Of a DNA stretch of 64,000 bases, positions 1 to 64,000 are shown one piece after another. Origin of the DNA: Methanosarcina horonobensis HB-1 = JCM 15518 (GTDB taxonomy: Archaea > Halobacteriota > Methanosarcinia > Methanosarcinales > Methanosarcinaceae); the NCBI RefSeq assembly GCF_000970285.1, contig NZ_CP009516.1:1-64000 (forward strand), given 5' to 3'. Made by a program: the position numbers and the translations under genes. The notes under the pieces were generated by a model. That model ran no database searches. It worked only from the letters and a program-made list of their open reading frames with translations, and was not told the origin of the DNA. The first letter of the stretch is position 1, and each line of letters begins with the position of its first letter.

Positions 1-20
1 TCCAGTGGAAATGCAGGGGT
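1..20 (+). promoter_or_regulatory. Origin recognition box (ORB), Orc1/Cdc6 binding site
   Basis: The first 20 bases read TCCAGTGGAAATGCAGGGGT. This fits the archaeal ORB plan: a TTCCAGTGGAAA-type core followed by a GGGGT G-string. The element probably begins one or two bases before the window. Two further copies with the same core and G-string lie on the minus strand at 19245-19266 and 19423-19444. Its place about 950 bases upstream of orc1/cdc6 fits a replication origin. Confidence 0.8.
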
Positions 21-968
21 CTTCACCATAACTATTAATACCCTGTACTTCCATTGCATCTACTGCAAATGTACCCTAAAATCAGATGTTTATATACAAA
101 TTTAATCTAAATTTTTAGCTAAAGAATATTCCGAACATAGATTTACCCAAGGCTTAAGAGATGCCCTAAAGTGCGCAACTGACTTTTCAGCGTGTCTCCT
201 GTCCGCCGGAAATAAAAATTTCAGGCATTAACTTTAATAAACATGCATTTATCTATCCATCTCCCTTTGTGAATCTGTCACCTTTAACATTTAACTTATC
301 GAGATTATAGAAAAATAATAACCCGGGTCTCTGGAATTACTGAGAACCAAAAACGAAAGACAATCTGAAAATTGACAGTTAAAGCTTTCAAAATATCTTT
401 GTCACGTTTGGGTGTCGTTTTAAGTTTCAGGTATCCAGAACTCAGAATGAGAAGAACTTAAAAATGAGAATAACTGCTCGAAGAACTTCAAAAAAGTGAC
501 TTAAACATTAAGAATTTAAGTAAAATTAATTATCTGATTAAGCTCTGCAGTTTTCTCCCTCATCTGGATGTATGGAATTAATTAGCTCCCTGAGCAGAAA
601 TTTCAACGTTTAAGTTCACTTCAACAAATGGGACCGAATTAAAACCCAAAAATAAGAATTAACATTGAGAAGATGTAACTGAAGAAATAAACTGAAAATA
701 AGCTAAAAATTTAAAATAAACTAAAAACTAGAACTGAAAAACGAAACTAAATGATTAAATTAGAAAGCAAGCTAAGAGACTAAACTGAAAATTAAAACAT
801 CAAATTTGAAATTAAGGAAAGGAAAAAGACGTTCTACAACTCGTTAATCTTCTTAAATAGCTTATTAACTTTGTATATCAAATATGTATATTAATTGTTA
901 GTTGTTCGTATAAATTACCTTAATTTGTTACATCTGTAATATTATAACTTTTATGAAGAGGGTCATTC
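21..968. other. AT-rich origin-proximal intergenic region upstream of orc1/cdc6
   Basis: This stretch of nearly 950 bases has no convincing gene. It is strongly AT-rich. From about 640 to 830 it is purine-rich, with many short degenerate repeats of the type AAACTGAAAA/AACTAAAAA. With the ORB at base 1 and orc1/cdc6 downstream it has the composition expected of an archaeal origin unwinding region. A TATA-like stretch near 906-916 (CGTATAAATT) could be the orc1 promoter. I saw no second ORB here, so the rest of the origin may lie upstream of the window. Confidence 0.55.
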
Positions 969-2213
969 ATGATAAAAGCTCAATCATTAGACGGCTTATT
1001 CGAAAAATTACTTGACGGAAAGTCAATTTTCAAAAACAAAGAAGTTCTTCGACCTTCTTATACACCGGACCTATTATTACACAGGAACGATCAGATAAAC
1101 AGCCTTGCAACTATTCTGGTTTCCGCACTCAGGGGAGAGACTCCTTCAAATGTCCTGATTTACGGAAAAACAGGAACAGGAAAGACTGCTGTGACAAGGT
1201 ACGTAGGAAAAGAACTTGAAAGAGTAAGTGAAGACAAGTCAATTTTCTGTTCTGTTGTTTATATTAACTGTGAAGTAATCGATACTCAGTATAGGCTTCT
1301 TGCAAATCTTGCCAGGCATTTCGAAGAAGAGGTCCCTATGACCGGGTGGCCTACGGATCAGGTCTTCATGAAATTCAAAGAAGCAATCGATGCAAGAGAC
1401 CAGGTCATTATCATCATTCTGGACGAAATTGATAAGCTGATTAAGAAAGGCGATGACGTCCTCTATAACCTTTCAAGGATCAATACCGATCTCAAGAAAG
1501 CTAAGGTCAGTATGATAGGGGTTTCTAACGACCTCAAATTTACGGAGTTTCTGGATCCCAGAGTCAAAAGTTCCCTGGGCGAAGAGGAACTGATCTTTCC
1601 GCCTTATGATGCCGAGCAGATCAGCGATATCCTGAAGCAGCGGGCAAAAATGGCTTATAACGATGGAGTGCTCGGCGAAATGGTAATTCCGCTCTGTGCA
1701 GCTTTTGCGGCCCAGGAACACGGTGATGCCCGCCGAGCCCTTGACCTTCTGCGCGTTTCGGGAGAAATTGCTGAAAGAGAAAACCAGCCCCAAGTTCTTG
1801 AAGAACATGTAAGACGTGCGCAGGAAAAGATCGAAATTGACCGCGTCGTAGAAGTTGTGCGGACCCTCCCAACCCAATCCAAGCTTGTGCTCTACAGCAT
1901 CATCCTGCTCAGAAACAGGGGAAGAGAAGGAAAAAATGTCACAACCGGTGAGATGTATAATGTCTACCGCCAGCTCTGTCATCACATAGACGTGGATATT
2001 CTTACCCAGCGCAGGGTCACTGACCTGATGTCAGAACTCGATATGCTCGGGATAGTCAATGCCGTGGTAGTAAGCAAAGGCCGTTACGGAAGGACAAAAG
2101 AAATCTCTTTGAGTGTTCCTGTAGAAAATACTCGCAAAGTACTTCTTGAAGACTACAGGCTCAAACCTCTTGTAGATTTCAAAACTTCCGTCTTCAACAA
2201 AATGTTCTCATGA
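969..2213 (+). CDS. cdc6: Orc1/Cdc6 replication initiator
   Basis: This 414-residue AAA+ ATPase binds ORB elements at archaeal origins and loads the MCM helicase. Walker A is GKTGTGKTAV (about residues 66-75), Walker B is ILDEIDKL (about 150-157), sensor 1 lies in GVSNDL (about 182-187), and an arginine-containing sensor 2 follows at GDARRALDLLR. The last ~110 residues have the pattern of the winged-helix DNA-binding domain. Length and domain order are normal for the family. The ATG at 969 has a GAGGG ribosome-binding element just upstream. The ORB at the window start and the AT-rich leader suggest the usual origin-linked arrangement. Only one copy is visible here; many archaea carry further paralogs elsewhere. 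Confidence 0.96.
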   Translation: MIKAQSLDGLFEKLLDGKSIFKNKEVLRPSYTPDLLLHRNDQINSLATILVSALRGETPSNVLIYGKTGTGKTAVTRYVGKELERVSEDKSIFCSVVYINCEVIDTQYRLLANLARHFEEEVPMTGWPTDQVFMKFKEAIDARDQVIIIILDEIDKLIKKGDDVLYNLSRINTDLKKAKVSMIGVSNDLKFTEFLDPRVKSSLGEEELIFPPYDAEQISDILKQRAKMAYNDGVLGEMVIPLCAAFAAQEHGDARRALDLLRVSGEIAERENQPQVLEEHVRRAQEKIEIDRVVEVVRTLPTQSKLVLYSIILLRNRGREGKNVTTGEMYNVYRQLCHHIDVDILTQRRVTDLMSELDMLGIVNAVVVSKGRYGRTKEISLSVPVENTRKVLLEDYRLKPLVDFKTSVFNKMFS

Positions 2214-2830
2214 ACATTTTCTAAACGATCTTCAAAATGGTATTTAAATGAATCTCTAAAGGTCGGATTACCTTTCTAATCCAGCCTTTCTGTTTTCTGC
2301 GTACTCCTCAAATTCTTGATTCTATAAGGTAGTTTTTAAATTATAAGGCAGTCTTACATTTCACTGCGTATTTTTAACTTGTTCTAAGATGATTTTCGAA
2401 AAGTTTTTTTGCAAACCTTTCTTCCAGAAATTTCCTCATCAATCTTTTAGAAAATAGCCTCAGTTTTCAGGAAATAATATATATGATCCTGTGGTTTGAC
2501 TAGCATCATTATAACGTATGTTTCAATTCATATTTCAATTCATTTCAATTCATTTCAATCCATATTTCAATTCGTATTTCAGTTACGGATCTACATTATC
2601 AAAACTTACATTGTTCAATGTTGTACTATTCAAGTTTTTATCAGAAATATGATCTTGTACTAACTCGAGCTTCAAATTCCTATAGAGTATAACTGAAAGC
2701 TTTATTGAGGCTAAAACTTTACTAATGCTAAAACTTTACTAATACTAAAACTTTATTGAAGTTTTTACTCAGATTTATCATTCAGGCTTATAATTAAATC
2801 CAGATATTCAGGTTTAAAAGGTAATTTTTG
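2214..2830. other. AT-rich intergenic region with two short tandem-repeat tracts
   Basis: No gene is supported in these ~600 bases. Two tracts of local duplication are visible. At about 2517-2583 an 11-base unit of the type TTTCAATTCAT recurs in degenerate form. At 2711-2761 a 17-base unit beginning CTAAAACTTTACTAAT occurs three times in tandem with few changes. Both look like replication-slippage products. A TATA-like run around 2477-2484 could belong to a promoter, but nothing fixes a transcript. Confidence 0.6.
2711..2761. repeat. Three tandem copies of a 17-base unit
   Basis: Units at 2711-2727, 2728-2744 and 2745-2761 share CTAAAACTTTA and differ at a few 3' positions. They lie about 70 bases upstream of the UPF0200 gene. 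Origin by slippage is likely; no function is evident. Confidence 0.75.
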
Positions 2831-3430
2831 ATGAAGATAATAGCGTTCGTAGGCATGCCAGCTTCGGGAAAATCCGAAGCTTCCAGGATTGCCGCCGAGA
2901 TGGGCATTCCTGTTATAATCATGGGTGATGTAATCCGGAAGGAAGTATTGAAGCGCGGGCTTGAGCCCAATGATTCCAATACCGGAATGGTTGCAACGGA
3001 CCTCCGCAAGTGTGAGGGCATGGATGCCGTTGCTAGACGCTGTATTTCTCAGATAAGGGAAACAGGTTCGGAACTTGTAGTTGTGGATGGTGTACGAGGG
3101 ATTGCCGAAGTCGAGTGCTTCAGGAAGGAATTTGGAAAAGGCTTTATCCTGATCTCCATTTATGCTCCTATTGAAGTTCGCTTCTCCAGAGTTCAGAAAA
3201 GAGGAAGAAGCGACGATATGAACAGTATCGAAGGTCTTCGCCAAAGGGATGAAAGAGAACTCAGCTGGGGCATGGGAGAAGCCATAAATGCTTCCAATGT
3301 GGAAATCGAAAATAACTTCACACTTGAGACCTTCATAAAAGATGTTACCGAAGTCCTGAGGAACTATTTAGGATCATGTTCAGCAATGCCAAAAAATCAC
3401 AATTCAACTGAAAACCTTCTGGAACAATAG
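2831..3430 (+). CDS. UPF0200 family P-loop kinase-like protein
   Basis: This is a ~199-residue P-loop protein of the archaeal UPF0200 family, related to adenylate and dephospho-CoA kinases. The N-terminus IIAFVGMPASGKSEA contains the Walker A loop GMPASGKS at about residues 7-14. A GDVIRKEV segment resembles the NMP-binding lid of such kinases, and VVVDGVRG is a plausible Walker B-like strand. The true substrate is not known to me. An ATG at 2831 directly follows an in-frame TTG at 2828; I chose the ATG because family members begin MKIIAFVG. The last ~20 residues are low-complexity and probably disordered. The gene is followed by a repeat-rich gap and then UPF0201 on the same strand. Confidence 0.88.
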   Translation: MKIIAFVGMPASGKSEASRIAAEMGIPVIIMGDVIRKEVLKRGLEPNDSNTGMVATDLRKCEGMDAVARRCISQIRETGSELVVVDGVRGIAEVECFRKEFGKGFILISIYAPIEVRFSRVQKRGRSDDMNSIEGLRQRDERELSWGMGEAINASNVEIENNFTLETFIKDVTEVLRNYLGSCSAMPKNHNSTENLLEQ

Positions 3431-3442
3431 CGTCTGAAATAG

Positions 3443-3533
3443 TAAGTTTGAAACTATGAAGTTTGAAACTATACAAAATTTGAAATTAAAAGTTTGAAGT
3501 CATAAAGTTTAAAACTACAAAGTTTGAAATTAC
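3443..3533. repeat. Degenerate tandem repeat of an AGTTTGAAACTA-type unit
   Basis: Between the UPF0200 and UPF0201 genes a 12-14 base unit of the form AAGTTTGAAACTAT recurs about six times with substitutions. It is a typical slippage-derived intergenic repeat with no sign of coding. Confidence 0.7.
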
Positions 3534-3548
3534 GAGCGGAGCACACTC

Positions 3549-4028
3549 ATGATAAGTGTAAAGATTTCAGCAACCGTATATCCTACGGAAGATCCTGAAA
3601 AGGTTATTAAAGCGGTTTCAGATCTTTTTACAGGAATAGAACTTCAAAAAGAAAATGTTGACACAAAGGAACCTGAAAAAGGAGTTTCTCCCTTTTTTCA
3701 TATTACAGGTGAGGGAGGGCTTGACCTCCTGTATACCCTGCACGGACTTATTCGCAGGGAACAAATTATAGATAGTATCCGTAACAAGGTTTTCAATAAA
3801 GGATTGTCCAGCGAAGGGCTTTCGGTTAGTTTTTTACTTAACAAGCAGGCAGCTTTTGTTGGAGTCCCCAGCGTCCCTGCTGAAGAAGAACCCCTGGGGT
3901 CCATTGAAGTGACTATCAGGGCAGATTCTTCTGAGGAAATGGAAAGGCTTTTTGAGTGGCTTCTACCTATTACCGAAGAAGGGGTACCGCTTGTTGAAGT
4001 GGGAATGGACTATGTAGAAAGGGGCTGA
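3549..4028 (+). CDS. UPF0201 family RNA-binding-like protein
   Basis: This 159-residue protein matches the archaeal UPF0201 (DUF54) family, annotated as an RNA-binding or exosome-subunit-like domain. The start ISVKISATVYPTEDPEKV and the later GGLDLLYTLHGLIRREQIIDSIR segment are characteristic. The fold in known members is an alpha/beta domain resembling RNA-binding proteins; no catalytic residues are expected. The ATG at 3549 follows a weak GGAG-like element (GAGCGGAGC, about 3534-3542). It lies downstream of UPF0200 on the same strand, a pairing I believe is common in methanogens. Confidence 0.85.
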   Translation: MISVKISATVYPTEDPEKVIKAVSDLFTGIELQKENVDTKEPEKGVSPFFHITGEGGLDLLYTLHGLIRREQIIDSIRNKVFNKGLSSEGLSVSFLLNKQAAFVGVPSVPAEEEPLGSIEVTIRADSSEEMERLFEWLLPITEEGVPLVEVGMDYVERG

Positions 4029-4184
4029 AATTTCAAAGTCCAGTCATATGAAGCTTAGTTAACTTTAGGAAGTTTGGTTAACTATATTTTAATTCCCACT
4101 CCAAATTTATGTTAATCAAAGATTGATTAAAAGGATTGATAAAAGGGCTAGTTAAAAGATGAGTTAAAGGGGATGAATTGTCAC

Positions 4185-4958
4185 ATGCAGCTGCATAGAA
4201 TCAGTTTTTCATCGCGAGCGGTAGTTGAAGATCCTTTCAAATGGGCATACACGCTCGAAGACCACGGATACACGGGCTGGGAAATCGTACAGGAGGGATC
4301 CCAATGCCTGAGCAGCAAGACCGTTCAGAACCTTAAGAACATTTATGATACCACCAGCCTGGAACTAACCCTTCACTTGCCTTTTTCTGACATGAACCTT
4401 GCAGGGCTGAACGACTCTATCCGTGCGGAAGTCCTCAGGCAGATGAAGCATTACCTGACCCTTGCCTCTAATTATGTGAATCTGGCTGTGGTACATCCCG
4501 GATATCTCTCTCCTTATGGGGTACAGGTCCCGCAGCAAGCCTATATGACAAACCTTGCCTCTATCCGGGAATTATGTGACTTTGCAGCTGACCTCGGGGT
4601 TCTTATAGCTGTTGAGAACATGCCGGACCTTCCTAAAATCTTTGGCAAATACCCTGATGAAATGGAGGAAATGCTCGATGCTGTCGGGAGTCATAATGTG
4701 GGTTTTACCTTTGATGTCGGGCATGCAAGTACTGTTGGACTTATAGACGAGTTTCTGGATCAGCTCGGAGATCGGATTTCCCATATACATATCCATGATA
4801 ATATGGGAAAAAAAGACGAACATCTTCCTCTCGGAGAAGGTACCATAGATTGGAAGCATGTTATGGGAAAGCTTTCAAATTATAAAGGGATCTTTGTTAC
4901 TGAAATGACTTCAGTCGAAGAAGGGGTCAAAAGCCTCGAATTCTTAAGAAAACTATAA
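4185..4958 (+). CDS. TIM-barrel sugar phosphate isomerase/epimerase family protein
   Basis: This ~257-residue protein belongs to the xylose-isomerase-like / AP-endonuclease-2 TIM-barrel superfamily. Metal-binding signatures are visible: LHLPFSDMN, VVHPGY, AVENMPD, FTFDVGHAS, HIHIHDN and the final TEM strand with its glutamate. Length and motif order fit sugar phosphate isomerase/epimerase proteins; the substrate cannot be told. An ATG at 4173 is also in frame. I prefer 4185 because the purine-rich AAAGGGGATGA element lies at a proper distance from it but overlaps the upstream ATG. The gene is convergent with the methyltransferase at 5074. Confidence 0.82.
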   Translation: MQLHRISFSSRAVVEDPFKWAYTLEDHGYTGWEIVQEGSQCLSSKTVQNLKNIYDTTSLELTLHLPFSDMNLAGLNDSIRAEVLRQMKHYLTLASNYVNLAVVHPGYLSPYGVQVPQQAYMTNLASIRELCDFAADLGVLIAVENMPDLPKIFGKYPDEMEEMLDAVGSHNVGFTFDVGHASTVGLIDEFLDQLGDRISHIHIHDNMGKKDEHLPLGEGTIDWKHVMGKLSNYKGIFVTEMTSVEEGVKSLEFLRKL

Positions 4959-5073
4959 GTTTTCGAGGCTCTACTTCCCTTTTGGGTCTATTTCCCGTTT
5001 TTCTTAATTCCTTTAAACTACTTTTCTCCCGGTATTCTCAAAATAATTGCTTCATCCGAAGAACATATCGAAA

Positions 5074-5913
5074 TTACTTTTTAATTGCCTTGCAAAAGAT
5101 AACGTTATTTCCATTCCATAGATCGATATCCGGCAAGACATTATCATAACACTCGATTTTTTCAAAGCCTTCCTGTACCAGCACCTTCTTCAGGTCATCA
5201 GATGTAAAGAAGTGAGTCCAGAAACGATATACATCGAAATTGTCAGAATTATCGATTACGATGTGCTGGTACAATATAACTTTGTCTTCCGGATAATAAT
5301 AAGAGTCCGAAAGAATCAGGTGTGGTCTGTCTTTCCAGAAGCCACGCTCTTCTATTACCCAGGATTTCTCAGCAACTTTCATTTCGATATTTTTATCGCT
5401 CAGAACGTCAAAAATGAAAGTTCCGCCAGGTTTTAAAGCCTTATAAACATTCTGCAATAATGTCTTTCTCGCTTTCGGTATTAAGACACCAAAGTCAGTA
5501 AAGACCATCATTACAAGATCATATTTATTCTCCTCATGCAGTTCGAGGTAATTTTGGTTTGTGTATTCTATATCCAGGTTTTTCTTTATGGCTTCGTTTC
5601 TGGCATATTTGATTGAATTCTTTGAGAAATCAATACCCGTTACTTTATGTCCCCTCTCTGCCATGAGCTCAGCATATAATCCCGGCCCGCATCCCAGATC
5701 AAGAATATTCATTTTTTCCAGATTGACTGAATTTAAAATCCAGTCTACAGTACTCTCTATACTCACCCTTCTCCGGCTTGCCAGGTCAATATCCGGGTTC
5801 AAATGAACTTCCAACAACTGCTTTGAAATGTGGTCATTTGTCCACATAACAGCATTTCCTTCTGCATAAATTTGCGGTTTTCTTATAAATTCGATAATAT
5901 CTGTAAAATTCAT
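5074..5913 (-). CDS. Class I SAM-dependent methyltransferase
   Basis: This 279-residue protein has the class I Rossmann methyltransferase fold. Motif I is LDLGCGPG, followed by KVTGIDFS (motif II acidic strand), then YDLVMMVFTDFGVL and LKPGGTFIFDVLSD for motifs IV and V. An N-terminal helical region of ~60 residues precedes the domain. The substrate is unknown; the family includes many small-molecule methyltransferases. The start is supported by GGAGGG a few bases upstream. The gene stands alone, convergent with its left neighbour, and the region upstream (5949-5996) holds an imperfect duplication of about 24 bases. Confidence 0.85.
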   Translation of the reverse strand: MNFTDIIEFIRKPQIYAEGNAVMWTNDHISKQLLEVHLNPDIDLASRRRVSIESTVDWILNSVNLEKMNILDLGCGPGLYAELMAERGHKVTGIDFSKNSIKYARNEAIKKNLDIEYTNQNYLELHEENKYDLVMMVFTDFGVLIPKARKTLLQNVYKALKPGGTFIFDVLSDKNIEMKVAEKSWVIEERGFWKDRPHLILSDSYYYPEDKVILYQHIVIDNSDNFDVYRFWTHFFTSDDLKKVLVQEGFEKIECYDNVLPDIDLWNGNNVIFCKAIKK

Positions 5914-6137
5914 AAACGAGCCCTCCTTTCAAACTCTCAACGGACTCTCATATCTGCGATTGACCGTAACTCTATATCTACGATTAATCGTTAACACCTT
6001 TTAATAAAACAGAATGTTTCAGTTGTTGTTCATTGCTGAATATTTTTAAGATTCTCTATTAATAGTTTACCGAATATTGGGAACCCTTCATGCAGGTATA
6101 ATTTCTCTTTGATTTCTCTTTTATTTTTTCAGTTCTT

Positions 6138-6521
6138 TCACTCAGACAGCTCTTTTTCTTTGAGGTATCTGAACCAATCGCCATGCTCGATTACTTCAGT
6201 TTCGGGTTTTTCATCGTAGACATAGATGAAGCCTCTTACCTTCTGTTGCTCCATTTCAAGGTCAACATATTCCCTGTGGTACCCGCCAAAAAGTTCCATA
6301 TAATCAATGGATTTTGCAACCTCAAGCTGCTGTTTTCCTGAAAACCTGCGCACTTCTGCAACCACAAAACTGTCATCCGCCGGGTAGACAGCAGGGTAAG
6401 GACCCAGGGAGTAAAGGGCATACCCCTTGATTCTTGTCATCCCTAGAAAGTCAGACTTGTTTGGAAGGTTTAAGCGCCGACTGTTATGCAGTCCGTCTCT
6501 GAGGCTTCCATAAAGTGCCAT
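6138..6521 (-). CDS. Gamma-glutamylcyclotransferase-like (GGCT/AIG2) domain protein
   Basis: This ~127-residue protein has the GGCT/AIG2 fold signature near the N-terminus, ALYGSLRDGLHN, matching the YGSLxxG substrate-binding loop. KGYALYSLGPYPAV and EVRRF follow, as in the family. These proteins are cyclotransferases acting on gamma-glutamyl amines or peptides, but many archaeal members are uncharacterised. An in-frame upstream start exists at 6620. I prefer 6521 because the conserved domain begins there and the upstream 33 residues look non-homologous; the ribosome-binding site for it (GGAAGG) is only moderately placed. Confidence 0.72.
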   Translation of the reverse strand: MALYGSLRDGLHNSRRLNLPNKSDFLGMTRIKGYALYSLGPYPAVYPADDSFVVAEVRRFSGKQQLEVAKSIDYMELFGGYHREYVDLEMEQQKVRGFIYVYDEKPETEVIEHGDWFRYLKEKELSE

Positions 6522-6741
6522 TACGATTTCTTCGCCTTCCACTCTTTCGTAAGAGCGCTGCCAGCAAATGTTCCTGTGAAAAATCCTTCCATAAAGGGTC
6601 CTGTCTGTCTCCTGATCCATATTCTTTCCTTCTGCATTTATTCCTTTTTCATCAGGCAGTTTTAATTTTACGTCTTCTAGTCCGGCTCCTTTTTATCTCA
6701 TTTTGAAATTATCTCATTTTGGAAGTTACACTTCAAATTTC

Positions 6742-7794
6742 TTACTTCGAAAAACCGTAACCTGCAAAGCGCTGGGTCAGATCAAGGTTTGCAAGCAGGA
6801 ACCGGTCTTCTTTGCTATAGGCAACCTTTTTGTTTCCCGAAAGTTCCAGTACGCAGGTAGTTCCTGGCTTTGCTTCCTTTACTTCATTTCCGTCAACCAG
6901 AATTTTTTCAACGCGCACAGGCTCGGACTGAAGCCCGACAAAAAGGTGAAGTACACTTGCAGGCTCTATCTTTTTTGTAAATTTTGAGATGGTACACTCC
7001 AGGGTATAGTCAGTAGTTACGATTTCTTTATCCGAGATAATGAAACCTCTCTCTATGTCCTTTGCCTGGACATTTTTTAGGCGCATCCCAACTCTCGTGC
7101 CTGTCGGGGCTCTGTCGATATCTACATCATGGCTCTGGATAGACCGGATTTCAATGTCTCTGTCAAGTGGAAAAATTTTGGTCTTATCTTTATCCTTTGA
7201 TGTACCCTGTTTGACAACCCCCAGGACAACACATCCCTTGCCTGTCACATTGAAAGCGTGATCTATGAAGATTCTTGCAGGAAGGCTGTTAAGTTCTGCC
7301 TGTTCTGCTTCTATTCTCTCTGCCATCTCATTGATCCTGGCTTTAAGGTCATCTACACCTTCAAAAGGATTCTTTGCACTTTTGTTTGTATTGATGGAAA
7401 TGGCTTCCCAGTCCTGAAGTGCAGTTCCTGCAGTGATCACTTTTAACTTTGCTTTCAGTTCATCAACCGCATGCATATGCGTGCTGTCCGACCTTGTCAG
7501 GGCAATGATTCCATATTTAAAACCCAGCAGGTCAAGGGCAATAATGCATTCTCCGGTGTGTGCGTCCAGGCCTTGAGGAGGAATACACAGGATTGCCAGA
7601 TCGGAAATATTCAGTGCCGTAACCAGAGATTTAAGGGTTTTCGGGTAGCTGTGAGCATCCACAAAAACCATCTTACGGCTTTCCTTATCGTTGTTGTACA
7701 TCGTTATATCGGAGGATGTTCCTTTTCTCCCTAGATTTGCGGCAAGAGAAGTCCTGCCACTTTTTTCTGTCCCTATAATTGCAACGTTTACCAT
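6742..7794 (-). CDS. aSelBL: SelB-like translation elongation factor paralog with degenerate GTPase motifs
   Basis: This 350-residue protein resembles archaeal SelB/EF-Tu over the G domain and beta-barrel domains II-III, but the nucleotide-binding motifs are eroded. G1 reads GTEKSGRTS (residues 8-16) where GHVDHGKTT is expected. The G3 region is DAHSYPKT instead of DxPGH, and G4 is TRSD instead of NKxD. The barrel domains are better kept (GKGCVVLGVVKQG, PTGTRVGMRLKN, ERGFIIS). SelB's C-terminal SECIS-binding extension is absent. This matches the published aSelBL family, which is found in archaea without selenocysteine and was once proposed to be a pyrrolysyl-tRNA factor. Its role is unresolved. 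The ATG has only a weak GGGA-type ribosome-binding site. Confidence 0.82.
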   Translation of the reverse strand: MVNVAIIGTEKSGRTSLAANLGRKGTSSDITMYNNDKESRKMVFVDAHSYPKTLKSLVTALNISDLAILCIPPQGLDAHTGECIIALDLLGFKYGIIALTRSDSTHMHAVDELKAKLKVITAGTALQDWEAISINTNKSAKNPFEGVDDLKARINEMAERIEAEQAELNSLPARIFIDHAFNVTGKGCVVLGVVKQGTSKDKDKTKIFPLDRDIEIRSIQSHDVDIDRAPTGTRVGMRLKNVQAKDIERGFIISDKEIVTTDYTLECTISKFTKKIEPASVLHLFVGLQSEPVRVEKILVDGNEVKEAKPGTTCVLELSGNKKVAYSKEDRFLLANLDLTQRFAGYGFSK

Positions 7795-8922
7795 GGTGAG
7801 TCCCTTTTCTGAATCGATGTTTTCTAAATCAATGATATTTATGAGAGTATTTTCAGATTATTGAGTTTATTTTAGTGAAGGATTAATTGAATCTTTAAGA
7901 TCAATTAAGTTTCATATCTAATCTATTTCTCGAAAAATACTATTTCTCTAACAACGGTTTTTTTAAATTCATAACTTTCCCATAAATCTTTTTATGATTC
8001 TCTTTAAAGCTACAGGTTTTAAAACTACAGGTTTTGGATTAGAGCTTTTGCTAATTTTGTATCTGCAACTGGTATAACTATATCGGGTTGTATTTTACTG
8101 CTAAAAGTGATATATACACTTGTTGAATACACTTGTTGAGTGGTTTTTAATTGAAAGAAAGTGAGCCGGTGGACGATCCATTAATCATAGATTGAATTTA
8201 CATCCTTCATCCTGTAACTAACACTAAAAACTTTACCTTCAGGCAATGTAAAACTTCACAGATTGGATAGAAAAGATTCCAGAAGATCTGTTGACAGAAG
8301 TCAAGCATGTTTAGTTCTATCCTTAAGGATCTCTGTCAGGTTTACGGACTTCCATAGAAGTTTGTGCAAAAATTAAAGACCTGCATAGAAGGGTTATTAA
8401 TGTAGATTTGAGTCCTTGGGATTTTTCAAAGATTACTAGGGAGATCATTGAGAACGTAATATTGTAACTGATAAGATTACTGCCAAGCCTGGGTAAAAGG
8501 TATACAATCGTAAACATTTTATATTTTTGACAATAAGTTTCACCTTAAAATTTCTTAGGCAATCTGAGGTTCAGGCTTTGGGTTCAGGCTTTGTTATCTG
8601 AGAGGGATGTACAGTCCTCCTTGCAAAACTTTGCGTAATGAAAAGTACATGACGTATGCATTGAGATCCAAAATTAACCACAATAGACAGTTCAGTTAAG
8701 TATGTTTTTCAAAAGGTTAAAGGTTCAACACTATTGATTTCTCGTTTCAACCATGAAATTGTATAGTATTTTCTGGAATAAAATCCTTATTTGACAGATT
8801 TTACTGCTGCAGTACAGCACATTTTGTATAAAAACGCATTTAATAAATAAAGAAATATATAAAGATTATATTAATGTTCGAGTTTTTGGATTGCTCAATT
8901 GAGAGCTTAAAGAGGGATTAAT
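7795..8922. other. 1.1-kb intergenic region, AT-rich, with a possible gene remnant
   Basis: This gap separates the divergent aSelBL and 5'-nucleotidase genes. No intact gene is supported. Around 8250-8467 the plus strand holds protein-like fragments in different frames broken by stops; the longest ends in a segment reading DLHRRVINVDLSPWDFSKI. This suggests a decayed gene that I cannot identify. At 8852-8862 AATATATAAAG is a good TATA box for the 5'-nucleotidase gene. Confidence 0.45.
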
Positions 8923-10650
8923 TTGCCAAAAGATTTTAATTGTTTAATAACTAAAGCCAATAGCTACTTTGGCCTTAAGTTATGCATGATGATGCTTGTC
9001 ATCCTGGCTCCACTGGGTTGCCTGGAGGTCTCAGAGCCTGAAAGAAGTACGACAGAGATCCAGATCCTGGCCATCAATGATATCCATGGCCAGCTTGAAC
9101 CACCCACCAGCAAGATAGTTGTAGATTATAATGAGACAGGTGCACCCATAACTGTCGAGGCTGGGGGCGCGGAGTACCTGGCCACCCACATAAAAAGATT
9201 AAGCTCTGAGAGCCAAAACACATTCGTAGTCTCAGCTGGAGGTTCTATAGGTGCCAGTCCACTTATCTCAGCCCTATTCCATGATGAGCCAACAATAAAG
9301 GCTCTTAACATTATGGGATTGGACTTTTCGGCTGTAGGCAATCACGAACTGGATGAAGGACCAGACGAGCTTATGCGCATTCAGAATGGTGGGTGCCACC
9401 CGATAGATGGCTGCTTCGGTAACTCCTCATTTGAAGGAGCACAGTTCCAGTTCCTGGCTGCGAACATAGTTAATGAGAGTACTAACACTACAATATTTCC
9501 TGCCTATAATGTTACCTACGTCCAGGGAGTGCCCATAGGATTTATTGGAGTGACCTTGAAAGATACGCCGTCCATAGTGATACCTTCTGGAGTGAAAGGA
9601 CTCAAGTTCCTGGATGAAGCTGAAACCATTAATGAATACGTCAGGAAACTGAAGGATATGGGTGTAGAAACCATAATAGTAATCATTCATGAAGGAGGCT
9701 CCCAGGAGGGACTATATAATGAAAGCCTGAACATGACAGGCTCTATTGTAGATATTGTCACAGCTACCGACGATGAAGTAGATGTTTTCGTAACTGGTCA
9801 CACTCATAAAGCCTACAATGCTGTTATTGATGGAAGAATAGTTACAGAGGCTGGCTCAGCAGGTAGTATGCTTACAGATATCGATCTGGTAATAAGTAAC
9901 GAGACTCATGATGTGGTCAAGGGAAGGGCCAGAAACATCATAGTATCCAGAGATGTGCCTAAAGATTCAGAGGTAGTTGAGCTGGTCAAGGAATATGAGT
10001 CTCTGGCCGCACCTCTTGCTAATCGGGTAGTTGGAAATATCACGGACAATATTACAATAGAAGCTAACGATTCAGGCGAATCCTCTCTGGGCAATATCGT
10101 AGCCGATGCCCAGCTTTATGCTACCTCTAACTCAAGTTATGGAGGTGACGTGGTAGCTTTTACTAATCCAGGTGGCATTCGTGCTGACCTGGTATATGAT
10201 CAACTGAGCGATGGGGAATTGCTTGGTCAGGTCACCTATGGTGAAGTTTTCAGTGTCCAGCCATTTGGGAACAGCTTGATCACAATGACTTTGAACGGCA
10301 CTCAGATCGACGCTTTGCTGGAGCAACAGTTCGATAATCCCTCTCCTGGAGATAAACGCATACTGCAGGTATCAAAGGGCTTCAGCTATGCCTGGAACGA
10401 AAGCGCTCCTACAGGTAAGAAGGTCGAAATCTCCAGTATAAAAATCAACGGCGTTTCTCTTGATCCTAATGGCTTTTATCGCATAACAGTGAACGGTTTT
10501 CTGGCTGACGGGGGCGATAATTTCTCTGTCCTGAAGGAAGGTATCGATAGGACAGGGGGGCCTCATGATATGGATGCCCTGGTCAGTTATCTCGGGGCTT
10601 TCTCTCCGGTTTCTCCAGGACCCAATAATCGCATTGCTCTGGTGAAATAA
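8923..10650 (+). CDS. Exported 5'-nucleotidase / 2',3'-cyclic phosphodiesterase (UshA family)
   Basis: This 575-residue bimetallic phosphoesterase of the UshA/5'-nucleotidase family probably releases phosphate from external nucleotides. The N-terminus is a hydrophobic export signal ending LVILAPLGC at Cys33, an imperfect lipobox, so it may be a lipoprotein. The calcineurin-like domain shows NDIHGQLE (~66-73), GNHELDEG, VIIHEGG and VTGHTHKAYN. The C-terminal 5'-nucleotidase domain shows TNPGGIRADL and the final FLADGGDNF. Start is TTG at 8923 after an AGAGGGA element, with a TATA box at about 8852-8862. It stands alone between long gaps, so independent regulation, for example by phosphate, is plausible but not shown. 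Confidence 0.9.
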   Translation: MPKDFNCLITKANSYFGLKLCMMMLVILAPLGCLEVSEPERSTTEIQILAINDIHGQLEPPTSKIVVDYNETGAPITVEAGGAEYLATHIKRLSSESQNTFVVSAGGSIGASPLISALFHDEPTIKALNIMGLDFSAVGNHELDEGPDELMRIQNGGCHPIDGCFGNSSFEGAQFQFLAANIVNESTNTTIFPAYNVTYVQGVPIGFIGVTLKDTPSIVIPSGVKGLKFLDEAETINEYVRKLKDMGVETIIVIIHEGGSQEGLYNESLNMTGSIVDIVTATDDEVDVFVTGHTHKAYNAVIDGRIVTEAGSAGSMLTDIDLVISNETHDVVKGRARNIIVSRDVPKDSEVVELVKEYESLAAPLANRVVGNITDNITIEANDSGESSLGNIVADAQLYATSNSSYGGDVVAFTNPGGIRADLVYDQLSDGELLGQVTYGEVFSVQPFGNSLITMTLNGTQIDALLEQQFDNPSPGDKRILQVSKGFSYAWNESAPTGKKVEISSIKINGVSLDPNGFYRITVNGFLADGGDNFSVLKEGIDRTGGPHDMDALVSYLGAFSPVSPGPNNRIALVK

Positions 10651-10991
10651 GAGGATAAGGAGCTTCTAATTTTTCGGTGGAGAGGATTATCGGGATATTT
10701 TTTATCCGATGAACTCTTCCCTGCCCTGAAGAAACTGTCAAGCAATTACCGGTAGCAATAAATAGAATTATTTTTTTAGTTTAGAGTTAACATTGTCTGT
10801 CATTCAATTGTAGAAATAGTTTGAATTTGAAAAAACTAATCTAGAAAAAGTAAACCACTTAAGAAAAGTAAGTCAATCAAAAAAGCAGTCAATCAAAAAT
10901 AGTTAGAAATATCCAAAACTAGTAAAAATATCTAACATAGTCACAAACATCTAAATAGACAGAAATAACTTTTATGGACGGGTAAACCCTG
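10651..10991. other. Convergent AT-rich intergenic region
   Basis: No gene is seen in this 340-base gap between two convergent genes. From 10800 to 10960 degenerate short repeats (AAAAATAGT/AATCAAAAA type) fill the sequence. Confidence 0.5.
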
Positions 10992-12164
10992 TCACCAAAA
11001 CTCTCCTTCTAGGATTGCCTGAGTTTTATCATTGGTGCTCTTATTCACTTTTTTAATAATTATTAGGTACTCGTTTCCTATCGGCTGCGGCTCTTCAAAA
11101 ATTGCATCAATCCCAAGCCTTTTCAGATAATTCCCAAATTCTGTGGCGGTTTTGAGTTCCTTTACTCTGATTCTGGCTTCTTCATAGAGTCTCTTCCCAT
11201 CCTTTACACTCCTTATTGACTCTCTTAGTGGGTTCAAGATGCTTTCTCCAAGCTGCATATAGCGCTTTTTGAACTCAGCTTCATTTTCATTCCATTCAAC
11301 TGTCTGAAATCCCTCTCTAACAATCCTTGAGAGCATGTAATCCCTGCCTGCTTCATTGTAGAACCTGAAGGCATGCCTGAGGTCCGAACAGTTGCTCTGG
11401 GATGAGGTATATTTCAGGGGGGCAAGAATCATCTCAGGGTCTTTTATTACTACACCTTCGTGCTCTTTTTCCCCAAGTTTCCGGACTACTTTAGCAATTT
11501 CTTCTGCGGCTGTCTGAAGGGGAAATTCTCCAAAGCATTCAACCTGCAAAAAACTATATTCTTCCAGAATTTTACGCTTCCTGCTTATTGAAAGAGGGTT
11601 GCCGCTGTTTTTTTCTCGGATATCGAAGATATAGAACTCCACGGATTCAATGCCATAGATCTCTTTTGGGACATAAGGGTTGTCAGGGCCCAGCATTTCT
11701 CCATAAAGCACAAGTTCAGGAAAATCATCAAAAAACCTCAGGTCAAGCTTCTCTTTTGCCCTTTCAGTCGTGTAAGGGCAGATATAACCGCTGCGGGTAA
11801 TTGCCAGGATTTCGCCTTTTACTTTTGCAACTCTTACATTATACCCGTTCATTTTTTCTTCAACAGCTACCTTTTCAAGCCCGCTGAAATATTTTTTTAT
11901 AGTGGGGTCCAGTACCATAGCTCTCCGAATTTTGGGAAAACCCATAATTACTTCAAAAGAATCCCCTTTTTCGTAAAGTACTGTTCCTCTTTCTATATGA
12001 GAAATTTCTTTATCGAAACGGAACAGATAGTCATGTTTTCCCCAGTTCCTGGCAAAGTAGTTTTTTTCGAAAAGATGTTGAACCCTCCCTTCGTCAAACC
12101 CTAGGTAGTGAGCTAGCCGCGCAACAAAGTCAGGATCTATTTCCCCATTTTCCCCTTTATTCAT
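10992..12164 (-). CDS. ATP-dependent RNA ligase, archaeal Rnl3/Pab1020 type
   Basis: This 390-residue nucleotidyltransferase matches the homodimeric archaeal RNA ligase family (Pab1020, Methanothermobacter Rnl). The adenylylation motif I is EEKMNGYNVR with the candidate nucleophile Lys104. Motif III-like YIFDIRE and motif IV EGVVIKDPE follow, and a lysine-bearing motif V region (LAPLKYTSSQS) is seen. The N-terminal ~90 residues and the C-terminal helical third (dimerisation region) match the family plan. The enzyme joins or circularises RNA ends through an RNA-adenylate intermediate. KptA and RtcA lie about 10-12 kb downstream. The start ATG at 12164 follows no strong ribosome-binding site. 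Confidence 0.9.
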   Translation of the reverse strand: MNKGENGEIDPDFVARLAHYLGFDEGRVQHLFEKNYFARNWGKHDYLFRFDKEISHIERGTVLYEKGDSFEVIMGFPKIRRAMVLDPTIKKYFSGLEKVAVEEKMNGYNVRVAKVKGEILAITRSGYICPYTTERAKEKLDLRFFDDFPELVLYGEMLGPDNPYVPKEIYGIESVEFYIFDIREKNSGNPLSISRKRKILEEYSFLQVECFGEFPLQTAAEEIAKVVRKLGEKEHEGVVIKDPEMILAPLKYTSSQSNCSDLRHAFRFYNEAGRDYMLSRIVREGFQTVEWNENEAEFKKRYMQLGESILNPLRESIRSVKDGKRLYEEARIRVKELKTATEFGNYLKRLGIDAIFEEPQPIGNEYLIIIKKVNKSTNDKTQAILEGEFW

Positions 12165-12345
12165 ACTTGTTTATCTGTTTTCGGACGTGAAATAAGTTAT
12201 CATTCTCATGTGGTTTTGGAACAGGTCAATCCACAAGAAACCTTTTGATTTATAAAGAATATCCAGTCTATCAAATATCTTTTTAAATATGTGGCTTCTA
12301 ATTTCTTCTGTATTTTAATTTTAATGTAAGCCAAGAGGTTACAAA

Positions 12346-13137
12346 ATGGCTGACGAAATTGACTACGAGATTATTGGCAGTGAGATGCAGATCGTTGAGA
12401 TTGAGCTTGATCCAGGCGAGGCTGTTCAGGCAGAAGCCGGGGCTATGGCATATATGGGACCCGGAATCCAGATGCAGACCAGTATGGGAAACGAAGGTGG
12501 CGGACTCCTGGGAGGTCTGAAAAAAGGTTTGAAAAGAGCTCTGACAGGTGAAAGCTTCTTTATTACAAGCTTCACTCACAAAGGTTCCGGAAAGGGGCAT
12601 GTAGCTTTTGCGGCTCCTTATCCGGGCAAGATTATCCCCCTTGACCTTGCCAAGTTTGGAGGCAGTATTCTCTGCCAGAAGGATGCTTTTCTCTGTGCTG
12701 CCCGGGGTGTGGAAGTTGAACTGGCTTTTACCCGTAAACTCGGAGCAGGGCTTTTCGGTGGCGAAGGTTTTATTCTCCAGAGACTGAGGGGTAACGGCCT
12801 GGCTTTTATCCATATCGGAGGCACTGTTATAAGAAAGGATCTGGCTCCGGGTGAGACCTACAAAGTTGACACAGGCTGCGTGGCAGCTTTCACCGAGTCC
12901 GTAACTTATGACATAACATGGTCAAAAGACTTTAAAAATGCCCTCTTTGGTGGAGAGGGAGTTGTCCTTGCTACCCTGACGGGTCCGGGCACAGTTTACA
13001 TGCAGAGCCTGCCTTTCTCGCGTCTTGCAGACAGGATTTTTGCGGCCTCTGCCTATGGACGCAACCGGGACGAACAGACTGGCATTGGTGGCAGTGGCGT
13101 ACTGGGAGGCTTACTTGGCGGAGACAGGTCATTCTAA
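12346..13137 (+). CDS. TIGR00266 / AIM24 family protein
   Basis: This 263-residue protein of the TIGR00266/AIM24 family is built of repeated beta-strands resembling the TRAP fold. Family hallmarks are EAGAMAYMGPGIQMQT, GGLLGGLKKGLKRALTGESFF near the N-terminal third, and a glycine-rich C-terminal tail ending GVLGGLLGGD. Biochemical function is unknown; yeast Aim24 is mitochondrial. The ATG at 12346 is preceded by AAGAGGTTACAAA, a good ribosome-binding site. A TATA-like TTTATAAAG at 12250-12258 lies about 90 bases upstream in the region shared with the divergent RNA ligase gene. Confidence 0.88.
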   Translation: MADEIDYEIIGSEMQIVEIELDPGEAVQAEAGAMAYMGPGIQMQTSMGNEGGGLLGGLKKGLKRALTGESFFITSFTHKGSGKGHVAFAAPYPGKIIPLDLAKFGGSILCQKDAFLCAARGVEVELAFTRKLGAGLFGGEGFILQRLRGNGLAFIHIGGTVIRKDLAPGETYKVDTGCVAAFTESVTYDITWSKDFKNALFGGEGVVLATLTGPGTVYMQSLPFSRLADRIFAASAYGRNRDEQTGIGGSGVLGGLLGGDRSF

Positions 13138-13330
13138 ACAGGTTATTAAGCAGATTATTCTAAAAAGATCATTCCAAAAAGATTTTAGATTCATGAAAAT
13201 CGACGACAAATAACAGGAAATATTATAACAGGCAAAACAGGCAACGTTTAAAAATCAGGAAGGCCTGTCCCTTAAGGAGCAGACCTTTTCCCCTCTCTTT
13301 TTTCCCTCTAAGGTTTATTCCTGGATTATG

Positions 13331-14466
<1,136 letters not shown>

Positions 14467-15312
14467 TCAGAGCATAGCTTTCATAATATCGGTCCTGCTC
14501 AGTATTCCTACTATTTCTTCACCATCACTGACAGGTAGGGCATTTATTCCTTCTTCAATCAATTGTTTTGCAGCATTGCTAATTTTCTCGTTTATATCAA
14601 TTGACATTATTGGAGAAACCATGATATCTTCTGCCGTTAAGGGTACTTCTTTTACGTACCTGTAAGTTTTCTGACCTCCAGGTGAGGACTTCCGGGTCAT
14701 CTTGATACTTTTTACTGAAAGTTTTCCTTCGTTATCAGTTAAGAGATTTAAGGCAAGGCTTCTCCTTGAAATCATTCCGGCAGGTTTCCCGGCATCGTCT
14801 TTAACGATTACTCTCTCAATCTCATTTTTATTCAGTTCGTCTATGACATGGTTGATTGTGTGGTGCCTGTGAACAGAAATGACATCCTCGGTCATCAGTC
14901 TGGGGATTTTAGTCTCTATTTCGTCTGCATGTTCGGCAATATAGCGCACGATATCTGTCCTGGTGACAATACCTACGATATCGTTTTTTGCTACAGGGAT
15001 GTTGTGCACTCCGTTCTCAAGCATCAAGGCAACTGCCTGGGAAATGGAGGCCTCGGGATAAATGGTGATTACGGACTCTGTCATCAGCAACTTTATAGGG
15101 ATCTGGTCTATCGGTCGTCTCCTCCAGAGAGGTTCTGCCTGAGCCAGACGGTTGGTGATGTCTGATTTCGTGACGATTCCCACCATTTTGCCTTCGTTGA
15201 GGACAAGCAATGTACTGATTCTGTGTCTTAACATCAGATTCCTTGCATGTGACACGGGTTCATCTGCATTTATAATATATACAGGTGAACTCATGATGTC
15301 CGCCACATTCAT
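14467..15312 (-). CDS. CBS-domain protein with four CBS motifs (cluster member 2)
   Basis: This 281-residue protein has two Bateman modules and no other domain. The four CBS motifs begin at [33 protein letters not shown] and [12 protein letters not shown] charged linker of ~35 residues (about 200-235) separates the third and fourth motifs. The start ATG at 15312 has GGAGGT six bases upstream. A TATA box (CTTATATATT on the minus strand, about 15337-15347) lies only ~30 bases upstream, implying its own promoter and a very short leader. It probably binds an adenine nucleotide or SAM and regulates another protein; the partner is unknown. Confidence 0.9.
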
Positions 15313-15336
15313 TGAATACCTCCTTCATTTTTACAA

Positions 15337-15347
15337 TATATAAGTAT
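15337..15347 (-). promoter_or_regulatory. TATA box of CBS gene 2
   Basis: The minus strand reads CTTATATATTG about 25-35 bases before the ATG of the CBS gene that starts at 15312. GGAGGT lies between them, so the transcript leader is short and the gene has its own promoter within the cluster. Confidence 0.65.
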
Positions 15348-15946
15348 TAATAGTTATAGTTTTTGAATCAGGTGTAAATGTTGAATTTTTTATTTCACAT
15401 TTCAATTTAAATGTCAATAAGTTATCAATATATGTCTCCTTTTTTTACTCATAATCACATACGTTGTTTAATATTAGTATGGAGTTTCAGGGTATCAGGA
15501 AATATTAGCTGGTTGAAGAGAATTTGTCTCTAGTGTCGCATCAATCCTGAAGGATCGAATGGTTCTGAATGGTTGTAGCCAAGTTCATACGACATTTAAC
15601 CGTTGAAGCGACAGTAGCCTGAGGAATTGGTCTTAAGGAACTTGCTTTAATGAACGCGCCCTGAGAGAACCTGTCCTGAATCTCTACTTTGAGACCAGCT
15701 ACGCTCCAGGATACAGAAATATCCAGAATACAGAACTTATTGGTCTGTCCAGCTAAGAAGTTTACCTCCTTCCAACCTTTTAATAAAGTTGAACCCGAGT
15801 TTCTTTTTATGAATTCCGGGTTAATTCTGGCTTATCAGTTCTGGTTTGGTTTAACAGAAGTTTTTTGATTTAGTGAAGATTCTCTGGTTTAGCAGAAGTC
15901 TTTTCCGGTTTACCAAATTTTATTTCGAGCCTAATCGAAACTTCTG
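15348..15946. other. 600-base intergenic region between CBS genes 2 and 3
   Basis: No gene is supported. The middle part (about 15480-15740) is less AT-rich than other gaps in the window and could encode an untranslated RNA or a decayed gene, but I find no recognisable RNA or protein family. The part nearest CBS gene 3 (15830-15920) holds degenerate repeats of the type TCTGGTTTA(G/A)CAGAAG. Confidence 0.45.
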
Positions 15947-17227
<1,281 letters not shown>

Positions 17228-18022
17228 TTATTCGGTCCACCCTTTAACTATGGACTCAAGGAGATCCTGCCTGTCAGCTATTCCGGATATTTTACCCTGC
17301 TCGTTTACTACAGTTACTCTTCCTATATCACGCTGGACAATCATTTCAATCGCACTTTTAATGGAGTCATTCTCTGAAAGAGTGTAAGCAGGAGTGGACA
17401 TAATCCTTTCAACTTTTGGACTTTCGTTTGGCCTTGTTGCCCTCTCATCTTCTATAGACATCCTTAAAATGCCTGATTTAATTATGTCCCTTCTTGTTAT
17501 CATTCCGATGGGATCTCCTTTCTTTGAAACTACTGGAATACCTGTATAATCTGTCTCTATCATATAATTCCAGACTCTGGAAATTCTTTCGTCAGGTGAA
17601 CAGGTTTTAACTTTTTTTGTCATAATGGCTTCAATTGTTTTAGAAACATTTCTGGGGAGATCCGCGTTTCTGAGAATGTCCACATCGCTGAGAATTCCCA
17701 TAACAGTACGGTCTGTTGTTGATTTGACAACCGGAACTCTGTTCTGTTTCGATTGCACCATTAACTTTGCAGCTTTCACGACATCCATATCTGGAGTTAT
17801 CGTGGGGGACTGTCTAGCATACCCGCTGACTGTGACATTTGAGCGCGTGGACGTGACATTCATGATATCCTGGTCATTTAACATTCCCACAAGTCTGTTT
17901 CCCTCATCAACAACAATAAGACCCCGAAGAAAGTGATCACGCATCAGCTGGCGGGCGTGAGTTACAAATTCCCCTTCTTTGATACTTACGGGCCCTTCTG
18001 ACATAATCTCGCTGACATTCAT
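17228..18022 (-). CDS. CBS-domain protein with four CBS motifs (cluster member 4)
   Basis: This 264-residue protein consists of four CBS motifs, beginning [32 protein letters not shown] and [11 protein letters not shown]. The second lacks the usual IM residues. There is no attached effector domain. The ATG at 18022 follows GGAAGGT, a good ribosome-binding site. A 7-base inverted repeat (TTACAAT / ATTGTAA, 18080-18102) and a copy of TCAAGCTTAC (18074-18083) lie upstream. The latter motif is also present twice upstream of CBS gene 5, which suggests shared regulation of these two genes. It lies 98 bases from gene 5 and may be cotranscribed with it. Confidence 0.9.
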
Positions 18023-18079
18023 TGTTTACCTTCCTATTTTTTCTTTAAAACAGATAATTTGAAAGCCAAGATCTCAAGC

Positions 18080-18102
18080 TTACAATTCACTCCTGATTGT
18101 AA
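18080..18102. promoter_or_regulatory. Inverted repeat upstream of CBS gene 4
   Basis: TTACAAT at 18080-18086 and ATTGTAA at 18096-18102 form a 7-base inverted repeat with a 9-base spacer, 58 bases upstream of the start codon. It could be an operator; the evidence is positional only. Confidence 0.35.
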
Positions 18103-18120
18103 ACTCACTTATGTTGTGAA

Positions 18121-18834
18121 TCACTCGTAATCCTCTCCTTCCTCCTGCCTGCAATTTCCGCATAGGTATCTGCCGTCCACAAACTTAAGATCATATGAAA
18201 AAACATTGCACGACTCACATACTCCTGTACTGAATTCTTCTGACTCTGAAATTTCTTCAATTGAGGGAATGGAAAGGAGAGCTTCCCGGTTCATGTCAAT
18301 GAGATCTTTGAGGACAGTGTTGAGCCCGGGTGCTATCATTAAAATATCCGTATTTGAGACCATTCCGACTATTGTATCATTTTCTAAAACTGGCAGTCTT
18401 TTTATATTGGCTCTCAACATGATCTGCGAAGCTTTAATCACGCTGGTTGCAGGTTCCACAGTTATCAGTGGACTGGAAAGAACTTCGCTCGCATTCACTT
18501 CACTTGGTCTTTTGTCTTCTGCAACGATACCTTTTACGAGATCTCTTTCAGTTATGATCCCCATTGCCTTCCCATTTTCCGTGATGATAACGCTTCCTGC
18601 ATCACGACTTGCCATTTCTTTTGCAATAGAAGGAATGTTTGATTCGATATCCATTACTATAACTGCTTTATTCATGACTTCAGAAACCGAGATCTCTCTT
18701 TCAAGTTCTCTACTATGAATACCAGAACCTCGCGCTCTATCGGCATCTATTTCACTCGTAGTGCTAGCCGCCCTGTGAATATCAATATCTCTCCCCCTGT
18801 CAGTATCTGTATCCCTTTTAGGATCATCTACCAT
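18121..18834 (-). CDS. Two-CBS protein with C-terminal zinc ribbon (cluster member 5)
   Basis: This 237-residue protein differs from its four neighbours. A ~48-residue, strongly charged Asp/Arg-rich N-terminus precedes two CBS motifs (VSEVMNKAVIV and ASEVLSSPLIT). The C-terminus carries a zinc ribbon with CESC ... CGNC (about residues 205-228). Zinc-ribbon CBS proteins are common in archaea and are probably ligand-responsive regulators; nucleic acid or protein binding by the ribbon is an inference. The ATG at 18834 is preceded by a GGGGGA element. A TATA-like ATTTAAAG near 18938-18946 lies upstream. It is the first gene of the CBS cluster and borders the ORB-containing gap. Confidence 0.88.
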   Translation of the reverse strand: MVDDPKRDTDTDRGRDIDIHRAASTTSEIDADRARGSGIHSRELEREISVSEVMNKAVIVMDIESNIPSIAKEMASRDAGSVIITENGKAMGIITERDLVKGIVAEDKRPSEVNASEVLSSPLITVEPATSVIKASQIMLRANIKRLPVLENDTIVGMVSNTDILMIAPGLNTVLKDLIDMNREALLSIPSIEEISESEEFSTGVCESCNVFSYDLKFVDGRYLCGNCRQEEGEDYE

Positions 18835-18897
18835 CGAATGACGTTCCCCCTTTATTTTTCAGCGTCTCTAAACCCGCAAGTTACAATACAAATCTTT

Positions 18898-18936
18898 TCA
18901 AGCTTACAGTTTCCCTGGGAAAACATTCAAGCTTAC
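18898..18936. repeat. Direct repeats TCAAGCTTAC upstream of CBS gene 5
   Basis: Identical 10-mers lie at 18898-18907 and 18927-18936. A third copy lies at 18074-18083, upstream of CBS gene 4. On the coding strand the 18927-18936 copy sits immediately downstream of a TATA-like element, where a repressor or activator could act. Confidence 0.5.
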
Positions 18937-19244
18937 TTTAAATTTTATTCTTAACAAAGACCAAAAACGTAACTTTCGAAAACTGGAGTTCCAATGGAGC
19001 CTATCGTTTAAATGTATTATTTTGTCTGCTCCCTTAGTTCATCTTCCCAATGCTTTTCCCAAAACTTTTCGGACGTCTTTATAGCACTTATATATACGAG
19101 TCAATGGTACATAATGATAACGGCATTTCTTTTTAGTAGAGATCTTAATTTTGCTCAAAGCAGGCGCAGAAACTCTTTTTTAAGACAAGATTCATTGTTT
19201 TCTTCTCAAGGGGCTTCTAAAAGTCCGGTAAGAATTTTTTCATA

Positions 19245-19266
19245 ACCCCTTCATTTCCACTGGAGA
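19245..19266 (-). promoter_or_regulatory. Origin recognition box (ORB) copy 2
   Basis: On the minus strand this reads TCTCCAGTGGAAATGAAGGG followed by GT. It keeps the TCCAGTGGAAAT core and GGGGT string of the ORB at base 1; only the three bases between core and G-string differ. Confidence 0.82.
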
Positions 19267-19422
19267 TTTTTGCTCAAAATGAAAAATATTGAATTATCTA
19301 GAAAAAATATTAGGGAGAAGTAGCAGAAGGAAAATATACTTTTGAAAAAAATATTATAAATAATAAAATATCCTTAATTATATTTAGAATGCTATTGTTT
19401 TTTCTCACAGGAAATTTTTCAA

Positions 19423-19444
19423 ACCCCTATATTTCCACTGGAAC
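19423..19444 (-). promoter_or_regulatory. Origin recognition box (ORB) copy 3
   Basis: On the minus strand this reads GTTCCAGTGGAAATATAGGG followed by GT, again the full core plus G-string. It is in the same orientation as copy 2 and opposite to the ORB at base 1. Confidence 0.84.
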
Positions 19445-19840
19445 TTACTTTCCTACTTTTTTGTTTGTAAAATATCGGGTTTAAGACTACCAATATTTCT
19501 TGAAAAGAACAAAAAAGAAATCAAGTAGGGTCTAAATGTAGATAAAAATACAGAAATCAAATAAAAGTAAAAGAAAAATTTGACAAACTCAGCAAAGTCC
19601 AGACCAGGACATCAAGTAAAAACATAAACAGAATCCGATAGTTATTCAGCAAAAAATAGGTAGAAAAATAAATAGAAGTAAAAAGCCGATATAAAATAAA
19701 TAAAAACAGTAAAAGGCAGAAAATATAGATTAAGAAGATAAAAACATAACTGGAAAAAATAAATAAACAGATTAATAGAGTTATAATAAATAAGCCATAA
19801 GATAATGAGAATATTTAAACAAGTGGAAAACAGGAAATAA

Positions 19841-21295
19841 TCAGAGAATAATCACTCTACTCCTGTTTCCGACACTCAGTTCAATTTCTTCGTTCAGTCC
19901 ATACCTGGCATATGCGTCAATGATCTGTATTTCGGAATCGATATCCAGGTCTTCTATCACATAGGCCTGTTCTCCCCAGAGCGTCAACCGGACGCTGCCT
20001 GTTTCGTCCTTAAGCTGCAGGTTTGCGACCACATTTTCGGTTCCGTCTTCTCGTTCAAACTCCCTTAGTTCTCCGACCTCGGAAATCTTTCCCTGTACAG
20101 AATAACTCTCGCCAGGTATAATATCGGCTATGTCAGTAAATTTCTCTCTGTACTCAACCTTTTTTTCGCTTTTTTGAATTATTCCTCTGGCTCCAAGACT
20201 GAGTTCAACCTGCTGGCTGAAAGTGTTTTCTCGGGAATAGGCATTAAGAACTTCAACAGTCTCATCAAAATCAATTTCTTCAAGAAAATCGGTCTTTTCA
20301 TCCCAGAGCGTCAGTCTTATTTTGCCCGTAGAATCTCCAAGAAGAATGTTCCCTACTCTGCCGGCAGATCCATCTTTTTTCTCGAAAGTCCGGGTTTCTG
20401 AGATATCAAGTACTCTGCCTGACACATTAATATTATTCATGTCAGCTTTTATGTCTGCAACAGGGGTGAATTCTTCCTCATATTCTACTTTCTTTTCACT
20501 TTTCCTGATTATGCTCCGATTCCCTATCTGCAGTTCAATTTTCTGGGTAAAGGCATTTTGCCGAGCGTAAGCATTGACGAGCTCAACAGTATCCCCATAC
20601 TCAATTTGATTTAGAAAATCAGTTTTTTCATCCCAAAGGGTTACTCTGAGTGTACCTGTCTCGTCTCCGAGCATCAGGTTTCCCACCCTTCCACTATTGC
20701 CGTCTTTACGCTGGAAGGTTCTGACTTCAGAAATTTCAAGTACCTTTCCGGTAAGGTTGAGGTCTCCCATGCCATCTTTTATGTCCTTTATTTTCTGGGT
20801 GCTCGAAACCACATCAACCTCTTCTTCACTTTCGGTCAGGACTCCATTGTTGCCGATGTTAACTTCCACTCCGGAGTATCCCTGCTTTGCAAATCCACTA
20901 ACCTGAACGGTTTGTCCTACCTTTACTTTTCCGGTTTTAATCAGGTCTGCCATGTTGTCCCAGAGTGTTAACTTTACTTTCCCTGTCTCATCTCCAACGA
21001 TAAGGTTTCCTACTCTGCCTATGGTCCCGTCATTCCGTGTGAACTCTTTAATATCGAAAACCGAAATAATTCTTGCAATAAAATTAACAGGTCCGCTTTC
21101 TGGGGTAATATTTTCTATTTTTATACTGTCTCTGCCAGCATCCGAGAATCCGAGTTCATTAGCGACCAGCATGGCAGCCATAGCCTCATCACAAAGTCCT
21201 CCCATGTTCTCGACCTTTTCCTGTGTACGCTGCAGGAAATCCTCTCTACTTATGACATGGCTGAGCTTCTTATAAATACTTTCAATATCGGTCAT
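19841..21295 (-). CDS. Replication protein A, four OB-fold ssDNA-binding protein (RPA1 type)
   Basis: This 484-residue single-stranded DNA-binding protein resembles Methanosarcina RPA1. After an N-terminal helical region (~1-65), four OB-folds repeat the signature RVGNLxxGDxTGxxxLTLWD, starting near residues 70, 175, 270 and 370. The core VKLTLWDN / LRVTLWDEK / IRLTLWDEK / VRLTLWGEQ strands mark each fold. Such proteins coat and protect ssDNA in replication and repair. No zinc finger is seen, unlike RPA2/3-type paralogs. The ATG at 21295 follows AAGGGAG, a good ribosome-binding site. The gene is immediately downstream (minus strand) of an MFS remnant and runs toward the ORB-containing gap. 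Confidence 0.92.
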   Translation of the reverse strand: MTDIESIYKKLSHVISREDFLQRTQEKVENMGGLCDEAMAAMLVANELGFSDAGRDSIKIENITPESGPVNFIARIISVFDIKEFTRNDGTIGRVGNLIVGDETGKVKLTLWDNMADLIKTGKVKVGQTVQVSGFAKQGYSGVEVNIGNNGVLTESEEEVDVVSSTQKIKDIKDGMGDLNLTGKVLEISEVRTFQRKDGNSGRVGNLMLGDETGTLRVTLWDEKTDFLNQIEYGDTVELVNAYARQNAFTQKIELQIGNRSIIRKSEKKVEYEEEFTPVADIKADMNNINVSGRVLDISETRTFEKKDGSAGRVGNILLGDSTGKIRLTLWDEKTDFLEEIDFDETVEVLNAYSRENTFSQQVELSLGARGIIQKSEKKVEYREKFTDIADIIPGESYSVQGKISEVGELREFEREDGTENVVANLQLKDETGSVRLTLWGEQAYVIEDLDIDSEIQIIDAYARYGLNEEIELSVGNRSRVIIL

Positions 21296-21823
21296 GTTAC
21301 TCCCTTGAATCGTTGATCCCTATTTTCAATGCTTGGTGATGCTTTCTTCAGTATATGTACTTGCCTTAAAAGTTAGCTTGCCTTAAACATCAGGTGTTCG
21401 TCCCTGAAGGAACGTTAATGTGAGCTTTATCTCAAGACGTGAATTGTTTTGAAGATGCGGAATATAAGATATTAATCGTTTTGGAAACCTGAAATATTTC
21501 AGGACAAGATTTGATATAAAATTAAGATCATTATTTTTTAAGTTTAGGTAGTTCAGGTAAAATATTTCTTAATCTCGTATGAGAATAACCAGATCCTATA
21601 CGTCCTTTCGCTAATGCATAATAAGAATATCCCTGAAAATTAAATATTATTTGGTAAGTCTGCTTCTTTTCCGGTCATTCTTTAAAGATTGTTACTTCTT
21701 AAAGATCCCTTGATACGGTATGTAAGGTGTCTTACTAAAGATTACCGTATGCAGGGTGAAAGTATTCTACCAGGAAATGAGATTTTATATGCTGAGAAAC
21801 CATCTTGAGAGTGAGTACCTTAA
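21296..21823. other. Intergenic region upstream of RPA with a nested hairpin
   Basis: No gene is seen in these ~530 bases. A nested inverted repeat lies at 21713-21750: outer arms ATACGGTA / TACCGTAT and an inner stem GTAAG / CTTAC. The RPA promoter must be on the minus strand here, but I could not assign its TATA box with confidence. Confidence 0.45.
21713..21750. repeat. Nested inverted repeat (cruciform-like)
   Basis: Outer 8-base arms at 21713-21720 and 21743-21750 enclose an inner 5-base stem at 21722-21726 and 21731-21735 with a 4-base loop. It precedes an MFS remnant and could be a leftover regulatory site or mobile-element end. Confidence 0.4.
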
Positions 21824-22443
21824 GTGTTTTATGTCGAGATCGGGCTTATAGTGGGGATCTATTCTGCAACAACCCTTCTTTTTTCTTTTATTTTCGGAAG
21901 GCTTGCTGACTTCCATCACCTGCGTACGGTACTTCTTGGAGGTTTTGGATTTGCTGTAGTCTCTTTTTTTATTTCAGGTCTTTGCCACCGACCCTTCCAC
22001 TCTCATGCTTGCAAGAGCTTTAGCCGGTTTCATTGTTGGAATCCCTCCGGGAGCCCTTATAGCCTATGTCCATTATCAAAAGCAGAGTCTGGGAAGGTTT
22101 ATTTCTCTGGGATCTCTCGGCTGGATGGCAGATTTTTTCACTGCAGACCTAGTAGGGGTAAGAATGAACCTGCTTTTCATACTTTCATCTCTCTGTTGCA
22201 CTTTCTGTTTTCTGCAGGCTTTCCCTCCGGGAACTTGGAGCAAGTGCCTTCTGGATAGGAATCATTTATGCTATAAATCCCGCAATCCAGTTTCTAATAA
22301 TGCGCATGCTTGATCCATTTGAAAATGAAAAGCTGATCTATGCAGGCTACCTGCTCTCAGGGATTGGTTTTATCAGCTACTTTTGCCCCTTCTCTACAAA
22401 GCCCTTGGGAAGACGGCAGGCACGAATAATGCCTGAAAGATAG
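21824..22443 (+). pseudogene. Major facilitator superfamily transporter, frameshifted and truncated
   Basis: Parts of one MFS (DHA1-like) permease are spread over three reading frames. Frame one, from 21824, gives GLIVGIYSATTLLFSFIFGR, including the TM2-loop signature FGRLAD. Near 21975-21985 the frame shifts to ATDPSTLMLARALAGFIVG and a TM4-6 region. Near 22200 it shifts again to LRELGASAFWIGIIYAINPA, ending at the stop at 22441-22443. The first membrane segment and the C-terminal half are missing. It is a decaying gene beyond likely function. A second MFS remnant, of DHA2 type, lies at 36000. Confidence 0.85.
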
Positions 22444-22572
22444 CCTAGATGTAGAGAATCAGAATTTTTAAAGTAAGACGTAAAATTCTCTTTTCAAAAA
22501 CCAGTTTTAAGAAATAAAGTTAATTAAAACAAAACCTTATTTATGGTAAAGTTTCATTATGTACGTGATATC

Positions 22573-23196
22573 ATGATTCGAAAATGCACTGAGCACGGCT
22601 ATTTTAGAGGAGGCAGCTGTCAGCAGTGTAAACGCCCTGGTAGATACGTGCTGGATGATGGTAGAGAAGAAAAGCTTGGCAGGTTTGTATCAGGCACTCT
22701 CCGACACTTCCCGGCATCTGCAGGGGTTAGAATGGATAAATACGGCTGGGTGGACCTTAACGTTTTCTGTGAGGTTATGAAAAAGCGTTACAACTGGATG
22801 AGAAAAGAATACCTTTATGCCCTTGTGGAGTCTGATGAAAAGGGAAGATATCAGATAAGCGGATCCATGATCAGAGCGCGCTACGGACATTCCGTTGACG
22901 TCAATCTTGACTACGAAGAAAGTGATACTCCGTACGTATACTATGGAGCAAGCCCTGAGGAGGTCGATGTCCTGCTTGAGAACGGAATTTTCCCTATCAA
23001 ACAGCGCTATGTACATCTCAGTACTACATATGAAAAGGCAGCTGAAGTTGCCCTGATTCATACCGAAAGTCCTGTGATCCTTCAGGTTGATGCCTTTAGA
23101 GCTCAGGAAGACGGAATTTCTCTGAAGCTTGCAACAGATTACATCGTACTTGCAGAAAAGATACCTCCTGAGTATCTGTTTGTACTCGAGGACTAA
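22573..23196 (+). CDS. kptA: RNA 2'-phosphotransferase KptA/Tpt1
   Basis: This ~207-residue NAD+-dependent enzyme removes a 2'-phosphate from RNA, producing ADP-ribose 1''-2'' cyclic phosphate. Family features are GRFVSGTLRHFPASAGVRMD, IRARYGHSVDVN and the ADP-ribosyltransferase fold segment YYGASPEEVDVLLENGI. A short N-terminal region CTEHGYFRGGSCQQC has Cys residues that could bind zinc, as seen in archaeal members. An ATG at 22543 is also in frame; I prefer 22573 because GTGAT lies just upstream and the conserved region starts there. It is convergent with rtcA and about 10 kb from an RNA ligase gene, suggesting an RNA-end-processing neighbourhood. Confidence 0.92.
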   Translation: MIRKCTEHGYFRGGSCQQCKRPGRYVLDDGREEKLGRFVSGTLRHFPASAGVRMDKYGWVDLNVFCEVMKKRYNWMRKEYLYALVESDEKGRYQISGSMIRARYGHSVDVNLDYEESDTPYVYYGASPEEVDVLLENGIFPIKQRYVHLSTTYEKAAEVALIHTESPVILQVDAFRAQEDGISLKLATDYIVLAEKIPPEYLFVLED

Positions 23197-23289
23197 TTTC
23201 TTGTTACCATTTTTCTTATTCTCTCACGATTTTTTTCACATATTTTTTTGCTAATTTTTCTGCTGGTTTTCTTTCATTTTTTTTCTTTT
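23197..23289 (+). terminator. T-rich terminator region after kptA
   Basis: Just after the kptA stop the plus strand has several runs of five to eight T residues (about 23205-23289), the usual archaeal termination signal. It lies between the convergent kptA and rtcA genes. Confidence 0.6.
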
Positions 23290-24351
23290 TTATCCATCTA
23301 CTGAGACTTCAAAAAGGCCTTCTTTCTCTTCTATTCTAAACTTCACATTGAGAAACTGTTCTGTGACCCAGATATTTGTTGCCGCGTGCAAGGTCAGTTC
23401 GCGCACCGTGTAAGAACTGTTGCCTGCAAGTGCCATATACGGGATCAACTGGTCTGCCAGATGCATATCCACAGCAGCTCCTGCTCTGAGTTCTGCAATA
23501 ATTTCTTCTGCAGCGCGCCTGCCCACTTTTTCAGCAGGTAGTCCCCTCTCTCCGAGAGCACTTCCCCCGCAATAACCTGTCCATAGAGTTATCCCGCTTC
23601 CTGTGGAAAACGATTCGTGTGACTGGACATCAATCCGTGAGCCATATCCGGCTTCAAGAAGAAGGGACTCAGCAGCTTCAGCCTGGCGAGCAGGTACATG
23701 GGCTGGAAGATTCGATGTGTGTGAAACTCCTATAATTTTTCTTTTCTGGCTCTCTTCTTCGAAACCTTCTTCACCTACCAGTTTTTCCCCGAATTTTTCA
23801 TTTTCTTCTGTCTTCCGGAAATGAAAACCATGAAGTTTGCAGGGCTTAAAAATAGCCGAGACATTTCCTCCTCCCCTGGGATAGTAACCGCGCTCTCTCA
23901 GGGTTACGCTGCCCACGTATCCTAGCTGTTCAAGTGCCCTGAGAGTTATATGCTGAAGGTAGTCCACTGTAGGAGACCAGGCAACGTCAGTCCCACCTCT
24001 AATTGTTAACTCAACCTTTTCTTTTGCAAAAGGCAAGGCTGGCATAATGCATTGCAAAAGCAGGGTTATGCTTCCTGCGGTTCCTATGTCAATATCGTAC
24101 TTGCCTCCCTTTATTTCTATTGGAGAGAAAAATAGCTCCGAAGAACCCGGAAAAAGTCCTGAAACCTGTGCCCCGCATATCTTTGCTGCAGTTTCCAGAG
24201 ATTTAAGGTGTTGCTGTTTCAGGCCTGGGTTTGGCCTATTTTTTCTTATATTCGTAACCTTTATTTCTTTTCCAGTAACCGCAGAAAGGGCAACAGCGGT
24301 TCTGACTAACTGTCCGCCCCCTTCTCCATAAGAACCGTCAATTTCTATCAA
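23290..24351 (-). CDS. rtcA: RNA 3'-terminal phosphate cyclase RtcA
   Basis: This 353-residue enzyme uses ATP to convert an RNA 3'-phosphate into a 2',3'-cyclic phosphate. It begins with the family signature IDGSYGEGGGQLVRTAVALS and carries IRKNRPNPGLKQQH, DIGTAGSITLLLQ and TVDYLQHITL. The adenylation region VDMHLADQLIPYMALAG includes His297, equivalent to the nucleophilic histidine of bacterial RtcA. The SHTSNLPAHVPARQAEAAES segment is also typical. A Glu/Lys-rich stretch at ~180-205 is a variable insertion. It is convergent with kptA. No RtcB gene is seen in the window. Confidence 0.94.
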   Translation of the reverse strand: MIEIDGSYGEGGGQLVRTAVALSAVTGKEIKVTNIRKNRPNPGLKQQHLKSLETAAKICGAQVSGLFPGSSELFFSPIEIKGGKYDIDIGTAGSITLLLQCIMPALPFAKEKVELTIRGGTDVAWSPTVDYLQHITLRALEQLGYVGSVTLRERGYYPRGGGNVSAIFKPCKLHGFHFRKTEENEKFGEKLVGEEGFEEESQKRKIIGVSHTSNLPAHVPARQAEAAESLLLEAGYGSRIDVQSHESFSTGSGITLWTGYCGGSALGERGLPAEKVGRRAAEEIIAELRAGAAVDMHLADQLIPYMALAGNSSYTVRELTLHAATNIWVTEQFLNVKFRIEEKEGLFEVSVDG

Positions 24352-24520
24352 TTTCCCTCTCCCTGTATCTCACTTAACTTTTAAGCCGGCTTTTCACTTA
24401 ACTTTTAATTCAGTTTTTCGCCTGATTTTTCTTCAGTTTTCGCTCAGCTCTCCACTCAGCTTTTCACCTTGTTTTTACTTAGTTTTTTCAATTTATTTTC
24501 ACTTTGTGACTTCTGTGTCT

Positions 24521-26020
24521 TTAATCTAATTTCTCATCTGGACTCTTTTCATTTGCTTTAATTTCTCGCATATTTCTGACTGCAGATTTTACAGCCGGAA
24601 TGAGAGGATCAACAAGCATGGAAACCGGAGGGGCGTAACAGGTCTCAAGGCTAAGAAGGTCTTTTACTGTTGTTTTCTTTCTTATCGCAAGGGAAAGGGC
24701 ATCAATTCTTTCTTTTATACCTTCTCCTCCTGCGAGTTGCGCTCCTGCAAGGCAATTGCCTTTAAAAAGAAGTTTTACGTAGAGGTCTTTTCGCCCCGGA
24801 TAGTAAGAAGCTCTTGTGCGTCCCCGGGAAAAGCCGGTTACAACTTTTATTCCCTGCCTCTCCGCTTCTCCTGATGTGAGTCCTACTCCTCCGAACTGCA
24901 GGTTCCCGGCAATGGCTACCCAGGGATCGGCAAGAGGGCCGAAAGTAGAATGTTTGCCTGTTATATTGTTTCCTATTACGTCTGCCATATGCCGTGCTGT
25001 TGTGCCCAGCTGGCTTAGCCTCTGTTCTCCGGTCACAAGATCGGTAACTTCAGCACATTCTCCCCCTGCGTACACATTGGGTAGAAACTTCTCTCCTGTC
25101 TTTACCTGAAGCATTTCATTTACGACTATTCCTCCTGCTTTTCCAATAGTTATTCCTGCTTCTTCGGCAAGGCAGGTTTCTGGTTTTACGCCTGTTGCCA
25201 GGAGTACAAGATCTGCAGGAAACTGCCTGTCCTTTACAAGTATGGTTTTTTGTTTCCAGAAATTTTCAGGTAAAAGTACAGTTTCTCCTGTGATAACTTC
25301 CACGCCCAGCGCTTTAAGCTGTGCCCTGACAATTGCAGACATATCTGAATCAAACTGCCTGGAAAGCAGGTCTTTGTTTCGGGTTATGAGGATGGTCTTA
25401 ATCCCCCTTCTTGTAAGAGCTGAAGCACACTCGATCCCTATCGTGCCTCCGCCTACAATGCAGACTATCCGGGCAGTCTCCAGTGCTTTTCCAAAAAGCA
25501 TACCGTCAGCAAGAGTCCTGAGCGTAAAAATTCCGTAAGGCATAATATTTGCCTGGCTTTTTCGTAATATAAATGGCAGGCTTCCCGTGGCAATTACCAG
25601 CTTGTCAAAATGATAGATCCCTTCCCCTGTCAGGATAACCTGCCCTGTCAGATCTATTGAAATTACTTTCTCGTTCAGCCTCACATCTATTTTGTTTTCT
25701 CTGAAAAAATCGGGAGGCTTTACAATCAGTTTTTCAAAATTTTCGATTTCCCTTCCCAGAACAAAGGGGATTCCGCAGTGACTGTAAGCGGTGTGAGAAT
25801 CACATGAAAGTACAATTATATTGAAATCGCTCTGCCTTCGAATTTTAGTTGCAGCTGCCATCCCACAGGCTCCCCCTCCTATAATGACAACTTTTGTAGA
25901 CTCTTTCTCTGTTCGGGCATGTGTTGAGATCTTTTCAGAAATTCCTTCCTGAACTTTACCTGCTGTTCGAGAATTCCCACCAGTATCTTTTGCTCCAGAA
26001 TCGCTTCCCATACTTTTCAT
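24521..26020 (-). CDS. CoA-disulfide reductase / NADH oxidase-like flavoprotein
   Basis: This ~499-residue FAD-dependent pyridine nucleotide-disulfide oxidoreductase is related to CoA-disulfide reductase and NADH oxidase. The FAD Rossmann motif is VVIIGGGACGMAA. The redox cysteine sits in YSHCGIPF. The NAD(P)H Rossmann motif is IVCIVGGGTIGIECASALTR, followed by LLATGVKPET and the second FAD motif VYAGGECAE. Activity could be CoA-disulfide, polysulfide or oxygen reduction, so a role in oxidative stress or thiol balance is plausible. A ~40-residue Lys/Ser-rich N-terminal extension precedes the fold, with alternative starts (GTG 26035, ATG 26020 and a later ATG). A short hairpin GGTGC-GAA-GCACC spans the GTG start. 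Confidence 0.85.
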   Translation of the reverse strand: MKSMGSDSGAKDTGGNSRTAGKVQEGISEKISTHARTEKESTKVVIIGGGACGMAAATKIRRQSDFNIIVLSCDSHTAYSHCGIPFVLGREIENFEKLIVKPPDFFRENKIDVRLNEKVISIDLTGQVILTGEGIYHFDKLVIATGSLPFILRKSQANIMPYGIFTLRTLADGMLFGKALETARIVCIVGGGTIGIECASALTRRGIKTILITRNKDLLSRQFDSDMSAIVRAQLKALGVEVITGETVLLPENFWKQKTILVKDRQFPADLVLLATGVKPETCLAEEAGITIGKAGGIVVNEMLQVKTGEKFLPNVYAGGECAEVTDLVTGEQRLSQLGTTARHMADVIGNNITGKHSTFGPLADPWVAIAGNLQFGGVGLTSGEAERQGIKVVTGFSRGRTRASYYPGRKDLYVKLLFKGNCLAGAQLAGGEGIKERIDALSLAIRKKTTVKDLLSLETCYAPPVSMLVDPLIPAVKSAVRNMREIKANEKSPDEKLD

Positions 26021-26035
26021 AATGGTGCTTCGCAC

Positions 26036-27426
26036 CTATTATAAGTTTTTAAATGCAAAAAAAAACTTTTAACTTCCTTAAAAGAATATCTCTTTGAAAC
26101 AGTTTTCTTTAAATATCTATCCTTTTTTCTTTAAAATAATCTTTTAAGGTATTTTTTAGGTAAAGTATGTATAAGTGTTTTAAAATGAATCTAAGCGTTT
26201 TAAGGGATAAATAGCTTAAATGGGGGTCTGAACGAGCGAGTTGGGAGTGGGGGGGTTAGTATATAAAACAGTGTATTTTCTCGCTCGTTCAAATTTTAGA
26301 CGTCTTTTGTTTTATATATACTTTTCTAAATTTTTCCAATCAGGTACTTTTTAGAATCTTAATAATCTTTCCAGAAAGTTACTATCCTTAAATTTATCAA
26401 GAGCAAATTAAAAAATTCGGGTTTAATTAACTTCTTAAATAACCACAAAGTTCTTAAAGCCTGCAGGCATTAAACATATGAATTTAAGACACATGACGTA
26501 CAGGATTCCTGTTTTGCCGAAATTGGTTTGAAGCAGGCGGGAGCTGTTCTGTCAGGTCATATCATAAATTAACAATATCATCCATTCATCACTACTGGAT
26601 TCGTAAAGAGTTTCACTTAACTAAACGTATGCAAACTTAATAGAAATTTCAGATTATACATAATATTACCAATTCAGGGCTAATATTCTCAAGTCCAAAA
26701 TAACCTTATATTAATATCACCCATGAAGCGAAAGTCAAAAAGTGCTTTCAACAAACCTGATGCATTCCATTCACTGCTTTACCACTTATCGTTTAGGGAT
26801 ACTTGTTTAAGATAAAAAAGGCGTCAGGGACACTTAAGCCACTCACGCCTCAGTTTTATTCCATTTCTAGGAATATCTCTGAAGTCTTCAGACATCAGGC
26901 GATTGAATCGCAACACATAATTTGACTTACGGCTCTGAGATCTATTTCAGATCAATAATAAGCTTATGTTAGGGCGAAGACCTTTGTGCAGATACAAAAA
27001 AGCTTACTTTAAACATTTCGGTGTCTGTTTACTCTGGTCGAAAGCCAAAGAATAGCTCTATCTGTGAGAACTCTAAAACCAGACTGATATTGATCTGGCA
27101 TTTACCTTGCAGGTAAGAACTTTCATCAAGCAACAGTCAGGAAGTGTTCCGTCGGTTTAATTCTCCTGGCATAAGCGCAACAGGCAGTTGCAGACGGTCC
27201 GGAATTTCTCTTTCCGGTTACAGTAATCTTTAATTCTGAAATCTGCCTTTTCAAGGGTGTATTATCCCTGACCTGGTTCTAAATCTGATTTTGCTATTAC
27301 TTTTGTATTCTCCAGCTCACTATGGGCTTCCAGCACGTTTCCAGGGATATTGAGAAATCACTTAAGGAAAAATTTTTCGTAATAAATACTTCATGATAAA
27401 TCATTACAAAGTCTGGGAGAATTTAA
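26036..27426. other. 1.4-kb intergenic region upstream of dnaG
   Basis: No intact gene is supported in this gap between the divergent flavoprotein gene and dnaG. It contains the 12-base inverted repeat at 26229-26291. From 26460 to 27330 the sequence is less AT-rich than other gaps. It could be a long dnaG leader, an unannotated RNA, or decayed genes; a short open stretch at 26478 (NLRHMTYRIPVLPKLV) ends quickly. No RNase P, SRP or snoRNA signature was recognised. Confidence 0.45.
26229..26291. promoter_or_regulatory. 12-base perfect inverted repeat bracketing a TATA-like box
   Basis: Arms TGAACGAGCGAG (26229-26240) and CTCGCTCGTTCA (26280-26291) flank a 39-base spacer. The spacer contains a G-rich run (26243-26255) and ATATAAAA (26261-26268). 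A plus-strand transcript from this TATA would start about where the right arm ends. It looks like a regulator-controlled promoter or a structured RNA. Confidence 0.5.
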
Positions 27427-28995
27427 ATGCAAAATACGGATACCACAAAATACATTATTCACTCTAAAATCAATGCTGATGGGGTTATTGAGCGTCCTGA
27501 TATCGTAGGCGCAATTTTTGGTCAGACCGAAGGACTGCTTGGGGCTGATCTTGATCTGCGCGATTTGCAAAAAACCGGCAGGATCGGAAGGATCGAGGTA
27601 ATGGTTACCGCAAAAGGTGGAAAGACCAAAGGAAATATCTTCGTTCCTTCGAGCCTTGATAAGGTAGAGACATCCATTCTTGCAGCGTCTCTGGAAACCA
27701 TTGATAGGGTAGGTCCCTGCAGTGCCAAGATCGAGGTTTTCCAGGTGGAAGATGTAAGGGCTGTAAAACGTAAAAAGATTATTGAAAGAGCAAAACTCAT
27801 CTTTACGAAGATGTTCGATGAGACTGTGCCCGAATCTCAGGAACTTGCCGATGAGGTCAGACAGTCCGTCAGGGTTGATGAGCTGACTTATTATGGGAAG
27901 TCAAGAATACCCTGCGGACCGAATGTACTTAACTCGGATGCTATTATTATTGTTGAAGGCAGGGCTGATATCCTGAATCTGCTCCGCTACGGTATAAAAA
28001 ATACCATCTGCGTGGGTGGAACTAACATTCCGCCTGAGGTCGCTGAACTTACCAAGAAGAAAACAGTGACTGCTTTCACGGATGGAGATCGGGGTGGAGA
28101 ACTCATTATACGCGAACTTCTGCAGGTAGCAGATATAGACTATGTTGCTCGTGCTCCAGACGGTAAATGTGTAGAAGACCTGGTTCAGAAAGAAATTATT
28201 AGAGCCCTTCGTCGCAAAGTTCCAGTGGAACAGATTATTGAAAAGTACGGCATCCAGGAAAAAGAAAGTGAGGATAGCGCCTGCAGGCTGGAACGTGTTT
28301 CCAAGAGAAAGATGAGAGCGCCGGAAATAGTTCCCAGGACCGCTGAAAAGAAGCTACACAAACGTGTGAAGGTTCACAGGGTATCTCCAAAAGCAGATGT
28401 TCATGAAGAGGAATTCCCCGAAGAAATGGAAGAGATTGGTTCTGAAAAAGCTCTTGAAAGAACCTCCGAAAAAATCGTAGAAAAAATTCCTGAAAGGCTC
28501 GCTGAAAAAACTTCCGTAATGGCAGAAAAAATTGAGGGCAGACCAGCTGTTGCAAAGCCTGCAGTCATGGCAAGGGCAGTTTCGGCCACCAGAGTTCCAA
28601 GAGGAAAGCCTGTAGCTGAGAAAGTTCCAACTGTGAAGGTCCCTGGTGGAGAGGCAGTAAGGGTTTCCCCTGCTCCTGCCAGACCGGTTCCGGCTCCAGT
28701 CTCTCCGGAAGCTGCGAGGTTCAGACCGCACGTTGACGCTCTTAAAGGAACATTGACGGCAAGGATTCTGGACTCCGAAGATAAGATAGTAGAGGAAATT
28801 GCAGTCAGAGATCTTGCAAGCAGACTAAAGAACTACAGAGATAATGTGAAAAGTGTAGTTTTTGATGGCGTAATCACTCAGAGGCTTGTTGATATCGCTT
28901 CAAGTAATGCAATCAAAAATCTTGTAGGAGTAAAAATAGGAAATCTCGCTAAAGTTCCTGCAGATATGGAAGTTTTGACCTCCAGTATGCTCTGA
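27427..28995 (+). CDS. dnaG: Archaeal DnaG-like primase (Toprim), exosome-associated
   Basis: This 522-residue archaeal DnaG has the N-terminal region [20 protein letters not shown], then a Toprim domain with [10 protein letters not shown] (Glu177) and TDGDRGGE (Asp219, Asp221). Archaeal DnaG can make primers in vitro and is a stable partner of the RNA exosome. The sequence departs from a compact family member by a long Lys/Glu/Ala/Pro-rich linker (about residues 285-430) with repeated EK and [11 protein letters not shown]-type segments. A conserved C-terminal domain of ~85 residues follows ([20 protein letters not shown]). The ATG has GGGAGA upstream. It follows a 1.4-kb gap with an operator-like palindrome. 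Confidence 0.94.
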
Positions 28996-29020
28996 AGAGG
29001 TCTTTTTACTTCTTTTTTTC
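28996..29020 (+). terminator. T-rich terminator after dnaG
   Basis: Directly after the dnaG stop the plus strand has runs of five and seven T residues within 25 bases, the usual archaeal intrinsic termination signal. Confidence 0.6.
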
Positions 29021-29378
29021 ATTTTTCTACCCGTTTTTTCTTTTTATATCTTTTCTTATTCTTTCAGAAAAAACAGTTGTTTTGTGCTGAATCCTCGTAT
29101 AAAGTAATCTTTATTTTTTTCTAGGTCTAATTATCTCATTGTTATTATTTTATGTGTAACATTTATGTACATCTTCTGTGAAATCACCACGATTTAGTAT
29201 GGTTTCACACTATGGCATCAAAGTTCACACTCTTCTCCATAATCTTTCATGATTTTTCATATACATTATATGGAAAAATTTATTAGTAAAAACTAGGAAG
29301 GGTATTTCCTCGGATAATTCTTTTATTCGGTTCAAGATAATATTTAATTGATCTTGTAAAATTGTAGGTCTGTTCGCT
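29021..29378. other. Intergenic region upstream of UPF0058
   Basis: No gene is seen. Further T runs continue to about 29125. TATA-like stretches near 29262-29271 (ACATTATATG) and 29335-29345 (AATATTTAATT) could serve the UPF0058 gene. Confidence 0.45.
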
Positions 29379-29657
29379 ATGCACAAGGAAGAACTAATAC
29401 AACTGCACACATATATGGCTCAAATGAAGAGGTACTTTGAGAGGCACGGTGTAACGCACGAGTTCGACGACTACAAGGCTTTATCGATAAGCCCCGTCCA
29501 CATCCACAGGAGCAAGGCGGATCACAAGCGCGCAATTTTTATTTTGGGAGGCGAGCTTGCCACTCTCATGTCCAGGGACGATCCCATTTTCGAGGAAGCG
29601 TCTGCCCATATGAGAGATTCCATGAATTCCGTCATTAAGCTCATCGGTAATAACTGA
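29379..29657 (+). CDS. UPF0058 family protein
   Basis: This 92-residue protein matches the archaeal UPF0058 family, whose function is unknown to me. Conserved features are the start MHKEELIQLHTYMAQ and YKALSISPVHIHRSKADHKR, with several His residues that could bind metal, then FILGGELATLMS. It is short, helical and soluble. Its last 17 bases overlap the 3' end of the convergent GNAT gene. Confidence 0.85.
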   Translation: MHKEELIQLHTYMAQMKRYFERHGVTHEFDDYKALSISPVHIHRSKADHKRAIFILGGELATLMSRDDPIFEEASAHMRDSMNSVIKLIGNN

Positions 29658-30195
29658 TAGGGCTCCTTATAGTAGTGAAGAATTCGTTGTCCGAGAATAC
29701 GGGTTCGAGATATTTTTGTTTTGAGACCAGGAGACGGTATAGGTGCAGATGCATTTTCATAACCATACCGTCTTCTCCATCTGAATAATACTTTTTTTCA
29801 GTCCAACAGGGTATGAATCCTATCGATCTGTATAATTTTTGTGCACCAGTATTACTGGTTCTTACTTCCAGTCTTGCATATTTGAGTCCGTTTGCGACAA
29901 AGATATCACATATGGCATGGATTAGCTCTGTACCTATCCCTCTGCCCTGATATTCTCTTTTGACGCCGACAGAGAATATATGTCCTTCGTTTTCTGCTGA
30001 ACGATAACCTACTACATACCCCACGACTTTTCCATCCTGTTCTGCGACAAGGAAGCCATCCCCGACCATTTCATAAAAATTCATATACACCAGGGAATTA
30101 TGCTCCGAAAAAGCCTCTTCCTCAATTTCGACTATTTGCTGGAAATCCTCAGGTGCGAACCGTCTTATCATAATCTCATTATATATTTCTACCAT
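29641..30195 (-). CDS. GNAT family N-acetyltransferase (RimI-like)
   Basis: This ~184-residue GCN5-related acetyltransferase has a fold start of IRRFAPEDFQQIVEIEEEAF. The acetyl-CoA motif A is VGVKREYQGRGIGTELI, and NTGAQKLYRSIGF is motif B. It is similar to ribosomal-protein alanine acetyltransferase RimI, but the substrate is uncertain. The C-terminal ~30 residues are an unconserved tail. An alternative start (ATG at 30171) begins exactly at the domain; neither start has a convincing ribosome-binding site. It lies downstream of arcS on the same strand. Confidence 0.85.
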   Translation of the reverse strand: MVEIYNEIMIRRFAPEDFQQIVEIEEEAFSEHNSLVYMNFYEMVGDGFLVAEQDGKVVGYVVGYRSAENEGHIFSVGVKREYQGRGIGTELIHAICDIFVANGLKYARLEVRTSNTGAQKLYRSIGFIPCWTEKKYYSDGEDGMVMKMHLHLYRLLVSKQKYLEPVFSDNEFFTTIRSPISYYR

Positions 30196-30241
30196 TTTAT
30201 TACTTCTTCGAAGGAAAACTATTCTCTCGCAGAAACTTGTG

Positions 30242-32119
30242 TTAAAGTTTTTTAACGTGCCTTGTGTCTACTGCAACACCTCTGCCTGACTCTTCCATTT
30301 CTCTTCCACTCATCGCAGCCCTTCCTACACATAGCGCTTTTTTCCCTAGAACTATTACTTCGTCATTGGGTCTTATCTCTGGATCTGCCTCAAGAACACC
30401 AGGCGCAAGAATGGAACCGCGTGGGATAAAGTCGTCAATCTTTACCACGTATTTCTCACTTTTTAGTACCATTTCTGCTCCTTCAGGAGATAGGGCAAGC
30501 ATTCCGTATTGCGGAACTAAAGTTGCAAGTTGCTTTTTCCCGACAAAGAGCTGATATTTCGGAAAACGACCTTTGACTACAGGCTTTCCTGCTTCTTCCG
30601 AAAATAGATGCCCTGCACCCTCACCAAATTGATAGCCTGCAATCGCTTTTACGAAATTTTTCTTCTCTTCTTCGGCATTCTGACTTTTCCTGCTGAAATT
30701 TCCGGATGTACAGATAGATTCAACGGTATTTTTCAGGCTCGAAAGAGATTCGTAGGACATGAGGCTTTCCTCAGCAGTATAGACTATTTCAATTCCCAGT
30801 TTTTCAGCTGCCCTTTCGCAGATCTCCCTGTATGCTCCCTCCACATGGGCAACTATCACTTTATAACTATGCTTTGAGAGATAGGCTTCAAGGCACCCTG
30901 AAACCCAGGCTTTTTCCTCTTCGTCCCAGTGCCCTGTAACTGCAGTATCATAATGGGCTGCCGGATATGTCAGCTCCAGTTCTCTGGGCACGATTCCTAG
31001 GGGTGAGGTTATGATCACTTCGTGGACAAACTTCCGGTATTTGCCAAGGGTAAGGATGAATTTCTGGTGGGACTGGGACGTTGAATAGGGTTTTCTGGCT
31101 GCACAGGGAAGAAGCAGGAGAACGTCAAGATCAGGAGGTATGTACCTTTCCTGTATTCGGCGTGCAAATCTGACCACTTCAATCCTTGAAAGAGCTTCTG
31201 AAGTATCTGCAAGGAGCTGGTTTTGCCGGAAAGCAGGAACCCTTTCTTCAAGGTAAGAATACTCAAAATCTCCGAGACGCAGCAGGGCTGTAAGCCATGG
31301 TTTGACCCTGCACTGTCCTTCCACATACTCGCGCAGGTTCCCTGACCTGATCTTTTCCCTGACAAGGGCAAGTTCGGTGTCAAGAGCATCCCTGTTATGG
31401 GCTGCAAGAAGTTTTGCTCTGTCAGCTTTCGGGAGAGCCCTGAGCTCTGCAGGTGTGGTGGCAGCACATACCTGACACCTGCAGGGCAATTCTGTCAGAG
31501 AATCAAGATAGAAACTGCCAGCAGCAGTAAGATAGATATCAGAATAGGCTGCAATCTCTGCCTTTGTGTCATCCATTACATCGATTCCCACATAGGCGAG
31601 CATTGCCGCGTTTTCAGGAAGTGCCATGTTTGGCGCATACAGGGCAGTATCCGGAGGGATGCGGTTTTTAAGGTCTATTAAGGTTTCCAGAAACCTGCGA
31701 GCGTTATTTTCCAGAGTCCCTGCCCCTTCCAGTATGTAAAGGTCGCTTTTCTGGACCTCTCCACCTGCTCTTAAAAGAGAACCTTTGGGACCTTCATTTT
31801 CATCACTTCCATTGCCGGAGGAAGTAAATGTTTCTACTTTTCCAAGTGAATCGGCTGGAATAGCAGGCAGATAAGCCTGATGGGGAAGGATTATGAGAGT
31901 TCCTTTTCCTGTCTTCTCACGGATTTTTTTTATACGTGCTTGAAGTTCTTCCCGGTCAACAGTCCAGAGGCTGCCTGCGTCAACAACAGGCCCCGGGTTT
32001 TCAAGGTTTCCGAGTGCTGCCGTATGCAGGGCACAGGGAGTGCGGAGTTCGGGAGAGAGCAGAAGTTTTCCTATACGTGCTGCTCCATCTCTATTTTCTA
32101 TTTCGAAGTACTGTGTCAT
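30242..32119 (-). CDS. arcS: Archaeosine synthase alpha subunit ArcS (TgtA2)
   Basis: This ~625-residue protein converts preQ0 at position 15 of tRNA toward archaeosine. It has a TGT-like N-terminal domain (MTQYFEIENRDGAARIGKLL), the diagnostic ArcS segment PCAARKPYSTSQSHQKF about two-thirds through, and a C-terminal PUA RNA-binding domain (IRPNDEVIVLGKKALCVGRA). The Asp nucleophile context of true TGT enzymes is not seen, as expected for ArcS. An in-frame start at 32254 would add 45 basic residues. I chose the ATG at 32119 because AGAGGA lies ten bases upstream and homology begins there. It is divergent from the GlcD-type gene. Confidence 0.93.
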   Translation of the reverse strand: MTQYFEIENRDGAARIGKLLLSPELRTPCALHTAALGNLENPGPVVDAGSLWTVDREELQARIKKIREKTGKGTLIILPHQAYLPAIPADSLGKVETFTSSGNGSDENEGPKGSLLRAGGEVQKSDLYILEGAGTLENNARRFLETLIDLKNRIPPDTALYAPNMALPENAAMLAYVGIDVMDDTKAEIAAYSDIYLTAAGSFYLDSLTELPCRCQVCAATTPAELRALPKADRAKLLAAHNRDALDTELALVREKIRSGNLREYVEGQCRVKPWLTALLRLGDFEYSYLEERVPAFRQNQLLADTSEALSRIEVVRFARRIQERYIPPDLDVLLLLPCAARKPYSTSQSHQKFILTLGKYRKFVHEVIITSPLGIVPRELELTYPAAHYDTAVTGHWDEEEKAWVSGCLEAYLSKHSYKVIVAHVEGAYREICERAAEKLGIEIVYTAEESLMSYESLSSLKNTVESICTSGNFSRKSQNAEEEKKNFVKAIAGYQFGEGAGHLFSEEAGKPVVKGRFPKYQLFVGKKQLATLVPQYGMLALSPEGAEMVLKSEKYVVKIDDFIPRGSILAPGVLEADPEIRPNDEVIVLGKKALCVGRAAMSGREMEESGRGVAVDTRHVKKL

Positions 32120-32394
32120 GTTTGTCCTCTTATGTCTATCAGAATGTAAAGGTTTGCCCTGCACTTTTTTTTGAAAAAGCTTCTGTTTTCTTACTTTTTC
32201 TTTTACTTTATCTTCACCTTGTCTGAGAAATTGTAAATTCTTTTTGGATCTCAAATGTATCAGGAGGAAGGAGGATGGTATATTCTTATATATTATTAAT
32301 ATTGATTATCTGCTGCAAATTATCTCTCACTTCTGTCCTAACCGTGACAGAACTTTCTATTTTTCACATCCGAATTCTACATTTGAGGTCTATA

Positions 32395-33765
32395 ATGGAT
32401 ATAACTGAAGAGCTTCGAAAAATCGTTGGCGTGCGGCTCTCGGTCTCGCCTTCTGAACTTTATTGTTATTCTTCTGATGCGTCCCAGGTCAAAGGGATAC
32501 CTGATTACGTGGTGCGTCCTAAAAGCACCGACGAGGTCAGCCGTATTGTCAGGCTTGCATATGAAAATGAAATTCCCGTAACCGCAAGGGGAGCAGGCAC
32601 AGGTCTTGCTGGCGGTGCAGTCCCTGTTAGTGGAGGCATTGTGCTGGATATGTCGGGAATGAACCGCATTCTCGAAATCGATATTGACAATATTCAGGTA
32701 GTCGTGGAACCCGGAATAATCCAGGATGCACTTAATGACGCTTTAGAACCATACGGCTTTTTCTTTCCCCCTAACCCGGGTAGTTCTGCAATGTGCACTA
32801 TCGGGGGTATGATTGCTTATAACGCAAGCGGGATGCGCTGCGTCAAATACGGCACAACTAGAAACTATGTCCGCGACCTGGAAGTGGTACTTGCGGATGG
32901 AACTGTTATTCACACAGGTTCAAAGATGTTGAAATCAGCTGCAGGCTATGACCTGACCCAGCTTATGATAGGCTCTGAAGGCACGCTCGGAATTGTCACG
33001 AAAGCCAGCCTGAAGATCGCCCCTCTCCCAAAGACTCGGAAACTTGTAATCGCTTCCTTTAGAAGTGCTGAGATTGCGGGGCAGGCAGTTGTAAAGACCT
33101 TTTCAAACGGGGTCATTCCTTCAGCCTGCGAGATCCTTGACCGGGTTTCCCTGCAGGTGCTTAAGCGTTACGATCCGAAACTTGTGCTCCCTTCGGAGGG
33201 CGATGTTATCCTCTTCGAGGTCGACGGTACTGAAAACTCAGCGCGTGAGGCTGCAGAGCAAATAATAGAGGTCTGTTCTCCTCTTGCTATCTCCATAAAG
33301 CTTGCTGAAAGTGAAAAGGAAATGGCAGATATCTGGGCAGCCAGAAAACTTGTAGGAGCTGCTGTTTCCCGCCTTGATCCCACGAAAACCAGGATTTATG
33401 TCGGAGAAGACGTTGGGGTTCCCATAAAGAAAGTCCCGGAATTGCTCAGAAAGGCACAGGAGATCTCCGAGAAATTCAACCTGCCCGCCATGAAATATGG
33501 GCACATAGGAGACGGAAACCTGCACCTTGCCCTTTTCATTGATGTCCTGAATAAAGATGAATGGGACCGCCTTAACCGTGCCGCAGACCTTGTTCACAGG
33601 ACTGCAATCGAGCTCGGGGGTACGGTCAGTTCCGAGCACGGCGTGGGAGCAGCCAGGGCTGAATATATGGAAGCTCAGTGGGGTCCTGCTCTTGAAGTAA
33701 TGCGCGCAATCAAGAAGGCCCTTGACCCGAAGGGAATCCTGAATCCGGGAAAGCTAGGGCTGTGA
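32395..33765 (+). CDS. FAD-linked 2-hydroxyacid oxidase subunit, GlcD/D-lactate dehydrogenase type
   Basis: This ~456-residue protein of the FAD-binding-4 family has PKSTDEVSRIVRLAYENEIP and [14 protein letters not shown] for FAD binding, PGSSAMCTIGGMIAYNASGM, and the C-terminal signature KYGHIGDGNLHL. It probably oxidises glycolate, D-lactate or another 2-hydroxyacid. The start ATG at 32395 has GAGGTC close upstream; an earlier start at 32275 would add a hydrophobic stretch without homology. It overlaps by four bases (GTGA) with the Fe-S subunit gene, so the two are cotranscribed and probably form a complex. Confidence 0.92.
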   Translation: MDITEELRKIVGVRLSVSPSELYCYSSDASQVKGIPDYVVRPKSTDEVSRIVRLAYENEIPVTARGAGTGLAGGAVPVSGGIVLDMSGMNRILEIDIDNIQVVVEPGIIQDALNDALEPYGFFFPPNPGSSAMCTIGGMIAYNASGMRCVKYGTTRNYVRDLEVVLADGTVIHTGSKMLKSAAGYDLTQLMIGSEGTLGIVTKASLKIAPLPKTRKLVIASFRSAEIAGQAVVKTFSNGVIPSACEILDRVSLQVLKRYDPKLVLPSEGDVILFEVDGTENSAREAAEQIIEVCSPLAISIKLAESEKEMADIWAARKLVGAAVSRLDPTKTRIYVGEDVGVPIKKVPELLRKAQEISEKFNLPAMKYGHIGDGNLHLALFIDVLNKDEWDRLNRAADLVHRTAIELGGTVSSEHGVGAARAEYMEAQWGPALEVMRAIKKALDPKGILNPGKLGL

Positions 33766-34937
33766 AAATTATGAAAAACGAAGGAAAAAAAGACGAAGTA
33801 AGAAAAGAAATTGAGAGGGCAGAAGAATTGAATGGAAAAGTAATAAGCGAGAAAAACGGCAAAATACTGCCCTTTGAAGTTGACCGCCGTTCGGTTTATA
33901 AATGTGTACAGTGTGGAACCTGCCGCTCAGTCTGCCCTGTTTTTGACGTGGTCGGCTGGGAATCAGCCAACACTCGCGGAAGGATGCTTATCATTAAGAG
34001 CCTGCTCGAAGGCAGACCCCCTTCCGAAGATGTTCTCTCAAGCCTAGCTTCCTGCACGACCTGTGGGATCTGTGCTGCCAAATGTCCTGCTGGAGCAAAC
34101 CCTCCCGAAGTGGTGGAAGCTGCCCGCGCCCAGCTGGTAAAATGCGGGGTGACAACCGAAGCCCAGGAAAAACTGAGGGCAGCAGTCACGACCAGTGGAA
34201 ACTCCTTTGGGGAAACAAGAAGCCGTTTGCACTGGCTTTCTGATGCGGAATGTACAAAACTTCCGGCGAAGTCCGATTATATTTACTTTGTAGGCTGTTT
34301 TGACTCCTATCGCTACCCTGAATTTGCCAAAAAGACCTTTGAGGTCTTGCAGCGCTTCGGAGTTACCCTTCTGCCGGACGAGCGGTGCTGCGCTTCTCCT
34401 CTCCTCCGTACCGGTTTCAGGGAAGATGCAGAAAAGGTCATGCAGCATAACCTTGAGCAAATCAGAAAGGTAGGGGCTCACACAATCATCACAAGCTGTG
34501 CCGGCTGTTACACAACCCTCAAGAACAACTATCCTGAAGAACTCAGAGTTATCAGTCTACCTGAATTCCTTGCCGAGCACCTGGAAGAACTCAACCTTAA
34601 GCGTCTTGATCTCACAGTTACCTATCATGATCCCTGTCACCTGGGCAGGCACAATAAGGTCTATGAAGCCCCCAGAAAAGTTATTCAGGCTATCTGCACC
34701 CTCAAAGAGATGAAAAACATCAAAGAAAACTCGCGCTGCTGCGGCGGTGGAGGAGGAGTCAGGATAGGCTATCCCGATATCTCTCTTGAACTTGCCCGAA
34801 ACAGGCTCGGAGACGTGCCCGAAGGTGTGGACTACATCGTTACTTCCTGCCCCCTCTGCGTGAGGAACCTCAGGGACGCAGGTGGAGATATCGAAATAAT
34901 TGATATTGTAGAACTCGTAGCAATGGCGATGGAATAA
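33762..34937 (+). CDS. (Fe-S)-binding oxidoreductase subunit, GlcF/HdrD-like with CCG domains
   Basis: This ~391-residue electron-transfer subunit has two 4Fe-4S motifs, CVQCGTCRSVCP and CTTCGICAAKCP, then two cysteine-rich CCG domains (RCCASPLLRTG and RCCGGGGGVRIG), as in HdrD and GlcF. It probably passes electrons from the FAD subunit to a membrane carrier or heterodisulfide-type acceptor. The upstream gene's stop overlaps a GTG start at 33762; an ATG at 33771 is the alternative. The N-terminal 40 residues are charged. A second CCG-type role, in thiol or disulfide chemistry, cannot be excluded. Confidence 0.9.
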   Translation: MKIMKNEGKKDEVRKEIERAEELNGKVISEKNGKILPFEVDRRSVYKCVQCGTCRSVCPVFDVVGWESANTRGRMLIIKSLLEGRPPSEDVLSSLASCTTCGICAAKCPAGANPPEVVEAARAQLVKCGVTTEAQEKLRAAVTTSGNSFGETRSRLHWLSDAECTKLPAKSDYIYFVGCFDSYRYPEFAKKTFEVLQRFGVTLLPDERCCASPLLRTGFREDAEKVMQHNLEQIRKVGAHTIITSCAGCYTTLKNNYPEELRVISLPEFLAEHLEELNLKRLDLTVTYHDPCHLGRHNKVYEAPRKVIQAICTLKEMKNIKENSRCCGGGGGVRIGYPDISLELARNRLGDVPEGVDYIVTSCPLCVRNLRDAGGDIEIIDIVELVAMAME

Positions 34938-35309
34938 TCTTAATTGTTCCATGTTTTGATCACTGTAAGTCTGGCTGCTTTAAGTCTGGCTGTTTTAAGC
35001 TTGGCTACAGCTTGGCCATCTTGCCTGTTTGCTCTTAGCAGGCTTTTGATATATAGGCAGGTTTTGTCGGCTAAGTTTAGTCTATTCTTGCTCGGTTTAT
35101 CATAGTTCAACTTACTGTGACCCGGCTTATTGTGATCCAGCTAACTCTTTATCTCTTTCATAGTAGTTTTTACTTTTCTGAGCTTAGAAAAAGGTAATTA
35201 GTTCTTTTTTTTGCCAATAGCATATTTTTATCTCCGAAAACAACTCATGTTTATCTAAGTCTCAGCTGGATACGAGCTGGATACTTTTTTTAGGAGGATA
35301 GGATGACCT
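34938..35309. other. Intergenic region with degenerate repeats
   Basis: No gene is seen. From 34960 to 35010 a unit of the type TTTAAGTCTGGCTG recurs. GTGACCCGGCTTATTGTGATCC repeats follow near 35117-35140. Nothing decisive marks the promoter of the small tandem genes. Confidence 0.45.
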
Positions 35310-35567
35310 ATGAGTTGTAAACCGATAACATTTCGTAATGTTCCACCTGATACTTTCAAGTGCATGAAGAAAAAGCTTCAGGATTATGGTATTCATGTTC
35401 CTGAGGGCAATAGAGGGGAACTCTCAGGCAAAGGGGTTACTGCAGATTATGAATGGGATGGACAGTCCAATCTTACGATTACGATCACAGAAAAACCGTT
35501 TATTGTTAGCTGTGATACTGCAGCCCGAAAAATAAAGGACTTTGTGAAAGAGTGTCATGGCTCCTGA
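35310..35567 (+). CDS. Small conserved protein of a tandem family, copy 1
   Basis: This 85-residue soluble protein is of unknown function. Its pattern is FRNVPPDTFKCMKKKLQDYG at the N-terminus, a central acidic YEWDGQSNLTITI strand region, and FVKECHGS at the C-terminus. The next gene encodes a paralog with the same plan, so the pair arose by tandem duplication. The layout (helix, beta-sheet, helix) suggests a compact alpha/beta fold. AGGAGG lies 12 bases before the ATG. Function is not recognised. A third copy nearby is decayed. Confidence 0.8.
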   Translation: MSCKPITFRNVPPDTFKCMKKKLQDYGIHVPEGNRGELSGKGVTADYEWDGQSNLTITITEKPFIVSCDTAARKIKDFVKECHGS

Positions 35568-35609
35568 AAAATCCGGGTAAAGCTTCTTCGGGCAGGAGGA
35601 AAGAAGAAA

Positions 35610-35891
35610 ATGGGCGAAAGGAAACTGGATACTGAAGGCTGTCAGGGGATTAAATTCAGGAATGTGACGCCTGAAGTCTTTTCCTGCATGAAGAAAAAAC
35701 TCCAAACCTACGGGATCGAAACCTCACCTGGAGACTTCGGAAGGCTTGAAGGAAACGGAATAGTAGCCCACTTTAGCTGGGATGGGGAGGCAAATCTAAT
35801 AATCGAAATAAAGGAAAGGCCCTCAACTACTTACTGTGGGCAGGTAAGCGGAAAACTGAAGGCTTTCATGCGTGAGTGCCAGGGATATTAA
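35610..35891 (+). CDS. Small conserved protein of a tandem family, copy 2
   Basis: This 93-residue paralog of the preceding gene has FRNVTPEVFSCMKKKLQTYG, a central FSWDGEANLIIEI and the C-terminal FMRECQGY. The first ten residues (MGERKLDTEG) are an extra N-terminal extension. A GGAGGA element precedes the ATG by about ten bases. The two genes are 42 bases apart on the same strand and are probably cotranscribed. Both keep Cys in the CMKKKL and EC(H/Q)G positions, which could matter for metal or redox binding. Function unknown. Confidence 0.8.
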   Translation: MGERKLDTEGCQGIKFRNVTPEVFSCMKKKLQTYGIETSPGDFGRLEGNGIVAHFSWDGEANLIIEIKERPSTTYCGQVSGKLKAFMRECQGY

Positions 35892-35999
35892 ATGAATAAA
35901 CTTTTTTCATCACTATATTTTTTCTGTTTCAGTTATGGAACTGCCCAGGCAAGTCAGTTATTTCATTTCTATTCCTTATATAAGAAGGCTAGGCAGCGA

Positions 36000-36480
36000 T
36001 TATACATAGCAGGGCAGCTATGACCAGTGCCATTCCTGAGGACAGAGTCAGGCTGTTGGTATCTATCTCAGGAATTGCCTTCGTGGAAAGAATGATAGAT
36101 GCAAAAGATTCTCCGATTGCTATTCCAAAATGCCTGCCTGTGTTTGCAATAATTGAAGCGATAGCTGCTCTACCTTTATGCAGTCCCCTTTATCTCAATA
36201 TTGTTTGGACTCTGTAAAAGGGAATATCCAGCTGCAAACAGGCCCATTGAGAGTATAACTATAATCAATTTTTGGCTTAATATCCCCAAGGCACATATCA
36301 GAAGGGCTGAGAAGGCTATTAACAATCCCGTAGCTAAGAAGTATTGCCATATAGAACGGTCGTACAGCCATCCTATTATCGGAGAGCCGATCACCAAGAC
36401 AAAGGGAATGACCATCATATTTGCCAGAAAAAATTCTGAAAGCTATAGAAACTCGTTCTATAGATGAGGTTAGTGTGAAT
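36000..36480 (-). pseudogene. DHA2-type MFS transporter, C-terminal remnant
   Basis: The minus strand encodes broken parts of an EmrB/QacA-like permease. One open segment gives FFLANMMVIPFVLVIGSP, then IIGWLYDRS, a long hydrophobic helix pair and SLLQSPNNIEI. After a frameshift near 36170 a second segment continues with GRAAIASIIANTGRHFGIAI and ends around 36010. The SPNN and RxxIAS...NTGRxFGIAIG patterns are those of the last membrane segments of 14-helix MFS drug exporters. The N-terminal half is absent. It lies between copies 2 and 3 of the small tandem family. Confidence 0.78.
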
Positions 36481-36519
36481 CTTTATGAAATTGATTTACA
36501 GTGCAGGTAGATATCAGCC

Positions 36520-36680
36520 AGGAAACCCGGAATTACTTGAAGTAAACGGATAATTGCTCATTCCGCCCGGGACAGGGAGGTAAATCTGCGAATTGAAACC
36601 AGATGCATCCCTTAACTGTTTACTGTAGACAGGTAAATGGAAAACTCAGGTCTTTCGTGAGAGAATGTCAGGGAAACTGA
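36520..36680 (+). pseudogene. Decayed third copy of the small tandem family
   Basis: The DNA from about 36541 to 36680 aligns with the 3' half of copy 2 (35610-35891). Its products would resemble NGIIAHSARDREVNLRIE and, after a frameshift, RQVNGKLRSFVRECQGN, but in-frame stops and frame changes break it. The N-terminal half is barely recognisable. It shows that the family was once at least three genes long here. Confidence 0.75.
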
Positions 36681-36996
36681 AAATAAGATCAGCTATTTAT
36701 CTGTCTAAACTTATTAAATTTTTTTTGAGTGAAAAAAATTTTCAGCCTATATTACGCAGATCAATGAATCTATAAAATGTGAAATATACTTTTCAATTTT
36801 GAAGTCTGTTTTCTGCTGAACATCTATAATTACAAATAGTCCCAATAGATTTTATTTGTTGAATTTTTTTTTAATATATGGATTATATGAAAATTATCTT
36901 ATAGTTCATCTAGAATAAATATGAAAAAAAATGAAATCTGATAAACATTAACCTTCAGGTGTTCAGGTTTGTTTATGGGATAATGGAGGTATATTT
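36681..36996. other. AT-rich intergenic region upstream of a secreted protein gene
   Basis: No gene is seen. The sequence is very AT-rich. TATA-like elements occur near 36873-36884 (TTAATATATGG). A GGAGGT ribosome-binding site lies at 36985-36990. Confidence 0.45.
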
Positions 36997-37515
36997 ATTA
37001 GGGTTAAAGTAAGCATAGTTTTAATTTCGTTGATAGCTTTGCTGAGTACCGTTACAGCTGCGAGTGCATGCCTTACTATCGATGTCAAACCATATTCATG
37101 TCCAAACCCGATAAATTTGAAAAATAATGGAGTAGTAACTGTTGCTGCCGATGGTGTAGCCCTCTATAATGACTTTGGTAAAACGTCTGTGGAGGCTTTG
37201 AATGATTTCCAGGTTCTCGGAGTTTATCTCCAAAAAACTGATGATTATTCTTATCCCGAGTCTGACCGTTATGCTCTTGAGTTTGATGAGGATGCTACGA
37301 GACTAGCAGTTGAAAATGTCCTGATAGCACCTTGCTGCGGTGGCACACCTATCGAAGATGATACGCCCGATCTTCTTATAAAACTCAAAAATCTTAACTA
37401 TAACGGTGCAAATCCTTTGCCTAAAGGTGAATACTATCTATTTGTTCATTATACCTTAGATAATGGAGAGCATACATACTACACGGCACTTGATTGCATC
37501 AGGATAATGTATTAA
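36997..37515 (+). CDS. Secreted small protein of unknown function with apparent ATT start
   Basis: This ~172-residue exported protein starts with a signal peptide when read from ATT at 36997: the sequence (M/I)RVKVSIVLISLIALLSTV is followed by TAASA, a good cleavage site. A perfect GGAGGT lies seven bases before that ATT, and no ATG, GTG or TTG is available between it and the TTG at 37030, which would cut the signal peptide. The mature part has Cys pairs (ACLTIDVKPYSCPNP and APCCGGTP) and an acidic C-terminal half. IDVKPxSxPNPINLxxNGVVxV resembles segments seen in other archaeal cell-surface proteins. Function unknown; ATT could also be a mutated ATG. Confidence 0.72.
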   Translation: MRVKVSIVLISLIALLSTVTAASACLTIDVKPYSCPNPINLKNNGVVTVAADGVALYNDFGKTSVEALNDFQVLGVYLQKTDDYSYPESDRYALEFDEDATRLAVENVLIAPCCGGTPIEDDTPDLLIKLKNLNYNGANPLPKGEYYLFVHYTLDNGEHTYYTALDCIRIMY

Positions 37516-37674
37516 CTTTAATGCCGTGAAACAGAGCATCTGGTATGCTCTGTAAATTGTTTTTTGGATTAACTCTTTACATATATTGTAACATTTTTGG
37601 TCTTTTCTCTGATCTTCTCCTCAAAACAGATATCTTTCTTTTGATTATAAACTGATATGAGCTGTAAAAAACTG

Positions 37675-39897
37675 TTACTTTTCCTGTTTTTTCTTCTCTT
37701 TCCTTTCTCTTCTCCTTATCAAACACTTATGAGCATTTCCCACGAGGTCGAGCCGTCCTGCCTTTTCTAGAGCCTCATATACAAGCTCGTAATTTGCAGG
37801 GCTCCTGTAATGCATAAGGGCTCTTTGCATGGCTTTTTCTTTTTTGTCCCTTGCAACATACACTTTTTTGCCTGTAAACGGGTCAAGCTCTGTGTAGTAC
37901 ATGCAGGTTGACACTGTCATGGGAGTTGGAGTGAAGTCCTGAACCTGTTCGGTATATCCTCCATGGTCCCGCACATACTCTGCCATCTCTATCATATCTT
38001 TAAGGGTACAGCCCGGGTGGCCCGACATCAGGTAGTTTACAATATACTGTTCCTTGCCGCATTTTTTGTTAAAGGCAGCAAATTTTTCAGTAAATTTCTC
38101 ATAAACTTCCTTTCCGGGTTTGGACATTGCATCGGTTACTCGCCTTGAGAAATGTTCAGGTGCAATCCGAAGCTGCCCGCTTATATGGTGGGCGCAGAGC
38201 TCCTCTAAATATTCCTCATCCTCAAGGGCAAGATCATAGCGTACTCCGTAGCCTGTAAAGACCTGCCTGACCCCGGGAAGCTCGCGCAGACGCTTCATCA
38301 ATTCAAGCAGCTTTTTGTGGCTGGTGTCAAGAGCAGGACAGATCTGCGGATAGAGGCAGGCTTTATCCAGGCAGACTCCTCTCTTTTCCCAAGTCCTGCA
38401 CCCCATTCCGTACATATTGGCAGTTGGACCTCCGACTCCGTTAATTATACCTTTGAAGTTCGGCTTTTCCGTAAGCTTCTTTGCCTCGCGCAGGACGGAC
38501 TCGATGCTGCGGCTAGCAATCATGCGCCCCTGATGCTGTGTAATGGCGCAAAAGGAACAGCCTCCGAAACAGCCTCTGTGCGTTGTCAGGGAGAATTTTA
38601 CCATCTCAAGAGCAGGGATGGGTTCTTTATAGGAAGGGTGAGCTTCACCCATATACGGCAGCTCATAAACATGATCAAGTTCCTCTTCTGTCAGGGGGCG
38701 CATTGGCCTATTCTGCATGATCACAGCCTTCGGATGAGGCTGGACAACACCCTTTCCGGTTACAGGATTCTGTTCAAGGAAGTATGTGCGGAAAGCCTTT
38801 GCAAAGGCTGCTTTATCCTGAGAAACTTCAGAAAACGAAGGGATTTCGATGTATTCTTTGGGAAATTCGGCTGCTTCCGAGGCTATATCCCAAGCTACAG
38901 TTTCCGTAGTCCCTTTGCTCTTTTCTTTAAGTTCTTTCCACGCTTTGACTTCCATTTTCCAGACAGTGCCGGGGATGTCTCTTATTTCCCGGAGATCATC
39001 TCCTTTCTGAAGACGTTTTGCAATTTCCACAATCTGGAGTTCTCCCATGCCGTAAACTATAAGGTCAGCAGGGGCGTCGGCCAGAATTGACTGCCTTACC
39101 TTATCCGAAAGATAATCATAATGGGCAAAGCGCCGTAAGGAAGCCTCAATTCCTCCAAGTACTATTGGCACATCAGGAAAGGCTTCTTTTATCCTGTTTG
39201 AATAGATGATTGTTGCGCGATTCGGGCGAAGCCCTGCTTTACCTCCGGGGGAATATGCGTCCTTATCTCGCGGCTTAAGGCCGGGGGTCAGGTTGCTAAC
39301 CATTGAGTCGGTGTTTCCTGCGCTTACGGAAAAAAAGAGCCTGGGTTTTCCAAGCTTTTTGAAGTCTTCAGGACTGTCCCAGCGTGGCTGGGCAATTATT
39401 CCTACCCTGAAGCCGGCATCTTCAAGGACTCTTCCGATTATTGCAGTTCCAAAACTGGAGTGGTCCACATAGGCATCTCCGGTGACCAGGATAATATCAA
39501 GTTCTTTCCAACCGCGAGCTTTTACTTCTTCAGGGCTCATCGGGAGAAACTTCGATAGAGGAAGGGATGAAGAAAAACCTTTTTTCTGCTTTTTTTCTTT
39601 TTTCTCAGTTTTAGTCTCAGATCTCGATTCTGTTTTCTTTCCTTTTCCTTCCGAGTCCTCCACAAACTCCATTTTTTTCGATTTTCTCGCGGCATTTGCT
39701 CTGAATTTTACTTCCATTCCTGTTTCTACCTTTTTCGGAACGAAAGAGCTGGTTTTTTTGGCAGGAATTTCTCCACCCGTTTTTCTATCCGTCTCTCTCT
39801 TCGTCTTCCTATCCGTTTCCCTATTCGATTTTCTTCTGCTGAACTTTCTATTTTCTTCGGGAACTGATTCATTTTTTACTGCTCTATCTTTTGCCAT
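37675..39897 (-). CDS. YgiQ family radical SAM protein (UPF0313)
   Basis: This ~740-residue radical SAM enzyme of the YgiQ/UPF0313 family has an N-terminal B12-binding-like Rossmann region (DIILVTGDAYVDHSSFG ... PIVLGGIEASLRRFAHYDY). The [4Fe-4S] motif CFGGCSFCAITQHQGR binds SAM, followed by VGGPTANMYGMGCRTWEKRG. The reaction is unknown. Before the domain lies a ~110-residue basic low-complexity tail with repeated RETDRKT units and KKEKKQKK, rare in the family. An upstream TTG at 39927 would add ten residues. The stop lies ~160 bases from the secreted protein gene, convergent to it. Confidence 0.9.
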   Translation of the reverse strand: MAKDRAVKNESVPEENRKFSRRKSNRETDRKTKRETDRKTGGEIPAKKTSSFVPKKVETGMEVKFRANAARKSKKMEFVEDSEGKGKKTESRSETKTEKKEKKQKKGFSSSLPLSKFLPMSPEEVKARGWKELDIILVTGDAYVDHSSFGTAIIGRVLEDAGFRVGIIAQPRWDSPEDFKKLGKPRLFFSVSAGNTDSMVSNLTPGLKPRDKDAYSPGGKAGLRPNRATIIYSNRIKEAFPDVPIVLGGIEASLRRFAHYDYLSDKVRQSILADAPADLIVYGMGELQIVEIAKRLQKGDDLREIRDIPGTVWKMEVKAWKELKEKSKGTTETVAWDIASEAAEFPKEYIEIPSFSEVSQDKAAFAKAFRTYFLEQNPVTGKGVVQPHPKAVIMQNRPMRPLTEEELDHVYELPYMGEAHPSYKEPIPALEMVKFSLTTHRGCFGGCSFCAITQHQGRMIASRSIESVLREAKKLTEKPNFKGIINGVGGPTANMYGMGCRTWEKRGVCLDKACLYPQICPALDTSHKKLLELMKRLRELPGVRQVFTGYGVRYDLALEDEEYLEELCAHHISGQLRIAPEHFSRRVTDAMSKPGKEVYEKFTEKFAAFNKKCGKEQYIVNYLMSGHPGCTLKDMIEMAEYVRDHGGYTEQVQDFTPTPMTVSTCMYYTELDPFTGKKVYVARDKKEKAMQRALMHYRSPANYELVYEALEKAGRLDLVGNAHKCLIRRRERKEKKKQEK

Positions 39898-40042
39898 ATT
39901 CTGTTTCCGGGCTCCTGACCCTCTCAATTTCCATATTCAGCATCTATCAAACATTTATCTGACATCTAAAATTTACAATACCTGAGCTAGTTTAAACAGC
40001 CGCTGTTTTTCAGGTCGGAATTTCCTCAAACCTCAAAGACCT

Positions 40043-40684
40043 TCATTCTCCCATCATCATTTTCAGCATAGTGTATGATGCCATAATCTGCTTGTTTCCG
40101 TCCCTATCCGCAGGAGCTCCGTGTCCGGAGTATAGCGTTTTTACATCAAGTTTTGTAAGCTTCTCTACGGAACCAAGCATTTTTTCAGGCACCGAACCTT
40201 CAAAGTCCATTCTCCCGAAGCCTCCTCCCGGAAAGACAGTATCTCCTGAAAAAAGGCTTTTTGAAACCGGCTCATAGAGACAGATACTGCCCTTTGAATG
40301 GCCCGGAGTGTGAATAACTTCAAGATATTCTCCGTTTCCTATGACAATTTTATCCCCTTCTTCATATATAATTGTGGGTTTAACAGCAGGTGCACGGTCT
40401 CCAAAAAGCACGGAGACACTCATATATTCATCGTTTACACCTTCAAGGTCAGCTTTATGTATTCCTACCTCTGCCCCGCTCTTTTCTGCAATTGCTGCTG
40501 CTGCTGCTGTGTGATCATAATGGCAATGGGTCAGGACAATAAGTTTAAGATCTGTAAGTTTGATGTGTTTTTCAAGTTGTTTAATGATCAGGTCACTGTT
40601 CATTCCTGCATCGATAAGGACTTTCCCGTTTACAAGGTAGACACTGGAATCGTAAGCTGTAGGGCAAATATATCGGACTTCCAT
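40043..40684 (-). CDS. Metallo-beta-lactamase fold hydrolase (glyoxalase II-like)
   Basis: This 213-residue MBL-fold protein has the metal-binding LTHCHYDHTAAA (HxHxDH), then HTPGHSKGSICLYEP, FSGDTVFPGGGFGR and YSGHGAP, the usual four MBL motifs. It probably hydrolyses a thioester such as S-lactoylglutathione-like substrates; a substrate in methanogens is unclear. The start ATG has GAGGAAG just upstream. It is downstream of tatD on the same strand, with a ~105-base pyrimidine-rich spacer. Confidence 0.88.
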   Translation of the reverse strand: MEVRYICPTAYDSSVYLVNGKVLIDAGMNSDLIIKQLEKHIKLTDLKLIVLTHCHYDHTAAAAAIAEKSGAEVGIHKADLEGVNDEYMSVSVLFGDRAPAVKPTIIYEEGDKIVIGNGEYLEVIHTPGHSKGSICLYEPVSKSLFSGDTVFPGGGFGRMDFEGSVPEKMLGSVEKLTKLDVKTLYSGHGAPADRDGNKQIMASYTMLKMMMGE

Positions 40685-40789
40685 ATTTCTTCCTCTTCTG
40701 TTCCTTTTTCTGTTATCTCTTTCCTTTCTTTCCTTTTTCTTTCCTTTTTATTCTTTTTTCCTTCTTTTTCTCAGAACTATTTTAAAACT

Positions 40790-41563
40790 TTATATTTTGA
40801 AAACCCTGCGTGCGTTTTCAGTTGCGAATTTAGCAATCTCTGCAGTTTCCATTTCCTTAAGTTTCGCTACTACAGGAATTGAATCCACAATGAAAGCAGG
40901 CTCGTTTCTGCCTTTGCGCGGGGAAAGGAAAGGACTGTCGGTTTCCAGGAGCAGGTTTTCAGGGGGCACTTCTGCTGCAAGGGTCTGGTGATGTTCGGAA
41001 AAACAGACAAGCGTCGCCAGGGAAATATGGTATCCTGTGTCCACAATTTCTCTCATTGTCTCAACAGAACCGCTGTAGCAGTGGTAAATTACTGTGTCCA
41101 CATCCCTGACAAGCTTCAGGACTTCAGTTTCAGCCATCCTAGCGTGCACAACGAGAGGTTTGCTCAGTTCTTTTGCAAGCTCGATTACTTTTTTGAAAGA
41201 TGCTGTTTGCCTCTCACGTTCTTCATTCGTTTTGCAGTCCTGAAAGTCCAGGCCGGCTTCTCCTATACCAGCTGCATTTCCTGCGTTAGCTTCTATCTGG
41301 GCAAGGATTGCATCTATATCTTTATCACTGCCTTCCCTGCCTATATCAGGGCTCAGTCCCAGTGTGGCATGAATATCTTCGTTCTTCTCCGCAAGTTCAA
41401 GGCTCATACGGTTGCCTTTAAGGGAGATTCCGGAGTTGATCATTCCGACAACTCCTGCTTTCCGGGCGCGGAGGATGGCCTCTTCCCGGTCAGGGTTGAA
41501 TTTGGGAAAATCAAGGTGACAGTGAGAATCAATGATTGGATAAGGCATGGGTTTGTATTCCAT
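40790..41563 (-). CDS. TatD family metal-dependent hydrolase
   Basis: This 257-residue TIM-barrel amidohydrolase of the TatD DNase family has the metal motif DSHCHLDFPKF at the N-terminus, GLSPDIG, GEAGLDF, VVHARMAETEVL, YHCYSGSVETM and LLLETDSPFLSPRKG with the last metal-binding Asp. Members act as DNases or 3'-exonucleases in DNA repair. The translation start is uncertain: the ATG at 41563 or one five codons later (41548); neither has a clear ribosome-binding site. It is the gene between leuA and the MBL hydrolase. Confidence 0.9.
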   Translation of the reverse strand: MEYKPMPYPIIDSHCHLDFPKFNPDREEAILRARKAGVVGMINSGISLKGNRMSLELAEKNEDIHATLGLSPDIGREGSDKDIDAILAQIEANAGNAAGIGEAGLDFQDCKTNEERERQTASFKKVIELAKELSKPLVVHARMAETEVLKLVRDVDTVIYHCYSGSVETMREIVDTGYHISLATLVCFSEHHQTLAAEVPPENLLLETDSPFLSPRKGRNEPAFIVDSIPVVAKLKEMETAEIAKFATENARRVFKI

Positions 41564-41744
41564 TTCATTTTATTTTACTTTATACATGCTTTAGGAATAC
41601 AAACCCGAAAAACGAAGAGGTACCAGACCTTATCCGGCCCTGGGGTTTGAGCTGATGATTCCGAAGTTATTTTTTCGGATTTCTGTTATTAATTTCCGGC
41701 TTTTCAGCCTTTCCTCAGCTTTTTTTTGCCTTTTAGCTTGCCTT

Positions 41745-43295
41745 TTAGCTTTTTTCTTCTTTTTTATACAGCAGGTTCATAGCGTTTACAAGAGCTTCTA
41801 CGGAAGCCATAACTATGTCCGGGTTTGCAGACCGTGCAGTCACAATCCTTCCCTTCTCATTTTCGAGACCTATGTATACATCGGCAAGAGCATCTGCCCC
41901 GCCAGTTATAGCATCGATCCTGAATTCCTGGAGTTTGAAGTGGTTGCTCTCGCCAAGTATATCCTTTACGGCGTGGAGGGCTGCGTCCACAGGCCCGACT
42001 CCGGTTTTTGCTGCAATGATTTCTTTTCCTTCAATATCTGCCTTGACCACAGCCGTAGGTGTGAGGATGTTTCCTGTCATGACGGATACTTCTTTGAGTT
42101 TAATCAGCTCTTCTTCAGAGCTTGCTTTTCCGAGCACTGCAGAGGCGACTGCATAGAGATCGGCATCTGTTATCTGTTTACCTTTGTTTGCGATTTCCTT
42201 TATCCTGAGCACAATCTCATCGAGCTGCTTATCATTGGTTTTTACGCCAGCGGACTCAAGAGACTGTTTGACTGCATGTTTGCCTGTATGCTTCCCAAGG
42301 ACAATGCGCCGTCTGTGCCCAACCATTTCCGGGGTCATAATACCGGGTTCGAAGGTATCGGATTTTTCAAGTACTCCCTGACTGTGGATTCCCGATTCGT
42401 GGGAAAAAGCATTTTGCCCTACCACAGGCGTGTTTGGCGGGAGCCTGATTCCGGTATAGTTTTCGACCATTTTCGAGGTTTCTACAAGGTATTCTGTCCG
42501 GATATTGGTTTTTATGCCGTAGATTGATGTCAGGCTCATTACTGTCTGGGAAAGATCAGCATTTCCTGCCCTTTCTCCTATGCCGTTTATCGTGACCTGT
42601 ACCTGAGATGCTCCGGCTTCGACAGCCATAAGGCTGTTTGCAACTGCAAGCCCGAAGTCATTGTGGCAGTGTACGTCTATCGGGATCGTTATTTCGTTTG
42701 CAATGTCTTTTATTTGTCTGTACATTGCAGACGGAACCATGACGCCGACAGTATCCGGCACGTTAATGATGTCGCAGCCTGCCTCCTGGACCGCCTTGAA
42801 CACCTCTATGAGATATGCAGGGTCAGTTCTTGTGGCATCCATTGCGGAAAACATGCACTTCAGTCCGTGGTCTTTGATGTACTCGACAGCTTCTACAGCC
42901 AGCTGGATGACTTCTTCTTGGCTCTTTTTAATTGTATAGATCCGCTGTACATCCGAGGTCGGAACGAAAGTGTGCACAAGGCCAACATCACTTTCAAAAC
43001 AGGCATCGATGTCTTTTTTCAGCACACGAGCAAGTCCGCAGACTGTGGTATCAAGCCCGGCATTAGAAATCGATTTTACGGATTCTTTATCTCCTTCCGA
43101 AGATATGGGAAATCCGGCTTCTATTATGTCTACCCCAAGTTTGTCGAGTTGACGAGCAATTTCCAGCTTCTGAGTAGAAGTCAGGGATACTCCCGGGGTT
43201 TGTTCTCCGTCACGCAGTGTTGTGTCAAAAACAGTTACTTTTTTATTCTGCATGGGTTCGATGTAAAAATCGATCCCTTCTTTCAGTGTGTACAT
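41745..43295 (-). CDS. leuA: 2-isopropylmalate synthase-type enzyme (LeuA family)
   Basis: This 516-residue acyltransferase condenses acetyl-CoA with a 2-oxoacid. The HMGL-like TIM barrel has DTTLRDGEQTPG, VHCHNDFGLAVANS (metal-binding His) and NGIGERAGNADL. The C-terminal regulatory LeuA dimer domain (about 375-510) contains the QEFRIDAITGGADALADVY allosteric signature. Leucine biosynthesis is the best guess; (R)-citramalate synthase and homocitrate synthase are close relatives that cannot be excluded without active-site modelling. The start ATG at 43295 is preceded by AGGTGATT on the coding strand. A 12-base inverted repeat overlaps the start codon, with a TATA-like element just upstream, suggesting tight regulation. 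Confidence 0.88.
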   Translation of the reverse strand: MYTLKEGIDFYIEPMQNKKVTVFDTTLRDGEQTPGVSLTSTQKLEIARQLDKLGVDIIEAGFPISSEGDKESVKSISNAGLDTTVCGLARVLKKDIDACFESDVGLVHTFVPTSDVQRIYTIKKSQEEVIQLAVEAVEYIKDHGLKCMFSAMDATRTDPAYLIEVFKAVQEAGCDIINVPDTVGVMVPSAMYRQIKDIANEITIPIDVHCHNDFGLAVANSLMAVEAGASQVQVTINGIGERAGNADLSQTVMSLTSIYGIKTNIRTEYLVETSKMVENYTGIRLPPNTPVVGQNAFSHESGIHSQGVLEKSDTFEPGIMTPEMVGHRRRIVLGKHTGKHAVKQSLESAGVKTNDKQLDEIVLRIKEIANKGKQITDADLYAVASAVLGKASSEEELIKLKEVSVMTGNILTPTAVVKADIEGKEIIAAKTGVGPVDAALHAVKDILGESNHFKLQEFRIDAITGGADALADVYIGLENEKGRIVTARSANPDIVMASVEALVNAMNLLYKKEEKS

Positions 43296-43324
43296 CCATA
43301 GTAATCACCTACATGGATGTACAC
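43288..43324 (-). promoter_or_regulatory. 12-base inverted repeat over the leuA start codon (operator-like)
   Basis: Arms GTGTACATCCAT (43288-43299) and ATGGATGTACAC (43313-43324) are perfectly complementary and spaced by 13 bases. A TATA-like TTTATATACC element lies at about 43329-43339 on the minus strand. The expected transcription start falls in the right arm, and the ATG and its AGGTGATT ribosome-binding site lie between and within the arms. It could be a repressor operator, or an mRNA hairpin hiding the start codon. Confidence 0.6.
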
Positions 43325-43680
43325 TTCTGGTATATAAACATCATGTATATTTTTAAATGTTTGTCTTAAATTTTACTTCCTCCGGCTTTAAATAGAAAAT
43401 TATTTATAGTAGATGTGCCCTTTTAGGGTTGCTTCTCGGGCGTCACAAGACATCCCGAAGGTGAAAAACGGAATTTGAAAAACGAAGTTCGAAAAACGGA
43501 ACAGGTACTTAAAAACGAAATCTGAAAAACGGACTAAAAAGTGCCTGAGTGGATTGTTTTTTTAAACAATCACTGCTAAAAACGGACGAAGGTAAGAATT
43601 CAAAAGGATAACTCCTTTGAAATCTTTTAACCATTCATTTTCCATCTTCCAAATTTGTTCAACCTTCTTTGAAGGAATAA
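43325..43680. other. Intergenic region between leuA and rRNA promoters, with tandem repeats
   Basis: No gene is seen. At about 43460-43533 the unit TTTGAAAAACGGAA recurs about five times with substitutions. A possible upstream rRNA promoter lies near 43395-43405 (ATTATTTATAG), followed by a GCCC...GGGC-like inverted repeat. The short open frame in the rRNA leader is not credible because it spans both rRNA promoters. Confidence 0.5.
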
Positions 43681-43681
43681 G

Positions 43682-43736
43682 CTTATATACAAGGAAAGTC
43701 TTGTATATATCCCTCACAAGGCGCAAATGCGTGGGA
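43682..43736 (+). promoter_or_regulatory. rRNA promoter P1 with start-site hairpin
   Basis: CTTATATAC at 43682-43690 is a strong TATA box. About 25 bases later comes CCCTCACAAGGCGCAAATGC then GTGGG, which can fold as a hairpin (CGC-AAA(T)-GCG core with flanking CCCAC-like arms). The same plan recurs at P2, so both transcripts would begin with a similar hairpin. Confidence 0.65.
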
Positions 43737-43749
43737 GAACAACAAGAAG

Positions 43750-43805
43750 GTTTATATACAAAAACTGCCTTCTATGTGTCCCTCACACAAAGCAAATGTG
43801 TGGGT
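43750..43805 (+). promoter_or_regulatory. rRNA promoter P2 with start-site hairpin
   Basis: GTTTATATAC at 43750-43759 is a second strong TATA box, 68 bases after P1. It is followed by CCCTCACACAAAGCAAATGT and GTGGG, giving arms CACACA / TGTGTG. It is a diverged duplicate of P1. Confidence 0.65.
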
Positions 43806-43888
43806 TGAAATTCAAAATCTCTGTTATCTTTTAATGGAGTCAGGAGTTGTTTCCTGACTGACGAGGATTTGTCGGTTCGGTTAATTCT

Positions 43889-43905
43889 GGGTGATAGATG
43901 TTTCA
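43889..43905 (+). other. 16S processing stem, 5' arm
   Basis: GGGTGATAGATGTTT can pair with CACTGTCACCC at about 45489-45499, beyond the 16S 3' end. Such a long stem around 16S is where archaeal pre-rRNA is cleaved. Confidence 0.5.
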
Positions 43906-44001
43906 AACATTTTATCGCGAAATGAACTAACTGAATTGATAGTTGTTAGTGCAAGTTTCTGCGACCAAGACCTTTAATTTTAAGTGTGCGATACATTAAC
44001 A

Positions 44002-45476
<1,475 letters not shown>

Positions 45477-45710
45477 AAGCATAAAACACTGTCACCCGGA
45501 TGCCGATAAACCTACAAATCCTCAAACCAGAAATCCTTCGGATTTCTCCATTAATCAGTTTGTTATTCCAAATAACAAATTTTACAAATCATCAAGTGCA
45601 CCCGGAAAGTAAATTTTCGGGGAAGGATGGATAGCCTGCGCGGAACCGCAGGCAGATGAAGTCGTGTATAGGTGCTGTATACTGGACGCTTACTGGACCT
45701 GGTTAGGTAA
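45477..45710 (+). other. 16S-23S spacer without tRNA
   Basis: No tRNA-Ala or other tRNA is found here, unlike in the rRNA spacers of many other Euryarchaeota. Visible elements are the 16S processing arm near 45489-45499, hairpins ATCCTTCGGAT (45530-45540) and TTGTTATTCCAAATAACAAA (45560-45579), and the 23S processing arm at 45694-45708. Confidence 0.65.
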
Positions 45711-48600
<2,890 letters not shown>

Positions 48601-48691
48601 TTCCTTTCACCTAATTCAGGTCCAGGCGAAATCCGGTATGCAGCACCATACATGACTTCTTATTCCACAAAATATCCATTTTATAGGTTGA

Positions 48692-48815
48692 GTTTGGCGG
48701 CCATAGCGGCAGGGCAACTCCTGTACCCATCCCGAACACAGCAGATAAGCCTGCCCGCGTTCCTTACTGTACTGAAGTGTGCGAGCCTTCGGGAACTCTG
48801 GATCGCTGCCAAATT
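48692..48815 (+). rRNA. 5S ribosomal RNA
   Basis: The acceptor-like stem TTTGGCGGC pairs with GCTGCCAAA at the 3' end. Loop sequences include CCATCCCGAACAC and GCCTTCGGGAACTC, as in archaeal 5S. It is cotranscribed with 16S and 23S, ~90 bases after 23S. Ends are approximate. Confidence 0.93.
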
Positions 48816-49111
48816 CACCTTATAATACTTTAATACTTCTAATTTTAAAACTGATTTTAAATTGATTTTTTAATTTTGGATTAATTTTTTCTTTTATTTT
48901 ACTCTTTGAGATTATCTCTTCTCAATTTAGCTGTTTATGTTTATCTTACTTGTTTTCTTACAAAAAATTTTTAAAAAATGAGTATTTTAAATGCTTCCTT
49001 TCATGACTTTATTCAGATAGATATTCTCAGGGTATTGGAAATTTGCTCTTTGTCAGAGCCTTTTCACTGGTAGCCTCAAGATATCTCCAAAAAATAGATT
49101 CAGAAGATCTC
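48816..49111. other. AT-rich region after the rRNA operon
   Basis: No gene is seen. T-rich runs from about 48862 to 48925 after 5S probably end rRNA transcription. Confidence 0.5.
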
Positions 49112-49582
49112 TTATTCGTGGATCTGCTGAGCCAGATAGTTCTGGACACCTACCTGGTTGATCTGGTCCATCTGGGCTTCGATCCAGTCAATATGCTCAG
49201 TTTCTTCCTTAAGGATCGACTCTAGAAGTACTTTCGTGTCGTTATCTCCCAGCTCCGCCGCCAGACGGATGGCTTGATTATAGCCTTTAATAGCCTCCTC
49301 TTCGGCCCAGTGGTCGTGATCATGCATTTCCGGTACTTGACCGCCGATACGAATTTCGCTCAAATTGCTGACTATTGGCTTCCCTTCGAGGAAGAGGATG
49401 CGTTCAATCAGCTTTTCCGCGTGTCTCATCTCGGTAATAGCCCGCTTCTCGATTACATCACCCAGCCGATCATAGTTCCAGTTCTCACACATCTCGGCAT
49501 GGACAAAGTATTGGTTGATAGCGGCCAGTTCATCTGCCAGACGAGCGTTTAGACAATCGATTAATTTCTGATCTCCTTTCAA
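49112..49582 (-). CDS. bfr: Bacterioferritin, copy 1
   Basis: This 157-residue ferritin-like iron-storage or detoxification protein shows the ferroxidase ligands E18 (in ADELAAINQYF), E51 and H54 (TEMRHAEK), E94 (AEEEAIKGYN region) and E127/H130 (EETEHIDW). Met52, the haem ligand of bacterioferritins, is kept in EMRH, so haem binding is possible. The start is TTG at 49582 in the frame LKGDQKLIDCLN, matching the family start MKGD. GGGGG lies eight bases before it. A longer in-frame start at 49690 would add a stretch without homology. A tandem paralog lies upstream, and its promoter region is duplicated too. Confidence 0.92.
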   Translation of the reverse strand: MKGDQKLIDCLNARLADELAAINQYFVHAEMCENWNYDRLGDVIEKRAITEMRHAEKLIERILFLEGKPIVSNLSEIRIGGQVPEMHDHDHWAEEEAIKGYNQAIRLAAELGDNDTKVLLESILKEETEHIDWIEAQMDQINQVGVQNYLAQQIHE

Positions 49583-49599
49583 ACATAAACCCCCTATGC
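49583..49599 (-). promoter_or_regulatory. Conserved 17-base leader before bacterioferritin copy 1
   Basis: GCATAGGGGGTTTATGT on the minus strand directly precedes the TTG start and is identical before copy 2. It holds the ribosome-binding site GGGGG. An out-of-frame ATG sits within it, too close to the site to be a likely start. Upstream, ACTATAAATTGTAAAAACT gives TATA-like elements shared by both copies. Confidence 0.6.
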
Positions 49600-49686
49600 A
49601 AATTAAATTATAGTTTTTACAATTTATAGTTAACACTACAAGACTTAAGCATATTTGGGCCGTAATGAGTTTAGTAGTCACTTTCT

Positions 49687-50160
49687 TCATTTTTCATAGA
49701 TCTGCTGTGCAAGATAATTCTGGATACCTATCTGATTGATCTGGTCCTGCTGGGCTTCTATCCAGTCTATGTGCTCTTCCTCATCCTTCAGAAACGATTC
49801 GAGGAGAGTTTTGGTGTTATTATCTCCTACTTCTGCTGCCAGGCGGATGGCTTCATTGTAAGCTCTGATTGACTCTTCTTCGGCCTGGTGGTCATATTCA
49901 TGCATTTTCGGTACTTCGTCTCCTATGTGAATTTTATTCAGATTGATGACTATTGGCTTCCCTTCGAGGAAGAGGATTCGTTCTATCAACTTCTCTGCGT
50001 GTCTCATCTCAGTTATGGATCGTTTCTCGATTACGTCACCCAGACGGTCATAATTCCAGTTCTCACACATCTCGGCATGAAGAAAGTACTGGTTGATAGC
50101 AGTCAATTCATCAGCTAAAAGAGCGTTTAGACTATCGATAATTTTCTCATTTCCTTTTAT
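49687..50160 (-). CDS. Bacterioferritin, copy 2, with apparent ATA start
   Basis: This 158-residue paralog of copy 1 has the same ligands: E18 in ADELTAINQYF, E51/M52/H54 in TEMRHAEK, E94 and E127/H130 in DEEEHIDW. At the position of the TTG start of copy 1 it has ATA (50160), in the frame IKGNEKIIDSLN, after the same 17-base leader and GGGGG. The next in-frame start-like codon, TTG at 50106, would remove the first 18 residues including E18. So either ATA is used or expression is lost. The two copies are about 105 bases apart and clearly a tandem duplication including promoters. Confidence 0.82.
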   Translation of the reverse strand: MKGNEKIIDSLNALLADELTAINQYFLHAEMCENWNYDRLGDVIEKRSITEMRHAEKLIERILFLEGKPIVINLNKIHIGDEVPKMHEYDHQAEEESIRAYNEAIRLAAEVGDNNTKTLLESFLKDEEEHIDWIEAQQDQINQIGIQNYLAQQIYEK

Positions 50161-50177
50161 ACATAAACCCCCTATGC
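50161..50177 (-). promoter_or_regulatory. Conserved 17-base leader before bacterioferritin copy 2
   Basis: The sequence is identical to 49583-49599, GCATAGGGGGTTTATGT on the minus strand, and directly precedes ATA instead of TTG. Confidence 0.6.
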
Positions 50178-50635
50178 AAAGGAAATTATAGTTTTCACAA
50201 TTTATAATTATTCTATTACGTTCTTTAAATATTTAGTCGACTCTTAAAAACACTACTAATTTCTGTACCGACTTCAATTCTTCTAAAAATTATAAAAATC
50301 ATTTAAAGTTTTTAAATACCATAAAGTCTCTTATTTAATGCTGACAGTGAAGATATTTTTGACTTTTAACTTGAGAAGTGGGTTCTAAGTGTGGCTGATA
50401 AGTGTGGATGAATGTGCTTTTGAGAGTCTGAGAGCTATAGCAAAGGAGAAACCTTTACGTCAATACTTGATTGAGTCTGTTGACAATTGGGTAAACAAAG
50501 AAGAGGCATTTTTAACGGACAAATTTATTTTTTGTTTTATGGTTCGAATTATCCTGCTTTATCTGGTAATAAACTTTCATTTTTTCCTTACAAATCCTTT
50601 TATAAAAACTCTGCCTATTTTTTATTGGGATAACT
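50178..50635. other. Intergenic region between bacterioferritin 2 and the YIP1 gene
   Basis: No gene is supported. An open frame from about 50389 has a peptide-like start (SVDECAFESLRAIAKEKPLR) but its later part runs through the TATA box of the next gene, so it may be a gene remnant. CTTTTATAAAAACT at about 50591-50604 is a likely TATA box for the YIP1 gene, giving a short leader. Confidence 0.45.
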
Positions 50636-51220
50636 ATGGATTATATAGAAACTTGGAAAGAAGTTATACAAAGGCCGTCTAATTTTTATAGAAAAATGCC
50701 AACGGCCGGAGGATACGCTGAGCCGCTCACTTTTGCAGCAATCAGCTATTTCATATACGGACTTTTGACTGCACTTTTTAACCGCGGTATGATGGGAGGC
50801 ATGTCTGGATATGGAGGTATGTATGGGTATGGAATGGGTTCAGGAGGGTATGGTCTTACTACCGCCCTTATGATGGCAATCATGATGCCTATTATAGGTA
50901 TTATCTCCATCTTTATCGGAGCTGCAATACTTTATATCATCTATAAAGTGCTTGGAGGAAAAGGGAGCTATGAAGGTACTGTAAGATTCATATCTTATGC
51001 GACTGCAGTGATGCTGCTTTCCTGGATTCCGTTTATCGGCTGGATCTTTGGGTTTTACGGAATATATCTCTATATCTTGGGCGGCATGATCGTACACGAT
51101 GTAAGTATGGTTAAATCAGCGATAGCTGTACTCCTGCCTACTTTCCTGATCATCTTAATTGTCATAATTATGGTAGTTCTGGCAGGATCAATTGCATATA
51201 CCATGATTTTTCCATCCTGA
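50636..51220 (+). CDS. YIP1 family membrane protein
   Basis: This 194-residue integral membrane protein of the Yip1-like family begins WKEVIQRPSNFYRKMP, the N-terminal motif of prokaryotic YIP1 proteins. About five membrane segments follow. Between segments 1 and 2 is an unusual loop rich in Met, Gly and Tyr (MMGGMSGYGGMYGYGMGSGG). Function is unknown; Met/Gly-rich loops could bind copper or other metals, which is only a guess. A TATA box lies about 35 bases upstream of the ATG. Confidence 0.85.
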   Translation: MDYIETWKEVIQRPSNFYRKMPTAGGYAEPLTFAAISYFIYGLLTALFNRGMMGGMSGYGGMYGYGMGSGGYGLTTALMMAIMMPIIGIISIFIGAAILYIIYKVLGGKGSYEGTVRFISYATAVMLLSWIPFIGWIFGFYGIYLYILGGMIVHDVSMVKSAIAVLLPTFLIILIVIIMVVLAGSIAYTMIFPS

Positions 51221-51361
51221 TTTGGTTTCTCCTTTCTGGAGATTATATATTATTTTTTGATGTGTCTCCCAAATTCTTTGAAGTTTATTGCCTTAAGCTA
51301 AATATTTATATATAAGAAATTACTTTAAATGCATCTACACGGCTAATACGTGATCAAAAAT

Positions 51362-51433
51362 GCCAAGATGGCGGAGCGGCTACGCAATCGCCTGCAGAGC
51401 GATACCATTCCGGTTCGAATCCGGATCTTGGCT
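51362..51433 (+). tRNA. tRNA-Cys (GCA), copy 1
   Basis: Acceptor stem GCCAAGA pairs with TCTTGGC; discriminator base T. The anticodon loop CTGCAGA gives anticodon GCA. The T arm is CCGGTTCGAATCCGG. No CCA is encoded. The 3' flank is T-rich (TTTCTCTT). A second copy follows 70 bases later. Confidence 0.96.
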
Positions 51434-51503
51434 TTCTCTTCTAATAATTGATTTAGCCTAAAACTATATATTCAATAACGTGCTTTAAAAGAATCCACTT
51501 TGT

Positions 51504-51575
51504 GCCAAGGTGGCGGAGCGGCTACGCAATCGCCTGCAGAGCGATACCATTCCGGTTCGAATCCGGACCTTGGCT
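51504..51575 (+). tRNA. tRNA-Cys (GCA), copy 2
   Basis: The body, anticodon (GCA) and T arm are the same as in copy 1. The acceptor stem is GCCAAGG with CCTTGGC, so base pair 7-66 changed from A-T to G-C by a compensatory change. Discriminator base is T, followed by a T run. Methanosarcina is known to carry several tRNA-Cys genes, charged both by CysRS and by the SepRS/SepCysS route. Confidence 0.96.
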
Positions 51576-51751
51576 TTTTAAACACTTTCTACTTCTCTGT
51601 AAGAAATCTTTTAATTCTTATCGAATCTTTTCTAAATCTTTTTTGTTTTAAATCTAACTTCTCCAGAGGATCTGCTTTTGTTTTTTCAGCTGACAACCCA
51701 ATTATGTTTTAATCTGGTATTTTTTATATCAAGAGAATACTAATTCTGGGC

Positions 51752-52369
51752 ATGGACATTGATGAACTCATGCGGAGGCTTTTCGAATTTTATCCTGATG
51801 GCTGCACTGTAGACGTACGGGAACCTTTTTTCGCATTAATCTCCACAGTCATGTCACACAGGACCCGTGACGATGTAACATATCCTGCAGCAGAGAGACT
51901 TTTTGAGAGATTCTCAACCCCTGAGGAAATGGTCGAGGCCGATGTTGAAGAAATTGAAGCTCTCATAAAAGATGTGGGCTTTTACAGGGTCAAAGCGGGA
52001 AGGATAAAGGAAATCTCCAGAATTTTGCTGGAAGAATACAACGGCACAGTTCCGGATGAAATGGAAACTCTCCTGAAACTTCCCGGAGTCGGCAGGAAAA
52101 CGGCTAACTGTGTACTTGCGCATGCATTTCTCAAAGAAGATGCTCTTGCTGTAGATACACATGTCCACAGGATTTCTAACAGGCTTGGGCTGGTAGTAAC
52201 AAAGAATCCTGAGGAGACAGAAATAGAACTAAAAAAGATCCTGCCGCAGAAGTACTGGAGGCACGTAAATATTTTGCTTGTAAAATTCGGGCAAAATGTC
52301 TGCCGGCCTGTATCTTCCAGGTGCGGAATTTGTGTCCTGAACGATATGTGCCCTAAAATTCTCCTTTAA
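51752..52369 (+). CDS. nth: Endonuclease III (HhH-GPD DNA glycosylase/AP lyase)
   Basis: This 205-residue base-excision-repair enzyme removes oxidised pyrimidines and cuts AP sites. The helix-hairpin-helix motif is LPGVGRKTANC with catalytic Lys116. The catalytic Asp135 is in AVDTHVHRISNRLGL. A C-terminal [4Fe-4S] cluster is built by CRPVSSRCGICVLNDMC (spacing 6-2-5). The segment STVMSHRTRD replaces the LSAQTTD loop of E. coli Nth, as in many archaeal members. The start ATG at 51752 has GGG just upstream. It stands between the tRNA-Cys pair and Fae-Hps. Confidence 0.93.
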   Translation: MDIDELMRRLFEFYPDGCTVDVREPFFALISTVMSHRTRDDVTYPAAERLFERFSTPEEMVEADVEEIEALIKDVGFYRVKAGRIKEISRILLEEYNGTVPDEMETLLKLPGVGRKTANCVLAHAFLKEDALAVDTHVHRISNRLGLVVTKNPEETEIELKKILPQKYWRHVNILLVKFGQNVCRPVSSRCGICVLNDMCPKILL

Positions 52370-52458
52370 TCAGGAGTTCTCAAAAGTATTATTATTGTAT
52401 AATCGAATTCGTAAGGCACTGTGCAGGGATAGAAAACTCTTATGGGGGATACGAGATT

Positions 52459-52470
52459 ATTTATATAAAG
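52459..52470 (+). promoter_or_regulatory. TATA box of the Fae-Hps gene
   Basis: ATTTATATAAAG lies ~165 bases before the Fae-Hps start, implying a 5' leader of ~140 bases. The leader is AT-rich with no recognised riboswitch. Confidence 0.5.
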
Positions 52471-52632
52471 CTGGCATTAAGCTGGCAAAAGGGTTACGCT
52501 TAGCCCTGAATTTGATAACAAATTCATTTAAGATGCACAGCTGTTATACTTTACATGCATACTATCAATACTCTGCACAGTATATGTTATCGATAATCTG
52601 CATCTCACATTTACCGATTCACGAGGTTAAAC

Positions 52633-53811
52633 ATGTTTCAGATAGGAGAAGCATTAATGGGGCAGGGCTCGGAACTTGCCCACGTTGATTTGATGATAGG
52701 AGACAAGGGAGGTCCTGTAGGACAGGCTTTTGCAAACGGCCTTACTCAGCTCTCAGCCGGGCACACCCCTCTTCTTTCAGTTATCAGGCCAAACTTACCG
52801 CCAAAGCCTTCGACACTTATTATCCCGAAGGTTACAGTGAAGAACATGGACCAGGCAGCAAGAATTTTCGGACCTGCCCAGTCAGCAGTTGCAAAGGCAG
52901 TAGCAGACTCTGTAGAAGAAGGCGTGATCCCGAAAGACCAGGTTGAAGATCTTGTCATTGTAGCAAGCGTTTTTATCCACCCAGAAGCCCAGGACTATAA
53001 CAAGATCTATAGATACAACTATGGCGCAACAAAGCTCGCAATCAAAAGAGCACTTGAAGGCTTCCCGGATATTGACACCGTACTTGAGGAAAGCAACAAG
53101 TCCACACATGCTATCATGGGCTTCAAAGTCACAAGGCTCTGGGACCCACCATACCTTCAGATTGCTTTTGACAACCCGAACCTTGAGTTCGTGCTTTCTG
53201 CTATCTCAGACATCCCGAAGAGCGACCACGTAATTATTGAAGCAGGTACGCCCCTTATCAAGCGCTATGGCACAGACGTGATTTCCAAGATCAGGCAGGT
53301 AAGACCGGACGCCTTCATTGTTGCTGACTTAAAGACTCTGGATACCGGAAACCTTGAAGCCAGAATGGTTGCAGATGCCGCAGGCGATGCTATTGTAGTT
53401 TCAGCCCTTGCCCCCATTAGCACCATTGACAAGCTTATTGAGGAAGCCCACAAGACAGGCATCTACGCAGTTATGGACACACTTAACCAGCACGACCCGG
53501 TTTCCGTCTTAAAGCAGCTCAAAATTATGCCCGATGTCATTGAACTCCACCGCGGAATAGACATCGAAGGCACAGAACATGCATGGGGCAACATTGCAGA
53601 AATCAAAAAGATCGCTCCAAAGGCTCTGGTTGCAGTTGCAGGCGGAGTACGTCTTGACAAGGTGCCTGTAGCTATCGCTCAGGGTGCTGATATCCTTGTG
53701 GTCGGCAGGGCCATTACCAATGCAAAGGATGTCAGGGAAGTGGCTGAACAGTTCATCAACAGCCTTAACAAGCCAGAAATCGACCAGTTCAGGGTCATGA
53801 CAGACTTCTGA
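52633..53811 (+). CDS. fae-hps: Fae-Hps bifunctional enzyme (formaldehyde-activating / 3-hexulose-6-phosphate synthase)
   Basis: This 392-residue fusion has Fae at about residues 1-160, which condenses formaldehyde with tetrahydromethanopterin; the catalytic His17 is in [19 protein letters not shown]. Hps at about 165-392 cleaves or forms 3-hexulose-6-phosphate; it is an OMPDC-family TIM barrel with [30 protein letters not shown] and VAVAGGVR. In methanogens the Hps direction supplies ribulose 5-phosphate and the formaldehyde released is captured by Fae. The start has GAGGTTAAAC upstream. A leader of about 140 bases is predicted. tpiA follows after ~190 bases. Confidence 0.96.
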
Positions 53812-54002
53812 ACAGGTTTTGAAAATTTTCCGAAAAAAAGAGCTGTCGGATACTGTTAAAACGGTTTTATTAGCTATTAAAAACAGCTAAACCGTAATAA
53901 CAAAAATACGGCAAAATTTCCGGCAGAGATTCTCTGAGAAAGTGTGAGTTTCCACGCTTTTTCTTTTTCATTTTCTTTTCACTTTTCAGGAGGGTATCTT
54001 CC

Positions 54003-54671
54003 TTGAGTTCACCATTCATTTTACTGAACTATAAGACCTACATACAGGGTACAGGCCAGGGAGCAGTTGAAATTGCAAAAGCCTGCAAAGCCGTGTCCGA
54101 AGAATCAGGTATCGAGATCGCAGTAGCTCCTCAGCTTCCTGATATTTACAGGGTAGCTTCCGAGGTTGAACTTCCGGTTTTTTCCCAGCACCTGGACGGC
54201 ATAGGAGCAGGAAGCTTTACAGGTCATGTTTTCGGAAAATGTGTAAAAGAAGCAGGAGCTGTCGGGACTCTGATCAATCACTCTGAAAGGCGTCTGACCC
54301 TTGCAGAAATCGAAGCTTCTCTCAAGGCAGCAAAAGAATTCGGACTGAGGGCGGTTATCTGCACCAATAACGTTCCCACAACTGCCGCAGCTGCAGCCCT
54401 TGAGCCCGATTATGTAGCAATTGAGCCGCCGGAGCTCATAGGCAGTGGAATTCCTGTCTCAAAAGCTGATCCCGAAGTTGTTAGTGGTTCGGTTGAAGCC
54501 GTTGCAAAGATCAACCCTGATGTAAAAGTACTTTGCGGCGCAGGAATTTCAAAAGGTGAAGATCTAAGAGCCGCCCTTGACCTTGGCTCGCAGGGTGTAC
54601 TCCTTGCTTCCGGAATTGTAAAAGCTGCAGATCCTAAAGCTGCACTTGAAGACCTTATCCGCCTGGTTTAA
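54003..54671 (+). CDS. tpiA: Triosephosphate isomerase
   Basis: This 222-residue archaeal-type TIM barrel interconverts dihydroxyacetone phosphate and glyceraldehyde 3-phosphate. The catalytic residues are Lys11 (LLNYKTY), His93 (LINHSERR) and Glu141 (VAIEPPELIGSG), and the phosphate loop is CGAGISKGED. The ~222-residue length is the shorter, tetrameric archaeal form. The start is TTG at 54003, nine bases after GGAGGG. It follows Fae-Hps, so the two serve neighbouring parts of carbohydrate metabolism, but separate promoters are possible. Confidence 0.95.
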   Translation: MSSPFILLNYKTYIQGTGQGAVEIAKACKAVSEESGIEIAVAPQLPDIYRVASEVELPVFSQHLDGIGAGSFTGHVFGKCVKEAGAVGTLINHSERRLTLAEIEASLKAAKEFGLRAVICTNNVPTTAAAAALEPDYVAIEPPELIGSGIPVSKADPEVVSGSVEAVAKINPDVKVLCGAGISKGEDLRAALDLGSQGVLLASGIVKAADPKAALEDLIRLV

Positions 54672-55253
54672 GCTTAGTTTTCTGAGTTTCAGGTTAAGTC
54701 GGTATTTGTCTTCAGGTACTTGATGGGAGGTTCTATTTCCCTCTCATCTCCGATTTCAATCAGCAGAAAAATCAGGCTTTTCTCTTGTTCTAATTCTTAC
54801 TCTTAGTTTTTTTCCAAAGATAAGCTAGAATATCCTTTTCCTCAAACGCCAGGACCTATATAAACAGTTTCACGGTCTATAATCACGGTTTTATTGTTTT
54901 CATAATTGCGACTTATGCGTCTCAATAATCATTTAATATTAGTTTATAAAAAATAAAGAAATAAGGCAATTTAATGTTATTTCTTCAATTTAATGTGATA
55001 AATATGAGTATTTAAATTTGTTGAGGTTAACTCTAATAAATACATTTATATGCTGCCGCCAAGCTCCGAAAATACTTCTTTTTTTCTTGCAATCTTCCTT
55101 CTGATCTGGAGATCCGTCTCCTTAAAACTTCTAATTTATTCTTCAATAGCTTTTTTTCGGTAAATTATGCCGATTAAGATATTATTATATAGCTGGAATT
55201 TTAATATGGTTAATTCTTTTATTAATTGTTGATAATAATTATTTAGAAAAATA
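54672..55253. other. AT-rich intergenic region
   Basis: No gene is seen between tpiA and the FmdE-ABC operon. T-rich runs after 54750 may end tpiA transcription. Confidence 0.45.
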
Positions 55254-55265
55254 TAATACGTATTA
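55249..55265 (+). promoter_or_regulatory. TATA element and 12-base palindrome before the FmdE-ABC operon
   Basis: AAAATATAATA is a TATA-like element, and the palindrome TAATACGTATTA (55254-55265) overlaps it, a place where a repressor would block the promoter. The distance to the ATG at 55290 implies a very short leader. Confidence 0.45.
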
Positions 55266-55289
55266 CAAAAGTAATCATTCTTGATCAAA

Positions 55290-55934
55290 ATGGCTGGAGA
55301 ATGTTCACACGAAAATACAGGGGTAGATCAAATAGTTCCCTTTTCCGAGGTTTCAAAGTTTCACGGGCATGTGTGTCCGGGGCTGACTATAGGTTATATG
55401 GCTGCCAGAGCCGGCACACAAGAGCTTTGTGTTGACAGGGATATCGATGAAGAGCTTGTGACTATTGTTGAAAACGATGCCTGTGGAGTTGATGCGGTTC
55501 AGGTTGTAACGGGCTGCACTATTGGAAAAGGCAACCTTATCTACAGGGATTATGGGAAGCAGGCTTTCACTTTCATATGCAGAGACAGCGGCAAAGCCGT
55601 CAGGGTTGTACTGAAATCCGATTTTAACATTGAGAACCTTGACCTTGAGTTAAGCGAGCTTCGTCCCAAAGTGATGTCAGGTACAGCTACCGAATCCGAA
55701 ACACTGGACTTCAGAACACGGATGAATTGTATCTCGGAATACATGAGAGAAATGCCGGCTGAAGAAATGTTCGACATAAAACATGTAAACGTGGAAATTC
55801 CCCAAAAAGCCAGGATCTTTAATTCGGTAAAGTGCTCAAAGTGCGGGGAAATGTTTGCAGAATCCCGCGCCAGAATGCAGAATGGAGAAATAGTCTGCAT
55901 ATCCTGTTATGATGAGTATACCAGAGGCTGGTAA
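55290..55934 (+). CDS. FmdE family protein with C-terminal zinc ribbon
   Basis: This ~214-residue protein has an FmdE domain: FHGHVCPGLTIGYMAARAG, VENDACGVDAVQVVTGC, GKGNLIYRDYGKQAF. The C-terminal zinc ribbon has CSKCGEMF ... IVCISCYDEY. FmdE proteins are named after a formylmethanofuran dehydrogenase-linked gene but are not core enzyme subunits; metal or cofactor handling is suspected. A TTG at 55281 is an alternative start; the ATG at 55290 fits the short distance from the TATA box. The stop is two bases before the start of an ABC substrate-binding protein, so this is the first gene of a six-gene operon. Confidence 0.85.
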   Translation: MAGECSHENTGVDQIVPFSEVSKFHGHVCPGLTIGYMAARAGTQELCVDRDIDEELVTIVENDACGVDAVQVVTGCTIGKGNLIYRDYGKQAFTFICRDSGKAVRVVLKSDFNIENLDLELSELRPKVMSGTATESETLDFRTRMNCISEYMREMPAEEMFDIKHVNVEIPQKARIFNSVKCSKCGEMFAESRARMQNGEIVCISCYDEYTRGW

Positions 55935-55936
55935 AA

Positions 55937-57688
55937 ATGAAAGTCGAAAAAGTATTCTCAGTTCTCTTATCCTTTTTTATTATCAGTTCCGTATTCGGTC
56001 CTCTTTTCCTCTCATCGGCTGCTGCAACCGCAGAAAACACCGTGGAGGAAAGTAACAGAGTTTTCAAAGCAACCTGGGGAGCAAGCGGTGGTGACTGGGG
56101 ATTTCCTTCTCCACTGACCTTTTACCCCAGGGGTCCGGGTTATGTAATGACGAGTTTCTGTTTTGACTCGCTGGTCTGGCCTGATGAGACAGGAAACTTC
56201 ACAGGGCTGCTTGCCAGTTCCTGGGAGAATTCACCTGACGGGCTTACCTGGACCTTCTACCTTCGGGAAAACGTGACCTGGCACGACGGCGAACCGTTCA
56301 CTGCAGATGATGTAATCTTCACGTACGATTATATTCAAGGTAAAGCAGCAATAAGCCCGATCGGAGCAGGCTGGTATAATACTGCAGTCATTGAAAGTGT
56401 GGAAGCCCCGGATAAATATACAGTCCGGATAAAGCTCAACCGGCCATATGCGCCTTTCATGCAGCAGGTAGCTGCTGTAATTCCTATCATGCCGGAACAC
56501 ATCTGGAAAGATGTCTCTGACCCGACAAAATATATGGATGACAAAGCAGCTATCGGAACAGGGCCTTTCATCCTTGAAGACTATAACAAAGATCAGCAGT
56601 CCTACAAATATTCTGCAAACGAGAACTATTTCCTTGGAAAACCGGTTATTGATACTCTTATCTTCGTGAAATCCACTGACCCTGTGATTTCTCTTAAAGT
56701 AGGCGATGCAGACGAAGCCAGCCTTACCCTTGATCAGGTTCAGGCCCTGAAAGATTCGGAAAACATGAAAGTGATCCAGGGTCCAGGATACTGGGTTTAC
56801 AGGCTGAGATTCAACATCCCTGCAAATTCAATCCTTGAAAATACCGAGATTAGAAAAGCAATTTACCATTCCCTTGACTGTGAGGAAATCCAGAATAAGG
56901 TACTTCACGGCGGAGGTGTTGCAGGCAGCGCGGGGTACGTGCCTCCTTACTCCGGCTGGTATAACTCAGATGTAACACAGTACGCATATGACCCTGAAGC
57001 TGCCGGTAAAATCCTTGACGAGGCAGGGTATGATGAAGTTGGTTCGGACGGGATCAGGCTTACCCCGGACGGCGAAAAGCTTGAGTTCCAGTTACTGTAT
57101 ACCTCGGACCAGCAGAACCAGAGGATTGCAGAACTTGTCCAGAGTTATCTGAAGAACGTGGGCATTGGAGTGGTCCTTAAGCCCGGAGACACAAAAACCG
57201 TGGATGGCCTGGTAAATGCAGGCAACTTTGACCTGGCTATCTATTCCCACGGCACTTCAACAGATCCTGAGAGGATGTTAAATTCTTTCCCTGTGTCCAC
57301 GGGCTGGAATAACACCGAATTCGCATCCCTGGCAAACCAGCAGATGAGTACCCTGGACGAAGGGGAACGTAAGGAACTCGTAGACCGGATGCAGGTTTTG
57401 ATCGCGGAGAATGTCCCGACCATTCCCCTCCTGTACAGGAACGTTTACAGTGCATGTAACCAGGACAAGTTCGATGGCTTCTTCTACACACCCGGAGGTG
57501 TGGGAGGTGGAGTTCCCACAGAATACAACAAACTGGTTTTCATCTACGGAGAATGGAAAGGCCAGAGTACTGCCTCTGAAAAAAACAATACTGCCAGTAC
57601 AAACTCTCCTTCAATGAATGCTCCTGGCATCCTGACGGCAGTGATGGCATTTGCAGTTGTTCTCATGCTGTACAGACAAAAAAGGTAA
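55937..57688 (+). CDS. ABC transporter substrate-binding protein, peptide/nickel type (SBP_bac_5)
   Basis: This 583-residue exported solute-binding protein has residues ~7-33 as a signal peptide (VLLSFFIISSVFGPLFLSS). The family-5 fold shows the conserved WTFYLRENVTWHDGEPFTADDVIFT and the later YDPEAAGKILDEAGYDEV. The C-terminus has a Ser/Asn-rich linker and a hydrophobic anchor ending in positive residues (ILTAVMAFAVVLMLYRQKR), which would tether it outside the membrane. The ligand could be oligopeptides, nickel or a metal chelate; the sequence alone does not tell. It is followed by two permeases and two ATPases. Confidence 0.92.
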   Translation: MKVEKVFSVLLSFFIISSVFGPLFLSSAAATAENTVEESNRVFKATWGASGGDWGFPSPLTFYPRGPGYVMTSFCFDSLVWPDETGNFTGLLASSWENSPDGLTWTFYLRENVTWHDGEPFTADDVIFTYDYIQGKAAISPIGAGWYNTAVIESVEAPDKYTVRIKLNRPYAPFMQQVAAVIPIMPEHIWKDVSDPTKYMDDKAAIGTGPFILEDYNKDQQSYKYSANENYFLGKPVIDTLIFVKSTDPVISLKVGDADEASLTLDQVQALKDSENMKVIQGPGYWVYRLRFNIPANSILENTEIRKAIYHSLDCEEIQNKVLHGGGVAGSAGYVPPYSGWYNSDVTQYAYDPEAAGKILDEAGYDEVGSDGIRLTPDGEKLEFQLLYTSDQQNQRIAELVQSYLKNVGIGVVLKPGDTKTVDGLVNAGNFDLAIYSHGTSTDPERMLNSFPVSTGWNNTEFASLANQQMSTLDEGERKELVDRMQVLIAENVPTIPLLYRNVYSACNQDKFDGFFYTPGGVGGGVPTEYNKLVFIYGEWKGQSTASEKNNTASTNSPSMNAPGILTAVMAFAVVLMLYRQKR

Positions 57689-57704
57689 TGAACAGGTGTT
57701 GTGA

Positions 57705-58703
57705 TTGTCGGACAGAGTTCAGTGGGGACATGTTTTATCAAGAGGGCTGGAGTATGCCCTCACATTTTTTTTGATTCTTACTGTCAATTTTTTTCTGCCT
57801 CGCTTTATGCCCGGGGGTCCACTGTTAAGCGTGCTCGGGAGCCAGAGTGCCGACTTACCGGTGGTCATCGATGATGAGACAAAGTCCAGGCTGATGGACT
57901 ACTATCACTTAAACGACCCCCTGCACTTACAGTTCGTTCACTATTTGATAGATGCAGCGCACCTGGATTTTGGTTATTCGATATTCTACAATGTGCCCGT
58001 AGTTGACGTAATCTCCGGCAGGTTGCCATGGACCCTGCTTCTGATGGGGACCGCACTGCTGCTGTCCACAGTGCTGGGAATTTTGCTCGGGCTCGAATCC
58101 TCCTGGAACCGGGAAAAAAGGCTGGACAACCTGCTGCTTATCGTGATACCTTTGTTCAGGTCCGTCCCTGTATTCTTTTTAGGGTCAATTTTCATCTTCC
58201 TTTTTGGGTACAGGCTGGGCCTGTTCCCGGTTTCGGGAGCTCTGACCCCATACATGGATTATCAGGATTTTTCCTCAATGGTAAAAGACGTTGCTTCCCA
58301 CCTGGTACTTCCATTGGCATGCCTTTCAGCTTTTGAGATGCCAGGCACATACCTGCTCGTAAGAAACGTCTGTTCCCAGCAGCTTGAACGTCCCTATGTC
58401 CTTATGGATATTGCAAGGGGTTTGAAAGACCGTCACGTTAAGAGACACATACTTCTCAACTCTATCGGGCCAGTGGTGAATCAGGTAGCTGCGATGCTCG
58501 GATTCATGGTAGGAGGAACCTTGTTCGTGGAGACGGTATTCTCGTACCCAGGAATGGGGCTTCTTGTTTACAATGCGTTTATCGAAAGGGATTATCCTGT
58601 CCTTCAGGGAGCTTTTGTTTTCATGTCCCTCTTTGTGCTGACATGTAACTACGCAGCCGATATCGTATGTTCATATATTGACGGCAGGGCAGGACAGGAG
58701 TGA
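57705..58703 (+). CDS. ABC transporter permease, DppB/NikB type
   Basis: This 332-residue membrane permease has six predicted membrane segments. The first begins YALTFFLILTVNFFLPRFMP, and the family motif PGGPLLSVLG follows. The EAA-like cytoplasmic loop (MDIARGLKDRHVKRHILLNS) contacts the ATPases. The start is TTG at 57705, seven bases after AGGTG. The stop overlaps the next gene's possible GTG start (GTGA). It is the third gene of the FmdE-ABC operon. Confidence 0.92.
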   Translation: MSDRVQWGHVLSRGLEYALTFFLILTVNFFLPRFMPGGPLLSVLGSQSADLPVVIDDETKSRLMDYYHLNDPLHLQFVHYLIDAAHLDFGYSIFYNVPVVDVISGRLPWTLLLMGTALLLSTVLGILLGLESSWNREKRLDNLLLIVIPLFRSVPVFFLGSIFIFLFGYRLGLFPVSGALTPYMDYQDFSSMVKDVASHLVLPLACLSAFEMPGTYLLVRNVCSQQLERPYVLMDIARGLKDRHVKRHILLNSIGPVVNQVAAMLGFMVGGTLFVETVFSYPGMGLLVYNAFIERDYPVLQGAFVFMSLFVLTCNYAADIVCSYIDGRAGQE

Positions 58704-58705
58704 GT

Positions 58706-59530
58706 ATGCACGAAAAGACTGTCTCACAGAGATTAAAAACTCCAAAAGGAATTGCAGGTCTTACAATTCTGGCTTTTTTTATTGTAATGGCTGCAACCGC
58801 ACCTCTCCTGGCTCCTTACGGGTTCTCTGATTTCTCAAGCCAGCCTTTGCTTTCTCCGGATAACGCTCACCCGCTTGGTACCGATGATGTGGGAAGAGAT
58901 ATCTTCACAGAGCTCCTGTACGGCTCAAGGACTTCACTTACGGTTGCTTCTGTCGTATCTCTCGGAGTGCTGGTAATAGGTACCCTCGGAGGGGTATTCT
59001 CAGGATATGTGGGTGGGACCTTTGACAGGATCCTGATGAGAGGAGTTGATATTTTTCTCATGATCCCGGACCTTCCCCTCATCCTCATCCTTGCAGCATA
59101 CCTGAGGCCTAACATCTGGAATATTATTTTCATTCTGATAATTATGGGATGGCCCGTAGGTGCAAGAATCACAAGAGCCCAGACCAGGACTCTCAAAGTA
59201 TCCGGACATGTGGATTTTGCCCGGGTATCCGGGGCAAGGCCCTGGTATGTGGTCAGGAAACATATTGTGCCGGACATGTATCCCATTATGGTAACCACGA
59301 TTGTAATGCAGTCAATCCGTGCCATTCTGTCGGAGTCGGGGCTTGCTTTTCTGGGGCTTGGAGACCCTTCTTACCCGAGCTGGGGGACCATGATAAAATA
59401 TGCAATATCCTATCCGATGATATTTTTCACGGATGCGTGGATGTGGTGGCTGCTGCCTGCAGGGACATGCATAACACTGCTTGTACTCGGATTTGTGCTT
59501 CTGGGACAATCCCTTGAAGGTGATTATTGA
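58706..59530 (+). CDS. ABC transporter permease, DppC/NikC type
   Basis: This ~274-residue second permease of the peptide/nickel family has an N-terminal helix (GIAGLTILAFFIVMAATAPL), then HPLGTDDVGRDIFTELLYGSR, a DppC hallmark, further membrane segments and the EAA loop VDFARVSGARPWYVVRKHIV. An in-frame GTG at 58700 overlaps the previous stop; the ATG at 58706 has GGAG five bases upstream and is preferred. The last base overlaps the next start codon. Confidence 0.92.
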   Translation: MHEKTVSQRLKTPKGIAGLTILAFFIVMAATAPLLAPYGFSDFSSQPLLSPDNAHPLGTDDVGRDIFTELLYGSRTSLTVASVVSLGVLVIGTLGGVFSGYVGGTFDRILMRGVDIFLMIPDLPLILILAAYLRPNIWNIIFILIIMGWPVGARITRAQTRTLKVSGHVDFARVSGARPWYVVRKHIVPDMYPIMVTTIVMQSIRAILSESGLAFLGLGDPSYPSWGTMIKYAISYPMIFFTDAWMWWLLPAGTCITLLVLGFVLLGQSLEGDY

Positions 59531-60483
59531 TGCCTGTACTTGATATTGAAGGACTTACAGTCAATTTCGTTACGAAAATGGGGATCCACCATGTGCTGAA
59601 AAATGTGAACCTCCAAATTGAAAGAGGAGAAATCGTGGGTCTGATAGGAGAGTCGGGCTGCGGGAAATCAACCCTTGCCATGAGTGTTCTTGATATAAAT
59701 ACCCGCAACAGGCAAATGTCAGGAAAGATTAGTTTCATGGGTGAGGATATTCAGAAGTTCAGCAGGGAAAAAATGCGGGAGCTTAGGGGCAGACACATAG
59801 GATTCATACCTCAGTCTTCCATGAATGCGCTCAACCCGCTTGTTCGTGTTAAAAAACAGTTTATGGAGACTATCAGTGCTCATGTTGACATGCCTGAGAA
59901 AGAAATGCTTGCTCTCAGCCGCGATATGCTTTCCCTTGTGTCTATAGATCCGGGAAGGATGAACGCTTTCCCCTATGAATTCAGCGGAGGACAGCGCCAG
60001 AGGCTCATGACTGCTCTTTCCATGCTCCTCTCTCCCGAGCTGATAATTGCCGATGAGCCCACCACCGCCCTTGATGCGATGATACAGCTGCAAATCATAG
60101 ATCTGCTGAAGAATATGGCAAGAGAAAAAGAGACTTCCTTGCTTGTGATTTCCCATGACCTGCATACTATTTCCAGAATTTGTGACCGGATTTACATAAT
60201 GTATGCAGGAAGAATCGTGGAAACGGGTACAAAAGAAGAGATACTGAGGAGATCGCGTCATCCGTATACACAAAAATTGTTAAGCTCAAGGTTACCCCTT
60301 ATGGTGGAACCTGTAAGGGTAAAGGGCATACCCGGTAGGCCACCATCTACCTTGAAAGTGTACCAGGGATGTGAATTTCTGGAAAGATGCGAAAGGAGTT
60401 CCGAGATTTGCAGGGAGAAAAAACCTCCTGAATGTACTGGCAATTCCAGGGTATCATGTCACTTATGTCACGTTGAGGGATAA
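59530..60483 (+). CDS. ABC transporter ATPase, DppD/NikD type
   Basis: This ~317-residue ATPase has Walker A GESGCGKST, signature FSGGQRQRL, Walker B LIIADEPTTALD and the switch His in LLVISHDLHT. After the ATPase domain comes the oligopeptide/nickel C-terminal extension with a cysteine-rich patch (CEFLERCERSSEICREKKPP, then further Cys), which in related ATPases can bind an Fe-S cluster or metal. An upstream in-frame TTG exists at 59527; the ATG is preferred with GAAGGTGAT nearby. It overlaps the previous gene by one base. Confidence 0.93.
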   Translation: MPVLDIEGLTVNFVTKMGIHHVLKNVNLQIERGEIVGLIGESGCGKSTLAMSVLDINTRNRQMSGKISFMGEDIQKFSREKMRELRGRHIGFIPQSSMNALNPLVRVKKQFMETISAHVDMPEKEMLALSRDMLSLVSIDPGRMNAFPYEFSGGQRQRLMTALSMLLSPELIIADEPTTALDAMIQLQIIDLLKNMAREKETSLLVISHDLHTISRICDRIYIMYAGRIVETGTKEEILRRSRHPYTQKLLSSRLPLMVEPVRVKGIPGRPPSTLKVYQGCEFLERCERSSEICREKKPPECTGNSRVSCHLCHVEG

Positions 60484-60485
60484 AA

Positions 60486-61313
60486 ATGAACGAAAATGAA
60501 CTTGTCAGGGTTGCTAACGTTACAAAGGTATTCAGGAGTAAAAGATTATTTAAAGGCAGTTCATCTGTCACCGCTCTTGATGGCGTGTCTCTTTCCGTGG
60601 AAAAAAATAGGATACTTGGAATCATAGGAGAAAGCGGAAGCGGTAAGACTACTCTAGCTAAATTGATACTCGGTCTCCTTAAACCAACATCAGGAGTCAT
60701 ATCCTTTACCGATCTGAAAGATGGGAACAGCGGATTAAGGAAACCTGAAGTCCAGGTGATTTTCCAGGACCCCTATGATTCCCTGAGCCACATGATGACC
60801 ATTGAAGAAATTGTGACCGAACCATATCTCATAAAGCATAAAAGCCATTGTAGTGCCGATAAAGTACGCAGTGTCCTTGAGTCCGTAGGCCTGACCCCTG
60901 TTGATGAGTACCTCCACAAGTATCCCCGTTCTCTCAGCGGTGGGCAGCGCCAGCGTGTGGCCGTTGCCAGGGCGATAATTACCAGTCCTGATATAATAAT
61001 AGCCGACGAGCCAATTTCCATGCTTGATGCTTCCATAGGTGTCGATATCCTTAACCTTATACTTGAAATGAATGAAAAATTAGGGATAACATTCATTTTT
61101 ATTACTCACGATATCGCTGCAGCTGCTTATATATGTGATAACATTGCCGTAATGAAATCTGGAAAAATAGTTGAGTACGGTTCACGAAAGCAGGTAATAG
61201 TCGAGTGCCAGAATCTCTACACCAGTTCATTGCTTTCGGCGGCAGGAGCAGATTTCATATTTTCCGAAAATAAAAAACATAAAGCTGAGCTGGCAGTCAA
61301 ACAGATTTGTTGA
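60486..61313 (+). CDS. ABC transporter ATPase, DppF/NikE type
   Basis: This 275-residue second ATPase has Walker A GESGSGKTT, signature LSGGQRQRV, Walker B IIIADEPISMLDAS and switch His in FIFITHDIAAAA. It lacks the cysteine-rich C-terminal extension of its partner. It starts two bases after the upstream stop, with GAGGGA as ribosome-binding site. It is the last gene of the operon. The two ATPases would form the heterodimer that powers the transporter. Confidence 0.92.
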   Translation: MNENELVRVANVTKVFRSKRLFKGSSSVTALDGVSLSVEKNRILGIIGESGSGKTTLAKLILGLLKPTSGVISFTDLKDGNSGLRKPEVQVIFQDPYDSLSHMMTIEEIVTEPYLIKHKSHCSADKVRSVLESVGLTPVDEYLHKYPRSLSGGQRQRVAVARAIITSPDIIIADEPISMLDASIGVDILNLILEMNEKLGITFIFITHDIAAAAYICDNIAVMKSGKIVEYGSRKQVIVECQNLYTSSLLSAAGADFIFSENKKHKAELAVKQIC

Positions 61314-61450
61314 CAGAACGGAATTCGGACAATAGAATTCAAGGAAGAAGAATTCCGGAATATCAGAACAGAGAAACAAAAATGAGTACCGGAATAAAAG
61401 AGGATGCGGCTTTTTAAGCCGCTTTTTGAAATTTCCTCAGAATTTTTGAG

Positions 61451-63010
61451 TTACTGATAAGCCTTAATAAGAGGCTCAACTGCTCTTGGGTCCCCAATTT
61501 CAATAAGAATCAGTGCGATCTCATCCTTAATTCTCTGGTCTTCCGTGTTCAGGTTTTCTATAAGAGGTTCAACTGCTACTTCTCCCATCTCTATAAGGGC
61601 TTCTCTGGCACTGGCTCCAAAGTCTTTATCACCCAGTTTTTCTATAAAAAACCCTGCAGCTTCCTTGTTTTTAGTTTTACCAAGAGCAAGAAGGGCTCCG
61701 TTTCTGATGTCTGTATTCATGCTCTGGTTATCAAACACCATTTTAAGAGTGTTTACAGCTTCAGGGCTTCCTATGTTCCCAAGAGCAGAGGTTGCAGCTA
61801 CTCTTACCTCAGGCATTTCTCCATCATCCGTCAGTACAACGGTTAACTCTTGCGTAGCCTCAGTTCCTCCTATTCCTCCAAGGGCAAGAACAACGCTTTT
61901 TCTGACATCTGGATATGTATTCAGAGTATCTATTCTTCTTCCTTCAGCTTCTTTTCCGCTTTCCAGGACTTCTATCAGGGGTTCAACTGCTGATTCGTCT
62001 CCCATTTTCCCAAGTATAAGAGCTGAATTACTCCTTACCGAGGCCTTCGTATCTCTCAGTCTCTCAATAAGATAGGGTACGGCTTCTTCTGCTCCCATCT
62101 TCCCAAGTGCAACTGCAGTGCTGCTCCTGATGTAATCTTTCTCGTTATTTTTCAGTTCTGTCATCAGGGTATCCACAGCTCTTTCATCTCCGAGTTCTCC
62201 AAGCGCCATAGCTGCACTGTGTCCCGCCAGAGGGTAATCCTGAGTAAGCATCTTCAGTAAGGGATCTGTTGCGGCTTTTTCCTTTTTTTGTCCAAGAGCC
62301 ATTGCAGCTGCAACTCTTACATATCCTTTCTGGCTTTTAAGAGCTTCAAGGAGTTTCTCAGTTTCGTTTCCCGACTCTTCAGATTCTTCCCCAGATTCGA
62401 ATTTTGAAAGTGCGAATGAAGTATAGAGAGTAGAATTCTGTTCTTCAGCCTTGAGAGCCTCTTCAAGAAGGTCTGTATCGTTTCCGTACTCAACGTTTAA
62501 GGACTTTGCAAGGCTCTCTCGCATGGCTTTATCTTTAGCTTCTATAGCCTGCATGATATCTTCCGGGACCTCTCCCTGGCTCTGTTTTCCGACTGCGCCT
62601 TCGGTTGCGGTCACGTTTGAGGCTTCTTTTTCGCCAAGGTTTTCCGAAAGACTGTTTTCCGCTCTTTCATCTCCGGTTTCAAGAAGTGCCAGAAGCATAT
62701 AACTTCTTATTTCTCCTCCAGAGCTTGAATTTTCGGTTTCAATCTTTTCAATAAGAGCGCTGGCAGCTGGCTTTCCAAGTCTACCAAGTTCGGTTGCGGC
62801 ATTTAACTTTGTTTCACTGTCATTGCCAGTTTCCAGCCTGTTTATGAGACTTATTATCTGATTTTCTCCGGAAACTCCGGCTACTGTTGTGGTATTCGCT
62901 GCATTTCCACTATTTTCAACAAACTTATCCCCATTCAATAGAAGTGAGAAAAATATAGAAAGAGTGATAAGTGCAAATAAAAGAGAGATTTTCCATTTAA
63001 CCTGGGACAT
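61451..63010 (-). CDS. Membrane-anchored HEAT-repeat protein
   Basis: This ~519-residue protein has an N-terminal signal or anchor (KWKISLLFALITLSIFFSLL) and then many HEAT/PBS-lyase-like repeats of ~31 residues. The repeats carry motifs of the type AAAMALGQKKEKAATDPLL and STAVALGKMGAEEAVPYLI, with about a dozen in tandem. A Glu/Ser/Asn-rich segment at ~150-210 separates early repeats. Such proteins usually act as protein-binding scaffolds, here probably outside the cell. An in-frame start at 63133 would add 41 residues overlapping the neighbouring gene. The ATG at 63010 is chosen because a minus-strand TATA box lies at ~63031-63040 and the signal segment starts here. Confidence 0.85.
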   Translation of the reverse strand: MSQVKWKISLLFALITLSIFFSLLLNGDKFVENSGNAANTTTVAGVSGENQIISLINRLETGNDSETKLNAATELGRLGKPAASALIEKIETENSSSGGEIRSYMLLALLETGDERAENSLSENLGEKEASNVTATEGAVGKQSQGEVPEDIMQAIEAKDKAMRESLAKSLNVEYGNDTDLLEEALKAEEQNSTLYTSFALSKFESGEESEESGNETEKLLEALKSQKGYVRVAAAMALGQKKEKAATDPLLKMLTQDYPLAGHSAAMALGELGDERAVDTLMTELKNNEKDYIRSSTAVALGKMGAEEAVPYLIERLRDTKASVRSNSALILGKMGDESAVEPLIEVLESGKEAEGRRIDTLNTYPDVRKSVVLALGGIGGTEATQELTVVLTDDGEMPEVRVAATSALGNIGSPEAVNTLKMVFDNQSMNTDIRNGALLALGKTKNKEAAGFFIEKLGDKDFGASAREALIEMGEVAVEPLIENLNTEDQRIKDEIALILIEIGDPRAVEPLIKAYQ

Positions 63011-63030
63011 TATGATTTCTATCAAGTTAT

Positions 63031-63040
63031 TGTTTATATG
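63031..63040 (-). promoter_or_regulatory. TATA box of the HEAT-repeat gene
   Basis: The minus strand reads CATATAAACA, 20-30 bases before the ATG at 63010, implying an almost leaderless transcript. Confidence 0.5.
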
Positions 63041-63081
63041 CGTTTCTCTACTTATCAAGCCCGACAAAGGGAAAGGCCCTT

Positions 63082-64000
63082 TCATTCCCTGTACTTCAGG
63101 TTTTTCTCCCTTATCCGGCACCCTAGCCCGCAAAGAAGGGTTGTCACTTCACTTTCTATAGAATCTGCATTACAATCTCCAAAGATAGTTATCCTGTAAG
63201 TAACTCCCAGTTTTCCTGTTTCACATATTAACTTTTCAGGTTCTGTTCTGTTAAACTCATCGTAGATGTCGCTGATTTGGCAGTCTGCAAGTTGCTCGTT
63301 TGTACTCACTGCTCCGAGGACTATTTCAGGATCGGCGCCTTCCGGGATCAGGACTGAGATATCCCTTATCGAATGCTTCAGTTTTTCTTTTCTCCATTCC
63401 CTCAATTCGGATTCTGAAAGGAGGCGAAGGTTTTCAAGCTTAAGTTTTATGAACTTATTCTTGATATGAGGAGCAGTCCCTTTTGAGACAAGTTTTGTAA
63501 GGACTATCTCGTTAGGTCCCACCTTCTCCAGTCTGCCCACATGGATATTTCCTGAATAAATGTGAGAAAAGCCACAGACTTTCCCTATGGAGTTCAGGAT
63601 GGTTTCATATTCGGTTATCCTGGAATTAATCAGTTTGTCCGACCTGCGCAGGGCATGAGCCGTATCATCATATTTCCGGGCAGCTGCTTTCATCTTTCTT
63701 ACAAAGCCTTCTTCATCGTGCGCCCTCACAAGGCCGGCAAGTTCCTCACATTCCTTTATAAATGCTTCATGAACCTCAGGAACACCAGGGTTTTCCATCT
63801 GAATCAGGGCATAAAGGTAGGGGTTCTGGCCCAGAATCCTGCCCACAAAGTCAAGCATTATGCTGTAAACCGGACTTACGAATTTCCTGGACTTTTTGAT
63901 ATCAAAATCAAGCCTGTCAATGGTTGTCCCTATAGTGATATAAGCAAAATGAGTAAGCCCCTGTACTACTGAGACCAGCCTGTCATGTTCGGCTGCGGTT
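63082..64000 (-). CDS. tyrA: Prephenate dehydrogenase, 3' part (gene runs off the window)
   Basis: The C-terminal ~305 residues of a TyrA-type prephenate dehydrogenase are present. The helical dimer domain is seen (AEHDRLVSVVQGLTHFAY, FVSPVYSIMLDFVGRILGQN, PYLYALIQMENPGVPEVHEA). After it comes a ~160-residue archaeal extension whose last part (ITIFGDCNADSIESEVTTLL) looks like a ligand-binding regulatory domain. The Rossmann NAD(P)-binding part lies beyond base 64000. The reaction is oxidative decarboxylation of prephenate in tyrosine synthesis. An ATG at 63858 is internal, because the frame stays open and conserved upstream of it. Confidence 0.85.
   Translation of the reverse strand, partial: TAAEHDRLVSVVQGLTHFAYITIGTTIDRLDFDIKKSRKFVSPVYSIMLDFVGRILGQNPYLYALIQMENPGVPEVHEAFIKECEELAGLVRAHDEEGFVRKMKAAARKYDDTAHALRRSDKLINSRITEYETILNSIGKVCGFSHIYSGNIHVGRLEKVGPNEIVLTKLVSKGTAPHIKNKFIKLKLENLRLLSESELREWRKEKLKHSIRDISVLIPEGADPEIVLGAVSTNEQLADCQISDIYDEFNRTEPEKLICETGKLGVTYRITIFGDCNADSIESEVTTLLCGLGCRIREKNLKYRE

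Follow-up and report, generated by a model that had tools for sequence, protein, structure and literature searches.

A pseudo-GTPase of the aSelBL/aEF-X family in Methanosarcina horonobensis: retained nucleotide motifs, a fixed tyrosine at the catalytic position and a putative role in carrying cysteinyl-tRNA

The first 64 kb of the Methanosarcina horonobensis HB-1 genome (5.02 Mb, one contig), a stretch of 64,000 nucleotides referred to here as the window, encodes on its minus strand a member of the aSelBL/aEF-X family (6742..7794), orthologous to MM1309 of M. mazei. Our analysis suggests, with moderate confidence, that this protein is a pseudo-GTPase of the SelB/EF-Tu/aIF2-gamma superfamily and probably serves as a permanently "on" carrier or guardian of Cys-tRNA, using GTP structurally and releasing its cargo without hydrolysis. 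The gene is not new: the family was described under the name aSelBL in 2011 (PMC3037878) and aEF-X in 2015 (PMC4329189), the year in which the structure of the ortholog was solved.

The gene is a single intact open reading frame of 350 codons with an ATG start. Its best match in the PDB (phmmer) is MM1309 (3WNB, residues 1-350, and two more entries), with 724 bits over 350 of 350 residues and no gaps, followed by an archaeal SelB (4AC9, 95 bits) and then by bacterial SelB and EF1A. This full-length match bears out the assignment to aSelBL in a first-pass annotation of the window. The best model match is the NCBIfam selB model (127 bits, under its cut-off of 242); the Pfam G-domain model misses its threshold, and the domain II model falls slightly short. 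Among translational GTPases the protein thus groups nearest to SelB/aSelB, together with known aSelBL. It also has the other hallmarks of the family: a gap of 15 columns against a true SelB (L088) in the alignment, matching the switch I deletion of about 15 residues; tyrosine (Tyr50) for the catalytic histidine of G3, which is present in the intact GTPase motifs of SelB; a chain that stops with domain III, at residue 350, and lacks the domain IV of SelB; and the Asp-His and Arg of the aminoacyl pocket (Asp178, His179, and Arg234). The best match to selD in the same genome is below cut-off (95 bits against 125), and a search of that genome for a second SelB-like gene returned only the window gene itself and EF1A. 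No relatives were found in viral contigs; among plasmids the sole matches were bacterial SelB proteins of about 25% identity.

The nucleotide-binding motifs were examined in an alignment of 166 distinct family members taken from genome loci, of which 70, including the window gene, have a P-loop region and 96 are without one (one of the latter, L027, is merely truncated by a contig end). The coordinates that follow are all on the minus strand, and the motifs were placed from column counts, alignments, and the published structure (PMC4329189). G1, the P-loop, occupies residues 8-16 (GTEKSGRTS, 7747..7773), with the Walker lysine replaced by Arg14; in the ortholog, residues 11-16 contact the phosphates and Arg14 binds the beta and gamma phosphates (PMC4329189). 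Gly8, Ser12, and Gly13 are present in 70/70 members of the P-loop clade, position 15 always holds Thr or Ser, and position 14 holds Arg in 50 members and Lys in the other 20. The P-loop of the Methanosarcina-type clade is therefore GxxxSG[R/K][T/S], with a textbook Walker motif in 20 members. The switch I/G2 region (residues 22-32, GRKGTSSDITM, 7699..7731) is 15 amino acids shorter than in SelB; it forms strand beta2 and contacts domain II (PMC4329189). G4 (residues 100-103, TRSD, 7486..7497) was located by alignment to 4AC9 and by column counts; its Thr100 and Asp103 are invariant (70/70), and TRSD is a single conservative Lys-to-Arg change, since true aSelB has TKSD there. Against the consensus patterns GxxxxGK[S/T] and [N/T]KxD, both window motifs have this same K-to-R change, and many relatives have the lysine. 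The G5 region (residues 135-137, NTN, 7384..7392) includes Thr136, which touches guanine in MM1309 (PMC4329189) and is found in 67/70 of the clade.

G3 (residues 46-52, DAHSYPK, 7639..7659) retains Asp46 (68/70 of the P-loop clade; Gly49 is found in 51/70), followed by Tyr50 and Pro51, both 70/70; the same two residues occur in the members without a P-loop (92/96 and 95/96). The catalytic histidine is the one residue that is certainly lost, and it has been exchanged for one fixed residue. The first-pass annotation had described G1, G3, and G4 as destroyed. The strings on which it relied (GTEKSGRTS, DAHSYPKT, and TRSD) are indeed present, and it was right that the catalytic residue of a GTPase cannot be recognized, the histidine being tyrosine throughout the P-loop clade. 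The description fails for G1 and G4: the P-loop and the T-x-x-D motif are kept in all 70 members, and the ortholog binds GTP (PMC4329189).

Domain II (residues 170-257, 7024..7287), which contains the aminoacyl/CCA pocket, is the best-kept part of the protein, in line with the annotation, which had called domains II and III well kept; Asp178, Phe181, Leu191, Gln220, Arg234, and Arg249 are nearly invariant in both clades (column counts, 166 members). Domain III (residues 258-350, 6745..7023) aligns to aSelB up to residue 388 of 482, and domain IV does not follow. Pooled over 204 pairs with dS < 1.2 from 29 Methanosarcina genomes, omega is 0.086 for the whole gene, 0.108 for the G domain, 0.044 for domain II (the lowest of the three), and 0.095 for domain III. 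Within the G domain, the G1, G3, G4, and G5 residues have an omega of 0.052, against 0.120 for the remainder outside switch I. A dN as low as that of the motifs was obtained for 2.8% of random sets of G-domain residues and 6.7% of random blocks, so that the slower evolution of the nucleotide motifs is of modest significance, suggestive rather than strong.

Of 31 genomes of the genus, 29 carry the gene in single copy; among the 24 of high quality it is found in 23, without internal stops, which speaks against a chance reading frame. Its persistence as an intact gene had been noted in the first pass. The single miss among the 24 (G014) was considered as a natural loss and rejected, the contig ending just past the upstream RNA ligase gene, where aSelBL should lie. 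At the class level, 142 of 151 good genomes were positive at the threshold used. A dispensable paralogue decaying and retained by chance might be expected from the loss of the active-site histidine and from the large G-domain deletions seen in the alignment of other clades; that account is largely refuted by the purifying selection (the whole-gene omega) and by the retention in genus and class, and can hardly be credited.

Biochemical data on the ortholog largely answer the question that the annotation had raised. By ITC, MM1309 binds GTP with a Kd of 0.43 uM (similar to SelB), GDP with 26 uM, and GMPPNP with 222 uM; no GTPase activity was detected in an assay without ribosomes, and crystals of the apo, GDP, and GMPPNP forms are all closed (PMC4329189). 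MM1309 protects Cys-tRNACys from hydrolysis, extending its half-life from 80 to 300 min; Cys is the only aminoacyl-tRNA reported, with no specificity over others demonstrated (PMC4329189). In the crystal, switch I blocks the site for the tRNA 5' end, so tRNA binding requires a rearrangement (PMC4329189). The actual GTP form may differ from the crystal forms, because GMPPNP binds 500-fold more weakly than GTP (PMC4329189). Of the properties that the first pass had proposed to examine, GTP binding is positive, hydrolysis is negative, and association with tRNA is positive in the ortholog. Its further remark that no physiological role had been shown still stands: a 2015 survey lists the function of aSelBL as unknown (PMC4342817), and no further functional studies after 2015 were found in the openly accessible literature.

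From these data a mechanism can be proposed. GTP would be bound through the retained P-loop and T-x-x-D motif and would not be hydrolyzed, because the catalytic histidine of G3 is tyrosine; the nucleotide would therefore serve as a structural cofactor rather than a timer, with the three domains remaining closed in the "on" state. Domain II would grip Cys-tRNACys by its 3' end and cysteinyl group, protecting the ester and perhaps also the thiol. The cargo would be released without hydrolysis, by simple dissociation or by hand-over to EF1A, to a user of Cys-tRNA, or to the ribosome.

Atkinson et al. (2011) proposed that the protein binds Cys-tRNA, possibly also the ribosome, and has lost classical hydrolysis (PMC3037878). 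A rival explanation is an alternative elongation factor that brings Cys-tRNA, or several aminoacyl-tRNAs, to the ribosome, for example when oxidative stress has damaged EF1A; a nonclassical mechanism on the ribosome would then trigger or replace hydrolysis. The domain II residues for contacts with the CCA end, the aminoacyl group, and 16S rRNA are kept (PMC3037878), and binding of GTP and Cys-tRNA is known for MM1309 (PMC4329189). Against this, the catalytic histidine is missing clade-wide, and the nucleotide site is wholly absent from the other clade; a function common to both clades thus cannot need GTP hydrolysis, and we regard an elongation factor of this kind as unlikely.

The clade without the P-loop is informative for the carrier role that we prefer. 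In a maximum-likelihood tree of 102 members and one true SelB, one branch with 100/100 support divides the P-loop members from those lacking it, which occur in Methanomicrobia, Methanothrix, Bathyarchaeota, Methanomassiliicoccales, and others. These members have lost the P-loop and G4 together, in a single event. The sister clade retains the Tyr-Pro of G3 and the six domain II residues nearly invariant in the family. An AlphaFold model of one of its members (mean pLDDT 95) superimposes on 3WNB with a Z score of 37.6 (2.1 A over 315 residues); its next matches are closed EF1A, aIF2-gamma, SelB, and EF-Tu with GTP analogues. The model has a closed, GTP-like shape; it favors nucleotide independence but is no proof of it, since it may be biased by the closed structures of relatives. 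With the motifs lost and the tRNA-binding residues kept, the tRNA-binding side is the shared core of the family, and one branch can dispense with the nucleotide site.

This comparison permits a more speculative view of the family as a whole, which we put forward tentatively and consider doubtful at present: aSelBL might carry aminoacyl-tRNA without any hydrolysis, its "on" state having been freed from nucleotide in two steps, first by the change of histidine to a fixed tyrosine, with GTP retained structurally in the Methanosarcina-type clade, and then by a single deletion of the nucleotide site, the tRNA core remaining intact. If true, the family would form a natural series from a GTPase switch to a permanent carrier that passes on Cys-tRNA without GTP turnover. 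Should the carrier reading be proven, it would provide a relative of the elongation factors able to bind charged tRNA either with GTP as a permanent cofactor or without any, which would settle a question that dates from 2011-2015; the residues of interest are Tyr50 and those of the P-loop, and the sister clade, having no nucleotide site, offers a natural control.

Members of both types are found in different genomes of one family of the phylum (f11; L087, L036, L038, L041, and L042), and many f11 genomes have neither, a mixed pattern that suggests horizontal transfer or replacement. The type without the P-loop was also seen in metagenome-assembled genomes labelled Bathyarchaeota, Methanomassiliicoccales, and Methanomethyliaceae (loci L126, L137, L146, L154, L180, L139, L144, L181, and L182), groups that are not in the 2011 table.

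Distribution was surveyed in 295 genomes of the phylum (Halobacteriota), with overlaps counted by hand from the listed positives. The family profile matches 121 genomes; two of these have true SelB in a fusion with PSTK (G383 and G375), leaving 119 with aSelBL. The first pass had mentioned a role in special decoding in Methanosarcina, which uses pyrrolysine, and a dedicated elongation factor bringing Pyl-tRNA to the ribosome at UAG codons would be the corresponding explanation. The M. horonobensis genome does encode PylS, and of the 42 genomes of the phylum with PylS, 40 carry aSelBL; one of the exceptions (G014) has its contig end at the expected site. Nevertheless, 79 of the 119 genomes with aSelBL are without PylS, the pocket of MM1309 leaves too little room for pyrrolysine, Pyl is served by no SECIS-like element (PMC4329189), and EF-Tu accepts Pyl-tRNA (PMC3037878). 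Pocket size and distribution both argue against the suggested decoding role, and a pyrrolysine-specific factor is very improbable.

SepRS is found in 230 genomes, comprising 118 of the 119 with aSelBL and 112 without it. No dependence of aSelBL on SepRS is claimed, given these 112 genomes and the published occurrence of aSelBL without SepRS, in archaea that are not cysteine-rich and in other phyla. M. horonobensis encodes both SepRS and CysRS, and so has two sources of Cys-tRNA. The window also contains an rRNA operon (16S, 23S, and 5S; 44002-48814), after which come two tRNA-Cys(GCA) genes in tandem (51362-51575), about 44 kb from aSelBL. The two PSTK-SelB fusions (L088:6199-8319 in G383, 706 amino acids; L192:4071-6233 in G375, 720 amino acids) are each followed by an overlapping gene that by inspection is SepSecS-like, and G383 also has SelD close by (L088:2860-3894); fusions of this kind have been described before from an Archaeoglobi species and Bathyarchaeota (PMC9499178).

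The next gene downstream of aSelBL (6138..6620, minus strand) encodes a gamma-glutamyl cyclotransferase-like protein (PF06094; profile match and locus survey), and such a gene is downstream of aSelBL in 33/33 loci tested in the genus and its sister genus. The 2011 description (PMC3037878) called the conserved upstream neighbor an ATP-dependent DNA ligase; its sequence identifies it instead as an RNA ligase of the Rnl3 type (10992..12164, minus strand; TIGR01209, 395 bits, over the cut-off, and Pfam RNA_ligase). Partnership with this enzyme would make aSelBL a quality-control factor for tRNA or other RNA. Besides the identity of the neighbor, gene order favors such a link: most other Methanosarcinaceae genera tested have the ligase on the same strand, 12-276 nt ahead of aSelBL, with CBS-domain genes before it, and most Methanosarcina genomes with enough flank have it directly upstream of aSelBL, within 1.5 kb. 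Yet adjacency is confined to Methanosarcinaceae; in Methanotrichaceae the ligase is nearby on the other strand and not adjacent, outside these two families it was not found in the aSelBL neighborhood, and in M. horonobensis the two are separated by an opposite-strand 5'-nucleotidase gene (8923-10650), not seen beside aSelBL at the other genus loci tested. We consider a quality-control partnership improbable. Neighboring genes were rejected as the main evidence for function, because they differ outside Methanosarcinaceae, the ligase/CBS arrangement being found only there. No known RNA families were found near aSelBL, and promoter and terminator matches near the gene were at chance level. Upstream of the 5'-nucleotidase gene, some 100 bp of intergenic sequence (about 8651-8753) form a dispersed repeat, with about nine scattered matches of 73-86% identity in the G014 genome.

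The protein can be placed among known systems as follows. The name EF-Pyl persists in PDB titles, and neither the pocket (PMC4329189) nor the distribution fits it. With EF1A/EF-Tu the protein shares the fold and the closed domain arrangement of the GTP form (PMC4329189; sister-clade model); its published identity to EF-Tu is 21%, and it differs in its lack of hydrolysis and in the absence, also published, of the domain opening of the GDP form. The selenocysteine-specific aSelB of Methanococcus maripaludis (4AC9/4ACB) has the same three-domain core and aminoacyl pocket residues, with TKSD in G4, and the affinities of MM1309 for GTP and GDP are in the SelB range (PMC4329189); the window protein is without domain IV and the catalytic histidine, has Arg for the P-loop lysine, and has a shorter switch I. 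It is a member of the "conservative" branch of aSelBL (Atkinson et al. 2011), with which it shares the 15-residue deletion in switch I, partial G motifs, the lack of a C-terminal domain, and conserved domains II and III. The closest system is MM1309/aEF-X of M. mazei (3WNB, 3WNC, 3WND, and 2ELF), with which the window protein shares Arg14, Tyr50, TRSD, and the residues of the pocket; the two proteins differ at about 6-7% of positions, none of them in the motifs.
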